This document shows, one piece after another, positions 1-64,000 of a DNA stretch of 64,000 bases (position 1 is the first letter of the stretch; each line of letters starts with the position of its first letter). Position numbers and translations under genes: made by a program. The notes below the pieces were generated by a model that did no database searches, had not been told where the DNA came from, and was given only the letters and a program-made list of their open reading frames with translations. Origin of the DNA: Diplonema papillatum (taxonomy: Eukaryota > Euglenozoa > Diplonemea > Diplonemida > Diplonemidae). Location: the NCBI GenBank assembly GCA_030068145.1, contig JAPJBO010000744.1, positions 49,019 to 113,018 of the forward strand. The letters are read 5' to 3'.

Positions 1-992
1 GGTCAGCGCGAGGTCGGTGGTGCCGGTTAGCGACTCCGAACACGCGGCAACCTGCTGGTACAGCCGCGCCGACGACTCCCAGTGCTGTGCGGCGAAATCC
101 TTCGCCGCTGCGTTGGAGATCACCTTCAACGCGAGACGATCCTCCGCCTTGACGAGGTGGTCCGCCGCGAAGCTGTCCTGGAGGTCGCTGGGCAGCAGGT
201 CCGGGCAGGTTTCCGCGACGGCGGCGATGCGCTTGTGGAGGTCCCTGCGCTGGTGGACGAGCATCTTGTTGTAGATGCAGTCCCGGAGCATGGGCGAGTG
301 GAACACGTAGCACGCGTCCCTCGCTCGGAACCCGGCTGGTCCCACAGGCGTGCTCCCTACCATGGTTTGGCAGCCGGTTGCAGCGGCGGCCGCGTCCGGA
401 GGAGGCGGAGGAGGTGGGTCCTGCGGCGTGAGGGCGACGCTGTCGAGCAGCGACAGGGACACGAGTTGCTCGCAGATCTCGACGAACTTCGCCTTCTGCA
501 TGATCAGGACCTCGGCGAGGAGCGGCACCGGCATTGAGCCCAGGCCAACGCACGACATCACGCGGAGCACTCTCTGGTGCTCATGCGGGAGCTTGTCGGT
601 GACGGACGCGAACATCGTCTCCACGTCCGACGGGATCACGCTGTTGTAATCCCGCGGGTCCGCCGACGGCGTGAACTCCGCGACCCTATCGCCAATGGTC
701 ACCAACGCCTTCTTATCACTCAAACAGACGAACAGTCTCTCAGCCATGCCGGGGTTTCCCGCCGACCGGACGTACACGTGCTCAAAAAGCGCCTGGTCGA
801 TCAGCTTGACGCTGAGCATCATGCTATAAATGGTGCGGCTGCTCTCCCGGGACAGGGGCGTGAGATAGTGGACCTGGACGCAGCTCATGCCCTTGAGGTC
901 GTTGAGGAACTTGAGCCGGAAGTGCCGTCCCCGGCACAGGTCTTCCAGATCGTGGGCGATGGAGTGTGGCTCATCCGTACTATGCGTGTCTC
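1..992 (-). CDS. Soluble adenylyl cyclase-like gene, exon C (NTPase-domain continuation, 3' partial)
   Basis: The minus strand is open from 992 to the left edge and continues the AAA/NTPase part of the cyclase gene. The translation has a sensor-like stretch (SAGNPGMAERL, near 770-740), then a helical region ending in a YVFHSPMLRDCIYNK segment near 300-260 and an RRDLHKRIA segment. This is the usual C-terminal half of AAA_16-type modules in soluble adenylyl cyclases and related signalling ATPases. The acceptor is seen directly as TCACAG at 998-993. The upstream exon ends in phase 1 with G, and this exon starts GA, giving Gly and then the open frame, so the junction fits exactly. A Pro-rich run lies near 390-410. 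The gene runs out of the window, so its C-terminus (often TPR-like in this family) is not seen. The family call rests mostly on exon B. Confidence 0.66.
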
Positions 993-1105
993 CTGTGATT
1001 TTAGAGTTAAAGTTCGAGAAAGGGGCGGGGGTCGTTGTTATTGGTGCTGGTTTTGAAGGATAAGGAACATTAGAGATCGTTTTGCGGTGGTCTCCGCTGG
1101 CCCGG

Positions 1106-1188
1106 TAGTGCCGGCCCCGGAACAGGTCTTCCAGGTCGTGGGCGATCGAGTGTGGCTCATCCGTACTATGCGTGTCTCCTGTGATTTT
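1106..1188 (-). repeat. Partial copy of the exon C 5' edge with its splice acceptor
   Basis: These bases repeat the first ~75 nt of exon C (992-920) with few changes and again sit directly after a CACAG acceptor (1194-1189). The copy lies about 200 bp upstream of the true acceptor in gene sense, inside the intron. It stops being similar within the exon, so it is an exon-edge duplication and not a full exon. If used, this acceptor would add a short duplicated peptide and then run into intron sequence. Confidence 0.7.
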
Positions 1189-1190
1189 GG

Positions 1191-1398
1191 AGTTAAAGTT
1201 CGCTTGAGATTCCGGGGGTTTAGGGGTCTCCGTGTGACCGTTGAGGAATGGGTTCTCTTAGAGCAATAAAGGGCTTTATGGTTACGGGTTGTATATTTGG
1301 TGCACGCTTTCGTTGTGGGTTATGGCCAGCCGTGTCCGGGACTGTTTGTGACCGACACCAAGTACATTCCTTCGTGGAGTGTCGTCTTGGGCCCCCCA
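1191..1398 (-). repeat. Intron-terminal block shared with the coiled-coil gene
   Basis: About 205 bp, nearly the same as 43978-44196. In gene sense both run from a GGGCCCAAGAC segment through GTGTCGGTCACAAACAG and CACGGAGACCC to a TTTAACTC or TTTCAACTC stretch directly before a splice acceptor (CACAG here, ACCAG at 43974). The two genes are otherwise unrelated, so the similarity belongs to the intron and not the protein. Confidence 0.7.
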
Positions 1399-2334
1399 CT
1401 TTCTACATTCTGTTCGTTTTTGAATAAAGGCCCTGTTTTGAAACATGGTACCCCCCCCCCGTATTGCGTAGTTTCTTGCGTTATTTGTGGATTAGAAGGT
1501 CGGTATTTTAAAGTCTCCGGTTGACCGTAGAGGCTTGGGTATGGCGGGGGGTTGAGAAAAGTAAAAGAGTGCGACTCGTTTCGGGTGTTGTGTCACTCCG
1601 TTGTGAAACCTTGTGAAGTCCCCTAACGCTTTTCTTCTTAGTTGGGGCGCAGTTCGTGTGGGGTCTGTGAAAAGGGTGCCCTGAATAATTGTAGAATTGT
1701 AGTGCGGTACTCATATGCTAGCAAATGACTCCCCACAAACGCAGCAAGAATACGAATTGCGTAGTTTTATGGGTTTATGGCAGAAATCGGAAAAGCCTGG
1801 GAATCGAGCTTCGACAAAAATTCCAACTAAACCCCTGATTAGCATACGTTCAAAAAATACACGAGGGGCTGCCTTGTGCTTAGTTCGAAGGAGGCTAGAG
1901 GGGGAGAAAACAATACAGCTACAAAGTGGGTGAACGCTTACGCCCGCCACTAAATCCAGATTCACCTGTGTTTCGTGTGGGCTACAGCACAGTACCTCCT
2001 TTGATAGCAGCTGGCAGCCTCCTCAAGTACTTCCTACCGAACTTGTTAACACAAAAGAACATTTCCGGAGTTGGGGCTTGCACTGATAAACGAAGCAACG
2101 GACGATCAGCATCAACTGACCAAAGGTGATGGAAATGATAAGGCAAAAGTTTCTTGTTCTTCGCGTGTACAGGGTATAAACCTCTCTGGGGGGGGTTTTC
2201 CTGTATTAGCACTTTTTTCGTTGGCTTCGTTTTCTCTTTCATGTGCAACCGTTGTTCCGGAAATGTTCCCGTCAGTACAGATGTACTATTAAAAAAAAAA
2301 AAAAATGCTCAACAGGAAGGAAGGAACCGCACAC

Positions 2335-5300
2335 CCGACGATATGCTGCGGCCCATGAGGGGCTCGAGGTCGTCGTCGATCGACGGCTTCCGCGCGTGGT
2401 GGACCGGCTGCTGGAGGAGGGACGCGGAGATGCTCGACGGGTTGCTCTGCGAGTCCTCCGGGACAGACGGGGCGACCGACGGCGGCGGCGTCGGCGACGG
2501 CTCGGCCGGCGGCGCGCGGCACGGCGAGGCAATGGACGGCGCCTTGCGGATGCGCTTGGAAAGGATGATGGACAGGGTGGGCACTTCGTCGAGGAGATAC
2601 CCGACGAGGCCCCAGCTCAAGTCGTCGAGCCACTGACTGTCGTCGACGATCAGCAGCATGCTGTGCCCGCGGAGCTTCCGGACGAAGAGGTACCGAACCG
2701 CGTCGTTTACCGACGCGACGTTCGACCACGACGTCCGCTGGGAAATCTCGTAGTTCAGGAGGCTTGCGCCCCGCTCACTCATCCTCCCATCGAGCGGCGA
2801 CGCTGCGTCCGACCCCGGCGCCGCGTCTGTCTCGCTGGGGGGCGAAACCGGATTGCCGCCCAACTTCGCCGCCGCCGGCTTCGCCGGCGGCGGCGGGGTG
2901 GCGCCGGGTTTGTCCTTAGCCTCGTTCTCCGAGCTGTCGCGGGGGGTCTCGTCTTCGGAGGCTTCGGCCTGCGAGGAGAGGAGCGCCGCGAGCAGTGGGA
3001 ACGTGGCCGCCAGCAGCCGGGTTTGGATCGGTTGGAGGGACATCGTCGCGGAGAGGTTCGACGTGAGAAGGTCCTCGATGAACCCTGCGAACGCGCCGTA
3101 CGGCGTCGACTGCGCGGAGAGCGAGCAGGCGACGAGCTTGTGCAGGATTTTCTTGTCCTTCGCGACCTCCGCCGCCTTGTGCAGCAGCAGGCTCTTCCCG
3201 ATGCCTGCCTCCCCTTCGATCAGCACGACCCGAGGCCGCGCGTACTCTATCGTCGAATTCGTGTTCGTCCGCTTCGCGCGCAGCCGGGGAGTCGACGCCG
3301 TCGGTCCCACGGCTTCCGCGGCGAAATTCGGGTTGGGGGTGCTCCCGGGCTCCGCGGGCTGCTGGGACGGCTTGGCTGGGGGTTCGCCCGGGCTGACGAT
3401 GGGCGGCGGGTTGTGGTTGTTGCTGGTGCTGCTGATGCCCGCGGAGCTCGTGTTGAAGCTGTTGCCGCGGGTGATGTGGTGGGGGACGGTGGACGCCGCT
3501 CCCTGCTGCGCCGTGAGATTCGACGCCAGCGGCATGACGGTCACGGCTGCGAGACTCGCCGTGCTTCCCCCTAACGCAACGCCGCCACAACCCCCGTAGC
3601 TCACCCCCAACCCCGCTCCTCCCACCACCCCAGAGCTAGCCGTGGAATGCATGCTGCCCGTTGCACACGGCACCGTCGTAGTCGTGCTAGCCGCCGGCCA
3701 CAACACAGGCACATGCCCTACCGCCGCCCCACTGCCCCGCCGCACTGTCGCGCGGGGCTGGTGCTGGTGTGGAGGTGGAGGGTCTGTAGGGGGGTCGGGC
3801 GGGGGGTCTGGCAGGTCTTGCAAGTCGTCTGAGGCAAACGGCGGGGGCTGGAGACGATCCTCCGCAGCCGGGAAGCCGGCCCTCGCGTCCACCGCGACGC
3901 CGGCCGCCGGCGCTTGCGGCGCCGGGATTTCGACGGACTTGCACGAAACCGACGGAGACGACGCGTCGGAGCTCGACGGCAGCTGCCCGCAGCCCGGCGC
4001 CTTCGCAGGCGCCGCTGGCGACGCAGCAGACAGCGGCGGAGACCTCCTGGGCCCGGCCGGCTGCTGCTGCTGCTGCTGCTTGTTGCTGTTGCCTGCGACT
4101 GCATGCGGGGCTCGGTTGTCGCGTGGCGACACGGGTGGAGACGGGCGGGTGCCGTCGATGCCGGCGGGCTGGCGCGGCCGCTTCTGGACCGACGTCGACG
4201 TTTTGTTCGACCGCCACGAGCCGTCGCGGTGGAACCCTGTTCCCGGCGGGACGTAAGGCCCGCCGTGTTCGTCGGAGCCGTTGGCGAGTGTGATGTAGTC
4301 CTGCACGGCTCCCTCGCTGCTGCTGTCCTCGTCCGTCACGTCGTGCGCCGCGGCTGCGTTGCACTGCGCGATGTTTTTCCGCCCGGGCGGTTTCCGCTTG
4401 TGCCCGCGGTTGATGCGTTGGGTCTGCTCGTACTCTGCAAGGCGCTCGATGACGACCGCGATCACACGCAGCTCTTCGATGCGACCAATGACCAGCAGCG
4501 ACCCTTGGTTCGTCGTGCAAGGGAACAGGATCGGCTGCTGGCTGAAGCTGTTCAAGAACCCTTCAGACACCGACGACGCTGAATCCGACATCGACACCCG
4601 CCTCCCTCCCTCGTCTACCCGCGCCATGTTCCGCAGCGACTTCGCCAGCGGCGTGATCGGGGTAACGCCCACCGACGACGCGGATCCCGCGCCGATTTGC
4701 TGGTGCGGTTTCCGCCTGGGGTCTTGGTTGTTGCGAGGCTCGCTGTGCTCGCTGTAGCTGCGTGACAGCAGGGACCCGGTGCTGATGGAGGAGACGAACG
4801 AGCTCGACCGCCGGAGGGACGGCGACGCGCGGACGTTGACCGAGCTCGAGGTGGTGATGCTGCGGCGGCTGTGCAGGTTGAGCGACGTTAGGAGCCGGAA
4901 GATCTTGACGGTCGCATCCTTGCCCTTCAGGCTGACCCGCGAAGCTTCGGTGAACGCGAAGTGCGCTCCGCACGCGTCCTTCGTCGCTTCATCCAGCACC
5001 ACCGGCAGACACACCCGGTCCGCCGACCCCGAAGCGTCACTCTCAGCATCCGCATCTTCACTATCCCCGTCCGAACTCACCTGGCCGGACTGCGCCCTCG
5101 CCTGTCCCATCAACCGCGCCGCGAGATTAACCCCATCGCCCAGCACGGTATACTCCCGCCGCTCTTGCGACCCGCAGATGCCGCAATACGCCCGCGACCG
5201 GCTGATCCCGAAGTAGCACTTCGTCCGCTCGCTGTCGATCTTCTGGAAGGTGTCCCGCGCGAACGCGACGCTCCGGCTCGCATCGTCCTCATGCGACATG

Positions 5301-7627
5301 CCCGGGAGCCCGAATACGCAGAGGCACACCAGCCCTTTGTCGTCGTATATCAACTTGTTGCAGACCCCCCGCGCACGGGAGAGCTGCTTCTGGATGATGG
5401 AATACGTCTCGTCGATCTCGGAGGCCGCGGTCGGCGACGTGAAGTCGACGTCGATCGAGATGAAGATCGAGGAGATGATACGGACCTCCCCGGCGGTCAG
5501 CCGCTTGTCCTTCGCGGCGGTGCTGCCCGGCGGCGGCGTCCCAGCCCGCGAGCCGTCTCCGGGCGTTGAATCCGCTGGATGTACGCCAGCAGGGCTCGTC
5601 ATCGCACCTGTCTGCCCGCCCCATGCACTCGCGGTGGGAATCGGCGGCAGGCTCGGAACACTGCTCCCCGACGGCCTTTCACCCGCGGACTGCTGGTGGG
5701 GAAGGTGGTGGGAGTGGTGGTGGTGATGGTGGTGGTGGGAGTGTCCGTTGATGAGGGATTCACCGCGCGGCCGCAGCGGCACGCCCGTGTGCAGCTTGAG
5801 CTCGCAGAGCAGCCGCAGCACGACCGTCGGGAGGAACTTCTGGATCGAGCTGAGCAGCGGCGGGTCTGGAAGCTTCGCGCGCTTCCCGATTTTTTCGGAG
5901 GACGGCGGAGTCCGTTTCCCGAGGAGCACGAACTCCTGGTTGCCCGACACGGGCGAGCCGGAAAGCCCGCCTTTTGACGCGGCAAGCATGTCCTTCGTCG
6001 TGACGATTTGGTCAGCCGACGCGAGGACGGAGGCCCGGCCTGACTTCGACACGGCTTCGCCGACGCAGACCGAGTTGAAGCGGTTGCGGCTGCCGACGAC
6101 GAGCAGGTCCATCCGCCCGATGGCAAGGCCGACGTGCAGCTGCAGCTCGCACGTTTGGTCGCCGAGCTGCAAGGTCCTCGACCCGGCCACGCGCAGCACG
6201 GCCTCTCCGCAGTCGGCCGCAAGCATTGCGATTTTCTTCAACGCCTTCTGGCTCGGCTTGCCCGACGACTTCGCGCACGACGACGCAACCACCTTCCGCT
6301 TCCCCCCCAGCTTGCTCGGCTTCCCGTCCTGCCCCGCCGGATCCAGCTCGTCACGGGGCGTGCACGCGGTCCCCAGCGACGGAGACACCAGCGAGCTCGG
6401 ATCGGGGGCGGTGCTCTGCGGGTGGGTGGCCGGCGACGCGAAGAAGCCGGAAGGGTCGCTCGAGAAGAAGCTGAGGCTCGCGGTCGGCGGCGAGGCGCCG
6501 TCCGTCGAGCAGCCGGGTGCCGGCGCGTCCGCGGCGGGGCCCTCGCCGGGCCGCCCGCCCGGGGAGAGCGCGGCGGACGCCGGCGACTGCCGGGAGGGAG
6601 GCATCGAAGCCGTGGGTGACGTGACGTTGCTGGTGGTGTTGTTGCTGTTGCTGTTGTTGTTGTTGTTGCTGTTGTTGCCGTTGCTGTTGTTGTTGTTGCT
6701 GTTGTTGTTGTTGCTGTTGTTGCCGTTGTTGTTGTTGTTATTGTTGTTGTTGGTGTTGCCGTTGTTGTTGTTATTGTTGTTATTGTTGTTGTTGGTGCTG
6801 TTGGTGTTGTTGCCGTTGTTGTTGTTATTGTTGTTGTTGTTACTGTTGTTGTTGGTGTTGTTGTTGCTGTTGTTGGCGTTGTTGCCGTTGTTGTTGTTAT
6901 TGGCGTTGTTGGTGTTGTTGCCGTTGTTGTTGTTGTTGTTATTGTTGTTGCTGGTGTTGTTGTTGCTGTTGTTGGCGTTGCTGCCGTTGTTGTTGTTGTT
7001 GTCGTCGGTGTCGCTGTTGCTGTAGATGTTGTTGTTCCTGCTCGCGGAGTTCCGAAGGAGAACAGCACCGGCCGCTTCGGCGCCCGGGTCGGTCGGCGGC
7101 TGCTCAGCGTCCTCCGACGTCGGCGTGGCGCCGGCGGCGGCGCCGCCGGTTTCCTCCGCCGACGAGTCCTTCCGCCTGCAGACCATCTCGTCCATCGGCA
7201 GCGCCCAAGCGGCCATCACCGCGTCCCCCGAAAACTGGATCGTGTCGCCTTTAAACCGCGCGATTTCGCTGAGGATCAACCCGAAGGTGTAGTTCAGCTC
7301 GTGCGACATCTTCTCCGCTCCGTTGTCCAGCCGCACAAACCGCTCCATTATCCCTGTGAATCCGACCACGTCGATGTACAGCACCGCCGCCATGTATTGC
7401 CTGTCCGCGAACCCGATCGCGTCGCACTCATTCAGGTGCTTCTGCAGGATTTGCGGGGTGAACGACCGCAGGTCCTCGGACGTCAAGCAGCTCAAATCGT
7501 CGAGCCTGGTCCGTCGCCGGTCGATGGACGCGAGCTGCCGCACGGGCGGGATCGGCTGGCCCATGCTGCGCGGGGCACACGAGGCCGCCGCGACTACCCG
7601 GTCGCGGTCTTCATCCGAGCTTTCACC
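2335..7627 (-). CDS. Soluble adenylyl cyclase-like gene, exon B (two class III cyclase domains plus AAA/NTPase)
   Basis: One open frame of about 1764 codons between acceptor GACACACAG (ends 7628) and donor GTGTGC (2334). Numbering from the codon at 7708, cyclase domain 1 carries YIDVVGFT (metal Asp 113) and FSGDAVMAAW (metal Asp 162). It is split by a ~300-residue low-complexity insert that includes a poly-Asn run (about 228-357), then resumes near QLHVGLAIG. Domain 2 carries GDGVNLAARLM, whose Asn and Arg match the transition-state pair of the family. A Walker A motif, GEAGIGKS, lies near 1498 and a Walker B-like LLIVDDSQW near 1683. This order (C1, C2, NTPase) is that of ADCY10-type enzymes making cAMP from ATP. 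The residue before FSGDA is Gln where ADCY10-type C1 domains usually have Lys. No ATG is required because exon A joins in phase 0. Confidence 0.82.
6635..7025 (-). repeat. Poly-Asn-encoding trinucleotide tract inside cyclase domain 1
   Basis: The plus strand reads as imperfect GTT/ATT/GCT/GGT triplets for about 390 bp. On the coding strand this is mostly AAC/AAT with scattered Ser, Thr, Gly and Ala codons. It keeps the reading frame. The opposite-strand poly-Leu and poly-Thr readings are shadows. Confidence 0.9.
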
Positions 7628-7839
7628 CTGTGTGTCGGGAGTGTTGTTCAACCCTCTTGTGCACCGGTCGTGCCTGGGTTGGAAAATGACGCCTGAGCTA
7701 TTTTTCAACCCGGCCCTATATATTCTGGCGTTTATTGTGACTTTTTGATTCAGAGGTTCGGTGTTTTAGGGTCTCGGGTTGACATTTGAGGCTGGAAGTC
7801 GGGTAGTGCAAGGGATGCAGACAGCATAGTCTAATCCCT

Positions 7840-8290
7840 GTGAATCCGACCACGTCGATGTACAGCACCGCCGCCATGTATTGCCTGTCCGCGAACCCGA
7901 TCGCGTCGCACTCATGCAGGTGCTTCTGCAGGATTTGCGGGGTGAACGACCGCAGGTCCTCGGACGTCAAGCAGCTCAAATCCTCGAGCCTGGTCCGCCG
8001 CCGGTCGATGGACGCGAGCTGCCGCACGGGCGGGATCGGCTGGCCCATGCTGCGCGGGGCGCACGAGGCCGCGCGCGAACCCGGTCGCGGTCTTCATCCG
8101 AGCTTTCACCCTGTGTGTCGGGAGTGTTGTTCAACCCTCTTGTGCACCGGTCGTGCCTGGGTTGGATGATGACGCCTGAGCTATTATTCAACCCGGCCCT
8201 ATATATTCTGGCGTTTATTGTGATTTTTTTGATTCAGAGGTTGGGTGGGTTGTCGGGTAGTGAAAGGAATGCAGACATCATTGTTGAAAA
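7840..8290 (-). repeat. Tandem partial copy of the exon B 5' edge and its upstream intron
   Basis: This unit repeats 7350-7838. It contains the acceptor GACACACAG, about 280 nt of exon B up to the codons for GFTGI, and the AT-rich upstream stretch with TATATAGGGCC. The coding copy has small changes (for example Asn to His in KHLHECDAIG) and a frameshift just after the acceptor, so it is not a clean alternative exon. The break lies at the same exon position in both copies, within a GGGATTA context. Confidence 0.85.
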
Positions 8291-8399
8291 CTAATAAAGT
8301 ACGTGCGCGCGGTAAAGACCGGCGCCCAGCGAGACTAGAGGCAGCAGTTGCAGTTCGGGTAACAGTTATCTACTGTTTCGGCTACCCGGAATTTTTTTA

Positions 8400-9880
8400 G
8401 TATTCGACAAATCGAATAATACCACAGATGTTATTAGCACAGATGTTATTTTTCGACCCCACCCCTTTACAAAAAGATGAGAAAGTCGCACCTGAGGATA
8501 CAGCCCTGGGGCCCCCGCGACGGTCGAAGTGATGGAGTACCCCTTCGAGAGCTGCGCGTCCTCCCCGGGGGAGTCGCCGAAGGTGTAGTTCTGCGAGAAC
8601 ACGCCGCGGCTGCCGCCGCCGCTGCAGTCGGGCGCCGTGCCTTGAGACGCGGCCGACGGCCGCCGCTGCTGGCCGGCGGGCGGCGCCTGGTGGAAGCAGC
8701 CGAGAGGGTTCTGCCCGCGTCTGCTGCGGCGGCGGCGGCGGCGGCGGGCAGACGGGCGCCGCTGATCCTTCGCCACTGGCAGCCTCCTCAAGAATTTTCC
8801 CAATAACTAACAGAAAAATTGACACGCGTCTAGCTGTCTAAAAAACGCTCCCACTAGATTCGATTCTCGCTACTGTTTCGGCTACCCGGAATTTTTTTTT
8901 TAGTATTCGACAAATCGAATAACACTACAGATGTTATTAGCACAGGTGTTATTATTCGACCCCACCCCTTTACAAAAAGATGAGAAAGTCGCACCTGAGG
9001 ATACAGCCCTGGGGCCCCCGCGACGGTCGAAGTGATGGAGTACCCCTTCGCCTCCCCGGGGGAGTCGCCGAAGGTGTAGTTCTGCGAGAACACGCCGCGG
9101 CTGCCGCCGCCGCTGCAGTCGGGCGCCGTGCCTTGCGACGCGGCCGACGGCCGCCGCTGCTGGCCGGCGGGCGGCGCCTGGTGGAAGCAGCCGAGAGGGT
9201 TCTGCCCGCGTCTGCTGCGGCGGCGGCGGCGGCGGCGGGCAGACGGGCGCCGCTGATCCTTCGCCACTGGCAGCCTCCTCAAGAATTTTCCCAATAACTA
9301 ACAGAAAAATTGACACGCGTCTAGCTGTCTAAAAAACGCTCCCACTAGATTCGATTCTCGCTACTGTTTCGGCTACCCGGAATTTTTCTTTTAGTATTCG
9401 ACAAATCGAATAACACTACAGATGTTATTAGCACAGGTGTTATTATTCGACCCCACCCCTTTACAAAAAGATGAGAAAGTCGCACCTGAGGATACAGCCC
9501 TGGGGCCCCCGCGACGGTCGAAGTGATGGAGTACCCTTTCGAGAGCTGCGCGTCCTCCCCGGGGGAGTCGCCGAAGGTGTAGTTCTGCGAGAACACGCCG
9601 CGGCTGCCGCCGCCGCCGCCGCCGCTGCAGTCGGGCGCCGTGCCTTGAGACGCGGCCGACGGCCGCCGCTGCTGGCCGGCGGGCGGCGCCTGGTGGAAGC
9701 AGCCGAGAGGGTTCTGCCCGCGTCTGCTGCGGCGGCGGCGGCGGCGGCGGGCAGACGGGCGCCGCTGATCCTTCGCCACTGGCAGCCTCCTCAAGAATTT
9801 TCCCAATAACTAACAGAAAAATTGACACGCGTCTAGCTGTCTAAAAAACGCTCCCACTAGATTCGATTCTCGCTACTGTT
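8400..9880 (-). repeat. Three tandem copies of the exon A 3' edge plus intron start
   Basis: Each ~490-bp unit (roughly 8400-8880, 8880-9370, 9370-9880) contains the last ~258 nt of exon A, the intact donor CAG/GTGCGA, and about 120 nt of intron. It then continues into a shared segment ending in CTGGCAGCCTCCTCAAG. All copies lose similarity to exon A at the same place (original about 10256). The middle copy lacks about 15 nt, and the copy nearest exon A has extra GCC triplets. The open frames seen here are leftovers of exon A. Confidence 0.88.
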
Positions 9881-9997
9881 TCGGCTACCCGGAATTTTTT
9901 TTTTAGTATTCGACAAATCGAATAACACTACAGATGTTATTAGCACAGGTGTTATTATTCGACCCCACCCCTTTACAAAAAGATGAGAAAGTCGCAC

Positions 9998-11167
9998 CTG
10001 AGGATACAGCCCTGGGGCCCCCGCGACGGTCGAAGTGATGGAGTACCCCTTCGAGAGCTGCGCGTCCTCCCCGGGGGAGTCGCCGAAGGTGTAGTTCTGC
10101 GAGAACACGCCGCGGCTGCCGCCGCCGCTGCAGTCGGGCGCCGTGCCTTGAGACGCGGCCGACGGCCGCCGCTGCTGGCCGGCGGGCGGCGCCTGGTGGA
10201 AGCAGCCGAGAGGGTTCTGCCCCGTCTGCTGCGGCGGCGGCGGCGGCGGCGGGCAGACTGGCAGATTCTGCGCCGAGTGGCTCGTCAGGAACGACGGCAC
10301 GCCGCCCGCCGCCGGCTGCCGCGGCGCCGCGGCGTTTTTGCCCGGGCCTACTGGACCCGCGCTGACGGCAGGCCCCAGGAGGGGGCGCCGGATGCCGTTG
10401 GATTCCTGCACACCATCCAGCCATGCCTCACTGTCCGCCGGTAGAGGCTGCGGCGTCACCGAGTTGGTGGCCGACGAGATCCGGACACTGTTCGTCAGGT
10501 TGACGGACGTCGTGCTCGACGCGGTGCTGCTGCTGAGTACCCGGCGAAACGGGTTCTCGTTCGCCGCCGCCGACTTCGTCGACGACGCGTCACACTCCAC
10601 CACCGGCGGCGCGGCCAGCCGCAGGGGATTAAGCACCGGGCTTTGTCCGGACAACGGACGAACGGGCGGCGTCGGCTTGTCCGACGGCGGCGTGGTGCTC
10701 TGCACGAGGATCGAAGGGGCGCCCGGCGGCGGCGTCACCCTGCCTTGCCGCGGCGCCGCCGGCGAATCGACGGGCAGCGTGTCCTGGCGGGCGAAGCTGT
10801 CGGCCAGGTCCGAAGCGTGCCCGGAGTCGTACGACGAGTGCAGCGCACTCTCGGTCGGCGTCCCCGGTTCGTCCCTCAGGGGTCCGGAGGACTCCGGGGG
10901 TGTGGCACCATGGCTGCTCTTCTGAGACAGCCTCCTATCCCGCCGGTTCTTAGTCCCCGCGCGCTTGCGCCCTTTCCGCTCCTTCTTCTCGCTGAGCTTG
11001 TCTTCAACGTCCTCAATCTTGCCGGCTGTGTTTTCGGGGCACGTTCCGCCGTCACCCCGCAACCGGTGTGTGTCGACGCCTTCTTTATGTACGCGTGTTT
11101 TTTGCTTTGCTTGATTTGGTCCTTCTTCGCCGCTTCCCCTTTTCAGGTGAGGGGTATGCTTTCGTTC
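9998..11167 (-). CDS. Cyclase gene exon A (Ser/Pro-rich N-terminal region)
   Basis: An open frame without an obvious domain. It starts with a Lys/Glu-rich basic segment (EKKERKGRKRAGTKNRRDRR) followed by Ser/Thr/Pro-rich sequence, a PPPPPPPQQ run and a GYSITSTV segment. The 3' end is well placed: CCTCAG/GTGCGA at 9998/9997, phase 0, fitting the phase 0 acceptor of exon B. The 5' end is set tentatively at 11167 after CCACCACACAG, which keeps 35 more codons open. The copies upstream share this acceptor. There is no in-frame ATG, so an earlier exon should exist, which I could not find between 13.3 and 16.9 kb. Linking this exon to the cyclase rests on strand, neighbourhood and phase, not on homology. 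It could belong to a separate upstream gene. Confidence 0.55.
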
Positions 11168-11334
11168 CTGTGTGGTGGGAGATTGCTAGACGCAAAGTCT
11201 CGAAGTGAGCAATTTCGCTCGGCTTCCCCTACTTTTTCCTTTCTTTTTCGAAACCAGCTTTTGTATTCTTTCCGGGCGAAAATTGGTTCCTCAGAAGGTT
11301 TGGGCTGGACGGAACTTGTTTCGAGGGAAGGGTG

Positions 11335-13130
11335 ATGAACACCAGGAGTTTGATGTGCTGATCTCGTCTTCCAAGGGTCCGCAGGAGGTGTGGCCGCGCC
11401 GCCGCCGCCGGCGAGTCGACGGGCAGCGTGTCGTGTCCTGGCGGGCGAAGCTGTCGGCCAGGTCCGAAGCGTGCCCGGAGTCGTACGACGAGTGCAGCGC
11501 ACTCTCGGTCGGCGTCCCCCGGTTCGTCCCTCAGGGGTCCGGAGGACTCCGGGGGTGTGGCGCCATGGCTGCTCTTCTGAGACAGCCTCCTATCCCGCCG
11601 GTTCTTAGTCCCCGCGGTCTTGCGCCCTTTCCGCTCCTTCTTCTCGCCGAGCTTGACTTCAACGTCCTCAATCTTGCCGGCTGTGTTTTCGGGGCACGTT
11701 CCGCCGTCACCCCGCAACCGGTGTGTGTCGACGCCTTCTTTATGTACGCGTGTTTTTTGCTTTGCTTGATTTGGTTCTTCTTCGCCGCTTCCCCTTTTCA
11801 GGTGAGGGGTATGCTTTCGTTCCTGTGTGGTGGGAGATTGCTAGACGCAAAGTCTCGAAGTGAGCAATTTCGCTCGGCTTCCCCTACTTTTTCCTTTCTT
11901 TTTCGAAACCAGCTTTTGTATTCTTTCCGGGCGAAAATTGGTTCCTCAGAAGGTTTGGGCTGGACGGAACTTGTTTCGAGGGAAGGGTGATGAACACCAG
12001 GAGTTTGATGTGCTGATCTCGTCTTCCAAGGGTCCGCAGGAGGTGTGGCCGCGCCGCCGCCGCCGGCGAGTCGACGGGCAGCGTGTCGTGTCCTGGCGGG
12101 CGAAGCTGTCGGCCAGGTCCGAAGCGTGCCCGGAGTCGTACGACGAGTGCAGCGCACTCTCGGTCGGCGTCCCCCGGTTCGTCCCTCAGGGGTCCGGAGG
12201 ACTCCGGGGGTGTGGCGCCATGGCTGCTCTTCTGAGACAGCCTCCTATCCCGCCGGTTCTTAGTCCCCGCGGTCTTGCGCCCTTTCCGCTCCTTCTTCTC
12301 GCCGAGCTTGTCTTCAACGTCCTCAATCTTGCCGGCTGTGTTTTCGGGGCACGTTCCGCCGTCACCCCGCAACCGGTGTGTGTCGACGCCTTCTTTATGT
12401 ACGCGTGCTTTTTCGCTTTGCTTGATTTGGTTCTTCTTCGCCGCTTCCCCTTTTCAGGTGAGGGGTATGCTTTCGTTCCTGTGTGGTGGGAGATTGCTAG
12501 CACGCAAAGTCTCGAAGTGAGCAATTTCGCTCGGCTTCCCCTACTTTTTCCTTTCTTTTTCGAAACCAGCTTTTGTATTCTTTCCGGGCGAAAATTGGTT
12601 CCTCAGAAGGTTTGGGCTGGCTTGAACTTGTTTCGAGGGAAGGGTGATGAACACCAGGAGTTTGATGTGCTGATCTCGTCTCCCAAGGGTCCGCAGCCGC
12701 GCCGCCGCCGCCGGCGAGTCGACGGGCAGCGTGTCGTGTCCTGGCGGGCGAAGCTGTCGGCCAGGTCCGAAGCGTGCCCGGAGTCGTACGACGAGTGCAG
12801 CGCACTCTCGGTCGGCGTCCCCCGGTTCGTCCCTCAGGGGTCCGGAGGACTCCGGGGGTGTGGCGCCATGGCTGCTCTTCTGAGACAGCCTCCTATCCCG
12901 CCGGTTCTTAGTCCCCGCGGTCTTGCGCCCTTTCCGCTCCTTCTTCTCGCCGACCTTGTCTTCAACGTCCTCAATCTTGCCGGCTGTGTTTTCGGGGCAC
13001 GTTCCGCCGTCACCCCGCAACCGGTGTGTGTCGACGCCTTCTTTATGTACGCGTGTTTTTTTGCTTTGCTTGATTTGGTTCTTCTTCGCCGCTTCCCCTT
13101 TTCAGGTGAGGGGTATGCTTTCGTTCCTGT
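11335..13130 (-). repeat. Three tandem copies of the exon A 5' edge plus upstream intron
   Basis: Units of 655 and 648 bp (about 11335-11989, 11990-12637, 12638-13296) each repeat exon A from about 10745 to 11167 with the acceptor region and ~165 bp of upstream sequence. The copies share differences from the original, such as CGTGTCGTGTCC in place of CGTGTCC, so they came from one another after the first duplication. Small A-run length differences near the acceptor break the frame in some copies. The plus-strand 478-aa open frame through this array is a shadow. Confidence 0.88.
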
Positions 13131-13296
13131 GTGGTGGGAGATTGCTAGCACGCAAAGTCTCGAAGTGAGCAATTTCGCTCGGCTTCCCCTACTTTTTCCT
13201 TTCTTTTCCGAAGCCAGCTTTTTCCAGGAGCAGTATTCTTTCCGGGCGAAGATTGTTTCCTCAGAAGGTTCGGGCTGGGCTGAACTACAATCTTAG

Positions 13297-15274
13297 TTAC
13301 CTGTGTAACTCGAGCGAGTGCATGCCTGGAGTTTCATTCTGCGATTGACTCACTCTAGTGATTAGCGTTCTTGCCTTACGAATAAGTACGATACAGTCTC
13401 TCTCACTCGCCAGTCTTTGATTAATGCGTGGTTAGCCGCTGTGTCCTATCATCATCACACTAGTTGCTTTCCCTTGCGCCGTGTTCTTTCCAGTTTGGCA
13501 CGGCAATCGCAACAAAAGAGAATGGCAGAAATCGGAATACACATAGCAAGAAGGCGACTTTTGTGGGGTTTTTCTTCATTTTCATCCAGGGTAGTAGTTC
13601 AGACGTTCCAGGGGTTTGCAGATATTGACCGTTTGCAGGGGGGTTGCTCTGAGGCGGGTTGGTCAGCGCTTTCGGTGGCTCGGGGCTGACACACCGCAAC
13701 TTTGTCCAAAAGGTAACCGCGGCTTGTATCACAAGGGTCTGCCCTCCAACACCCCCGCGCGCCGTGTAAATACCACCCCCCCCACCTATCTTTCCTGGAA
13801 ATGCTGTGTTTTGCGTTTTTTCGACGATTTTTTTTTTACTTTTTCCCCGGTCAACCCCGGTTTGCAGATTTAGACCGTTTGGTCTGAATCTGCAACGTAA
13901 ACTAATCCTCTGATTTTTTATCTCTTTTTTTTTTTCGCTCTTTCTCTTCACTCTCCGGCTCTAGGAAGTAGCTTGGATCCCGAACGCAACGGAAAACGCC
14001 TACCAAAGGCCGTACCAAGGCATGTTTGTGGGTGTTGCTCGTGGTACTTGGCTGTGGAAACTGTGTAAAGTGCGCGGGGGTTTCGGACGGAATTCCCCCC
14101 CCCCCCGCCCCCCGGACAGCATGGGTCTAAATAAGGATTCGGGCCCGGCATCCGGCGTCAGGCTATTTTTAGAGTGAAAGTTATTTTTCTGGGGGGTTTT
14201 CAGTGTGTGGGGTACGTAGAGTTTCCGAAAACCTGCAAAGTGTCGCCAATTTTTCTTCTCGTGAAACTGGTTCTTGAGGCCCATTACATTGACGTCAAAT
14301 TTGGCCCGTTACATTGATCATATGGGGGGGGGTGGCGTCCGGCGTAGCCGTATTAAGACCCATGCCGGAGAGTGTGGCAGCACGCGCATATCTCTCGGGC
14401 TCTCTCGTCTGCACCGCCACCCAATAATTCAGAGTGAAAGATTTCACTCCAAAGACTTTTTTTGCATGGATGTTTGCAACTTTGCATTGGCTCTCTGCAT
14501 CGGGCACACATGAAGCTACTTCTCGGGAGTCCAGCTCCGCCTGAGACGGGAAACAGACTAAACAGAACAAAGGTAAGAACAGAAATAGACCACACAACTC
14601 CGGGATATTTTTTGTATAAGCACCTGCTTTGTAGGAAATACTTGAGGAGAGGCTGCCAGCTGCAAAAGATCAGAGGAGGTAAATGTGCTGTAGCCCACAC
14701 GAAACACAGGTAAATCTGGGTTCAGTGGCGGGCGTAAGCGTTCGACAAAAAAATACCCACTTTGGAGTTGTATTGTTTTCAGCCCCTCCTTCGAAGTAAG
14801 CACGAGGCAGCCCCTTGAGTATTTTCTTTGTTTTCCCCCCCTTTTTCTTTTCCTTTACCAGGGTATCAGTTTGTCCGCATTTCTCGATTCCCAACATTGC
14901 GGACAGCCGTTGCAGCGGCGGTTTTCCTGTGCACACGCATGCACTGGATGGGTCCACATGCACACGCTGCACATCGTCTGGAGCACCACAGACACGACTT
15001 GCTTGCAAGGTGATTGGTCTGTTCAACTACCGGAAGCCTACCGAAAGGTAAAGTTCGCGTTTTGACGGGAAAACAATATCGCGCGTCAGTTTGCTCATCT
15101 TCAACGGGGAAAAGCACCCGCAGCATTGCGGTTTATTTGTTGAAAATGGAAGAACAAAGAAAGGAAGAAGTCCTGAGTTAATTCACCCCCTGCCTGATCG
15201 ATTGTTGTCGAGCCTTGAAGTTTGGGATATAATGCAGATAATCTGGGCGATAATCTGCGTCGCGTAATCGAGCT
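13297..15274. other. Gene-free stretch with dispersed repeats
   Basis: No convincing exon. At 13605-13915 lies a sequence whose two ends carry inverted GGTTTGCAGATTTAGACCG-like segments; a related arrangement is at 36947-37790. At 14600-14820 lies an inverted relative of the repeat at 1715-2060 and 39045-39178, recognisable by GGCGGGCGTAAGCGTTC. A TTTTTAGAGTGAAAGTT segment at 14165 resembles the acceptor-side motif found in introns. A cyclase first exon may hide here but I cannot point to it. Confidence 0.5.
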
Positions 15275-15534
15275 CAGATCGCTTTCAGGGGGGTGTAGGT
15301 GAATTGGCTCAGAAGAGCTGTTTCATAGCGGGATCGAGCTTCTCGGTCAAAGAAGCCGCGGAGGACGCACAACCCAGAGCTAGCTTCGACGGGCAGTTCG
15401 CCACGGGAGAGCAACAGCGGAAAGATGTCGGGTTCGCCTTGAATTTGCGTCGGGTGCTTTCTATTCTTGGACTGCTTTCTCCCGTCGATTCCGTCGTAGG
15501 ACCTCTCGCGCAGCGAGAGGCCAAGATCTTTTAG
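15275..15534. other. Unassigned GC-rich segment next to a repeat module
   Basis: A GC-richer block with open frames on both strands (76 aa plus, 71 aa minus) and a CTCTCGCGCAGCGAGAG hairpin. It ends directly at a TTTCTTGTAGTAAGCGGTCGG module (15535-15590) that also borders the LSU rRNA fragment at 39948-40005. It may be an exon preceded by an acceptor on the minus strand or a structured RNA fragment. I do not recognise it. Confidence 0.25.
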
Positions 15535-15574
15535 ACTATTTCTTGTAGTAAGCGGTCGGTTTTTTGAAGTCTCC

Positions 15575-15920
15575 GTTTGACTTGTGAGGCGAGGGGGAAT
15601 TGCAAGAACGTGCTTGGAATGGGTATGTGCTCAACACCGCACTGGTCCCGTCGTGTCTGCGCCGTGTTTCGGTCCTTTAAGCCACGGACACATAAGGCGG
15701 ACCATCATCAGCGTGGAACCTGAGTCTCTGCAGACAGGACAGCGGTGTGAGTCTGGTTTGTCAGGCGGCTGTTCGTAGCTCGTCACAGCCAGGACCACCC
15801 GTGCTACTAGAGCACAGGCGAATCCGTCACGGGGAGAAGGCCCCTACAACCGTGTCTGAGCAATCAGTTAAAATACTCAGGGCACTCGCCCTGATTGTGA
15901 CTGCGACTCGCTAGGCAGCA
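15575..15920. repeat. Dispersed repeat, copy 1 (~330 bp)
   Basis: Nearly the same as 59727-60050 and partly as 58470-58560. Markers are GCAAGAACGTGCTTGGAATG, CCACGGACACATAAGGCGGA and GACTGCGACTCGCTAGGCAG. No coding capacity is conserved. The length and lack of terminal inverted repeats fit a SINE-like or satellite-derived unit. Confidence 0.75.
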
Positions 15921-16254
15921 CTGACTTGTCTTGGCAATCTGCGAAGTAAACGTAAAAGTAAGTGCTACTGAGGCGAGGGGGAAAGGGGCTTATCTTTTAG
16001 AATAGCCCCCGGAACCTGTTGTTGCCGAGCGATTCTTACCTTACCATTTCTGGTCATACTCATCGTAGCTGTGCCTTCCCAGGGTTACTCGTCGGTTGAT
16101 GCCGGGAGAGTCCGAGGAGAGAAGAATCCGATTACAGACCCCAGGCCAACCACTTCCCATCACAACCCAATCCGCGGTGGGGCACATCAACCAAACCTCT
16201 CACCGGATTCTTGTTTTTAGCCACATGCAATGTGTGACGAAACTACCTTCTGAT

Positions 16255-16452
16255 CATGATCATTGAGCCGGTCCGTCCCTATCTCTTGGACCTGCATCGA
16301 AGTGCCTGCCCGCTGTTTATCACAGTGAAACACGGTCCACCACGGTCTATCAGGTCCATCCCTAGTCCCTAGAGCTGCATCGAATTGCCTGGTGCTGTAT
16401 TCTTCGGTCTATCACGGTCTATCAAGAGGGGATGGACCGGCTCAATCATGTG
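16255..16452. mobile_element. Palindromic MITE-like element, TGAGCCGGTCC family, copy 1
   Basis: About 198 bp with inverted ends: the left end begins CATGATCATTGAGCCGGTCC and the reverse complement of the right end reads CACATGATTGAGCCGGTCC. The interior has repeats of GGTCTATCA. A related element with the same kind of end lies at 55891-56074. No open frame, so non-autonomous. Confidence 0.65.
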
Positions 16453-16935
16453 CAAATTTGCCACCTGAAACCACGTCCAGGATTTTGGGCTCAGGGTAGT
16501 GCGGTCAACGAAAACTCTAGTTTCCCTTTCTACTTTCTCCTACTCTCGCGGTGTACGGGTTTTTCACGGTAAGCTACTAGTAGCATGCATAATGCAGATC
16601 CCGTGTAACGAAGTGGTTCGCCCTGTTTTTTTAGATTGTTTCTCGGAGTGAATATGATAGCCTTTATTGTGGTTTAAAGGTTCGAAGGTTTATCAGTGAG
16701 GCTGGAAGTCGGCTGGTGAAAGGATGTAGACAAATTTCCACACTTTGACGATGGCTAGCCAAGTTTGCGACTGATGCGACCGACACCAAGAGTGTAAATT
16801 TGTTGCATTTAGTGTGATTGTCAGGCCTTCGACTACCCTGAGCAACGCACTATGCCGACACCAAGACTTTCGCATGAAACTCCGGGGATTAGAGTAGCCG
16901 GCTGACTTTCAGCAACTGGGATATCCTCTATACGG
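16453..16935. other. Intergenic spacer downstream of the MLO-like 3' copies
   Basis: No gene. It contains on the minus strand an AATCTAAAAAAACAG acceptor-like run (about 16640-16625) and a CAGCCTCA...AACCTTCGAACC version of the shared module (16710-16680). Confidence 0.35.
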
Positions 16936-18540
16936 TTCTCAAGGCTCCGCATCGTTGAGAGGGCGGTAGTTGGAACGCTTGCTGCCGAAGGCCAGCGACG
17001 GGTTGACGGCGTCGTCGCTCCCGAGGCTGCCGAAGCTGCTGTTGGTGCCCACGTGCTGCAGCGGCGACGTCAGCTGGTTCGGAGACGTCAGCGACTGCCT
17101 CCTGAGCGCCGACCGGCAGGGCCTGCTGCACGGAGAACGAGTTGTTGGTGCTGTGCCCGGGCGTGAACGACTGCGCGGTTCGCCCGCTTCCGGCTCCCCG
17201 TCAGCGGGTGCAGCAGCGGCGACGCCCTCGACACCGCGCTCTTCTGGCTCCACACGGAGGGCGTCTGCCCATGCTCAGGAACGCGCGTGACAGATTGTAC
17301 CCTTGCACGTCATTCGTCTTGCCCCACTGCTCTCCCAACGCCGCGCGTGGACTCTTCGAGGAAAACGACTGTTAAGGGGACTGAGGAGGCTTGGTTTGGA
17401 GAAGTCAGCGACTGCCTCCTGAGCCTAGCAGCTGCCCGGTGATGGCATTCTTGTTGGGAACTGACTCGTGCTGCTGCGACTAGCTGACACCGCTGCTTGA
17501 CATCACACGCCTGTGAAACTCCTCCAACAGTCGGTTGTCGCCTTCTCGTTGGACTCTGACTCTGCTACGACTAACTCAGTACCCAATTCTTCCACAGTAT
17601 CATCTGAGCAAGCCTGAACTACTTGGACCCTGTCTTCGTACGGTTTTGTCTACAGTGATACAGTTCTCAAGGTTCCGCGTCGTTGAGACGGCGGTAGTTG
17701 GAACGCTTGCTGCCGAAGACCAGCGATGGGTTGACGGCGTCGTCGCCCCCGAGGCTGCCGAAGCTGCTGTTGCGTGCCCACGTGCTGCAGCGGCGACGTC
17801 AGCCAGCGACTGCCTCCTGATCCTAGCAGCTGCCCGGTGATGGCATTCTCGTTGGAGCTGACTCTGTATCGCAACTCTACTGCTGCTGCGACTAACTGAC
17901 ACCGCTGCTTGACATCACACGCCTGTGGGACTCCTCCAACAGTCGGTTGTCGCATTCTCGTTGGACTCTGACTTTGCTACGACTAACTCATAACTAAGTG
18001 CCCAGTTCTTCCACAGTATCGTCTGTGCAATCTTGCACTACTTGGACCATGAACATTGGCTGTCTTCGTATGTTGTCTACAGTGATACAGTTCTCAAGGT
18101 TCCGCGTCGTTGAGACGGCGGTAGTTGGAACGCTTGCTGCCGAAGGCCAGCGACGGGTTGACGGCGTCGTCGCTCCCGAGGCTGCCGAAGCTGCTGTTGG
18201 TGCCCACGTGCTGCAGCGGGACGTCAGCTGGTTCGGAGACGTCAGCGACTGCCTCCTGAGCGCCGCCGGCGACGCGACCGGCAGGGCCTGCTGCACGGAG
18301 AACGAGTTGTTGGTGCTGTGCCCGGGCGTGAACGACTGCGCGGTTCGCCCGCTTCCGGCTCCCCGTCAGCGGGTGCAGCAGCGGCGACGCCCTCGACACT
18401 GCGCTCTTCTGGCTCCACACGGAGGGCGTCTGCCCATGCTCAGGAACGCGCGTGACAGATTGTACCCTTGCACGTCATTCGTCTTGCCCCACTGCTCTCC
18501 CAACGCCGCGCGTGGACTCTTCGAGGAAAACGACTGTTAA
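16936..18540 (-). repeat. Three partial copies of the MLO-like gene 3' end
   Basis: Copies of the last 160-430 nt of the gene, each with the final codons for LNDAEP and stop, lie at about 16936-17370, 17660-17830 and 18090-18535. The spacers contain ~250 bp of shared 3' flank (CACCGCTGCTTGACATCACACG). The two longer copies share an 86-nt deletion matching 19085-19170 of the gene, which breaks the frame. That shows they descend from one damaged copy. The copies follow the gene downstream in gene sense. Confidence 0.87.
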
Positions 18541-18834
18541 GGGGACTGAGGAGGCTTGGTTTGGAGAAGTCAGCGACTGCCTCCTGAGCCTAGCAGCTGC
18601 CCGGTGATGGCATTCTTGTTGGGAACTGACTCGGTATCGCGACTCTACTGCTGCTGCGACTAGCTGACACCGCTGCTTGACATCACACGCCTGTGGGACT
18701 CCTCCAACAGTCGGTTGTCGCATTCTCGTTGGACAACTCATAACTAAGTGCCCAGTATCGTCTGTGCAAGCTTGCACTACTTGGACCATGAACATTGGCT
18801 GGCTTCGCATGTTTTCTAAAGTGATACAGTTCTC

Positions 18835-20977
18835 AAGGTTCCGCGTCGTTGAGACGGCGGTAGTTGGAACGCTTGCTGCCGAAGGCCAGCGACGGGTTGA
18901 CGGCGTCGTCACTCCCGAGGCTGCCGAAGCTGCTGTTGGTACCCACGTGCTGCAGCGGCGACGTCAGCTGGTTCGGAGACGTCAGCGACTGCCTCCTGAG
19001 CGCCGCCGGCGACGCGACCGGCAGGGCCTGCTGCAAGGAGAACGAGTTGTTGGTGCTGTGCCCGGGCGTGAACGACTGCGCGGTCGAAGCGCCCCTCCCT
19101 TTGCTGCCCGGCGGCGGCGGCAGGGCGGGCAGCATCCGCGAGTCGCCCGAGTCGACGGACGGCGCGAAGTTCGCCCGCTTCCGGCTCCCCGTCAGCGGGT
19201 GCAGCAGCGGCGACGCCCGCGACACCGCGCTTTTCTGGCTCCGCACCGAGGCCGTCTGCCCCATGCTCAGGAACGCGCGTGACAGGTTGTACCCTTGCAA
19301 ATCGTCTGTGTTCGCCCACTGCTCCCCGAACGCCGCACGAGGACTCGTCGGGTAATACGACGCTTTGGCGGTTGGCGACTTGAGAAGACCAGGGGCCGCA
19401 GACTCCGTTTCAACCATCATCTCCGCCCCGCTTGCATCGAGCTGGGATGCGAACCGCCGCGACCGCGACCGAGCTCCGATGGGGCTACGTTCGTGGCGGG
19501 CAAGCTGCTTCAGCCGGTGGTATGAGTAGTCGCAGTCGATGCAGAGCTTCCCGCAGGTTTTGCAGCCGTACGACGCCTTCGCTTTGCCGCACTCTGTGCA
19601 CATCCTGTGGTCGATTCCGTCGGTCGGGAGGTGTTTGAGGTCCCGGAATCCGCTGTCGTCATCGTCGCTGCCGTCCGGCGGCGCGGAGAACTTCTGCAGC
19701 ACGGCGCCCGTCTCGAAGGTGAACGGTGCGCCGCCGAGGATTTTTTCGTCGCGCTTCCGCGCCCGCCGGAACTTCCCGCTCGCTTTGTCAACCATCTTCA
19801 TCCGCAGCAGCGTGTCGTGGTCGAGGAAGTCGCCGAGGCTCGCGAGGATGGTGAACGGCGGCAGCACAAGCGGGACCATCAAAAAGAACAGAAACCCCGA
19901 CGGCAGGAAGCAGACGAACAGCAGCAGCCACCCGTACGGCTTCACGCTGACCAGTCGGTACGTGAAGTTGATGCTGGCGGTCGCCAGGAAGAAGACCTGG
20001 TACAAAAGCATCGTCTGGATCACGGAGATCATGAAGTCCGGAGAGTTCTTCCAGAAGTATAGCTTCTGGCTGCTGGCCGGCGTGAGGACGTGGTCCATGC
20101 GCATCTGGAGCACCTCGGTCGTGAACCGGTCGTACTCCTTTCGGATCTTGAAGAACGTGATCACCAAAATCAGCAGGGGCCCGAACCCCACGAATAGCGT
20201 CCACAGCCCGATGGTTGCGAGTTCATTCTCGGAGACTTGGACCGTGATCCAAGTGACGACGGCGGCGAGGAGGCATAGGAGCGCGAGGAGAGCCCACGAA
20301 GAACCGTGGAGGTTGAGGAAGCTGAGCATGAACTTCCGCTGCATTTTCTTCATGTACCGGCTGTACGAGACGTCGCTCAGCGGTCCCGGGAGGTCCTGGC
20401 GGAAGAAGATGAGCCCTGCGAGCATGCGCTGGCCGTTCCTTTGGGTTTTGATGTACTGCTGCAGGAACGCAGCTTTGTGGTCGAATTCGAGGGACGGGTC
20501 GGCTTCTATTTCGAGGATTTTGTGCTCAAATTTCGTCCACTTGTCCCAGGCTTTGTCGACGCCGAAAAACAGCGATCCCATCAGTCCGATGAACATAATC
20601 GCCATCACGAAGATGACGAAGTGCACATAGTGAAACAGCGCGGTGTCGATGAGGGCGGCGCCGCCCATGTTCTCGAAGACGACGAGCACAGCGGAGATCC
20701 CGCCGAGGATCATCACCTCCTGCGTCACGTGGTGGACGATGCTCCGGCCCGACTCCGACGCAACCGTCGCGTGCAGCTTGTGCACGATCAACTCGAGCAT
20801 GATCGTGATTCCGAAGCAGATAAAGTACATCCCCATCACGTCCCAGTTCTTCTCGTCAACCGAGACGCCGAGCTTGAAGATGCTCTTCCCCGCAGCAGCC
20901 GCCGGCGCCGCGCATTGCAAGAGGCCCAGCCCCACGTAGGGCCACGCCTTGAAAGCTCCGGTCATGGCTCCCATCAT
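18835..20977 (-). CDS. MLO-like seven-transmembrane protein with C-terminal B-box zinc finger
   Basis: A single exon of 714 codons starting at an ATG ATG pair. Hydrophobic segments lie near residues 47-66, 87-105, 116-138, 227-247, 254-276, 314-338 and 348-372, with a hydrophobic N-terminus at 11-28 that may be a signal. The sixth segment is preceded by LYFWKNSPDF and contains LLYQVFFLA, which resembles the FWF...LFQNAFELA block of plant MLO proteins; VHKL after the first segment also fits. Residues 460-495 form C-x2-C-x8-C-x2-C-x3-C-x2-C-x4-H-x7-H, a B-box-type zinc site. The remaining tail (500-714) is Ser-rich and disordered-looking. MLO proteins are plasma-membrane, calmodulin-linked, calcium-related proteins; a B-box tail is not typical of plant members. 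The MLO call is by pattern and moderate; the 7TM and zinc finger are clear. Confidence 0.72.
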
Positions 20978-20999
20978 TCTCCCATAGTACCAGGGGGTT

Positions 21000-21110
21000 G
21001 CTCAGGGTTTTGCTGTTTCGCTCCTGTCGTTTTTTCAAGTTTTTGTAAGCAGCCGGTACTTTCGAGTTACCAGTTGACTGCTGAGGTGGGGTATCCAAAA
21101 GACTTTTCGT
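21000..21110 (-). promoter_or_regulatory. Upstream region of the MLO-like gene with shared module and possible trans-splice acceptor
   Basis: In gene sense: CACCTCAGCAGTCAACTGG (about 21086-21068), then GTACCGGCTGCTTAC, an A-rich stretch and CGACAG at about 21030, ~50 nt before the ATG. The copy at 30476-30798 becomes similar to this gene almost exactly after that AG, which fits an SL acceptor there. The CAGTCAACTGG module recurs at 37990 and 38365. Confidence 0.35.
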
Positions 21111-21167
21111 GTGCTTTGCAACGATCCCGTACAGGCGTACAGTTGGATTGTGGTTGTCAACCTTTCG

Positions 21168-21231
21168 TTTGCCAGGGAAGTGTACTTAGCAAAATTTGCT
21201 AAAAAAATGCTAAGTACACTTCCCTGGCAAA
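21168..21231. repeat. Perfect 24-bp inverted repeat (hairpin)
   Basis: The left arm 21168-21191 and right arm 21208-21231 are exact reverse complements (TTTGCCAGGGAAGTGTACTT and four more bases), with a 16-nt A/T-rich loop. Directly after it, 21248-21306 holds nested GGGGACTAGTCCCC-type inverted repeats. No coding. Confidence 0.85.
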
Positions 21232-21319
21232 AAGTCCAATGAAATTGTTTGCCCTTAGGGGACAAGTCCCCTAAGTTTGCCCTCAGGGGACTAGTCCCCT
21301 AAGGGCACATTTTCATTGG

Positions 21320-21440
21320 GAAGTACTGTGAAATGCACTTAGGGAGTACAGATTTTTTCCTGAGCGGGCCACCAGCCCACCATTTATAGGGGGGGGTGGG
21401 GGACCCCCAGGAGGGTCCGGTTTTCCAGAATTCTGGAATC
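21320..21440. repeat. Dispersed repeat with CAGATTTTTTCCTGAGCGGGCC
   Basis: Near-copy of 60615-60740; a related inverted copy is at 30230-30365. It contains a G run and a CCAGAATTCTGG palindrome. No gene. Confidence 0.7.
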
Positions 21441-21443
21441 ACT

Positions 21444-23165
21444 CCGAAAAGTGGGACAACCCTCAAACGTCATTGTTGGTGACCCAAAAAAGTGGGACAA
21501 CCCTCAAACGTCAGTATTGGTGATCAAAAAAAGTGGGACAACCCTCAAACGTCATTATTGGTGACCCAAAAAAGTGGGACAACCCTCAAACGTCAGTATT
21601 GGTGATCCAAAAAAGTGGGACAACCCTCAAACCAGACTACCTGTGCTGTACTACGACCGCCAGTAGCTCAGTCGCAGAATGGGGAAATTAGCAAACTTTA
21701 ATGGCATAATGGGGAAATTAGCGCCACTTTAATAGCATAATGGGGAAATTAGCACCACTTTAATAGCATAATGGGGAAATTAGCAAAAAAACCCCCCAGA
21801 ATGGGGAAATTAGCAGCTTTAATAGCATAATGGGGAAATTAGCAACTTTAATAGCATAATGGGGAAATTAGCAAAGTTTAATAGCATAATGGGGAATGTC
21901 CCCACTTTTTCGATCACCAATACTGACGTTTTAGGGTTGTCCCACTTTTTTCGATCACGAAAACTGACGTTTGAGGGTTGTCCCAAACTTTTGGCTCACC
22001 AATACTCACAAAGACTTTTTGTGAGTAGTTTTGTCCATTTTCGAGGAAGATAATGACAATGCACTTTCTAACCGTGCCTAACGCGAGCAGTCGTTTGATG
22101 AAATCGATTCGACGGCGCTACTTAGCCTACTTTCAATAGATTGTTTCGAGAAAACGGCTTATTTCCGAACAGTTAACTTTGCAAGTCACAGCGTCTTGGC
22201 ACCGTGCTGGTCCGCGGGAAACAATCAGCATGTTCACCAAAAGGGGTCAGCAGGGTTCGCACTGACAGCTCAGCTGGTGATCTGACTGTCTGTAGTCTGA
22301 CACCAGACTAAGTTGGAGCAGACTAAAGACAGCTGCACCGAAGCTAAGCTCTCACTGTCTCAGCGGCACTGTAGCAAAGCAACAGCTTCTGCCAAGCTCT
22401 GGCGGAAAACCTCGGGAACCATACTGCAGGCTGCACTGCAGCGTGGACCTTTGTGGTACTCATTTGGAAATTTGATACATGAGATGAGGCTTTTCATCAT
22501 TTCATGAGCCCAGTTTGTGTTGTCACAGTTGTGGATTCAGATACAGTGGAATGCCGCTGCGGTGGCCATGATGGGCGCCGGGTCAAACCCGAAGTGCCAG
22601 GGCGGGCACTTCGGGTTGCTGCCATGTCTTGGACCAACCAAGGACTCCTGAAGGAGTGTACTGAAGATTTCATGACCAGCAAGCTATTAGCCGTATCCTC
22701 ACACACGTACACAAATCCAAGGGTTTGCTGGAAACCATTCCCGAAACGGTAGGACATGTTCGTGGTAGAGGCCGCGGGAAACTGTGGAAAACGGGTGGAA
22801 ACCCGCCGAACCCCAAAAAAAATGTTTTAATGGTATAATGGGGAAATTAGCAAACTTTAATGGCATAATGGGGAAACTAGCACCGCTTTAATAGCTTAAT
22901 GGGGAAATTAGCAGCTTTAATAGCATAATGGGGAAATTAGCAAACTTTAATAGCATAATGGGGAATCACCCAAAAAAGTGGGACAACCCTCAAACGTCAG
23001 TATTGGTGATCCAAAAAAGTGGGACAACCCTCAAACGTCAGTTTTCGTGATCCAAAAAAGTGGGACAACCCTCAAACGTCAGTATTGGTGACCCAAAAAA
23101 GTGGGACAACCCTCAAACGTCAGTTTTAGTGACCCAAAAAGTGGGACAACCCTCAAACTGACGTT
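21444..23165. repeat. Composite of 41-bp satellite units and ~28-bp AATGGGGAAATTAGC repeats around a unique core
   Basis: Minus-oriented 41-bp satellite units lie at 21444-21632 and 22964-23165 and plus-oriented ones at 21905-22012. Tandem copies of a unit with AATGGGGAAATTAGCA and CTTTAATAGCAT lie at 21680-21895 and 22830-22960. The core 22013-22820 has no convincing gene but holds a 12-bp-stem hairpin at 22588-22617 (ACCCGAAGTGCC arm). Confidence 0.75.
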
Positions 23166-23255
23166 TCCGGACCGGTCACGGACCACTGTCGCCGATGGCT
23201 TCAGAATTTCGATGAAAGTGCTCGAAAATGGTGCGGGAAAATCTGGTGAAAAAAA

Positions 23256-23390
23256 TGACCCTGGCGGGATTCGAACCTGTGCCCTCAGGGTAGAGGTCCG
23301 CTTCACTGGTGAAAAAATGGACCGTGGCGGGATTCGAACCTGTGCCCCCCACCGTAGAGGTACGCCGCACTGTCAACTCGACCACATATT
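23256..23390 (-). other. tRNA-like sequence with box A and box B, plus a partial tandem copy
   Basis: On the minus strand TGGTCGAGTTG fits box A and GGTTCGAATCC is a perfect box B, about 40 nt apart. A second copy of the 3' half follows (GGTTCGAATCC again near 23272). The acceptor and T stems do not pair well, so this is a tRNA-derived SINE head or pseudogene and not a working tRNA. It lies directly after the LINE1 A-run. Confidence 0.45.
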
Positions 23391-23935
23391 AATGCTGGTT
23401 TTTTTTTTTTTTTGAGTAAGCAACTACGGAAGACATGCAGGGGGCGAGAACTGCATTTACTTGTACGGGCAAGTCGTTCTTTTGTTCCTTTTGTCAAACT
23501 AGGAAAGAAGAAGGATGGACTCTTCCTGTGCATGGAGTAGAACTCCGACCGTGACTCATGCCACCATCGCCAGATAGTCGTTGTTAGGATAGCTTACCCT
23601 TAGGCTGCTAAATTGTCTGTCGGTAAAGATCGTCAGTCGAATCAGATTCGAACATTGTAGTGGCAGCGACAATCATCAATTCAATCTCTTAGTGTTATGT
23701 AGAAGGACCACCAACGAAAAGTTGATGGAACGCAGGCTGGGAGGACATGTGGAGGGACTAGAACTTAGGTCAGCCAGAGAAGGGGCGTTGCCCAGAACTG
23801 AGTCTACAACGTAGGGGGAGAAGGAGCATTCAGACAGTACCAGATTGTGACCAATCCATTAACAGAATCCGTTTCGTGAGTACAAGCGGCGAACTAACAG
23901 TAATCCGATCACTGAGAACATTGTAAAATATCCAA

Positions 23936-26900
23936 TCACTGAGTAAGTTTGTAGAAGGATCCACCAACGTAAAGCTGATGGAAGCGCAGAATCAGGAGAG
24001 CGGTCAGGGGATACCTACCCAGTATGTCCCGCAAGGTCCATTTCTGCCTCGGCCAACGGAGAAGGTCGAGGTATCTGGCTGTGACCCGGCATTTTGTGAA
24101 TAGGTGTTCGTAGGAGAAGCCGGAGCCACAAGCCCAGCAGTGCCCTTTATTGGATGCCGACAGTCCGGGGACAAATGACTCAGCGCAGAGGTGCCCGCAG
24201 AAATCTTGCATTCTCAGGTGAACGCTTGGGGACTGGTTGACTCGAAGCAGCGAAACCGCTACCTGAGTGAGCCGATTCCACCGATTGTCCACGAGAGGTC
24301 GGTGACCACCAGTGCAACGGTAATGCGGATGAGACATGTAGTCCCGAGTGAGCACGGGGCAGTTGACCGCTTGTTTCAGCAGGTCGGAGGCAGCCCAGTA
24401 GTCGAGGACCTGTAGTGCCGTGCCCGAAGTGACGCCGCGCTTCGCAAGGTCGTCCGCCTTCTCGTTTCCGACCAAACCACAGTGTGCCGGGACCCACATC
24501 ACGTGCACACGAATATGGGGGAGGGAAGCGAGCACCCTCATCAGCCTCCAGTTGCGGCATAAGACGTGACGGGGGTTCTGCAGTCGCTGCACTTCAGACA
24601 AGGAGTCCGATAGCAGGTGTATGACTGTCACTTTGGCCGTGTTGAAAGGGACGGTCTGGAGCTGTAGCGCAGCACGGATGACCGCTTCGTGTTCGGCATG
24701 GCAGCTGGAGGCGCAACGGATCATCCGATAGGAGAGACCGCGGAGGAATCGACCAGACCTGTTGTAAAAGGCAACCCCAACGCCCCCTACTGCACGCTTG
24801 CCGACACCAGTCATTGAGCCATCGGTGTAGATTGTGAGATCAGCAGGAGGGAGCGCACGGATCGCCCGGAGGGTATGATCGAGCTTGACCGCCTTGCTGT
24901 CGTTGATGGAGACAATGGAAGCCAAATCGAGGTGGATTCTCATGTCGGGTTTGGGCCCCCATGGTGGATACGGGGCATGCGAGCGGATGGCGGACGGTTG
25001 ATAATCATCCGACCGGAGTGCGAGCAAGTACTCTGCATCCTTGGCCGCTTTCAGCCACCTGGTGGGTTGTTGGACGTTCCCTCCAGGGGAACGCAACAGT
25101 TTCTGCCGCAGTCTGGCGGTCGCACGGAGAGCTTCCGACTTCCACGGCAGTAGTACCGCTTCTGCCAGCAGGGCGGCGCGCTTGGTGGAAACAGGGCAAC
25201 CGGTGATCAAGGAAGCAGCCTTGTAGTGCAGTGTCTCAAACTGCGTTACGAGGTCGTCAGGAATGAGACAGCCCCAGACACCCAGCCCGTACCTCCACTT
25301 GGCGGCGACGAAGGTGAGGTAGGCTGTCCGGATTGTGCTGTAGCACCGACCAATCGGCGAGAACGAAAGTTTCACCAGGGCGTTGAGACGCATTCTAAAG
25401 GACTTAAGGGCGGCCTCGGCCTGCGGGCGGAAGGTAAGGTCCGTGTCAAGAACCACGCCAAGGAAAGCGTGTTCCGTGACGAGTTTAACCGGGCGTGCAA
25501 CGGTGAAGGAAAGGCAGTAGGAGGGTCGGCGTGGGTCGGGCACCTTGTCTACAACCACCAAACCATTGAACTGATCTGCTGAGCGTGGGGGAGTTGCTGG
25601 CGGACCGGCGGGAGGCCCGTCGGCGGGTAGATGTGTGAGTCCCGAGGATGTGGGAGGAGCTGTAGCACTTCCTTGCACAGGTGGAACGATGACGATTGAA
25701 CGGGTTGCGGGGTGATGGAGATTCAAACGCTCCACAGGGCAGTCTCGAGGCCGGAAGAGTAGTGCAACCGTCTTCTCCGTGGAAATGACCATTTTACGCG
25801 TTGAGGACCACTCATTCACCTTCTCCAGCACAAGCTGGGCAGCTTTCTCTACCAGGCCTAAGGAGTCACCCGTGACAATGACGGCAAGGTCGTCGGCGTA
25901 CAATAAGGGGACGCAGTCTAGCTTCAGGAGTGCCTTCGCCAGTTCATCGATGAATGCCAGGAAGAGTGTGGGAGCAAGAACAGTCCCCTGCGGCACCCCA
26001 AGCTCCAGTCTCGAGCGCCTCCCCGTGCAGCCATCGATTTTTACCGCCGCACTCCTTCCTGCGAGGAAGGCATTGGTCCAGTTGATGAATCGGGCTGGGG
26101 TATCTTTTTGCATCAAAATCTCTCGGAGCTCACTTCGATTGACCTTGTCGAAGGCCTTCTCGAAGTCGAATAGAAGGAGGCAGGAAGTCTTACCCTGCAG
26201 CCTATTGTGCTCGAGGGTCTGGGCGACCCGGGCAATCTGTTCCTCGGTTGAGCGGTTGGGGGTGAAGCCTGCCTGGCAGGGGTGAACAGGTTCCTTGAGA
26301 GGCGAGTCCGCAGTGTCGGCAAGTAGCAGGTACTGCAGCCTGCGACACACCAGGCGTTCAGCAACCTTCGCCAAGTTGGAGGTCATTGCGATGGGACGAT
26401 AGGAGCCCGGAAGCGAGCGGTCTTTACCAGCCTTCGGGAGAAGTTTGATGTTGGCAGTCCGCCACGCAGCAGGGACCTGGTTCGTTTTCCAGCTGAGGTT
26501 AACCAGTCGCAGAATGGCCACCCGCGCCTTGGGACCCGTGTTCCGCAGGGCCGCGTTGACAAGACCATCAGGCCCGGAGGAGCATTTCGAGGTGTCCAGG
26601 TGGTCGAGAACTTCGTCCAGCTCGCTTGCGGTAAAAGGTTGTTCACTCGGATGGTCTTGCGATGGAACGGCTGCCGCTTCAAGAATGGGTGTGTCAGGAG
26701 TCGAGTGCGCTGCGAGAAACTTCATCATGTAGTCAGCCTTGTCCTTCGCCGTCGTGAGAACTTCACCACTGTCATTCTTGATCGGGCCGAGGGACGAGTC
26801 TGTGTTATCACCTTTGGTGAGTCGTCGTAATTCGTCGAAGATCCTTCCAGTCCGGGCTGTCGAGTTATGTGCAACAAAGGAAACCCACTTCGAGCTCTGC

Positions 26901-28792
26901 AAACTAGTCGAAGGCATCTTCGTCTTCCCCCTTTTAACGACAACACGAGGGACCGTGTCCGTGATGGACCTCATCATGCAGGAGGTGAGGATACGATTGA
27001 GCTCTTCCGGGTCCTCGCGTCGGTGAAGGTCGCCAGTCCTTCTCTCCAGTAGTTCTTTGTATCTCGGCCAGTCGGCCTTGGTCCAGTTCCAGGACTCAGT
27101 TGGTCTGCGGGAGCATACCGCCGCAAACGGGACTTCGAAGAAAATTGGTAAATGATCCGAGATGGAGTCGTCTAGAACGCGCCAAGTGTCAGAGAACCAA
27201 CGCCGACTGGATACGACAAGGTCGGGGGAGGTGCCTGAGGCCGGGCGCGTATGGACACCTGGACGGTTCCACGTGATAAAGCCATTGTCGTGGGCCCAGT
27301 TTTCGATGTCCTTCCCAATAACGTCAGACTTGGAACTCCACGACAGAGCATGAGCGTTTACATCACCAGCCAGGATGATGTCCGAGGAGAGATCGAGGCA
27401 AGCCGGGTCGAAGGCCGAGGTGCGGTTATCGGACGCCTTAACAGGGGGCCGATAGACGTTGCGAAGCGTGAGACTGTCATTGGAACCGTAGACGCAAACA
27501 TCCAGAACTTCCATGTCAGAGTCCGGGAGACCGGTCGTAGTCGGCTGCATCTTTTCGGAAGCTATGTCCGTCCTCACCAGGATTAAGAGGCCACCACCAT
27601 TCACGCTTCCGCCTTTCTGGACAGCAACTGTACGGTCGAGACGGTATACCTTGTAACCAGGAAAAAGAGGGGTCTTCTTGGCCGGGGTCAGGTGCGTTTC
27701 CTGTAACAACAGTACATCCAAGTTGTGCACATAGAGCAGCGTCCGAATATAGAGGATCTTGGAAGCGACCGAACAGCAGTTCCAAGATAGTATCCTGAGG
27801 CGTTCTCGCGTGGGCCCGGGGTTAGGGTGTATGTCGCCCATCGAGAGCAGCGATTGGCCAAAGGCATTGCAGATGATCAAAGACAGGCAGATAGGACGGA
27901 TCCATTGAGCGATGAGGTTGCGAGAAAGGTGTTGCAGAGTTGAGTGGAGGCGTAGAGGTTTATGTGATGTCGCCGGTGCGTCGTGTGAGATCGTTGTAAT
28001 AATATTGTATCGTAAGCGTGTGGGCCTGAAGCCAGACGGGGAGGAGGTCCCAAGAGGGGAAGGAACGAGCCTGCCAGGATCGAACCAGGAGCGCGTAACG
28101 CAAGAGAAGAACCGCTGTTCGTAGGGGGAAATGAGACCGCCAGGAAGCAAGTTGCAAATCCAGCCCGCCGAAGCAACTCCTGGGTAGCTGTCCACAAGAA
28201 TCGCGGTGATCATCCGTGTCCTGCGAAGCATCGTGCTCGAGGCAGGGCTGCCATAGGATTGGTTGTTCCTGGCGAAGGGATACAAAATTGGAGCACCGCA
28301 GGGATTGTCGCCAAGGTTCACGGTTAGGAGGGCACAGGAGACCATAGTGAGGATTGAGAGAAGTGGACGCGATGAATATCGGGCGCGTTGGTAGTAGCGA
28401 GGGGTGATGTATGCAACGTTGTCATCATGTGCTGAGAGCAGGTTTATTGCGGGCATGAAGCCAGTTGGTGTAGAACAGAGGTTAGAGTTGGAGGAGCAGA
28501 TTAAGCCCTTCCGTGAGGGGTTCATCCAGTTCACAGCGTTCAAGGGCATGGAGCCAGTTGAAGGCAGTCTATTTGCAGGCAGGGGAGTGTGTAGGGTGAG
28601 GGAGGTTGGCCAAAGGGTGGAGGATTGCAGCGTACGATCGAGTTGGAAGGGCATGAAGCCAGTAATCAGAGTAGAATTTGTACTTGTAGGAAGAATTGCA
28701 GTAGAACCATCAGGTACCGCCATACTTCTGGTCGTCGAAGCCAAGATCAGATAGGAGATTGTCGGCTGGGGAAGCGGAGTGAAGGGTGCCAC
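23936..28792 (-). CDS. LINE1 ORF2: endonuclease-reverse transcriptase-RNase H polyprotein
   Basis: About 1618 residues counted from a GTG at 28792, but the frame is open back to the ORF1 stop, so this is not a proven start. The N-terminal ~300 residues are unassigned. GDIHPNPGP lies at 319-327, just before the APE-type endonuclease, which shows ILSWN, LLQETHL, LAGDVNAHALSW and SDHLPIFF (near 547). The reverse transcriptase has NIKLLPK, FDFEKAFD, GVPQGTVLAP and the catalytic YADDL (near 963). RNase H shows IYTDGS (near 1322), AEHEA, LLSDS and HCGLVGNEKAD (near 1440). A C-x2-C-x7-H-x4-C motif (CWACG...C) lies near 1555. The set fits LINE clades that keep RNase H, such as Ingi/I-like. All key residues are present, so the enzyme looks active. 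Confidence 0.92.
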   Translation of the reverse strand: MAPFTPLPQPTISYLILASTTRSMAVPDGSTAILPTSTNSTLITGFMPFQLDRTLQSSTLWPTSLTLHTPLPANRLPSTGSMPLNAVNWMNPSRKGLICSSNSNLCSTPTGFMPAINLLSAHDDNVAYITPRYYQRARYSSRPLLSILTMVSCALLTVNLGDNPCGAPILYPFARNNQSYGSPASSTMLRRTRMITAILVDSYPGVASAGWICNLLPGGLISPYEQRFFSCVTRSWFDPGRLVPSPLGTSSPSGFRPTRLRYNIITTISHDAPATSHKPLRLHSTLQHLSRNLIAQWIRPICLSLIICNAFGQSLLSMGDIHPNPGPTRERLRILSWNCCSVASKILYIRTLLYVHNLDVLLLQETHLTPAKKTPLFPGYKVYRLDRTVAVQKGGSVNGGGLLILVRTDIASEKMQPTTTGLPDSDMEVLDVCVYGSNDSLTLRNVYRPPVKASDNRTSAFDPACLDLSSDIILAGDVNAHALSWSSKSDVIGKDIENWAHDNGFITWNRPGVHTRPASGTSPDLVVSSRRWFSDTWRVLDDSISDHLPIFFEVPFAAVCSRRPTESWNWTKADWPRYKELLERRTGDLHRREDPEELNRILTSCMMRSITDTVPRVVVKRGKTKMPSTSLQSSKWVSFVAHNSTARTGRIFDELRRLTKGDNTDSSLGPIKNDSGEVLTTAKDKADYMMKFLAAHSTPDTPILEAAAVPSQDHPSEQPFTASELDEVLDHLDTSKCSSGPDGLVNAALRNTGPKARVAILRLVNLSWKTNQVPAAWRTANIKLLPKAGKDRSLPGSYRPIAMTSNLAKVAERLVCRRLQYLLLADTADSPLKEPVHPCQAGFTPNRSTEEQIARVAQTLEHNRLQGKTSCLLLFDFEKAFDKVNRSELREILMQKDTPARFINWTNAFLAGRSAAVKIDGCTGRRSRLELGVPQGTVLAPTLFLAFIDELAKALLKLDCVPLLYADDLAVIVTGDSLGLVEKAAQLVLEKVNEWSSTRKMVISTEKTVALLFRPRDCPVERLNLHHPATRSIVIVPPVQGSATAPPTSSGLTHLPADGPPAGPPATPPRSADQFNGLVVVDKVPDPRRPSYCLSFTVARPVKLVTEHAFLGVVLDTDLTFRPQAEAALKSFRMRLNALVKLSFSPIGRCYSTIRTAYLTFVAAKWRYGLGVWGCLIPDDLVTQFETLHYKAASLITGCPVSTKRAALLAEAVLLPWKSEALRATARLRQKLLRSPGGNVQQPTRWLKAAKDAEYLLALRSDDYQPSAIRSHAPYPPWGPKPDMRIHLDLASIVSINDSKAVKLDHTLRAIRALPPADLTIYTDGSMTGVGKRAVGGVGVAFYNRSGRFLRGLSYRMIRCASSCHAEHEAVIRAALQLQTVPFNTAKVTVIHLLSDSLSEVQRLQNPRHVLCRNWRLMRVLASLPHIRVHVMWVPAHCGLVGNEKADDLAKRGVTSGTALQVLDYWAASDLLKQAVNCPVLTRDYMSHPHYRCTGGHRPLVDNRWNRLTQVAVSLLRVNQSPSVHLRMQDFCGHLCAESFVPGLSASNKGHCWACGSGFSYEHLFTKCRVTARYLDLLRWPRQKWTLRDILGRYPLTALLILRFHQLYVGGSFYKLTQ

Positions 28793-28852
28793 CGAAATGG
28801 GGGCGAGACCGACAGCATTAAGGTGCGAGCAGGCCGGTCCGCCAGGAATCGT

Positions 28853-30091
28853 TCAACAGCCGTCGTCAGTATCCATGTCGAGGATGTCAGAGCCGTCAGC
28901 ATTTTTGGAAGCTTTCTTGGCGGGTTGCGGCGGGTGAGGGTCGACCGCCTGGCGTTTTTCCGCCTTGCGAGGCTCAACAGTCTCCTTCCACTTCCCGAAA
29001 ATCGAATCCATGTACTCGACGACCTTTTTGGTGCGCTCTGCACACTGCTCGGCAACCTTGTCGATGTCAGCACGAATGGCGACGAACTCGGCCTTGGAAT
29101 CAACTTTGTCAGCTTTAACGTTGCGACCCAGTTCGTCCACGCGGTCATCCAACACCTTATTTTGTTGGATAAGTACGTCGGACGTCACCGTGCAATTGGC
29201 AATTTCCGACGCGACGAGAGCTTCGATCCGAGAGATATCCGCCTTCCTCTCTTCTCTCTCAAGCCGCAAATCGGTTTGCACTTGCGTGATGCTCGATTGT
29301 AACCCATCAGAGTCTGCTGTGTGGGGAGGGGCAGCGGTGTACGCGGGAGGCCCGATGTATGCCCTTCGTCGCGACGCGGAAGCGGGAATAAGCCGGATTG
29401 TAATCCCGTCGACGTGGTACTCGAGTACAGTCGGTTGAACTAGTAGTCGTATGTGCCAATCATCCTCCGAGGTAGGCCTGTAAAGGGCCGCATCGAGACC
29501 CATCGATTCGAGAGCGGCTGCAACATGGTTTCTGCCAGCCCCAGCAGGAACACCAGTGAGCGAAAAGTGCCACTTCTCCACGCAACGTCCTTTCAAACGC
29601 TTCGCGAATTGCTGACCATATCCTTCCCTAACGCGAACGCCGTACCCCCTAGACGAGACGACAAGACCCCAGTAGTCGTCTGCATTGGGTTGAAGACTAC
29701 CCAAGTACCCGTCGATATCATCGTGCCCTTCATTGATCGCCCAAATCACGTCGAAGCGCCGCCGCTTGTCGTACGTCTCCTTGTTCAAGAGTTCGTTGAA
29801 GAAGAGCCGTTGGCATCCCGACGCCCGCAAAAGCTTCTCGGCAGACACTCTACAGCAGAAGAGCCAAGCCGTGTAAGCGGATTTCCCCGCTGAGGAACCA
29901 GTCATGTGAGGTTTTACGAGCCTGTACGGGCAGCCCCTTCCGAGCAGACGTCGCAGTCTGAAATCCAGTTCCTGCCGTACTTCACTGATGTCGACAAGGC
30001 CACCGTTGGCCGTCTCGACCACCTCATGTATCTGCACGACCAATGCACAATCACCACTCAAATCATCACGCCATACGCCCTCGGCAGCCAT
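28853..30091 (-). CDS. LINE1 ORF1 protein
   Basis: 412 residues from an ATG 94 nt after the SL-like sequence. I recognise no catalytic domain. Residues ~1-250 look globular. Residues ~270-370 are charged and heptad-like (DLRLEREERKADISRIEAL onward), suggesting a coiled coil, and the C-terminus has basic patches (KAEKRQ, PAKKASK) followed by an acidic end. ORF1 proteins of LINEs bind element RNA in ribonucleoproteins; that role is inferred from position only. The stop is a single TGA (28855-28853), and the same frame then runs open into ORF2. Confidence 0.75.
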   Translation of the reverse strand: MAAEGVWRDDLSGDCALVVQIHEVVETANGGLVDISEVRQELDFRLRRLLGRGCPYRLVKPHMTGSSAGKSAYTAWLFCCRVSAEKLLRASGCQRLFFNELLNKETYDKRRRFDVIWAINEGHDDIDGYLGSLQPNADDYWGLVVSSRGYGVRVREGYGQQFAKRLKGRCVEKWHFSLTGVPAGAGRNHVAAALESMGLDAALYRPTSEDDWHIRLLVQPTVLEYHVDGITIRLIPASASRRRAYIGPPAYTAAPPHTADSDGLQSSITQVQTDLRLEREERKADISRIEALVASEIANCTVTSDVLIQQNKVLDDRVDELGRNVKADKVDSKAEFVAIRADIDKVAEQCAERTKKVVEYMDSIFGKWKETVEPRKAEKRQAVDPHPPQPAKKASKNADGSDILDMDTDDGC

Positions 30092-30169
30092 CGGACTATA
30101 ACGGAACCAACGTACTGTCGTGAACCGGCGAAAAGGTTCCCACTAGCTACCCAGGAGATTCGTGGCCCT

Positions 30170-30222
30170 CAATAAAGTACAGAAACAATAAAGTACAGAA
30201 ACTGTAGCTTTTAAATCGTTGG
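30170..30222 (-). other. Spliced-leader sequence fixed at the LINE1 5' end, with a second partial copy
   Basis: On the minus strand 30222-30186 begins CCAACGATTTAAAAGC and ends TTTCTGTACTTTATTG, 37 nt in all, matching the Diplonema SL exon as I recall it. It is followed without a gap by a second copy of only the last 16 nt (30185-30170). There is no adjacent donor GT or SL RNA body, so it is not an SL RNA gene. Confidence 0.8.
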
Positions 30223-30229
30223 GGCGGGG

Positions 30230-30450
30230 GAAATTTTTCTCAGCTTTGCTCAAGAAATATTTTTCGCATACCAAGGGGGGGGGGGGGTCTGGGGACCCAC
30301 CTTTTCATTCTGCCAAGTCGGTGGGCAGGTGGCCCGCTCAGGAAAAAATCTGTGCTCCCTTAGCAACTTTTTTGCAAATTCTTACCAGGAATTGTAATGC
30401 AAAATAGGGACTAGTCCCCTAAGGGCACATTTCACATTGGGACTAGTCCC
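30230..30450 (-). repeat. Dispersed repeat, inverted relative of 21320-21440 and 60615-60740
   Basis: Shares AGCACAGATTTTTTCCTGAG and GGTGGGTCCCC on the minus strand, then GGGACTAGTCCCC-type palindromes at 30408-30455. No gene. Confidence 0.6.
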
Positions 30451-30475
30451 CTGAGGCACTTTTCTAATATTCGGC

Positions 30476-30798
30476 TTAGTACACGCTGTGGTCGTGGGCA
30501 TCACTTTCTGCGTGACTTCGTGCACGGTGCTCCGGTCCGACTCTAAGCCACCGTCGCATGCAGCTTGTGCACACATTATCGTGTTCCGATGCAGATGAAA
30601 TACATCCCCATCACGTCCCAGTTCTGCTCGTCAACCGAGACGCCGAGCTTGAAGATGCTCTTCCCCGCAGCAGCAGCCGGCGCCGCATCCCAGCCCCACG
30701 TAGGGCCACGCCTTGAAAGCTCCGGTCACGGCTCCCATCATTCTCCCATAGAACCCGGGGGTTGCTCAGGGTTTTACTGTATCGCTCCTATCAAAATT
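30476..30798 (-). pseudogene. 5' fragment copy of the MLO-like gene
   Basis: Similar to 20690-21030, covering the 5' leader and the first ~90 codons, with deletions and frame breaks (for example in the Ala-rich N-terminal part). Similarity starts just after an AG in the gene's leader (ATAG/GAGCGA here, ACAG/GAGCGA there), which would fit copying of a processed transcript, though no SL or A-tail is seen. It sits between the 5' end of LINE1 and the 3' end of LINE2. Confidence 0.8.
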
Positions 30799-31321
30799 AT
30801 GGACGACTTGCACGTTTTTCTTTTTGTGTTTCCGACGATCCGAATGGACGTACAGATTGGTGTCTTTCGACCTTTTGGATGCTTGTGAAGTTCAGCTTAG
30901 TGCGTGCTTGTGGTGATCGGTGGGGTTCCCAAAAGAAAATGTTTCGTGTTATCGTATCTTCGAGCTAGACTTGATCTCGTGCATTAGCCAAGTGGCCCAT
31001 TCTGTTGCTTTTCCGCTGGGCTCCTGATAGCGGACTCGCGCGCAAACAGACAGTATGACTGCTGTGTTGCGGGCTGCAAATTCATCCAATACTTGTCTGT
31101 ACCACCCATTCCACGAAAAAGTGTCACAGATTTTCCGTCTGAAAAGCAGCCCGTTTTGGGTCAAAATTTTGGAATTTTTGGGAAATTTTTTTTGGGATGG
31201 AAAGAGCTATCCCTGGCGATTATGGGCAAGCAATCAGCTCGCGTGGCGACCAAAATCTGGCGTGCAGATGGACAAAAGGTCGGTTTTGGGGCTGTTTCAA
31301 AAACCCAAAAAAACGATTTCC

Positions 31322-31386
31322 GGCGGGAATCGAACCACCGACCCTCAAACCCCTGTGTGGGTGTGGTATCCTCTGGACCATGGGCT
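31322..31386 (-). other. tRNA-like sequence in the TIR element
   Basis: The minus strand has a TGGTCCAGAGG box A-like and a GGTTCGATTCC box B, about 35 nt apart. The acceptor and T stems pair poorly, so it is tRNA-derived rather than a working tRNA. Confidence 0.4.
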
Positions 31387-31587
31387 AAAAAAAAGGCGGA
31401 ATTTTTTTTTGTTCACTACCGAGTGAGAATTTTTGGACTCATTTTGAGTTCTTCGCAAACCGGGCGAAATAAGCTCTGAGAGAGCAGAAATACCGTCCTG
31501 GGACACTGGAAACGAGTAAATGACGATCTCGCACTTTCCGATAAGAATTCCAACTGAGCAGGCGCTAAAAGCGAATTTTGGCCCGAG

Positions 31588-31672
31588 GTTTGGCAACATA
31601 GCCTAACGGTTACCGCACCCTCCTGGGCCCCTGTAGGCCATGGTTCGATTCCCCCGGTCCGATTTTTTTTTT
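31588..31672 (+). other. tRNA-like sequence with downstream T-run in the TIR element
   Basis: TAGCCTAACGG fits box A, GGTTCGATTCC fits box B, and a T12 run follows at once, as a Pol III terminator would. Spacing matches a tRNA-Glu-like layout, but the anticodon and acceptor stems do not pair. Confidence 0.42.
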
Positions 31673-34600
31673 TTGCGATTTTTCGGTGTGAAAAGCAGCC
31701 GTCTGGAAATTATTTTCGAGGTCTTTTTGGGAAATCTTTTGGTTTTCGAGTAGTTCTGGGATGCGCGATTATGGGCAAGCTGCCAGCTAGCCCAGCGATC
31801 AAAATCTGACCCCCTCCTGGATGCAGAGAGAAAAAAAACCGATCTCCAGGACCCCATTTTTTCGGGTGCCGACCTCCATTTCCGGTGGGGGGGTCGGTCA
31901 AAATTTTTATCCGACCAAATATTCGGAAAGCCCTGTCCTCAACGGATTCAAACGTGTCCTCAAAATCTCGAAACCGACCATTTTCGGACCTGCAGATGGA
32001 AATTTTCGGCAGAAATCCGAAAAAAGCCGAAATCTGTGACACTTTTTCGTGGAATGGGTGGTACGTTACCTCACTCTGTCCAAAGATGCGCGTGAGGTTG
32101 GCTTCGGGTCCGTAGCATAGAATATGTCGTTCATCGCCAGCCGTCAGGACATGATCTGCACTTCCTCGGTGGTAGCAGCCTTCTACGGCGCACTCGTTGC
32201 GGGTTTTGAACGGCATGATGGCTCTACGGGTGAGTGCTTGGAGGAGATCCGAAGCTCCATGCAGGTTCCCCAGCGCCCGCAGGGCTTGTGCGCTGAGGCA
32301 GCGAGGTGGTACGTCGGTAGATAGTCGATTACGGACCGCGGTGTCGCGACCGTCGGTACGGTTTCTCCTCGCGAAGAGTCCGTTTTCTTCGAGTTGCACC
32401 AGGTCACCATTGTTGTCTTCGGTATCGTCTTCTTGCCACCGTTGGCACAGCCTGGCAACGTTGGCCTTGCGGTAGCACCATTCGACGTTGAATGTGCTGC
32501 TTTTTTGGTAAGCGGCGTTTGCTGCGACGTCTGCCGCGTTGATGTCGGCATTGTCGCTGTGTCCCCTGGCCCACTGCACATCTGGGAGAGTACACAGCAC
32601 CATGGCGACCGGGTCCCCTTTGCGGGGGTTCCTTAACCGGGCGATGGCGCTCATGCTGTCGCTTCGCGGCTTGGCCATCGCGTGGGGCTTGACTTCCTTC
32701 AGTGCAGTCGCTAGAACCATCATCGCACACAATTCTGCTTGTGTGCTCGAGCTGATCCTCCCATGGATCTTCGCACCGTAGGCCCTGCCGTTGACGCAAA
32801 TTCCGACAGCGCCTCTGCCTTCTTTTTCCAGGTAGCTCCCGTCGGTTGCTACTCTGACGACATCGCCGCTTGCTTCAGCTTCTCTGAGCGCCCTCTCGGT
32901 CCATGTTATGACGTAGGGCTTTCGCACCCTCCGCGGTGGGCGCAGCTCGAATCCGGTTGCTGGGATTCTGCCTTCCGTCAGGTCGGGGTGGGCGGCCAGG
33001 TAAGCCCTTACCTTTTGCTGTTCAGAGAAGTCCTTTATCGGTGTCATTCCGTATCCAAAGGAGCAGGCCGGATATCCTGAGATTCCATTGCTTCCATGGT
33101 GTCTTGGGATGAGTTTTGTGTAAGCGGCTTGCAACTTGGGGTGCGTCGGGTCGAAGCACTTCGAGACTGCCTGTATGGCGAGCGTTGGCAGCGCATAGCT
33201 TCTGTAGAGCTCACTCTTGCCTCGAGTGGAGCAGTAGTAAGACTGCGAGATCATTGCACAGACTCTGCTGAAGCGTTCGACTCTTTTCCGATTACGTGCA
33301 CAGGATGCGTGGTCGTTGTCTCCGTGTAGGCATCCCCCGAGAAGTCTAGTGGACAGCCGCGTCGTCACCGTGCCAAGACCGGGAATCGGTATCTTGCTGA
33401 CCCTCGAAGCGACCACCACTAGCTTTCTTCGGGCCAACTTAAAGCCCCTGCTTGTCATCCAGTCGTTGAGCACCTGTACTTGAACCGGGACCGATTTGAC
33501 CGCTGCGAGAGATGTAAGGTCGTCAACGTAGGCTTTGCACTGTGTGAGGTCTGGCGGGTCCGCTGTGTAATACAGGTAGAGTATCACGCTCAGTGGGGAA
33601 CCCTGCAGCAGTCCTCTCCTCAGCGCCATAGGCGGGGTAAAACCTTCGTTAGTGGTCAGCGTATACCACTGCGACTCTAACACTGCCTCGATCGATCTCG
33701 CCCACTCGTCTCCGAAGTCGTTGCGTATTTTTTCCAGTAGCTTGTCGTGTGGTACTGTGTCGTAGGCTGCTTCGATGTCAGCGATGACAACTGCTGGGTC
33801 CTCTTCGTCGCCGCCGTCCATCCATTCTTGCGCCCGCTGGAGGATCTCGAGGGTGGCATGCTGCCGCTGGCATCCGTATTGGAAGTCTTTGGCTTTAATC
33901 CGCTCAATGCAGAGGTCTCGGATCTTGAGGTAGACGCAGACGTGGAGGAATTTTAGCATCAGTGGCATGATGGCAATTGGTCGGTAGGCGTTCGGGGAGG
34001 TTTTTGGGATGCCGGGTTTCGAGATGAGAAAAATCCATGACAGCGCATGTTCGTGCGGGATTCCGGCTTCCAGCCACTCGTTAAAAGTGTCAGCTACAGT
34101 CGTAATTTCTTTTGGGCGGAGTGTGGATAAGAACGTTGCCGACAGGTCGGTCGTCCTAGCCTTCTTCTTCACGAATGGAATCGCTGTCTCTACGTCTTCC
34201 GGCGACAGTTTGTGGTGTCTCTCGGTCTCCTCTTTTTTTTCCATCGGTCTAGGGGCTCGCGTTGCTACCGCGTCGTATCTGCTCTGGAACCGGTCAACTA
34301 CGGCGGCGACATTCAGGACTCTCGGGGGCTCGTACGGTCGTCGTTGTTGGAGGGCGTGGTTGCTGGTTTCGCCCCTGGTGGCGTAGGCGATTCGTTTCCG
34401 AATGTCGCTGACCTGGCGGTTCATCTCCTTCTTGTCGGCTTCGTCGGTGGCATTGCGTCGCTTCAACATCCTCGTATTTAACGCTCGCTGGAGTCGCGCA
34501 ATCTTCGTCGTGCGGTATCGGGGCGGCCGGTATGCGATTGGGCTTAGCATTGTTGCCATGAGGCCATCGAAGTCGTCTGCGGTTGGTCGGTCGTTTTTGG

Positions 34601-35732
34601 GGTATCTCATGGGCGGGATGATCTTTACGATCGTGTGGTCGTATTCAAGGCTGATCGCTGCATGGTCACTGCCTCCGGTGAACCGGGCTGATTCGAAGGT
34701 GCAGCTTGTGTTGCGGGGAACAAAGACTCTGTCCAGCGATGTATCTGCGTTGCTCCTGTGGTATGTAGTGCGTCCTCGCACCAGTTCGTCCCCTGCGTTG
34801 CGTCTGACGATTCCCTCGACTGTTGGTGTGGTGTTGCCGTTGAAGTCGCCGGTAACTACGTATTCTCCCACGCAGCGCCTCATGGTGTTGACGATCCAGC
34901 TGCCGAGTGCCTCCGCCTCTGCCCTTGGGGTGTTGTTCACCACATACACTGAGATCACCCGCAGGACGTGTTCCCCGATTTTAAGATCGGCAAAGCAGCA
35001 CGAGCGGTGGGACCCAGTCCGCAGTACTTGCATCGTAGAGTCAGTTCGAATCAGAATGCTGCTGCGTGCGATCCGCTTCTGTCCATTCGTCTCTGTTGCT
35101 GTGACTAGCGGGTTCCAGCCCTTGAGGAGCGCCACGTCTTCAAATACGCGGGGATCCCTTCCAATCTCACTCGCTGTGAGGATGTGTGTTCTGGGTAGGA
35201 GGTCGAAGTAGGCTACCAGGCTTTTCTTGCAGCAGGAGTTGCAGCTAGCGATGCGCACTTTGCTTTGGCCGGCGTTGTTACGACGATGGTCTGCGATGAT
35301 ACGATGGTTTTCGGGGTTGTTTTGGGTGCCTCCACGGGGGAAGGTAGGTGGGAACATGGTGAGCTGAACTGTTGATTGGTTGGTTGAGGAGTTGGGCTGC
35401 TGTAGCGCTACTCGCGGCTCGGTGGTAGGCAGGTGTAGTGCCCCCGACACGGTGCTGAGTGGTGCATCTGGTAGGATCGGTGGATGATAAGTTGAGGTAG
35501 GGATGATCAAGTTGGGAAAGCGGGCGTCGCTCCGTGCAGTGATGGGTGTTGGCAGGAGGGGCACAGATGATGATGCGAGGGCTGGGTTTGGGAAGAGGGG
35601 AGGCCCAGCTGATGTCGTGGGCGCGTTAACTTGAATTGGCGGTGGTTGTGGTTGTGGTTGATTGTCGATAGGGCTGCAGTTGGTCGTCTGCGACACAGGG
35701 CTTGACGTCGTCACTGCTTCGGTAGGTTGATA

Positions 35733-36830
35733 TTACAGCCTGGGTGGGGTTCTCGGTGGTGGTGTCCATCCGGCTTCGCCGGGAGCTGCTCGTTTTGTTC
35801 CACGCCTTTCTTCGTCATGTTTGTCCTGAGACACTTCCCCCTCTTCGATCTGCGGCGGACCGTCGTCTTCTTCGTCATTGTTCTGCTCCTCTGTGTTGGT
35901 TACGTGCGTCGCTTGCTGTTGGTTGCCGTCGTCTTCTTCTGCAATTCCGCTTTCGTCGTCACTGGTGTCCTCCGCCAAATTAGGTTGGGCGTCCTCGGTG
36001 TCCGGCTTCATGAGGTGGCCGATCTGCCCAAACCGCAGCACGTTCCCGAAAGGGGTTGCAAACGGGATCCTGGCGAGATCTGCTTCGTCCACAGGGTCGA
36101 GACCCTCCACGACATATGCAACGAAGCCCGGCCGCAGTCCGAACACCGGATACACCCGCAGTTGTTGACCAATCTGGGGGCGTATTGCTGCTGTGGCTAG
36201 CGCCCCGGAGATCTCCAGCGTGTGGAAAGTCCTGTCACAGCCCGTCAAGCCGAATTTTCCTTTCGATCTCTCCACGAACTGTTGTCGTTGATCTTCACGT
36301 CGGGCTTTGGTGACGATGTATCTGTCGCCGTGTTTCAGGGCCAGTCCCAACGGGTCTAACAGCTCTGCCAGGTCCGTCCACTTGCCTTCAGTGTCAGGGC
36401 GCACCTTTATAAGGTATTCGTTTGCGCCTGTGCGCAGGACGCGGGCGTCCATCCTGGTGTCCTCGAGGGCCCGCATCACCTCGTGGAATGGGAGGATCGT
36501 GCTGTCCTTCCGTGCGCGTTGGAACGTTTTCAGCTCAGTCCATCCCGGTTCTGGGAGTGCCCACTCTGCGTAGTACGCACTATATCCGGCTTCGCGGACC
36601 GCTTGAAAGATGGCCTTCTCGTCGCAGTTCTCCTTTACCCGTACCAACTTAATGGCGTTCGAGCGGAAGAAGCCGGCTGCGTTCCGTACGTCCTCGATGG
36701 CTGCCTCGCCTCCCATTTTTTTGAAAAGGTTGCCGAACCCTTCCGCTGGTCCACAGATGGAAAGTAGTCGCTTGAGGTCGTCCTGGATGGACGACAGCTC
36801 GATGATGCGCTTTTCAGACACAGTCGACAT
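35733..36830 (-). CDS. LINE2 ORF1 protein
   Basis: 365 residues starting MSTVSEKR, 60 nt after the SL-like sequence. No catalytic motif. Residues ~1-280 appear globular with mixed charge. The last ~80 are very acidic (EDTSDDESGIAEEDDG) followed by a basic, Pro-rich end (RRGTKRAAPGEAG). It has no evident similarity to LINE1 ORF1. The stop is TAA (35735-35733), followed in the same frame by YQPTEA and then the GTG used as the ORF2 count start. Confidence 0.72.
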   Translation of the reverse strand: MSTVSEKRIIELSSIQDDLKRLLSICGPAEGFGNLFKKMGGEAAIEDVRNAAGFFRSNAIKLVRVKENCDEKAIFQAVREAGYSAYYAEWALPEPGWTELKTFQRARKDSTILPFHEVMRALEDTRMDARVLRTGANEYLIKVRPDTEGKWTDLAELLDPLGLALKHGDRYIVTKARREDQRQQFVERSKGKFGLTGCDRTFHTLEISGALATAAIRPQIGQQLRVYPVFGLRPGFVAYVVEGLDPVDEADLARIPFATPFGNVLRFGQIGHLMKPDTEDAQPNLAEDTSDDESGIAEEDDGNQQQATHVTNTEEQNNDEEDDGPPQIEEGEVSQDKHDEERRGTKRAAPGEAGWTPPPRTPPRL

Positions 36831-36890
36831 TTCGGGGGTTTTCCAATTTTTGGTTTCTTTTTTTTTTTTTTTTTTTTACATAAGCGCCAG

Positions 36891-36930
36891 CAATAAAGTA
36901 CAGAAACTGTAGCTTTTTAAATCGTTGGTT
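36891..36930 (-). other. Spliced-leader sequence fixed at the LINE2 5' end
   Basis: The minus strand reads AACCAACGATTTAAAAAGC and ends TTTCTGTACTTTATTG, with one extra A in the A-run compared with the LINE1 copy. It is followed by CTGGCGCTTATGT and an A-run leader, then the ORF1 ATG at 36830. Confidence 0.8.
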
Positions 36931-36946
36931 TTTTTTTTTTTTTTTT

Positions 36947-37800
36947 AGTGACGGCCCAGGGTATTAGTTTGAAGGCTTCCGGGGTTTGCAGATTTAGACC
37001 GTTACTATGGGGTGGTTTTGGGCGGTGTTTCGGTGCCGTTTTCGCCGATGTACGGCGTGTTGGGGCGGAGCCGACACATCTCCACAACTTCGTTCGGCAA
37101 AAGAGGGGTCTTCATGGGTCCTGTATGGGTCAATTCTGGTCACCCCGTCAGTTTGGCGACACATTTTGCGGGCGTTTTTCAACCTTCACCAGTCTGGATC
37201 AAGCTTTTCGGGGGTTTCCGAAAGCTTCTGGGTTCCCTGTGGGGTTGGGTGCCAATGGGGACGCGCTCCAAAAACAGTCAAAATCGTAAACAGACAGTCA
37301 CGTCAGGGGGTGGACCTGGGGACCTATTTCCTATGATTCCTATGATAATAGGTCCAAGGTTTTGGTGTGCACCGCCGTGCTTACACCAACATTTTTAGCG
37401 TTATTTTTAGCAACATCGCGCCGAAGGCGCGACGGAAAATTTGGGCAAAAATTACTCCGCCCCCCCTTTATCATGTGTGGGCAACTCTTAGCTCGTGTGG
37501 GATACTCAACTGTCAAACAGGACCTTGGCCCGGTAATGAAGCACAGTGGCAGCTGCAACCTGCCGACCCGAAGCTGAACACAATTGAACGGCAGCGGCTG
37601 GGTCTCAGCAGCAGAGGCTCAGCAGCCTTCCGCTACAAACACCACACCCCCCGCCTATATTTACTTTGAACACCGTTTTTTGAACATTTTTTTTTTTTTT
37701 TTTTCCCCGGCCAAGTCCGGTTTGCAGATGTAGACTGTCGGTCTAAATCTGCAACGGAAACTAATCCCCTGGTGACGGCAGTTTTTTGCCGATCGGTCGC
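36947..37800. repeat. Element with inverted GCAGATTTAGACCG ends
   Basis: The left end has GTGACGGCCCAGGGTATTAG and TTTGCAGATTTAGACCG. The right end, reversed, has GGGGATTAGTTTCCGTTGC and CAGATTTAGACCG. The ends are imperfect inverted repeats, with a hairpin at 37728-37765. The left part of 13605-13915 is related. Inside are short open frames only. Confidence 0.45.
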
Positions 37801-38053
37801 CTTGTGGCTATGATTTTGTGAAGTTTTCTTCTTTTTTTTTTTTTTTTTTTTCCCGACGACAACTCGTGTCAGACTAGCCTACCCGAAGGCAGTTGATTTC
37901 TTTAGGCAAGGTTTCTCTGCCGGCGGAAGTTGTTTGGGTTAGCGTTTTTTTTTTTTATTTTTTTTTTAAGAAGCCGGTATTTGTGTGTTCCCAGTTGACT
38001 GCTGAGGTGGTATGGTCCTTTGACAGAGTGAGCCGATGCCTCTCATCTCGCCT

Positions 38054-38640
38054 TTAAAACACGGCTGAGTCACGCATGCTCTTGACAGACGCTAGCGTCC
38101 GACATTTCGCACGCGCGTCGCAGTCGTTGGGTGGTATTGACAAGGTATTCACCGCCGCAGGTTCCCCCCTGCCCTGGGAGGTCCGCTTGGCTGCCTTCGG
38201 GTTGCGTTTTCGTGTGGGTGTTGTTGCTTCGCTTTTGGACTCCTTCTTCGAGTTCGCACGGTCCCAACGTCCTGGTCTGCCTGTCTTGCGCTCATTCGGC
38301 GCAGTTTGCCTCTCCTGCTTGACTTCGTGCTTCCGTCGAGCCTGCTTGCGCTCCCATCCCGACGGGCCAGTTGACTGCTGAGGTGGGATATCCAAAAGAC
38401 TTCTTGTGTGCTTTGCAACGATCCCGTACGGGCGTACAGTTGGCTTGTGGCTGTCAGCCTTTCCTTTGCTTGTAGTTCGGCTACATACACGGTTGCGGTA
38501 GCCGGTGGACATCACTTCCTGCGTGATTTGGTGCATAGTGTTCCGGCCCGAATCTAAGCCACCAGAGTTTCGCAGCTTGTGCACACATGATCGTGATTCA
38601 GAAGCAGATGAAGTATATACACCGCACATCACGCAGTCGG
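38054..38640 (-). pseudogene. Junction of MLO-like exon fragment and its upstream module, followed by an unassigned open frame
   Basis: In gene sense 38640-38500 resembles MLO-like codons ~45-90. Then 38490-38365 resembles the region upstream of that gene (21180-21068), as in a tandem duplicate of 5' end plus first codons. After that the frame stays open to TAA at 38054, giving a Lys/Arg-rich peptide (KKESKSEATTPTRKRNPKAA). That last part might be an exon fragment of another gene. No function can be given. Confidence 0.45.
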
Positions 38641-39044
38641 ACGGACAAACGCGCAGGCAGAGAAGGATGAGAAGCGCACAAATACTTTAGATTCGTCAAA
38701 AAATTTGTCGAAGCGCGGCACAAGAGAAGAAAGGAAACAAAAGACAAGAAAAGTTGCTCCAACAGAAGCAAAAAGACAGGTGAAGAAGCAGTGGATCTAA
38801 CACTTCCTCCCAGACGTTTGTGGTGGATCTAGTAAGCCGAGCGGCTATAATGTGGACTGTTTCTATGCAGGGATTATCCAGGGCAGGCAGGGGGAGAAGG
38901 GGAGGCTCTTCTGCGGCCAAGTAGTGAAGTTCAGAAAGCGTTCGATACACGATCTTTCAGTACTGATCCTCGGTGTGAAAGCATGGCCTAACGATCACTT
39001 GGTCTCGCTTCATGTTCAAGGGATGAAGCCGGAGGCGTTTGTTG

Positions 39045-39178
39045 AACGCTTACGCCCGCCTCTAAACCCAGATTCACCTGTGTTTCGTGTGGGCTTCAGC
39101 ACATTTACCTCGTTTGATGCTTTGCAGCTGGCAGCCTCCTCAAGTATTTCCTACAAAGCAGGTGCTTATACAAAAGAA
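39045..39178 (+). repeat. Dispersed repeat directly before the rRNA fragment
   Basis: Shares GAACGCTTACGCCCGCC, CACCTGTGTTTCGTGTGGGC and CTGGCAGCCTCCTCAAGTA with 1930-2040 and, inverted, with 14600-14750. It ends where the LSU sequence begins. Confidence 0.75.
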
Positions 39179-39320
39179 TTACCGCAGGGATAACTGGCTT
39201 GTGGCAGCCAAGCGTTCATAGCGCCGTTGCTTTTTGATCTGATAATAAGCTATATGATGTCGGCTCTTCCCAACCTAGACAAGCAGAATAGTGTGAGGGT
39301 TGGATTGTTCACCCACTAAC

Positions 39321-39364
<44 letters not shown>

Positions 39365-39947
39365 TTACCCTACTGATGGAGAGAGAGCCCATCGGGCCAG
39401 CGCATTCCGACAGCAATACGGGGTAGTACGAGAGGAACTCCCGTTTCTAGTCCGGGTATGGCTGGTACCTGTCAGTTCGTCTGTTGGGCCAGCGCATTCC
39501 GACAGCAATACGGGGTAGTACGAGAGGAACTCCCGTTTCTAGTCCGGGTATGGCTGGTACCTGTCAGTTCGTCTGTTGGGCCAGCGCATTCCGACAGCAA
39601 TACGGGGTAGTACGAGAGGAACTCCCGTTTCTAGTCTGCCCTCCCTGGTATCTACGGTTGTTCGATCGGACAGTGCCGTGATGCTACCACTGGATGGATT
39701 ATGGCTGAACGCCTCTAAGCCAGAACCCAGTCTAGAGGAATGCGTGAGATATTACTCGGGGCACATCGGATTTATCGGGCCACGACTAGCTTCTTGCTCC
39801 TTCGATGTCCGCTCACACCGGGATAAACCTTTGTTCGATGTGGGTGTCAGACTTGTCACACCGGATTCTAAGGCTGAGGACGCCATCCGGGGAGAAGCTA
39901 GAGGACTTCGTCGTCCGCTGAAGTGCACAATCTCGTTGTTGGTTTAA
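39179..39947 (+). pseudogene. Large-subunit rRNA fragment (domains V-VI) with triplicated sarcin-ricin segment
   Basis: Starts ACCGCAGGGATAACTGGCTT, a universal domain V sequence, and runs through GTCGTGAGACAGGTTGGTTT to the sarcin-ricin loop AGTACGAGAGGAAC and the 3' helices. A 92-bp unit (GGGCCAGCGCATTCCGACAG start) occurs at 39394, 39486 and 39578, so the loop is present three times, which a working rRNA could not have. The 5' part of LSU is absent; a dispersed repeat precedes it. It is an rRNA fragment or orphon, not an rDNA unit. Confidence 0.93.
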
Positions 39948-41349
39948 GACAGTTTCTTGTAATAAGCGGTCGGTTTTTTGAAGTCTCCGTTTGACTTGTG
40001 TGGCGGGGGCGAAAGAGGGGTTATCCTTTTGTGCTGTTAGGACAGGGCCTGGGCAGTGTGTTTTCATTCCTTTTCGTACTTTGTGTCGCTTTTACTCCAC
40101 TGTTTTTACTGTCACGTGTGGTTTTACTTTGCGTTGTGGCTTCGCTTCCTTCTTTTGCTTTGCTTTGGGCCAGAGTGCGCGCGATCAGCTGGCTTGCCGG
40201 GTGATTCAATTTCGAGCCTTTTTTTTTGTACCGGCAGACTCGCACAAAATCAGCCGAATTTCAACAGTGTAAGCTTTGGCATGGAGCGGAATCAGCTTGA
40301 TGCCCAAACCGCTGATTAGAGTTCTTCAATAATTTTTTTTTTTTCTGGCTGAAATGATCAGGGCCTTATATACAAAAATTCCTCCCGTGTAACTGTCCAT
40401 AAGTTGCTCGGAGTTACTAAAAATCCCAGTTGCGGCACAACTGCACGTTTATGCAACCGACAGGGTGCACCTCTTTGTGGTTGTCACTACTGTCCATCAT
40501 AGAGACTGTCCTTCGGAAGCAAAAGAGCCATGCGAAGAAGGCGAGTGTTGGGGTACTGTAGCAGTGCGCCGGGATCATTCAAGAACACTTGGCAGTCTGC
40601 AACAGCAGGGCGGACAGCTGCAGTCTTCGCTTTCTTGGCAACATGTCATGAAACAATACACAAGCCAGAAATACCAGCGCCGCAGGCGCGGAAAATTTTT
40701 TCAAGCTATTGGGCCAGTCGCAGGTTCCAAAATTGAGGCTGTACGTTGCTTCAACATGATCCAAAGGTGCAGTAACCGGTGCTGTGTACTGCTAGTGTGA
40801 CTGCTGTGCTGTAGCACTACTACTGGGCCCCTCAGCCGGGGCATTCTGTGCTTTTTTTTTTTTTTTTGGTTGCTCGGACTTGGTCCGAGCACCAGACCCA
40901 TATATAAGCCACTGGAAATGATACAGCAGTGAAACCAGCCGCTTTTTTCCTTGGCAACAGAATGTGCAAGGTACAGTCAGCAGTCTGACGAGAATGCGGC
41001 GCTGTACGGTCGGCAGTGGGCCGGTACGGCGTGGCAGAAACACCACGTGGTCGGCTCAGTAACCGGATACCCTTCGGCGGTTCTTCGACGCCTGACGTGT
41101 TCATGGCACCAGAATGCGGCGCTGTACGGTCGGCAGTGGGCCGGTACGGCGTGGCAGAAACACGCTTCGGTCATGGCGTTCTGCTTTGTTGTGGCGGCGG
41201 CTGACGTCCCATGGTCTGGATTTTCACGGGCCGCTTCCACATCGACCGACGATTTCTCGTTTTTGCCCTTTTCGGCATCTCGTCCGGTAGACGATGAGGT
41301 TGATTTCTCGCAGACAATAAACGAGAAACTTCGGACGGCGCCTTCTGTT
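39948..41349. other. Gene-free stretch with short repeats
   Basis: 39948-40005 is the same module as 15535-15590. 40850-40885 has a GCTCGGACTTGGTCCGAGC hairpin. 40676-40690 has GCGCCGCAGGCGC. 40990-41045 and 41108-41163 are near-identical direct repeats (GAATGCGGCGCTGTACGGTC). No convincing exon. Confidence 0.5.
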
Positions 41350-41600
41350 TACGTCTTTTTGGAAGGCGCTTCGAAGTGACTCAATGTGATGACATTGACG
41401 CTTCGGCTTCGGTGGTGGCGTTCTGACTCGCCGTAGACATGGTGCAGCATCACCTCGGCATACGGTTCTTTTTACGCCCTTTTGGAACACGCCTCTAAGT
41501 GGCTCAATGTGATGACACGGCGCTTCGGCTTCGGTGACGGCGTTCTGCCTCGCTGTAGTGATGCAGCATCGCCCGAAGTAGACGGTCGCGGGGAAGCCCA
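41350..41600 (-). repeat. Partial duplication of the 3' end of the coiled-coil gene
   Basis: 41370-41465 and 41495-41590 repeat each other (GGCTCAATGTGATGACA and CGCTTCGGCTTCGGTG) with some changes. The second copy contains the last codons of the gene and the first lies just downstream. Confidence 0.65.
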
Positions 41601-43973
41601 CGACGGCGCTTCAGCGAAAGGCGCCGTCTGCAGCCGCGAGGGCTGCGGCGTGACCGACGGGCGGGCGGAGTCCGGCTTGCCCTTCGGAGGCGTCGTGGCC
41701 ATGGCGAACGCGTCGGCGACCACCGGCGACGTTTCCTCGAACGGATCGGGCGACTGCGCGCCCTCGTCGGCAGCCGCCGCCGCCCACGCGAGGGGTTCCC
41801 GCGCCGCCCGCTGCGCCAATGCCTGCCTCGGAACGCCACCTCCACCGCCGGCGGCGGCGGCTGGGGTTGGCACTCGCCCGGGATCTATGCGGTCGCTGCC
41901 GCCGCTGGTGGACGCGGGCAGCAGCGCGGGGGGGCCCGTGTCGTCGTTCGACTCCGCCGCCGAAGCGCGGCCCTGGAACTCGTCCCCGGCGGTACCTCGA
42001 TCCGCGTCTTTCTGGTCTGCAGCTTGCGGATTGTTTGGCGCAGCGGCATACGAGTGCGACGAGGATTCGCGCTGCTGTTGATGCGCCGCTGGAACGGCAC
42101 CCTGGTGGGCATCGTGCGCGGCGAAGACACTCCGGCCCGCAGCTGAAGACCGCAGCTGGTCCGCAGCTTGCAGGTTGTCTGGATTCGCCGGTTGGGACGA
42201 CGTTTTGTACGCAGTCGGCGACCCCCGCGCGGCATATGAACGTGTTGAGGCCTCGCGCTGCTGTTGGAACACAGCCGGATCGACCACCTGGCGGGCAACA
42301 GCTTCTGTGTGTGAGACCCCCCGACCCACACCGTCCGGATTAGCGGCCTGCGGCGTGATCTCGCGGACAGTCGGCCGCGTGCTTGCCGCTGGCGACCCCC
42401 CGGCGGCAAGCGACCGCGGGAGCGGCGTCTGCGACGGGCGGCCGTCGGGTGACCTACGCTTCCCGAGGCAAGCTGCATCTGCCGGCGGCGGCGGCACGTT
42501 GCGGCGGGTTTCTCGCAGGGCGCGCGGCGGCGCGTTTTTTCCGGGCGACAGGCTCCCCCGCCCGCTCTTCGAGATTCCTCCGTCTGCAGCTTTTTGCGGG
42601 TTGTCTGGATTCGTCGGCTGGGACGACTCTTTGCGTGCAGTCGGCGACCAACCGGCGGCACACGAATGCGACGAGGACTCGTGCTGACGTTGGAACGCCG
42701 CTGGATCGACTACCTGCCGGGCATCGTGCGCGGCAGGGACGCCCCTGCCCGCGGCTTTCGACCGCAGCTGGTCTGCGGCTTGCAAGTTGTCTGGATTCGT
42801 CGGTTGGGGCGACTTCCTGCGTGCAGACGGCGACCAACCGGCGGCATACGAATGTGACGAGGACTCGAATGCCGCTGGATCGACTACCTGCCGGGCATCG
42901 TGCGCGGCAGGGATACCCCTACCCGCGGCATTCGACCGCAGCTGGTCTGCAGCTTGCAGGTTGTCTGGATTCGTCAATCGGGGCGACTGTTTGCGTGCAG
43001 TCGGCGACCAGCCGGCTGCATACGAGTGTGCCGAGGACTCATGCTGACGTTGGAATGCCGCTGGATCGACTACCTGCCGGGCCCCGCGCGCGGCAGGGAC
43101 AATCCGCCCCAGATCGTCCGGGTTCGCAGGCTGCGAGGCCTGGCTGGAGGCTTGCCCGGGGGTTTCCGTGGCCGCGGCCACGGAACGGACGACTGCAGAT
43201 GCCGTGCTGTCCGGGGGCAGGTGGTGGGGCATGCCGGTCGGGGTAGCGTCCGCGGGGAACACTCCCCCGGGAGACGCCCGCCCGCGGGAAACGCTGTATA
43301 GCAGGTGGGCCCGCTCAGCTTCCCGCTCCTTGCACTCAAGCTCTCGGCGGAGGTTGTCGGCGACCGCCTGCGCGGCGTGAGCTTCGGCTTCGAGCGACGA
43401 GGCGCGGCGGCGCAACGCGGCGAAGCCGCGGCACTCCGCCGCCAGCGCTGCGTTCTCCGCGGATAATTCGGCGGCGGCCTGCGTTTGCCGGTCGGACGCG
43501 GCTTCGAGGGACGCGAGCCGGGAGGCCAGCGCGGAGTTTTCGCGGCGCAGGGCGGCGTGGGCGGTGGTCTGCGCCTCCTCGGCGGCGGAGCGCTCGGATT
43601 CGGCGCGGGAGAGGTGCGCGCGGAGACCCGCGTTGTCCGCCGCGAGGCGGGCCGCGTCATCACGGGCGGCGGCGCAGTCTTCGGACAGCAGGTCGCACGC
43701 CTCGCGGGTCCGGTGCAGCTCCGTCTGAACCGCTTTCGCTTCGATTTCGCGGTCCCGCAGTTCGACCAGCTTCGGTTCGAGCCCGGCGGCGACGAGTTGC
43801 GCGTCTCGCTTCGCGGCTTCCGCCGCCTCGCACGCGCCCTTCCACCGGGAGGCTTCGGCTTCCGCTTCGCCCAGCCTCTCGCGCAGCCCCGCCGCCTCGT
43901 CCACCTCGCCCCGCAGCCTGTCGATCTCTTCGGCGAGGAGGCTGTTTCTTTCTTCCTGCTCGTCGGCCAACAC
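41472..43973 (-). CDS. Coiled-coil and low-complexity repeat protein, exon 2
   Basis: 833 codons after acceptor ACCAG (ends 43974), joined in phase 0 to exon 1. Residues ~1-240 are Glu/Arg/Ala-rich heptad-type coiled coil (ERNSLLAEEIDRLRGEV and on). From ~270 to ~640 there are degenerate repeats of about 60 residues with the markers ARQVVDPAAFQRQ, SYAAGWSPTARK and TNPDNLQAADQLRS. The last ~150 residues are Pro/Ser-rich and end TLSHLEACSKRA before TAA. I recognise no enzyme domain; such proteins are often cytoskeletal or scaffolding, which is only a guess. The internal repeats and the duplicated 3' end suggest the exon grew by tandem duplication. Confidence 0.75.
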   Translation of the reverse strand: MLADEQEERNSLLAEEIDRLRGEVDEAAGLRERLGEAEAEASRWKGACEAAEAAKRDAQLVAAGLEPKLVELRDREIEAKAVQTELHRTREACDLLSEDCAAARDDAARLAADNAGLRAHLSRAESERSAAEEAQTTAHAALRRENSALASRLASLEAASDRQTQAAAELSAENAALAAECRGFAALRRRASSLEAEAHAAQAVADNLRRELECKEREAERAHLLYSVSRGRASPGGVFPADATPTGMPHHLPPDSTASAVVRSVAAATETPGQASSQASQPANPDDLGRIVPAARGARQVVDPAAFQRQHESSAHSYAAGWSPTARKQSPRLTNPDNLQAADQLRSNAAGRGIPAAHDARQVVDPAAFESSSHSYAAGWSPSARRKSPQPTNPDNLQAADQLRSKAAGRGVPAAHDARQVVDPAAFQRQHESSSHSCAAGWSPTARKESSQPTNPDNPQKAADGGISKSGRGSLSPGKNAPPRALRETRRNVPPPPADAACLGKRRSPDGRPSQTPLPRSLAAGGSPAASTRPTVREITPQAANPDGVGRGVSHTEAVARQVVDPAVFQQQREASTRSYAARGSPTAYKTSSQPANPDNLQAADQLRSSAAGRSVFAAHDAHQGAVPAAHQQQRESSSHSYAAAPNNPQAADQKDADRGTAGDEFQGRASAAESNDDTGPPALLPASTSGGSDRIDPGRVPTPAAAAGGGGGVPRQALAQRAAREPLAWAAAAADEGAQSPDPFEETSPVVADAFAMATTPPKGKPDSARPSVTPQPSRLQTAPFAEAPSWASPRPSTSGDAASLQRGRTPSPKPKRRVITLSHLEACSKRA
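42140..43130 (-). repeat. Intragenic ~180-bp coding repeats
   Basis: About five in-frame units, recognised on the plus strand by GGTTGTCTGGATTCG at about 42173, 42600, 42785, 42960 and, weaker, 43115. One longer spacer lies at 42310-42590. Units differ by small in-frame deletions (for example loss of the RQH codons in one). Confidence 0.8.
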
Positions 43974-45520
43974 CTGGTTTTTTTTAGAGTTGAAATTCGC
44001 TTGAAATTCCGGGGGGTTTTAGGGTCTCCGTGTGACCGTTCATGAATGGGTTCTCTTAGAGCAAGAAAGGGCTACATGGGTACGGGTTGTATATTTGGTG
44101 CACGCTTTCGTTATGGGTTATGGCTAGCCATGTCCGGGACTGTTTGTGACCGACACCAAGTACATTCGTTCGTGGAGTGTAGTCTTGGGCCCCCCTGTTT
44201 GTTGAAAGTATGCTAATACTGCAGGGAATAGTTGAGTAGACCTCTTGAGTTTGTGCTAACCACGAATTGGGGAGTCGGGAGTACCTACAAAGAGTCAAAA
44301 GCAGGACCGACCCCCCGTTCGTGAAAGAAAGCGAAGAATAAAAACACCATATTTTTTCCATCTATCTTGTCAAGAGCTGCAACTCAACTATTCTTATTCG
44401 CGTGTACAGGGCATAAGCCTCTTTGGGAGTGGTTTTCTGCACTAGAACTTTTTCGTTGGCTTCGTTTTCTCTTTCATGCGCAACCGTTGTTCCGGAAATG
44501 TTCCCGTCAGATGTACTATTAATACTCTCCTCCTCGCCGGGTACGCTGCTCCGTACTCGCTGCTCTCGTACTTGCTGCGGCGTGATGCAAGATTGATGAA
44601 CGTAGAAAGGTCATGCAGAGATTCTTGTGTGCATGCCACGAATAACAACGCCTGTGTTATTATTCGATGTGTCGAATACTAAAAAAAGTTTCGGGTAGCC
44701 GAACAGTAGCAGGATCAAGTAGTTCGTGTGGGCTACAGCACGTTTACCTTATACTGGCTCCGTCTGTTGCTTCGTCTTCACCGTCGCGGGTGATGCATAA
44801 ATCGAAAGTAGAAGGTCAGGCAGTGATTCGGTGTGTTTGTCACAATCGTCGTGACGCCTCAGGACACGGCTTCAGAAAAAAGGGAGCAAGGGTGGGTGGG
44901 AAAGCGAGGGGTGAAGTTACGATGTTTTCGGGATAGCGACGGGGTTAATCAACCTGTAACGAGTGTTAGGTATTCGTCGGATATATTAATCTTCTAAGAT
45001 CTGCGATCTTATACGAGTAGGAGTAGTAGTAGTAGTATGTGTCGTCTGCCGAAGCAGCCGGAGACAGCAGGCGCAGGGGGCAGGTCTTGCTTTACAATTC
45101 TCTTCTTCATGGAGACCCGCCCCCGGCAATCCCGACTGTCTAATCTCTGTCGAGAAAGGTTTGTGCCCTATAGTGATGAGGTGGTTGACCAGGCCCCCAC
45201 GAAGCCACATACACAACACGGCTACAACACGAGGATGCAGCCCTGCTTAGGTGTGCACTCAGCCATCACAGGGCCTCAGATCTCGCTACTTGACCTGACA
45301 CAGCTGCCACCCAGAAGGCCGCAGCAGTAACCTTCGCAATGAAGGCACGCGCGGCTGAGTGTATGTAGGCGATCCATACAACAGCTGCATCAGACGCAGC
45401 TTGATCCGAGAGCTCGCTAGGACGCTGCTCACCTGCCAGTCTCACAACTGACTGCTGCCCTCAATATCTTATACGACAAAAACTTCTCAAGATCTTATAC
45501 GACAAAAAAAAAAAAAGAAC
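43974..45520 (-). other. Intron of the coiled-coil gene, sharing blocks with the cyclase intron
   Basis: Donor CTGCAG/GTTCTT at 45521/45520 and acceptor ACCAG ending at 43974, phase 0. The blocks 44521-44399 and 44196-43978 match 2291-2161 and 1398-1191 of the cyclase intron in the same order and orientation. A TATTCGACACATCGAATA hairpin segment (44660-44680) is related to the cyclase A-B intron but lies in the other orientation. Nothing else looks coding. Confidence 0.7.
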
Positions 45521-46261
45521 CTGCAGCTTCTCCGCCCGTTCCCGGTCGTCAAGCAGCGCTTGCCGGTCCGCGTGCGCCTCTGCGAGTTCGGAGGCGAGGG
45601 TGGTGGCGCGGCGCTCCGCGGCTTCACGAGCGCGGGCCTCGTCTTCGGCTGTTTTCGCGAGGTGTTCGACGGCTTCGACCTGCTGCCGGTAGCCGGCGAG
45701 CTGGGCTTCGAGCTCAGTCAGCTCGGTTGACTGGAACCCGTTCTCGGTCTTCAGCTCCTCGTTCTGCATCGACAGCTCGGCGACCGCGGCCTGCCACTTC
45801 TGGAACATCACGCCGCCCCTGGCGACGTCGATCAAAACGTCCCTGTCGCAGCCGAGTGCGGAGGATTTGTCGGAAACGGCGGCGTTGAGGATGTCGACTT
45901 GCTCTCGCGCCTCGGACAGTAGCTCCGTCGACTGCTCGTGCGCGTCCCGCAACGCGTCGTGCGCCCGGGCGAGCCGTTGATACTTCGAATCCAAGTTCTT
46001 GAAGCTCTTCGCGGCGCCTCCTGAGCAGAGGCGGGTTTCGAGCGTCTTCGCCCTCCGCTCGGCGGCGTCCGCCTTTCGGTTCGCGGCGTTCAGCTCGTCG
46101 CGGGTCCTCGCGAGGCTGTCCTTGAGCCGTTTGGTCTGCTTCTCCCGCTCCGAGAGCTCCGCGGACGTCACTTCCAAGTTCAGGGTCTGCCCGTTCACCT
46201 GCGGCCGCAGCGTCACGGTCACGGCTTCGACGCTTTCGTCCGGGTCGCCTGCGCGCGGCAT
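45521..46261 (-). CDS. Coiled-coil protein, exon 1
   Basis: 247 codons from ATG (MPRAGDPDESVEAVTV) to the CTGCAG donor. The frame is also open further back through GTG at 46291. After a short N-terminal segment (VTLRPQVNGQTLNLEV), the sequence is coiled coil throughout: ELSEREKQTKRLKDSL, ADAAERRAKTLETR, AVAELSMQNEELKTEN and ERRATTLASELAEAHAD. Joining to exon 2 gives EKLQVLADEQEE, which continues the heptads. Choice of ATG is supported by the three upstream copies, which all keep this ATG. Confidence 0.75.
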
Positions 46262-46329
46262 GACGGATCCCAACCACCCCTTCCCCAGCACTCGCCTCCT
46301 TTTTCTTGGTTCTGGGTTAACGGGCTTCG

Positions 46330-48330
46330 GAATGGGGTGCAGATTGCGTTTTTAGAGTCTCCGGGTGACCTTCGTCAAATGGGGGTTTTAACAGTCTTCT
46401 CGATAGTATGACAGGATGCGGGCACACACTTTTTCTTCCAGCATAATTTCGCCTTGTCCCAGCGAAGGCACATTCGTGTGTAGACACATTTTGCAAGCGC
46501 GCACTCTGCCAGCACACACTTTGCAGACTCACTTGCCGGCAAGCTTTCCAGACCCACTTTGTAGACACACTTTGCACAGGCACAACAGTTCCTCAGTGGG
46601 TTTGAGCCGTGCGCGTCTCGCAACGCGTCGTGCGCCCGGGCGAGGCGTTGATACTTCGAATCCAAGTTCTTGATGCTCTTCGCGGCGCCTCCTGAGCAGA
46701 GGCGGGTTTCGAGCGTCTTCGCCCTCCGCTCGGCGGCGTCCGCCTTTCGGTTCGCGGCGTTCAGCTCGTCGCGGGTCCTCGCGAGGCTGTCCTTGAGCCG
46801 TTTGGTCTGCTTCTCCCGCTCCGAGAGCTCCGCGGACGTCACTTCCAAGTTCAGGGTCTGCCCGTTCACCTGCGGCCGCAGCGTCACGGTCACGGCTTCG
46901 ACGCTCTCGTCCGGGTCGCCTGCGCGCGGCATGACGAACCCCAACCACCCCTTCCCCAGCACTCGCCTCCTTTTTCTTGGTTCTGGGTTAACGGGCTTCG
47001 GAATGGGGAGAGTCTCCGGGTGACCTTCGTCAAATGGGGGTTTTAACAGTCTTCTCGATAGTATGACAGGATGCGGGCACACACTTTTTCTTCCAGCATA
47101 ATTTCGCCTTGTCCCAGCGAAGGCACATTCGTGTGTAGACACATTTTGCAAGCGCGCACTCTGCCAGCACACACTTTGCAGACTCACTTGCCGGCAAGCT
47201 TTCCAGACCCACTTTGTAGACACACTTTGCACAGGCACAACAGTTCCTCAGTGGGTTTGAGCCGTGCGCGTCTCGCAACGCGTCGTGCGCCCGGGCGAGG
47301 CGTTGATACTTCGAATCCAAGTTCTTGATGCTCTTCGCGGCGCCTCCTGAGCAGAGGCGGGTTTCGAGCGTCTTCGCCCTCCGCTCGGCGGCGTCCGCCT
47401 TTCGGTTCGCGGCGTTCAGCTCGTCGCGGGTCCTCGCGAGGCTGTCCTTGAGCCGTTTGGTCTGCTTCTCCCGCTCCGAGAGCTCCGCGGACGTCACTTC
47501 CAAGTTCAGGGTCTGCCCGTTCACCTGCGGCCGCAGCGTCACGGTCACGGCTTCGACGCTCTCGTCCGGGTCGCCTGCGCGCGGCATGACGAACCCCAAC
47601 CACCCCTTCCCCAGCACTCGCCTCCTTTTTCTTGGTTCTGGGTTAACGGGCTTCGGAATGGGGAGAGTCTCCGGGTGACCTTCGTCAAATGGGGGTTTTA
47701 ACAGTCTTCTCGATAGTATGACAGGATGCGGGCACACACTTTTTCTTCCAGCATAATTTCGCCTTGTCCCAGCGAAGGCACATTCGTGTGTAGACACATT
47801 TTGCAAGCGCGCACTCTGCCAGCACACACTTTGCAGACTCACTTGCCGGCAAGCTTTCCAGACCCACTTTGTAGACACACTTTGCACAGGCACAACAGTT
47901 CCTCAGTGGGTTTGAGCCGTGCGCGTCTCGCAACGCGTCGTGCGCCCGGGCGAGGCGTTGATACTTCGAATCCAAGTTCTTGAAGCTCTTCGCGGCGCCT
48001 CCTGAGCAGAGGCGGGGTTCGAGCGTCTTCGCCCTCCGCTCGGCGGCGTCCGCCTTTCGGTTCGCGGCGTTCAGCTCGTCGCGCGTCCTCGCGAGGCTGT
48101 CCTTGGGCCGTTTGGTCTGCTTCTCCCGCTCCGAGAGCTCCGCGGACGTCACTTCCAAGTTCAGGGTCTGCCCGTTCACCTGCGGCCGCAGCGTCACGGT
48201 CACGGCTTCGACGCTCTCGTCCGGGTCGCCTGCGCGCGGCATGACGAACCCCAACCACCCCTTCCAACACTCGCCTCCTTTTTCTTGGTTATGGGTTAAC
48301 GGGCTTCAGAAGGGGGTGCAGATTGCGTTT
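46330..48330 (-). repeat. Three tandem copies of the coiled-coil gene 5' end (655-bp unit)
   Basis: Copies with ATG equivalents at 46932, 47587 and 48242 repeat about 110 codons of exon 1 plus ~300 bp of upstream sequence. The period is exactly 655 bp. The exon part breaks off at the same place (46609, 47264, 47919) into a TGGGTTTGAGCC segment. The upstream part has a CACCCGGAGACTC motif and a run of irregular TTGCA-type repeats (GACACACTTTGCACAGG). In frame the exon stub reads on into the next unit's upstream sequence, which explains the 287-aa open frames. Confidence 0.9.
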
Positions 48331-48344
48331 TTAGAGTTATAGTT

Positions 48345-50930
48345 CGCGAAGCTAAGTGTGGGCGAAGCTAAGTTCGGCGATGCTAAGTTCGGGCGAAGCT
48401 AAGTGTGGGCGAAGCTAAGTTCGGGCGATGCTAAGTTTGGGCGATGCTAAGTTCGGGCGATGCTAAGTTCGGGCGATGCTAAGTTCGGGCGAAGCTAAGT
48501 GTGGGCGAAGCTAAGTTCGGGCGATGCTAAGTTCGGGCGAAGCTAAGTTCGGGCGAAGCTAAGTTTGGGCGAAGCTAAGTTCGGGCGAAGCTAAGTTCGG
48601 ACGAAGCTAAGTGTGGGCGAAGCTAAGTTCGGGCGAAGCTAAGTGTAAGTTCGGGCGATGCTAAGTTCGGGCGAAGCTAAGTGCGGGCGAAGCTAAGTTC
48701 GGGCGATGCTAAGTTTGGGCGATGCTAAGTTCGGGCGAAGCTAAGTTCGGGCGAAGCTAAGTTCGGGCGAAGCTAAGTTCGGGCGAAGCTAAGTTCGGGC
48801 GAAGCTAAGTTCGGGCGAAGCTAAGTTCGGGCGAAGCTAAGTTCGGGCGAAGCTAAGTTTGGCGAAGCTAAGTTCGGGCGATGCTAAGTTCGGGCGAAGC
48901 TAAGTTCGGCGAAGCTAAGTTCGGGCGAAGCTAAGTTCGGGCGAAGCTAAGTTCGGGCGAAGCTAAGTTCGGGCGAAGCTAAGTTCGGGCGATGCTAAGT
49001 TTGGGCGAAGCTAAGTTCGGGCGATGCTAAGTTCGGGCGAAGCTAAGTTCGGGCGAAGCTAAGTTCGGGCGAAGCTAAGTTCGGGCGAAGCTAAGTTCGG
49101 GCGAAGCTAAGTTTGGGCGAAGCTAAGTTCGGGCGATGCTAAGTTCGGGCGAAGCTAAGTTCGGACGAAGCTAAGTGTGGGCGAAGCTAAGTTCGGGCGA
49201 AGCTAAGTTTGGGCGAAGCTAAGTTTGGGCGATGCTAAGTTCGGGCGAAGCTAAGTTCGGACGAAGCTAAGTGTGGGCGAAGCTAAGTTCGGGCGAAGCT
49301 AAGTGTAAGTTCGGGCGATGCTAAGTTCGGGCGATGCTAAGTTCGGGCGATGCTAAGTTTGGGCGAAGCTAAGTTCGGGCGATGCTAAGTTCGGGCGAAG
49401 CTAAGTTCGGGCGAAGCTAAGTGTGGGCGAAGCTAAGTTCGGGCGGAGCTAAGTGTAAGTTCGGGCGATGCTAAGTTCGGGCGAAGCTAAGTTCGGGCGA
49501 AGCTAAGTTCGGGCGAAGCTAAGTTCGGGCGAAGCTAAGTTTGGGCGAAGCTAAGTTCGGGCGATGCTAAGTTCGGGCGAAGCTAAGTTCGGACGAAGCT
49601 AAGTGTGGGCGAAGCTAAGTTCGGGCGAAGCTAAGTGTAAGTTCGGGCGATGCTAAGTTCGGGCGATGCTAAGTTCGGGCGATGCTAAGTTGGGCGAAGC
49701 TAAGTTCGGGCGATGCTAAGTTCGGGCGAAGCTAAGTTCGGGCGAAGCTAAGTTCGGGCGAAGCTAAGTTCGGGCGAAGCTAAGTTCGGGCGATGCTAAG
49801 TTCGGGCGATGCTAAGTTCGGGCGATGCTAAGTTCGGGCGATGCTAAGTTCGGGCGAAGCTAAGTTCGGGCGAAGCTAAGTTCGGGCGATGCTAAGTTCG
49901 GGCGAAGCTAAGTTCGGGCGAAGCTAAGTTGGGCGAAGCTAAGTTCGGGCGAAGCTAAGTGTGGGCGAAGCTAAGTTCGGGCGAAGCTAAGTGTAAGTTC
50001 GGGCGATGCTAAGTTCGGGCGATGCTAAGTTCGGGCGAAGCTAAGTTCGGGCGATGCTAAGTTCGGGCGATGCTAAGTTCGGGCGATGCTAAGTTCGGGC
50101 GATGCTAAGTTCGGGCGAAGCTAAGTTCGGGCGAAGCTAAGTTTGGGCGAAGCTAAGTTCGGGCGATGCTAAGTTCGGGCGAAGCTAAGTTCGGACGAAG
50201 CTAAGTGTGGGCGAAGCTAAGTTCGGGCGAAGCTAAGTGTAAGTTCGGGCGATGCTAAGTTCGGGCGATGCTAAGTTCGGGCGATGCTAAGTTTGGGCGA
50301 AGCTAAGTTCGGGCGATGCTAAGTTTGGGCGAAGCTAAGTTCGGGCGATGCTAAGTTCGGGCGAAGCTAAGTTCGGGCGAAGCTAAGTGTGGGCGAAGCT
50401 AAGTTCGGGCGGAGCTAAGTGTAAGTTCGGGCGATGCTAAGTTCGGGCGATGCTAAGTTCGGGCGAAGCTAAGTGTGGGCGAAGCTAAGTTCGGGCGATG
50501 CTAAGTTTGGGCGATGCTAAGTTCGGGCGATGCTAACTTCGGGCGAAGCTAAGTGTAAGTTCGGGCGAAGCTAAGTTTGGGCGAAGCTAAGTTCGGGCGA
50601 TGCTAAGTTTGGGCGAAGCTTAGTTCGGGCGATGCTAAGTTTGGGCGAAGCTTAGTTCGGGCGATGCTAAGTTTGGGCGAAGCTTAGTTCGGGCGATGCT
50701 AAGTTTGGGCGAAGCTAAGTTCGGGCGATGCTAACTTCGGGCGAAGCTAAGTGTAAGTTCGGGCGAAGCTAAGTGTGGGCGAAGCTAAGTTCGGGCGATG
50801 CTAAGTTCGGGCGAAGCTAAGTGTGGGCGAAGCTAAGTTAAGTGTGGGCGATGCTAAGTTCGGGCGATGCTAAGTTCGGGCGAAGCTAAGTTCGGGCGAT
50901 GCTAAGTTCTGGTGAAGCAAAGTTCGGGCG
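48345..50930. repeat. 16-bp satellite (GGGCGAAGCTAAGTTC)
   Basis: About 160 tandem units over 2.6 kb. The main variants are GAAGC/GATGC and TTCGGGC/TGTGGGC/TTTGGGC. A shortened GCTAAGTGTAAGTTC unit recurs at intervals (for example near 48645, 49310, 49455, 49630, 49990, 50240), showing higher-order repeats. It starts directly at the outer end of the coiled-coil 5' array and degenerates from 50900 to 51030. Confidence 0.95.
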
Positions 50931-51030
50931 CAGCTGAGTTCGGGCGAAGCAACGCTTGGGTGAAGCTAAGTTCTGGTGTTCGGGCAATGCCAAGTTCGGG
51001 TGAAGCGAAGTTCGAGTGATGCTAAGGTTG

Positions 51031-52508
51031 ACCTGGTGATGGCAAGGTCGGCACCAGTCGGGGGAGAGACCCCCCCGCGACTCCGTTTTCACGGACTGCG
51101 CCCCGGGTAACCCCAAACCCGCGAAACTTTGAGAAACTCCGCAAGAAACGCAACTGTCGGACACGCTGTGTGCAGACGCACTCTACAGGCAAAGGGGACG
51201 AAGAACTTCTTTTTTTCTCTGTTTTTATCACCAGCATTTTTTTTGACAGGGGTAGGAATAGATGTGCAAACAAAAAAATAAGAAATGAGAAGAAAAAAGG
51301 TGAAGGGCTAAAACGATGGGGAAGGTGGAGAGCGTTTGGGGGAGAAAAGCAAAGCAGAGACAAGAAGAAAAAGACAAAGGAACATAATTAGGTGAGAGAG
51401 AGAGAGAGAGAAAGAACGGGTAGTAAATAAGTTGGAAACGGAGAATGCAGTCTGGTATTCATCCCCGTGCACGATGGTTCGGCAAGTGAGGCTGCCAGCA
51501 AGCCAGTCAACCTCACTAGGGTCTTCTTTCCGCTGACAGGTTCAAACCTGTCCCCCTTCCCTGCTGTTTTCGTCAGATACTAGGTAGAGACGAAACAAAC
51601 CGTGCCACCACCCCCCGCTTTCAAAATGTGTTCTAAAAAGATAAACTTGGGAAGTAGCGTGCGCGCGAACCAGCACCGTGAAGGATCCATTATTTTTGCA
51701 CGAAGGTTCAGTGCTCCCGCTAACCTCACTTTTAGTGAGGAAACCCAAAAACCTGGGTTAGGCTTTTTTTTTTTTTTTTTCTCCCCCGCCAGCAGGGGTC
51801 TTTAAAAGTTTGGGGGTTGGAGCGGAAAACCCGGTGTCAGCCAAAAACCCGGTGTGAGGTCAAAATTTTTTCCAACACTTGGGCAGCAGGGATGCCTTGG
51901 GACGAAAATCTACGCTCTAAACCGGGGTTTTGGGGAATCACACGGCATTCAGTGGTGCCCCTACTGTAGCCCGACCCGCACAGTAGGTTGTCTTGACGCT
52001 TCGGGTGGGGGGAGACCTGCCCGCGCAGCGATATATTTTGTGGTGGTGAGCCACCTTTTGGCTTCTGCGTGCGTGTGCCGCCTCTGGTGCACGATTGTAC
52101 CAGCGTTAAACTTCGGAACACCGATCCAGCAACTCTTTTTGTGGCGGTTTTGTGTTTCTTAAAGGAGCCCTGCGCCGCAGGCGCGGAAACTTTTAAACGG
52201 TCGCACTTACGGATCAAAGCAGATGGGCAGTAGGGTGGCTCGTTACAACTACGCGCCGCAGGCGCGGAAATTTTGACGGTCGCACTTACAGCTAAACAGA
52301 TGGACGGAAACACGTTGGTTGTTCACCGGCTGCAGCAGGTTTTCGTCCTGCACAACGCCCCTGCATTGCCTGCCACGGTGGAACACTGTGAACAGAATGA
52401 GCAAATAATGCGGTAGCCCCATTACAAAAGATACTCAGCCAAAATACCTGCGCCGCAGGCGCGGAAATTTTTTGGCGCCTTTCTGGCCATACGAAGATCG
52501 CAAAACAG
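51031..52508. other. Gene-free stretch
   Basis: No convincing exon. It holds a short (GA)n at 51392-51411, a T-run at 51760-51780, and three GCGCCGCAGGCGC hairpins followed by GGAAA (about 52173, 52256, 52450). Confidence 0.5.
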
Positions 52509-52800
52509 TTTCCGTGAAAGAAATTTCCGCCGGTGGTTTCTGCTATGAGAAGATTTTTTCCATCAGGTTTCTGCCACGAGAAATTTCCACCGATGGATTC
52601 CGTTAGAAAACATTTCCACCAACAATTTCTGTTCGAAAAGTTTTCCGCCAAGCTTCCCGTGAAAGAAATTTCCGCCGCTGGTTTCTGCCATGAGAAAATT
52701 TCCATCAATTTTCTGTCGTGAGAAAGTTTCCACCAACAGTATTCCACAAAGAAATTTCCGCCAGTAGTTTCCACGAGAACATTTCCACCAGGTTTCCACC
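52509..52800. repeat. Degenerate ~29-bp tandem repeat
   Basis: About ten units with the pattern GTTTCTGCCACGAGAAATTTCCACC. On the minus strand they read as a repeating ETSGGNFFHG-like peptide, but no start, acceptor or codon conservation supports a gene. Confidence 0.75.
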
Positions 52801-52899
52801 GGGTGCTTTTTCGTTGAGGTCCGCGCACATGCGGTTCACTCTTTAACGATGCCACGCCTGAGTATCCGCAAGACACAGTGTTTCTTGTGCCATGAACCT

Positions 52900-53390
<491 letters not shown>

Positions 53391-53434
53391 CGCACAGGAA
53401 GGCACCACGTAAACACAGGTCTACAACACACACC

Positions 53435-53465
<31 letters not shown>

Positions 53466-53759
53466 CTGGGACGCGCGAGGGTCCTTTCCCCTTTTTCATC
53501 ATTCTCCGTTTCCGATTATTTCGAAACCCGCAACGCTATTGGAACAGCATCCGAGGGTCTTTTGTCCACGCGCCTTCCGTCCCGGAAAGGGCTAGCCAAG
53601 CATTTGAAACCCTGGCTCCCCGTTTTGGACTCGTGTTAGCCGATGAGATGACCCTTGTACGGTCCGAAGGTGGTTTTCTTTATTTATGTCGCCTCGTTTC
53701 TTTTTTTTTTTTTTTTTCTCTCTTCTAGAACTGATTCTTTCTTTTTTTTTTTTTTTTTT

Positions 53760-53830
53760 TCTTTTTTCAGAGTGAAAGGTTCGCAATGAGACTCCGGAGT
53801 TTTAAAGTCTCCAGGTAACTCTCGGCAGTT
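53760..53830 (-). promoter_or_regulatory. Copy of the shared acceptor-side module
   Basis: The minus strand reads GTTACCTGGAGACTTTAAAAC, then CCGGAGTCTCATTGCGAAC, then TTTCACTCTGAAAAAAG. This keeps the spacing of the intron-terminal block at 44030-43978. No exon is recognised after it. Confidence 0.4.
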
Positions 53831-54189
53831 TTTTTTGTTGTTCTTCCTCCCCCCGCCTCCTGAGGGCGGCGGCTGGATTCGGTCTGGACGGATTTGCGAG
53901 CATAAGTGCCACCGGGCGAGCTTGCTTGAGCGGAGTCAAACTGCGCGTGTTCGGCAGCACTGCCGATTTCCCAACCCAATACGGATCACGGGGCAGAGTG
54001 GACGGGGGAGCGGCACGGTGCTTTGCTTTGACTCAGGTTTTGCGAGCTGCGGCCGGCTGGCCAGTATGCACTTGTCTTCTTGTCTTCACACACAGAGCGA
54101 GCGCCTTCTTCCGCCTACCGCAAACAGTAAACTGAGACGTCCTCCCCCAATGCGACCAATAGCTCGCTTTGAGGGGGGCGTAGGTGAAT
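53831..54189. other. Gene-free spacer
   Basis: Open minus frame of 70 aa at 53767-53979 only. No domain and no supported splice sites. Confidence 0.35.
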
Positions 54190-54549
54190 TGGCTTACACC
54201 GTAATTGGAACTGGACTAAAGCTGGAACTGGTAAATGACAGACCGGGTAAAACCTGGAACACCCGGGGGGGTCTCCCAGGTAGTCTCCTGCGTGACTGCA
54301 CCAGTAGTGGTCCTGCGGCCTCCTACGACAGCGGCATCTAGGGGTCGAGCTGAGTATTGAGCACCCCAAGGCGCGGGCAAGCATCAGGGTCGTGATGTTC
54401 TGCAAAGTACGCATAGTCGCAAGCCCCGAAAAAAAAAAAAAAAAAAATGCCGAACGGGTAAAACCTGGGACACCCAGCCCCATTTTGGGGGGGTTGTCCC
54501 AGGTTTTTCCCCGGTCCAACATTAATCCAATTACGGTATATGTAGGCAA
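54190..54549. mobile_element. MITE-like element with ACCGTAATTGGA ends
   Basis: About 360 bp. Left GGCTTACACCGTAATTGGA and reversed right GCCTACATATACCGTAATTG match, and inner arms ACCGGGTAAAACCTGG / ACCGGGGAAAAACCTGG also pair. No coding. Confidence 0.65.
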
Positions 54550-54816
54550 CGGACACCATCACAAACGTCATTTCACGTGTATGTCACACGTGAAACCCCG
54601 TAGCAAATGGGCCGAAAAGGATGCCAAGGAGGGGGGATGCAAGAACAAGAACGTGCTCGGAATCAACGCGAACCACCAGTAAACTTGTTGCAATAGTGTG
54701 TGGGCCTTTGAAGCGTGGATGATGCCTCTCGCGCTGCTCCCCTTGAGGTTCCAATTTGTTGCATTAGTGTGATTGGCAGGCCTTCGACTACCCTGAGCAA
54801 CGCACTACCAGTACAC

Positions 54817-54965
54817 GGTGAGGTCCAGCCTCAGGAGCTGGAGTTAAAGAGGGCGGTGTTCTGCAACCAAAACGCGTGTAAATCCACAGAAAGGAGCGGG
54901 TGTGAGACCCGCTTCTTAACTCCAGCTTTAACTCCAGCTTCTGCGGCTGGGCTGCACCCCGTGTA
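54817..54965. mobile_element. Palindromic element with AGCTGGAGTTAAAG ends, copy 1
   Basis: CAGGAGCTGGAGTTAAAG at the left pairs with TTTAACTCCAGCTTCTG at the right. A related copy in the other orientation is at 58572-58715, and a fragment at 58845-58890. Confidence 0.6.
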
Positions 54966-55437
54966 CGTGTACACATACAAAATACACCCCGGACTCCCAC
55001 TCCGGATTGCGGGAGTGGTTTTGCGGTCGTTAGTGCGGTCGGCCTCACTCCCTCAATGCGGGTGTGGCCACTCCTGCGTTGTTTCACTCCCGCATTGACT
55101 TAGTATGTGGCGGATGAAGTCCGGTAAGCATGGGCGGATGCCAAAGGGGGGGAGGGGGGGGTGTGTTTGGGCAGAAAGATTCTGGCGAAGAGCGATGCCG
55201 TGCATGGGGCACGCGCTCTTCCCTCCAAAACCGTATTCTGAGGCCGAAAGCCTCGTTCTGGGCATGGAACCCCGTCTCCGGGGCTGTGGTTTGGGGACCC
55301 CTGTTGGTGGACAGGGGTCGCATACTCCACATGCACAGCATCGGACTTCACCAGAATATTTCTGCCGAAGCCCCTCCCTCCCGTCTCATACGGAGTCTAC
55401 CGTTGTTATGTAGTATGTATAAGTTGTGTACAGACCA

Positions 55438-55870
55438 GTGCAGTTTGCAGTTTACTGAGGGAATTGGAGCAAGACGCATGACTAGACGAGCACGACCACC
55501 TCGAATCGACACCAGAAGAATTCGGGGTGGGGCTGGCTTCGACGACTAGGAATATCCCGGTAAAGGGTAGCACTCCTGAACAAGCCCGAACCAACAGGAT
55601 CAAAGAATGTCAGTCACACCTTCCCGCCGGTGCGAGAGGCCAGAAGACGCCATCTCCAATTCGCTACGTAACCGTACTGCGTAGTGATATCGTACACCTA
55701 TGGTTTACTGTTGGAATTGGAGCAAAGCGCATGGCAGGAGGAGCACCTTCCCGAACCAACACCAGGAGATAGTTTGGGATGAGGCGTGGTTGCAAGTAGA
55801 CAGTCACTTGGCGTTACTAAGAGACCAAACCCAGCAGGATCAAAGAATGTCAGTCTCGCCTTCCTCATTC
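55438..55870. repeat. Pair of diverged direct repeats (~250 bp)
   Basis: 55438-55625 and 55695-55870 share GAATTGGAGCAA, GAACCAACACCAG-like and GGATCAAAGAATGTCAGTC segments. No supported gene. Confidence 0.55.
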
Positions 55871-55890
55871 TTTTTTCCTCCTCCGAACTG

Positions 55891-56074
55891 GTATATGAGC
55901 CGTCCACCCCATACTGATAAACTGCTGATAGACTGCTGATAGACTATGCTTACCTATGATAGCCTGTGATAGACTGCTGATAGACTATGCTTGCCTATGA
56001 TAGACTGTGACAGACATCAGCAGGAAATTCGATGCAGTTCCAGAAAAATAGGGGTGGACTGGCTCACGGTATAC
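55891..56074. mobile_element. MITE-like element, TGAGCCGGTCC family, copy 2
   Basis: Left TATATGAGCCGTCCACCCC; reversed right TATACCGTGAGCCAGTCC ACCCC. The interior repeats TGCTGATAGACTATGCTT. The ends resemble those of 16255-16452, and both carry a GATGCAG/TGCATCGAA-type internal sequence. Confidence 0.6.
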
Positions 56075-56830
56075 GAGGACGGATCCGATACGGGGAACTT
56101 GCCTTCCTGCCGTGGCGAACACTCGTCGTGACGTTATTTGGGGAGATGGGCTAGAGACACGTGTATATGAATCAGAAGCCTCACTCCGCGAGTTCGGGTG
56201 AGATCCCCCCCCGCGGTTGCGCCGATAAGCGGCAGTTCGATTGGAGGCTCGAGGCGGGAGCATTTGCTTTGGGCTCGTGGCTTCTCTTGTGTTTCCCGCA
56301 GGGATCTTTCCCGGAATCCAGGTTTTGAGAGCCTCGGGGAAGAAGCTACCCCGCTCCTCGACACTCAGGTAGCCGCCAGCGGCATACGGAGTCTAAAAAT
56401 GTTGCCCAGCCCCGTTGCGGAGTTCCTACGTAGTTTGAGCTTCTCTCCCACCGCCACCTTCCGGGATTTCATGACTTGAGAGTACCTCAGGGTTTACGCT
56501 CCGTTTTCGGTCTCAGAGAAAATGCGTGTGGTCCACAGGTGGGCGTATTGCGACGGCAAAAAAGAATAGCGTCGCTAGGTAGCTACTGGACTTGGCGACA
56601 CCCTGGCTGTGCGGGCCTTGACCACTGGTGGGCCTAGACTCATGAATCAAAATCCACATGTTGTACCTGTGGATCCACACGTGGGGGGAACAAAATCCAA
56701 AAAAGAATTAACGTGTGGAAATCCACACGTTCCACACGTGGAGCGTAAGCCCTGGATCACCCCCCAGATGAGCCCACCAAACGCCGCAAGTGCGCAAACG
56801 AACCGGGTCGAATACTAACACCTGTGTTCG
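56075..56830. other. Gene-free spacer with nested palindromes
   Basis: 56655-56745 is rich in short inverted repeats of CCACACGTGG/AATCCACA. 56805-56830 has CGAATACTAACACCTGTGTTCG. No exon is supported. Confidence 0.45.
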
Positions 56831-57811
56831 AATACTAAAGAGAGGAATTCAGTTCAGTACACTCATAAAAGCCGCAAAAAATCTAGTTTTACCACTTTTA
56901 AAGCCGTAAATTCAGTGCCACTTTTTACCCAAAATTCAGTTCTGCCACTTCAGACGAAGTTGGCAGCGACAAAACGGAGGCAACCGGTGTGTTTTCCACT
57001 CGTCTGAGTCGTCATTCAACGCTGGAGTCTGACAGATTCAGTCACAGAAAGACTCGAAAGATGCCACTGACACGCCGGCTTCTGATGAGCCTTGGTCAAA
57101 GTTGGTGGGATCCACCGGGTTCTTCGTTCAGCACTTCTGTCGGCTCAGCGGACATCGCCAGGCAGAAGGGGCAGAGGATTCTCATTGAATGGGCTCCCAC
57201 CAAAGCAGATCAATCAAGGGCCGGCCATCAGGATGCGAATGCCAATCAGTGGTTGTCGAGCAATATTGAGGAAGGGCGTTGATGCAGTACTGCAAACGCG
57301 TCCGTTCGGCTCAATTCACAACTGTCTTTGAAGGGTTCATTTGTCTGATTTCAGATCACCGTTGTCCTAAGTCCGTACTTCCACTTGTCTTGACCTTCTT
57401 GACCGAATCTTTGACCAGGCACGGGAGGCCAGACATCGCAGCTGACCCGCCGCCGGATGAAGGCCCTGCATTCAGCACTATCCCAAGTCAGTATCTGAAC
57501 ACGAAAATCTCGAAGGGACTTCTTCTGCGTATTTTGGCCACGTTGGCGGGATTGGGGGGGGGTTTACATGAGCCACCAGCAGGAGGACCGAATTGAGCTC
57601 CTCGTCAGTCTGACACTCGTCTGGCCCTCTGGCTCTGGATCAGACGACTCAGATGAGTGTCAGCCTGATAGTCAGGTCGGAAAACACAACGGTTGCCTCC
57701 GATTTGTCGCTGCCAACTTCGTCTGTAGAACTGAGTGTATGGCTTTAAAAAGTGATAGAACTGAATTTACGGCTTTATGAGAGTACTGAACTGAATTCCT
57801 CTCAATACTAC
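56831..57811. mobile_element. ~980-bp element with long terminal inverted repeats
   Basis: The arms of about 170-200 bp pair: left GAGAGGAATTCAGTTCAGTA and ACGAAGTTGGCAGCGACAAA are matched, reversed, at 57640-57811. The ends read AATACTAAAGAGAGG and AGTATTGAGAGG. The middle (about 57045-57635) has only short open frames, no transposase, so it is a non-autonomous foldback-type element. Confidence 0.72.
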
Positions 57812-57862
57812 ACATATTCCGGGTTGACCTGATGTGCCGAACAGTAGGGTCAAATAATGCTG

Positions 57863-58090
57863 GTACCTACCCCCCCGTGCATAAGATGGATGAATAAATC
57901 GGGTTTTGGCGGTATCCATCTCAATCAAGGGGTATCCATCTTAAACACGGGGGCACTGTAGACTACAGTGTAGTCGCCTTACACGGGAGCACCTCACCCC
58001 GTGTTTAAGATGGATTGGCATTCTCGCCCGTTATCCATCTTAGTCAAGGGGGTTTGGCTATCCTTCTTATGCATGGGGGGGTAGGTAGTC
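57863..58090. mobile_element. ~228-bp palindromic MITE-like element
   Basis: Left GGTACCTACCCCCCCGTGCA and reversed right GACTACCTACCCCCCCATGCA pair. The inner arms repeat CCATCTTAAACACGGGG and CCCCGTGTTTAAGATGG around a TGTAGACTACA core, so nearly the whole element can fold on itself. Confidence 0.75.
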
Positions 58091-58571
58091 ATTTTTTTTT
58101 TTTTTTTTTTGACAACTGGACGCGTGTTGATGACTTGCGTGCTTCGTCACTTCGGTTTTCGGGGGTACCACCTGACGGCTCTTTTCATGGGCAGATAGCG
58201 GTCTCCATGCGCACACAACAACTTCGGCATTGTTTCGGCTGGTTTTTTTTTGAGACAAGAACCTGTTAGGTCCTGCGTGGGGGGATGGGAGGGACGTCTA
58301 ATGTAAACATGGGGGCCCCAGGGAGCGGGGAAGGGGGAGCCAGAAACGAAAAGAACAAAGAAGAATGAGAACCCAGCGAAGGGGAGGGGGTGAGTGGGGG
58401 TGGGGAGCGGTTGCCAGAACGTGCTTTTTTTGAATGACCGTCTGGTAGACACTGCGGCCTGTGCCTGCACCGTGGTTCGGTCCTTGAAGCCACGGACACG
58501 CAAGGCGGACCATCTGGCTCGCCAGGCACCTGTTCGTAGCTCGCCCCAGCCAGGACCACCCACACGGTGAT

Positions 58572-58715
58572 GTCCCACCTCAGAAGCTGGAGTTAAAGCT
58601 GGAGTTCGAAAGGCGGGGGCCACACCTGCTTTTCGGGTGTGGATGGACACGCGTTCTGGTTGTAGCACACCCTCTTTAACTCCAGCTTCCAAGGTTGGAC
58701 TTCAGCGCACGCAAC
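58572..58715. mobile_element. Palindromic element with AGCTGGAGTTAAAG ends, copy 2
   Basis: CAGAAGCTGGAGTTAAAG at the left and CTTTAACTCCAGCTTCC at the right. The interior ACACGCGTTCTGGTTGTAGC is the reverse of the interior of copy 1. Confidence 0.6.
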
Positions 58716-59726
58716 ATTGAAAGTCTGCGTCTGCACAAGCCATTCAATCTAGTGTTGTCGAATCTGTTTACCGGCCGGCGTGTGCTCGAAACCCAGTCTC
58801 GCAGCTTTCGAGACGTCAGACACGCGTTTTAGTTGCAGGACAACCTCTTTAACTCCAGCTTCTGAGGCTGGACCTCAGCGTGCACGCAATATTGAAAGTA
58901 TGCGTCTGCACGAACCTGTTTACCGGCCCGGCATGTGCTCGACAGCAACCCAGTCTCGCAGCTTTCGAGACGTCAGGCTGAAACCGTCTCAGGGAATAGC
59001 CCTTCCCTACAACCGTGTCTGAGCGTTTAGCTAAAAACTCAGAGCGCCAGTGAGAGGGATGGGGGGAAAATCCCCCGCCCGGGGGGATAGACGATAGAAT
59101 GGAGGGAGGAGACTGGAAAGGAAGAAAGTTCGGAGATAGGTTAATTAACGTGATTTCTTTGGCGCCGCCCGAGGGCGGTGATGGGGTGTGTGGCACATGC
59201 GACACGGCTAGCGGACGGAGTGGCAGGGCGTGGGAAAATTGTGCTCCATGAATTTCTGGCAGTTTTTTTAGCATTCAGCACTCCCCGTGAACTTCTCAAG
59301 TACTTCCCGAGTAAAACCCAAGTTACACCCAAGAAAGGCCACCGGATCACACCAATAAAGCTTCATGCGAATTCGACCAGGCTTAAGCTTGCCGCAAACT
59401 GCTTCATTTTGGAGTTAGAGTTCAAGGCTTCGGGCGACCGTTGGCCAACGGGTAATTTGATAAGGGGAGCAAGTTGGCTCTCTGAGGGCAGGCAACTTGA
59501 CTGAATGGGTCATGATTTGATCACGGCATGTCAAGTCTCCTGGTGATAACCTCTTCGGTCGTACCGTGTGTTCGAACTCACCACCGCCGATCCTCTGCAT
59601 GCTAACTTTTTTGGAGACTCGAAGTATCATAACAATATTCCGAGACTAGAGGTACGGTAATAGCTATGTCAACCCCGGGGTATGGGGCGGCAGAACCTTT
59701 TTTGAGTGGAAACCTGAGCCCCCGGG
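58716..59726. other. Gene-free spacer
   Basis: It contains a fragment of the AGCTGGAGTTAAAG family at 58845-58890 and a weak version of the shared module at 59460-59410 (minus: GGTCGCCCGAAGCC). Small open frames only. Confidence 0.4.
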
Positions 59727-60050
59727 GGCATTGCAAGAACGTGCTTGGAATGGGTATGCGCTCAACACCGCACTGGTCCCGTCTGCGCCGTGTTTCGGTC
59801 CTTTAAGCCACGGACACATAAGGCGGACCATCATCAGTGCGGAACCTGAGTGTCTGCAGGACAGCGGTGTGAGTCTGGTTTGTCAGGCGGCTGTTCGTAG
59901 CTCGTCACAGCCAGGACCACCCGTGCTACCAGAGCACAGGCGAATCCGTCACGGGGAGGAGGCCCCTACAACCGTGTCGGAGCAATCAGCTAACACCCCC
60001 AGGGCCCTTGCCCTGTTTGTGACTGCGACTCGCTAGGCAGCACTGGCTTA
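59727..60050. repeat. Dispersed repeat, copy 2 (~320 bp)
   Basis: Nearly identical to 15590-15920; differences are a few substitutions and short deletions. Confidence 0.78.
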
Positions 60051-60089
60051 TCTTCTCTATTTTCAATTTCCCACTCTCTTTCACTCCAT

Positions 60090-60260
60090 CTATACTGGCC
60101 GGAGTGAGCCATGTATTCAAAGAGAGCATTTCCGGAGGGCACGGTCTTGCATTGATGAATACGGAACAACGGCGATCAGCATCAACTGATCGATGACTGT
60201 GAAGACCGCGGTAACGTAAAAGGACTGGCGTTCTTCGCGCATGCGGTGGGCGAACACACC
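60090..60260. repeat. Relative of the 2060-2160 intron repeat
   Basis: Shares CATTTCCGGAG, TTGCA-TGATGAA and GATCAGCATCAACTGA segments with the cyclase intron, then diverges. Confidence 0.5.
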
Positions 60261-60424
60261 TTCTATTTATCTCTCTCTTTCGGGAGGGGAGTTGCTGTGT
60301 GCTCCTGCGGTCTTTGTGTTTTTTTTTTTTGTACTTGACCAACAGGTTCACCCCCCCGCACGCCAAGTCCGCCCTTCGGTATAAGTTCGTCCAGAACTTC
60401 ACTCACTTCGTTCACGAAGTTCTT

Positions 60425-60426
<2 letters not shown>

Positions 60427-60513
<87 letters not shown>
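60427..60513. repeat. (TC)n microsatellite, 87 bp
   Basis: Uninterrupted TC repeats. Confidence 0.97.
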
Positions 60514-60516
<3 letters not shown>

Positions 60517-60614
60517 CCGTACTTGCACTTTTCGGTGCGGGCGCTTCGTTTTAACTTTTATCTCACGTGCATAGCCGTCGCTCCGGATGAGTTTCTCCCT
60601 TCAGTACGACAGTA

Positions 60615-60740
60615 CTTAGGGAGCACAGATTTTTTCCTGAGCGGGCCACCAGCCCACCATTTATAGGGGGGGGGTGGGGACCCACCTTTTCCCCCCAGGA
60701 GGGTCCGGTTTTCCAGAATTCTGGAATCCCTCCGGATTGG
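60615..60740. repeat. Dispersed repeat, copy of 21320-21440
   Basis: Shares AGCACAGATTTTTTCCTGAG, CAGCCCACCATTTATAGGGG and the CCAGAATTCTGG palindrome. Confidence 0.75.
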
Positions 60741-60936
60741 TGTTCTCCGCGAGTTTTTCAGAAAATTTTCAGATATCCCGCCAAAAAACATGAAAAACAG
60801 GGGGGTGCGGGGGGCTACGCCCCCCGCCCAAACGGTACGGGTTTTCCAATAAACTTTTCAACCCCATTTCAACAATCCTGTTGGTGTTCTCACTTAGAAA
60901 TCTACAGCTAGACCACTTTTCAGACAACAAAAACTG

Positions 60937-63595
60937 GGGTTGTCCCACATTTTTGGGTCACCAATACTGACGTTTGAGGGTTGTCCCACTTTTTTGGGTC
61001 ACCAATACTGACGTTTGAGGGTTGTCCCACTTTTTTCGATGACCAATACTGACGTTTGAGGGTTGTCCCACATTTTTGGATCACCAATACTGACGTTTGA
61101 GGGTTGTCCCACTTTTTTGGATCACCAATACTGACGTTTGAGGGTTGTCCCACTTTTTTCGATCACCAATACTGACGTTTGAGGGTTGTCCCACTTTTTT
61201 GGATCACCAATACTGACGTTTGAGGGTTGTCCCACATTTTTGGATCACCAATACTGACGTTTGAGGGTTGTCCCACTTTTTTCGATGACCAATACTCACG
61301 TTTGAGGGTTGTCCCACTTTTTTGGATCACCAATACTGACGTTTGAGGGTTGTCCCACATTTTTGGATCACCAATACTGACGTTTGAGGGTTGTCCCACT
61401 TTTTTGGGTCACCAATACTGACGTTTGAGGGTTGTCCCACTTTTTTGGATCACCAATACTGACGTTTGAGGGTTGTCCCACATTTTTGGGTCACCAATAC
61501 TGACGTTTGAGGGTTGTCCCACTTTTTTGGATCACCAATACTGACGTTTGAGGGTTGTCCCACTTTTTTCGATGACCAATACTGACGTTTGAGGGTTGTC
61601 CCACTTTTTTCGATCACCAATACTGACGTTTGAGGGTTGTCCCACTTTTTTGGATCACCAATACTGACGTTTGAGGGTTGTCCCACATTTTTGGATCACC
61701 AATACTGACGTTTGAGGGTTGTCCCACTTTTTTGGGTCACCAATACTGACGTTTGAGGGTTGTCCCACTTTTTTGGGTCACCAATACTGACGTTTGAGGG
61801 TTGTCCCACATTTTTGGGTCACCAATACTGACGTTTGAGGGTTGTCCCACTTTTTTGGGTCACCAATACTGACGTTTGAGGGTTGTCCCACATTTTTGGA
61901 TCACCAATACTGACGTTTGAGGGTTGTCCCACTTTTTTCGATGACCAATACTCACGTTTGAGGGTTGTCCCACCTTTTTGGATCACCAATACTGACGTTT
62001 GAGGGTTGTCCCACATTTTTGGGTCACCAATACTGACGTTTGAGGGTTGTCCCACTTTTTTGGGTCACCAATACTGACGTTTGAGGGTTGTCCCACTTTT
62101 TTGGGTCACCAATACTGACGTTTGAGGGTTGTCCCACATTTTTGGATCACCAATACTGACGTTTGAGGGTTGTCCCACTTTTTTGGGTCACCAATACTGA
62201 CGTTTGAGGGTTGTCCCACTTTTTTCGATCACCAATACTGACGTTTGAGGGTTGTCCCACTTTTTTCGATCACCAATACTGACGTTTGAGGGTTGTCCCA
62301 CTTTTTTGGATCACCAATACTGACGTTTGAGGGTTGTCCCACATTTTTGGATCACCAATACTGACGTTTGAGGGTTGTCCCACTTTTTTGGATCACCAAT
62401 ACTGACGTTTGAGGGTTGTCCCACTTTTTTGGATCACCAATACTGACGTTTGAGGGTTGTCCCACTTTTTTGGATCACCAATACTGACGTTTGAGGGTTG
62501 TCCCACTTTTTTCGATCACCAATACTGACGTTTGAGGGTTGTCCCACTTTTTTGGATCACCAATACTGACGTTTGAGGGTTGTCCCACTTTTTTGGATCA
62601 CCAATACTGACGTTTGAGGGTTGTCCCACTTTTTTGGATCACCAATACTGACGTTTGAGGGTTGTCCCACTTTTTTGGGTCACCAATACTGACGTTTGAG
62701 GGTTGTCCCACTTTTTTGGATGACCAATACTGACGTTTGAGGGTTGTCCCACTTTTTTGGATGACCAATACTGACGTTTGAGGGTTGTCCCACTTTTTTG
62801 GATCACCAATACTGACGTTTGAGGGTTGTCCCACTTTTTTGGATCACCAATACTGACGTTTGAGGGTTGTCCCACTTTTTTGGATGACCAATACTGACGT
62901 TTGAGGGTTGTCCCACTTTTTTGGATCACCAATACTGACGTTTGAGGGTTGTCCCACTTTTTTGGATCACCAATACTGACGTTTGAGGGTTGTCCCACTT
63001 TTTTGGATCACCAATACTGACGTTTGAGGGTTGTCCCACTTTTTTGGATCACCAATACTGACGTTTGAGGGTTGTCCCACTTTTTTGGATGACCAATACT
63101 GACGTTTGAGGGTTGTCCCACTTTTTTCGATGACCAATACTGACGTTTGAGGGTTGTCCCACTTTTTTGGATCACCAATACTGACGTTTGAGGGTTGTCC
63201 CACTTTTTTGGATCACCAATACTGACGTTTGAGGGTTGTCCCACTTTTTTCGATGACCAATACTGACGTTTGAGGGTTGTCCCACTTTTTTGGATGACCA
63301 ATACTGACGTTTGAGGGTTGTCCCACTTTTTTCGATGACCAATACTGACGTTTGAGGGTTGTCCCACATTTTTGGATCACCAATACTGACGTTTGAGGGT
63401 TGTCCCACATTTTTGGGTCACCAATACTGACGTTTGAGGGTTGTCCCACTTTTTTGGATCACCAATACTGACGTTTGAGGGTTGTCCCACTTTTTTGGTC
63501 ACCAATACTGACGTTTGAGGGTTGTCCCACTTTTTTGGATCACCAATACTGACGTTTGAGGGTTGTCCCACATTTTTGGGTCACCAATACTGACG
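60937..63595. repeat. 41-bp satellite array
   Basis: About 65 head-to-tail units containing ACTGACGTTTGAGGGTTGTC. Variation is almost confined to one 6-bp spot (TTTGGA, TTTCGA, TTTGGG, with TCACC/TGACC) and CACTT/CACAT. Because 41 is not a multiple of 3, three units (123 bp) form a repeating open frame, which explains the many short frames here. Confidence 0.97.
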
Positions 63596-64000
63596 GAGTT
63601 TCTGCTCTTCGTATTGTCTGACGAGAACTGCCGAGAAGAAAAGGAGAAGTAAGAACACGTCTTTGTAACTGATAGCCTAGCGCAAGGGAATGTTGAGTGA
63701 CTGCCTTAACCCGGGGAAACGAGCTTGGGCGAGGTCACCGGGGGGTTAGGGAGGGTGGGAAAACTTGACTGTTTCTTTGAACCAACCACACCCTGAAGGC
63801 TGTGTAGAGTTCTCTAATCGACTTTCGTGGTGCATCAACTCCCTCAGTGAAACTGTGATTGTCCCACATTTTTGGGTCACCAATACTGACGTTTGAGGGT
63901 TGTCCCACTTTTTTCGATGACCGAAGTGGGACAACCCTCAAACGTCAGTATTGGTGACCCAAAAAAGTGGGACAACCCTCAAACGTCAGTATTGGTGATC
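63596..64000. repeat. Interruption and orientation switch of the 41-bp satellite
   Basis: 63596-63855 is unique sequence. 63858-63921 resumes the array, and at about 63922 (GATGACCGAAGTGGGACAAC) it turns into the opposite orientation to the window end. Head-to-head junction. Confidence 0.85.

Follow-up and report, generated by a model that had tools for sequence, protein, structure and literature searches.

Two LINE-type retrotransposons in the genome of Diplonema papillatum carry a copy of the spliced leader (SL) fixed in the DNA at their 5' ends, and the RNA intermediate of such elements was, judged from sequence, very probably the host-processed, trans-spliced and polyadenylated mRNA. Both lie on the minus strand of the 64,000-nt stretch analysed here (the window; contig JAPJBO010000744.1), element 1 starting with the SL at 30222 and element 2 at 36928 (Table 1). 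As the original prediction had it, each SL precedes an open ORF1 in the sense direction, and the SL RNA intron start GTACTTTAACAC is absent behind both. An RT-encoding ORF2 frame follows each ORF1.

Table 1. Features of the two SL-bearing elements, in window positions.
Feature	Positions	Strand	Remarks
SL copy, 37 of 39 nt, element 1 5' end	30186..30222	-	exact match (35-nt core plus two preceding C's); SL RNA genes
16-nt SL relic TTTCTGTACTTTATTG directly behind the full SL	30170..30185	-	first letter follows the CAG within the SL
Element 1 leader, begins AGGGCC	30092..30169	-	SL-free relatives read GCCAG/AGGGCC (L063, L072, L070)
Element 1 ORF1, 412 aa from 30091, no Pfam match	28853..30091	-	
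Element 1 ORF2 frame: endonuclease PF03372, RT PF00078, RNase H PF00075	23936..28852	-	
Element 1 3' poly(A), 15 A after GCTTACTC	23399..23413	-	similar tail in L110, L111
SL copy with one extra A in the A-run, element 2 5' end, preceded by an A-tract	36891..36928	-	
Segment CTGGCGCTTATGT; in a high-copy repeat, probably a SINE, it forms the 3' end and comes after CAAG	36878..36890	-	
A-tract behind the CTGGCGCTTATGT segment, presumed former SINE tail	36858..36877	-	
Element 2 ORF1, 365 aa from 36830, no Pfam match	35733..36830	-	
Element 2 ORF2 frame, RT PF00078, interrupted at the 3' side (boundary by eye)	32066..35732	-	

The SL copies are not chance matches. The exact 35-nt SL core at 30186-30220 (minus strand) was never recovered in shuffled sequences (0), and the core with up to 3 mismatches occurs at 618 sites in the genome, compared with 0 for the reversed control. 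With 3 mismatches tolerated, the 17-nt SL end has three matches in the window (at 30170-30186, 30186-30202 and 36891-36907), far above the expected 0.14; a chance origin was therefore rejected. The organism's true SL is the one that had been assumed, as verified at 194 sites where the SL exon end runs on into the SL RNA intron. The mature SL has 39 nt, of which the genomic SL of element 1 covers 37, and AACC stands at the 5' end in both SL RNA genes compared. Its CAGTTTCTG part is shared with kinetoplastids, so that relics may occur there too. Genome-wide there are 701 occurrences of the SL 3' 16-mer as against the 194 SL RNA gene sites, which leaves roughly 430-510 copies elsewhere.

These dispersed copies are not spread evenly over random places either. 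Families with representatives encoding a reverse transcriptase or an APE endonuclease hold 20 of the 28 dispersed SL sites sampled; five of the others have weak assignments and three have none, one of these three being astacin-like, so that host genes may make up a minority. Behind the SL, 27/28 sampled sites have a sense ORF of 200 aa or more, while upstream sense ORFs were found at 9/28; as downstream antisense ORFs of this size are present at 18/28, a long sense ORF is by itself a weak argument.

The ORF2 of element 1 matches PF00078 (2.3e-30) and PF03372 (2.4e-17), with LINE-1 ORF2p as its best PDB match. That of element 2 matches the RT domain (8.2e-15), with endonuclease and RNase H below the Pfam cut-off. 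A LINE-type RT joined to an APE-like endonuclease, the combination of APE-type LINEs, is thus found in element 1, the endonuclease of element 2 remaining under the cut-off. The two families are indeed little alike in protein: no relation was detectable between the ORF1s (best E 0.056), and between the ORF2s the similarity is weak and confined to RT/RNase H (23% identity, E 4e-05). That the trait does not go back to one copy event, as originally argued, also holds for the wider sample, in which 56 SL entries (element 1 entered twice) fall into 13 ORF groups by blastp at 1e-6, some of which may be distant kin. At the 3' side, GCTTAC[TC]C(A)15-16 ends element 1 and two of the five 3' regions examined from relatives; no poly(A) tail was found in the 3' regions of the other three, at estimated positions. 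No target-site duplication was seen by eye in three copies of the element-1 family, where one inside the A-tract would be invisible.

The junctions between the SL and the sequence behind it point to trans-splicing. Among the 40 different sequences found behind an SL, nine are also present without one, and AG precedes eight of these nine, including those of both window elements (P ~2e-9 at a frequency of 1/16; ~8e-8 at 0.10). The exception reads AT instead (L045 vs L004); the pair L003/L013, whose 16-mers were unmatched and which falls outside the nine, shows a junction shift without AG. In the element-1 family, the SL-free copies L063 and L072 read GCCAG/AGGGCC, and it is at this junction that the window copy has its SL and relic; L062 and L064 have a 12-nt SL end there, which may be what truncation left of an SL or of a relic. 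In element 2 the leader, CTGGCGCTTATGT(A)n, corresponds to the 3' end of a repeat, probably a SINE, that is present at 2,887 places, and AG precedes CTGGCGCTTATGT in 96/100 repeat copies among the matches listed (counted by eye). The SL copies mostly begin at SL nt 2, which is kept in 38/47, with A at nt 1 in 16/47.

SLACS, CZAR and CRE are likewise LINE-order elements tied to the SL sequence in Euglenozoa; they differ in that they insert into SL RNA genes, whereas the Diplonema SL would be the element's own copied mRNA 5' end. We give practically no credence to the idea that the LINEs described here insert in the same way and that their SL is a remainder of the target. Such insertion is described for euglenozoan CRE elements in passages of PMC12278014, and SLACS-like RTs are annotated in the Diplonema genome (transposable-element passages of PMC10161547). 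However, the dispersed junctions inspected show no SL RNA intron and, by eye, no shared upstream sequence of SL RNA genes; homology mostly stops at SL nt 2; AG stands at the parental junctions and relics are present; and the endonuclease of element 1 is of the APE type. A fixed insertion site of the SLACS/CZAR/CRE kind was found neither at the window junctions nor at the dispersed ones, and SLACS-like insertion was rejected. A template switch onto SL RNA or another mRNA during reverse transcription would also give a 5' SL, and this route may apply to the relic-free family treated below; in general it is improbable, as it would not place AG before the junction in SL-free relatives, would not stop at the SL exon end and would not give relics from the CAG end.

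The relics themselves form a regular series. At 20 loci, one to three 16-nt pieces of SL (three at one locus, two at another) stand behind an SL end, each beginning at the end of the SL-internal CAG, and these loci span six ORF groups without detectable relation. With second SL ends searchable at 11-41 nt behind the first, the 16-nt step accounts for 23 of 28 double-SL rows, at these 20 loci (one unit carries a substitution), and other spacings for five; none of the rows holds a 22-nt relic. Of the outer SLs at these 20 loci, 14 are preserved whole between CCAACG and CTACA inclusive, and six are altered or shortened. An ordinary tandem 16-bp duplication, or polymerase slippage, would yield identical letters; as a source of the relics it is very unlikely, since one unit and one start point recur at 20 loci in six ORF groups although all spacings of 11-41 nt were searchable. 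The cut at CAG suggests that the SL in DNA supplies the next acceptor, and that the remnants count cycles. AG at the parental junctions, the start near SL nt 2 and the relics from CAG, all read directly in the DNA like the repeat-derived leader of element 2, argue for reverse transcription of trans-spliced mRNA, in support of the template originally proposed. The relic of element 1 (30170-30185) and the repeat origin of the element 2 leader had been overlooked in the original prediction. The innermost unit is altered in L049 and L047, two cases fitting decay of older relics and anecdotal because the search required exact units.

Each time a LINE jumps it must keep a 5' end that is intact and can be transcribed, a general difficulty for which an internal promoter is the usual answer. 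In these elements the host's trans-splicing appears to keep the 5' end, with the copied leader carrying the acceptor for the next round. An element copy would be transcribed, most simply via read-through from host polycistronic transcription, and the cell would join the SL at an AG acceptor within or just upstream of the element. Reverse transcription of this SL-mRNA at a new site, reaching nearly as far as the cap, would fix the SL in DNA together with its own acceptor, CTACAG/TTTCTG; in a later round a new SL joined there would leave the last 16 nt of the old one as a relic. Where the acceptor lies in flanking host DNA, the flank would be carried along (5' transduction). We infer the splicing itself, the read-through transcription and the recurrence in every cycle. 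Because the SL contains a 3' splice site, each retrotransposed copy would bring a portable trans-splice acceptor, and the LINEs could thus do without a promoter or 5' UTR of their own. Whether the SL copy is in this sense a working part and not a scar, with the leaders as an ordered record, we consider an even call. If so, the LINEs rely on the polycistronic transcription of the host and regain a capped 5' end every round, and the SL, relics, transduced host flanks, A-tracts and older SL ends record past cycles and insertion sites. Relics would let retrotransposition cycles be counted from DNA, and transduced flanks would show where the parent copy lay.

One family does not follow from serial re-splicing at CAG, which does not predict a relic-free family. 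The GCTGCTCAC family, counted as sites with the exact 19-mer (copies lacking it left out), has 73 sites, all keeping at least 9 nt of the SL; the relic loci include none of them, and the 73 contain no SL-free parent. In such SL-fixed families the genomic SL may, as a tentative reading that we hold somewhat doubtful, serve as the transcription start or be replaced scarlessly at a TG acceptor. The SL remains at all 73 sites fit this, and parts of the dinoflagellate literature propose a promoter role for the SL (PMC6050394) and a TG acceptor (PMC12014239). Against it, the family shows an AG-type junction at an inner site (L023, CATCCAG/GACAAA), a 10-nt unit directly after the SL, looked for as a relic of a TG acceptor, was found at one locus only, and the count covers exact-19-mer copies only.

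The further claim that the SL marks full-length copies was overstated. No SL is seen in 16 of the 22 element-2-family copies examined, and 12 of these 16 have homology up to or almost to the ORF1 start. Among 12 places of the element-1 family, two have the whole SL, two the SL end only and eight no SL in the stretch examined; L063 and L072, among these eight, retain a longer leader. The SL-free copies of both families also weigh against a trans-spliced template, as do the AT junction, the other spacings and the lack of a visible target-site duplication.

Mammalian L1 and processed pseudogenes also arise by reverse transcription of polyadenylated RNA, with flank transduction; they differ in having no trans-spliced leader, and L1 has its own promoter. 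The closest parallel lies in dinoflagellates, for which Slamovits and Keeling reportedly described relict DinoSL and mRNA recycling in 2008. The sections consulted of PMC3229502, PMC6050394 and PMC12014239 describe SLs fixed in DNA upstream of retroposed host genes, with relics truncated at an AG within the SL, their number read as rounds and the RT source uncertain. Diplonema likewise has SLs in genomic DNA directly 5' of genes outside SL RNA genes, and tandem relics cut at the internal AG. In contrast, the dinoflagellate cases are host retrogenes of another lineage with another SL, whereas the sampled Diplonema sites belong mostly to RT/endonuclease families. The new part is the SL-relic logic in autonomous LINEs of a euglenozoan, which extends it from dinoflagellate retrogenes to autonomous retrotransposons of a distant lineage. 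Our search of mainly open-access literature, including parts of PMC10235124, PMC3942190 and PMC12621601, found no earlier account of euglenozoan LINEs with SL copies at their 5' ends; the transposable-element passages of the Diplonema genome paper list LINE-1 and SLACS-like gene models and leave SL copies unmentioned (PMC10161547). Genetic tools for marine protists, Diplonema papillatum among the species named, are reported in PMC7200600. L1Tc/ingi are also LINEs of trans-splicing euglenozoans (trypanosomatids), yet they have a 5' promoter element, Pr77, and the reporter transcripts described in parts of PMC4748587 lacked an SL; their 5' hallmark is linked to an HDV-like ribozyme (PMC4035085). 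At the Rfam gathering cut-off, which a diverged ribozyme could escape, the window gave LSU rRNA pieces only and no HDV-like ribozyme. The motif ACTCAATGCT or TGCTTAAC is common to 9/28 sampled upstream flanks and looks like another target repeat.

Parts of PMC10161547 describe the spliced leader (SL) on essentially all mRNAs of Diplonema papillatum and genes in long co-oriented clusters, with an SL exon of 39 bp, an SL intron of 75 nt and 110 SL RNA genes at ≥90% identity. In the assembly holding the window (271,365,524 bases), a 32-nt exon–intron pattern with ≤2 mismatches detected 194 SL RNA gene sites genome-wide, and the mature SL deduced from two SL RNA genes is AACCAACGATTTAAAAGCTACAGTTTCTGTACTTTATTG. 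The SL core (35 nt, ≤3 mismatches) was found at 618 genome sites, and its reversed control at none; exact matches to the SL 3' and 5' 16-mers numbered 701 and 624, respectively. Set against the 194 SL RNA gene sites, these 16-mer counts give roughly 430–510 SL copies outside SL RNA genes. The original prediction that two LINEs in the window carry the SL at their 5' ends is real and stronger than was apparent from the window. The two families were also said to have little similarity, and indeed protein comparison detected no relationship between the two ORF1s, while the ORF2s share weak RT/RNase H similarity and nothing more.

Features of the two SL-bearing LINEs (window positions)
Feature	Position	Strand	Remark
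Element 1 SL	30222-30186	minus	35-nt SL core within, exact match
Element 1 partial SL, 16 nt	30185-30170	minus	directly behind SL, before AGGGCC...
Element 1 ORF1, 412 aa	from 30091	minus	
Element 1 ORF2 frame	downstream of ORF1	minus	endonuclease, RT and RNase H
Element 1 poly(A)	23413-23399	minus	
Element 2 SL	36928-36891	minus	one extra A
Element 2 leader	after SL	minus	CTGGCGCTTATGT, then A-tract
Element 2 ORF1, 365 aa	from 36830	minus	
Element 2 ORF2 frame	downstream of ORF1	minus	RT-bearing; foldback repeat interrupts near end

Thirty exact-match SL loci were taken in contig order, hence from the largest contigs; 28 are dispersed and 2 are SL RNA genes. A sense ORF of ≥200 aa lies downstream of the SL at 27 of the 28 dispersed sites, compared with 18 antisense downstream, 9 sense upstream and 6 antisense upstream. 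Families were assigned using ORF groups and the Pfam domains of representatives, 2–5 kb downstream of the SL. This placed 17 dispersed sites in LINE-type families that have endonuclease or RT (represented by L001, L002, L004 and L025) and 3 in a further RT family (L007); 5 belong to a group with a sub-threshold RNase H match (L012) or none (L017), which L014 joins under looser clustering only. Three sites fall outside the assigned families, and two representatives from beyond the 28 (L038 and L036) gave no Pfam match in the scanned stretch. Because of these assignments, retrocopies of host genes make up at most a minority of the sample. One of the three unassigned sites, L006, has an astacin-like domain and forms an SL-tagged gene group with L046, L052 and L058, possibly host-mRNA retrocopies; L052 and L058 carry a 16-nt relic, read as the 3' remnant of an older SL behind the outer one. 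On contig C91, four SL sites are spaced 1,994 bases apart, and the two fetched (L118 and L119) show a tandem array of an A+T-rich unit, in which an SL with one substitution precedes a short ORF; this unit may represent a gene, of host or foreign origin, that was retroposed.

Splice acceptors were assessed in loci L001–L097 and the window, using the 40 distinct 16-nt sequences that follow an exact SL end, with A-rich sequences, relic units and SL RNA genes left out. Nine of the 40 were also found without the SL, and AG directly precedes the SL-free version in eight (AT in the ninth, L045 vs L004). The chance of this is ~2e-9 at 1/16, AG occurring at about 6% of window positions. SL-free relatives of element 1 (L063 and L072) read ...GAAAGCCAG/AGGGCCACG at the junction, and in L070 the SL is joined further upstream, with the inner GCCAG/AGGGCC retained. 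Element 2 has, directly behind its SL, 13 nt that together with the A-tract match the 3' terminus of a repeat present at 2,887 places (counted with the letter 13 bases upstream limited to A, G or T), taken for a SINE because of its copy number and A-tail. By eye, AG precedes the repeat 3' end in 96 of the 100 matches listed. The parent of element 2 was thus probably located in the A-tail of a SINE, with trans-splicing at an AG inside that SINE producing a 5' transduction. Flanking repeats also seem to have been transduced in L021 and L036, their sources being deduced. Within the window, an SL-free copy of the L011-family leader (63777-63792, minus strand) is preceded by CTTCAG, the putative unspliced acceptor of this SL-tagged family.

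The start of the SL copies was examined in 47 dispersed copies with intact inner SL. Only 16 have A at nt 1, whereas A at nt 2 is conserved in 38 and C at nt 3 in 41; both SL RNA genes compared have AACC at the 5' end. In most copies, homology to the mature leader therefore starts with nt 2, which would be expected if reverse transcription halts just before the cap.

The relic search, requiring exact units with a second SL ending 11–41 nt behind the first, returned 28 rows. The step is 16 nt in 23 of them, representing 20 loci (one unit substituted), with three relics at one locus and two at another; relic units make up about 22 of the 701 SL 3' 16-mers. At 14 of these 20 loci the outer SL has no change from CCAACG through CTACA; it is altered or shortened at L031, L032, L038, L042, L051 and L055, the last two probably representing one event because they have a common upstream flank. 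ORFs downstream of relics fall into six groups without detectable relationship. The relic unit starts at the end of CTACAG in the SL, and no 22-nt relics, which would start after the SL's other AG, were found within reach of the 11–41 nt pattern. The remaining five rows (L037, L044, L046, L047 and L053) are spaced differently, and in most of them A-tracts separate or adjoin the units. The two altered units seen are innermost (L049 and L047), an observation biased by exact matching. The element-1 family includes a leader without SL (L063 and L072), an SL end of 12 nt joined at the inner AG (L062 and L064) and an SL plus relic (window), which fits the series predicted by serial re-splicing. The flanks of L062 and L064 are identical, and L062–L064 match the 610-base query at 100% (rounded) identity; the 12 nt in L062 and L064 may come from an SL or from a relic, truncated in either case.

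The proposal that the reverse-transcribed RNA was the trans-spliced mRNA is thus supported by AG at 8/9 junctions, the start at nt 2 and the relics. Judged from sequence, a trans-spliced mRNA template is well supported, as is use of the SL-internal CAG as the next acceptor in relic-bearing families. The elements would be transcribed by read-through and would have no promoter of their own.

Some observations run against this model. Among 27 matches to the element-2 family, 22 were examined (window, L041 and 20 others) with 200–300 bases fetched; six carry the SL, and none was seen within that stretch in 16. In 12 of these 16, homology extends to or nearly to the ORF1 start and the beginning is an A-tract or other flank, possibly through 5' truncation at the A-tract. 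Twelve element-1-family places comprise two with the whole SL (window and L070), two with an SL end and eight with no SL in the stretch fetched. Inspection of three copies of this family by eye revealed no target-site duplication. The GCTGCTCAC family, defined by an exact 19-mer 5' end at 73 sites (69 + 4), keeps ≥9 nt of SL at all of them; it is absent from the 20 relic loci, and sites with the exact 19-mer include no SL-free parent. Here the SL may serve as start site, may be replaced scarlessly, or the copies may descend from few masters. In one member, L098 (604-2826), the open frame that encodes the LINE endonuclease also contains an AlkB-like 2OG-Fe(II) oxygenase domain (PF13532, 2.2e-12).

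Passages of PMC3229502, PMC6050394 and PMC12014239 describe dinoflagellate relict SLs, truncated at AG behind a canonical SL and read as rounds of mRNA recycling; a TG acceptor is also proposed in PMC12014239. The logic is the same, but the carriers in this diplonemid are autonomous retrotransposons. Part of PMC4748587 describes a promoter element in the trypanosomatid L1Tc and states that no SL was present on the Pr77-derived reporter mRNAs under test. CRE elements, as covered in part of PMC12278014, insert into SL RNA genes, unlike the SL-bearing LINEs of Diplonema.

On contig C192, three SL-bearing elements (L115, L116 and L117) follow one another in head-to-tail orientation at intervals of about 5,957 bases, two with the SL directly after a common tail with terminal A-tract, as if each had inserted in its neighbour's A-tail; L054 is located in an element-1-type A-tail. 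ACTCAATGCT or TGCTTAAC occurs ≤45 bases upstream of the SL at 9/28 sampled sites (L001, L003, L005, L010, L019, L021, L023, L024 and L030), suggesting a possible preference for a target repeat. CGGATT, common to the 5' flanks of L062, L063, L064 and L066 at or near the insertion point, is possibly another target preference, of the element-1 family. The 3' part of element 2 ORF2 holds, by eye, a foldback element with inverted arms TACCACCCATTCCACGAAAAAGTG... (31100-32064); tRNA B box-like stretches lie inside it, and ARAGORN reported no tRNA. Two pieces of 28S rRNA lie at 39189-39744 on the plus strand (Rfam LSU, model positions 2825-2984 and 3007-3161), and ~3600 scattered 28S pieces are mentioned for this genome in part of PMC10161547.
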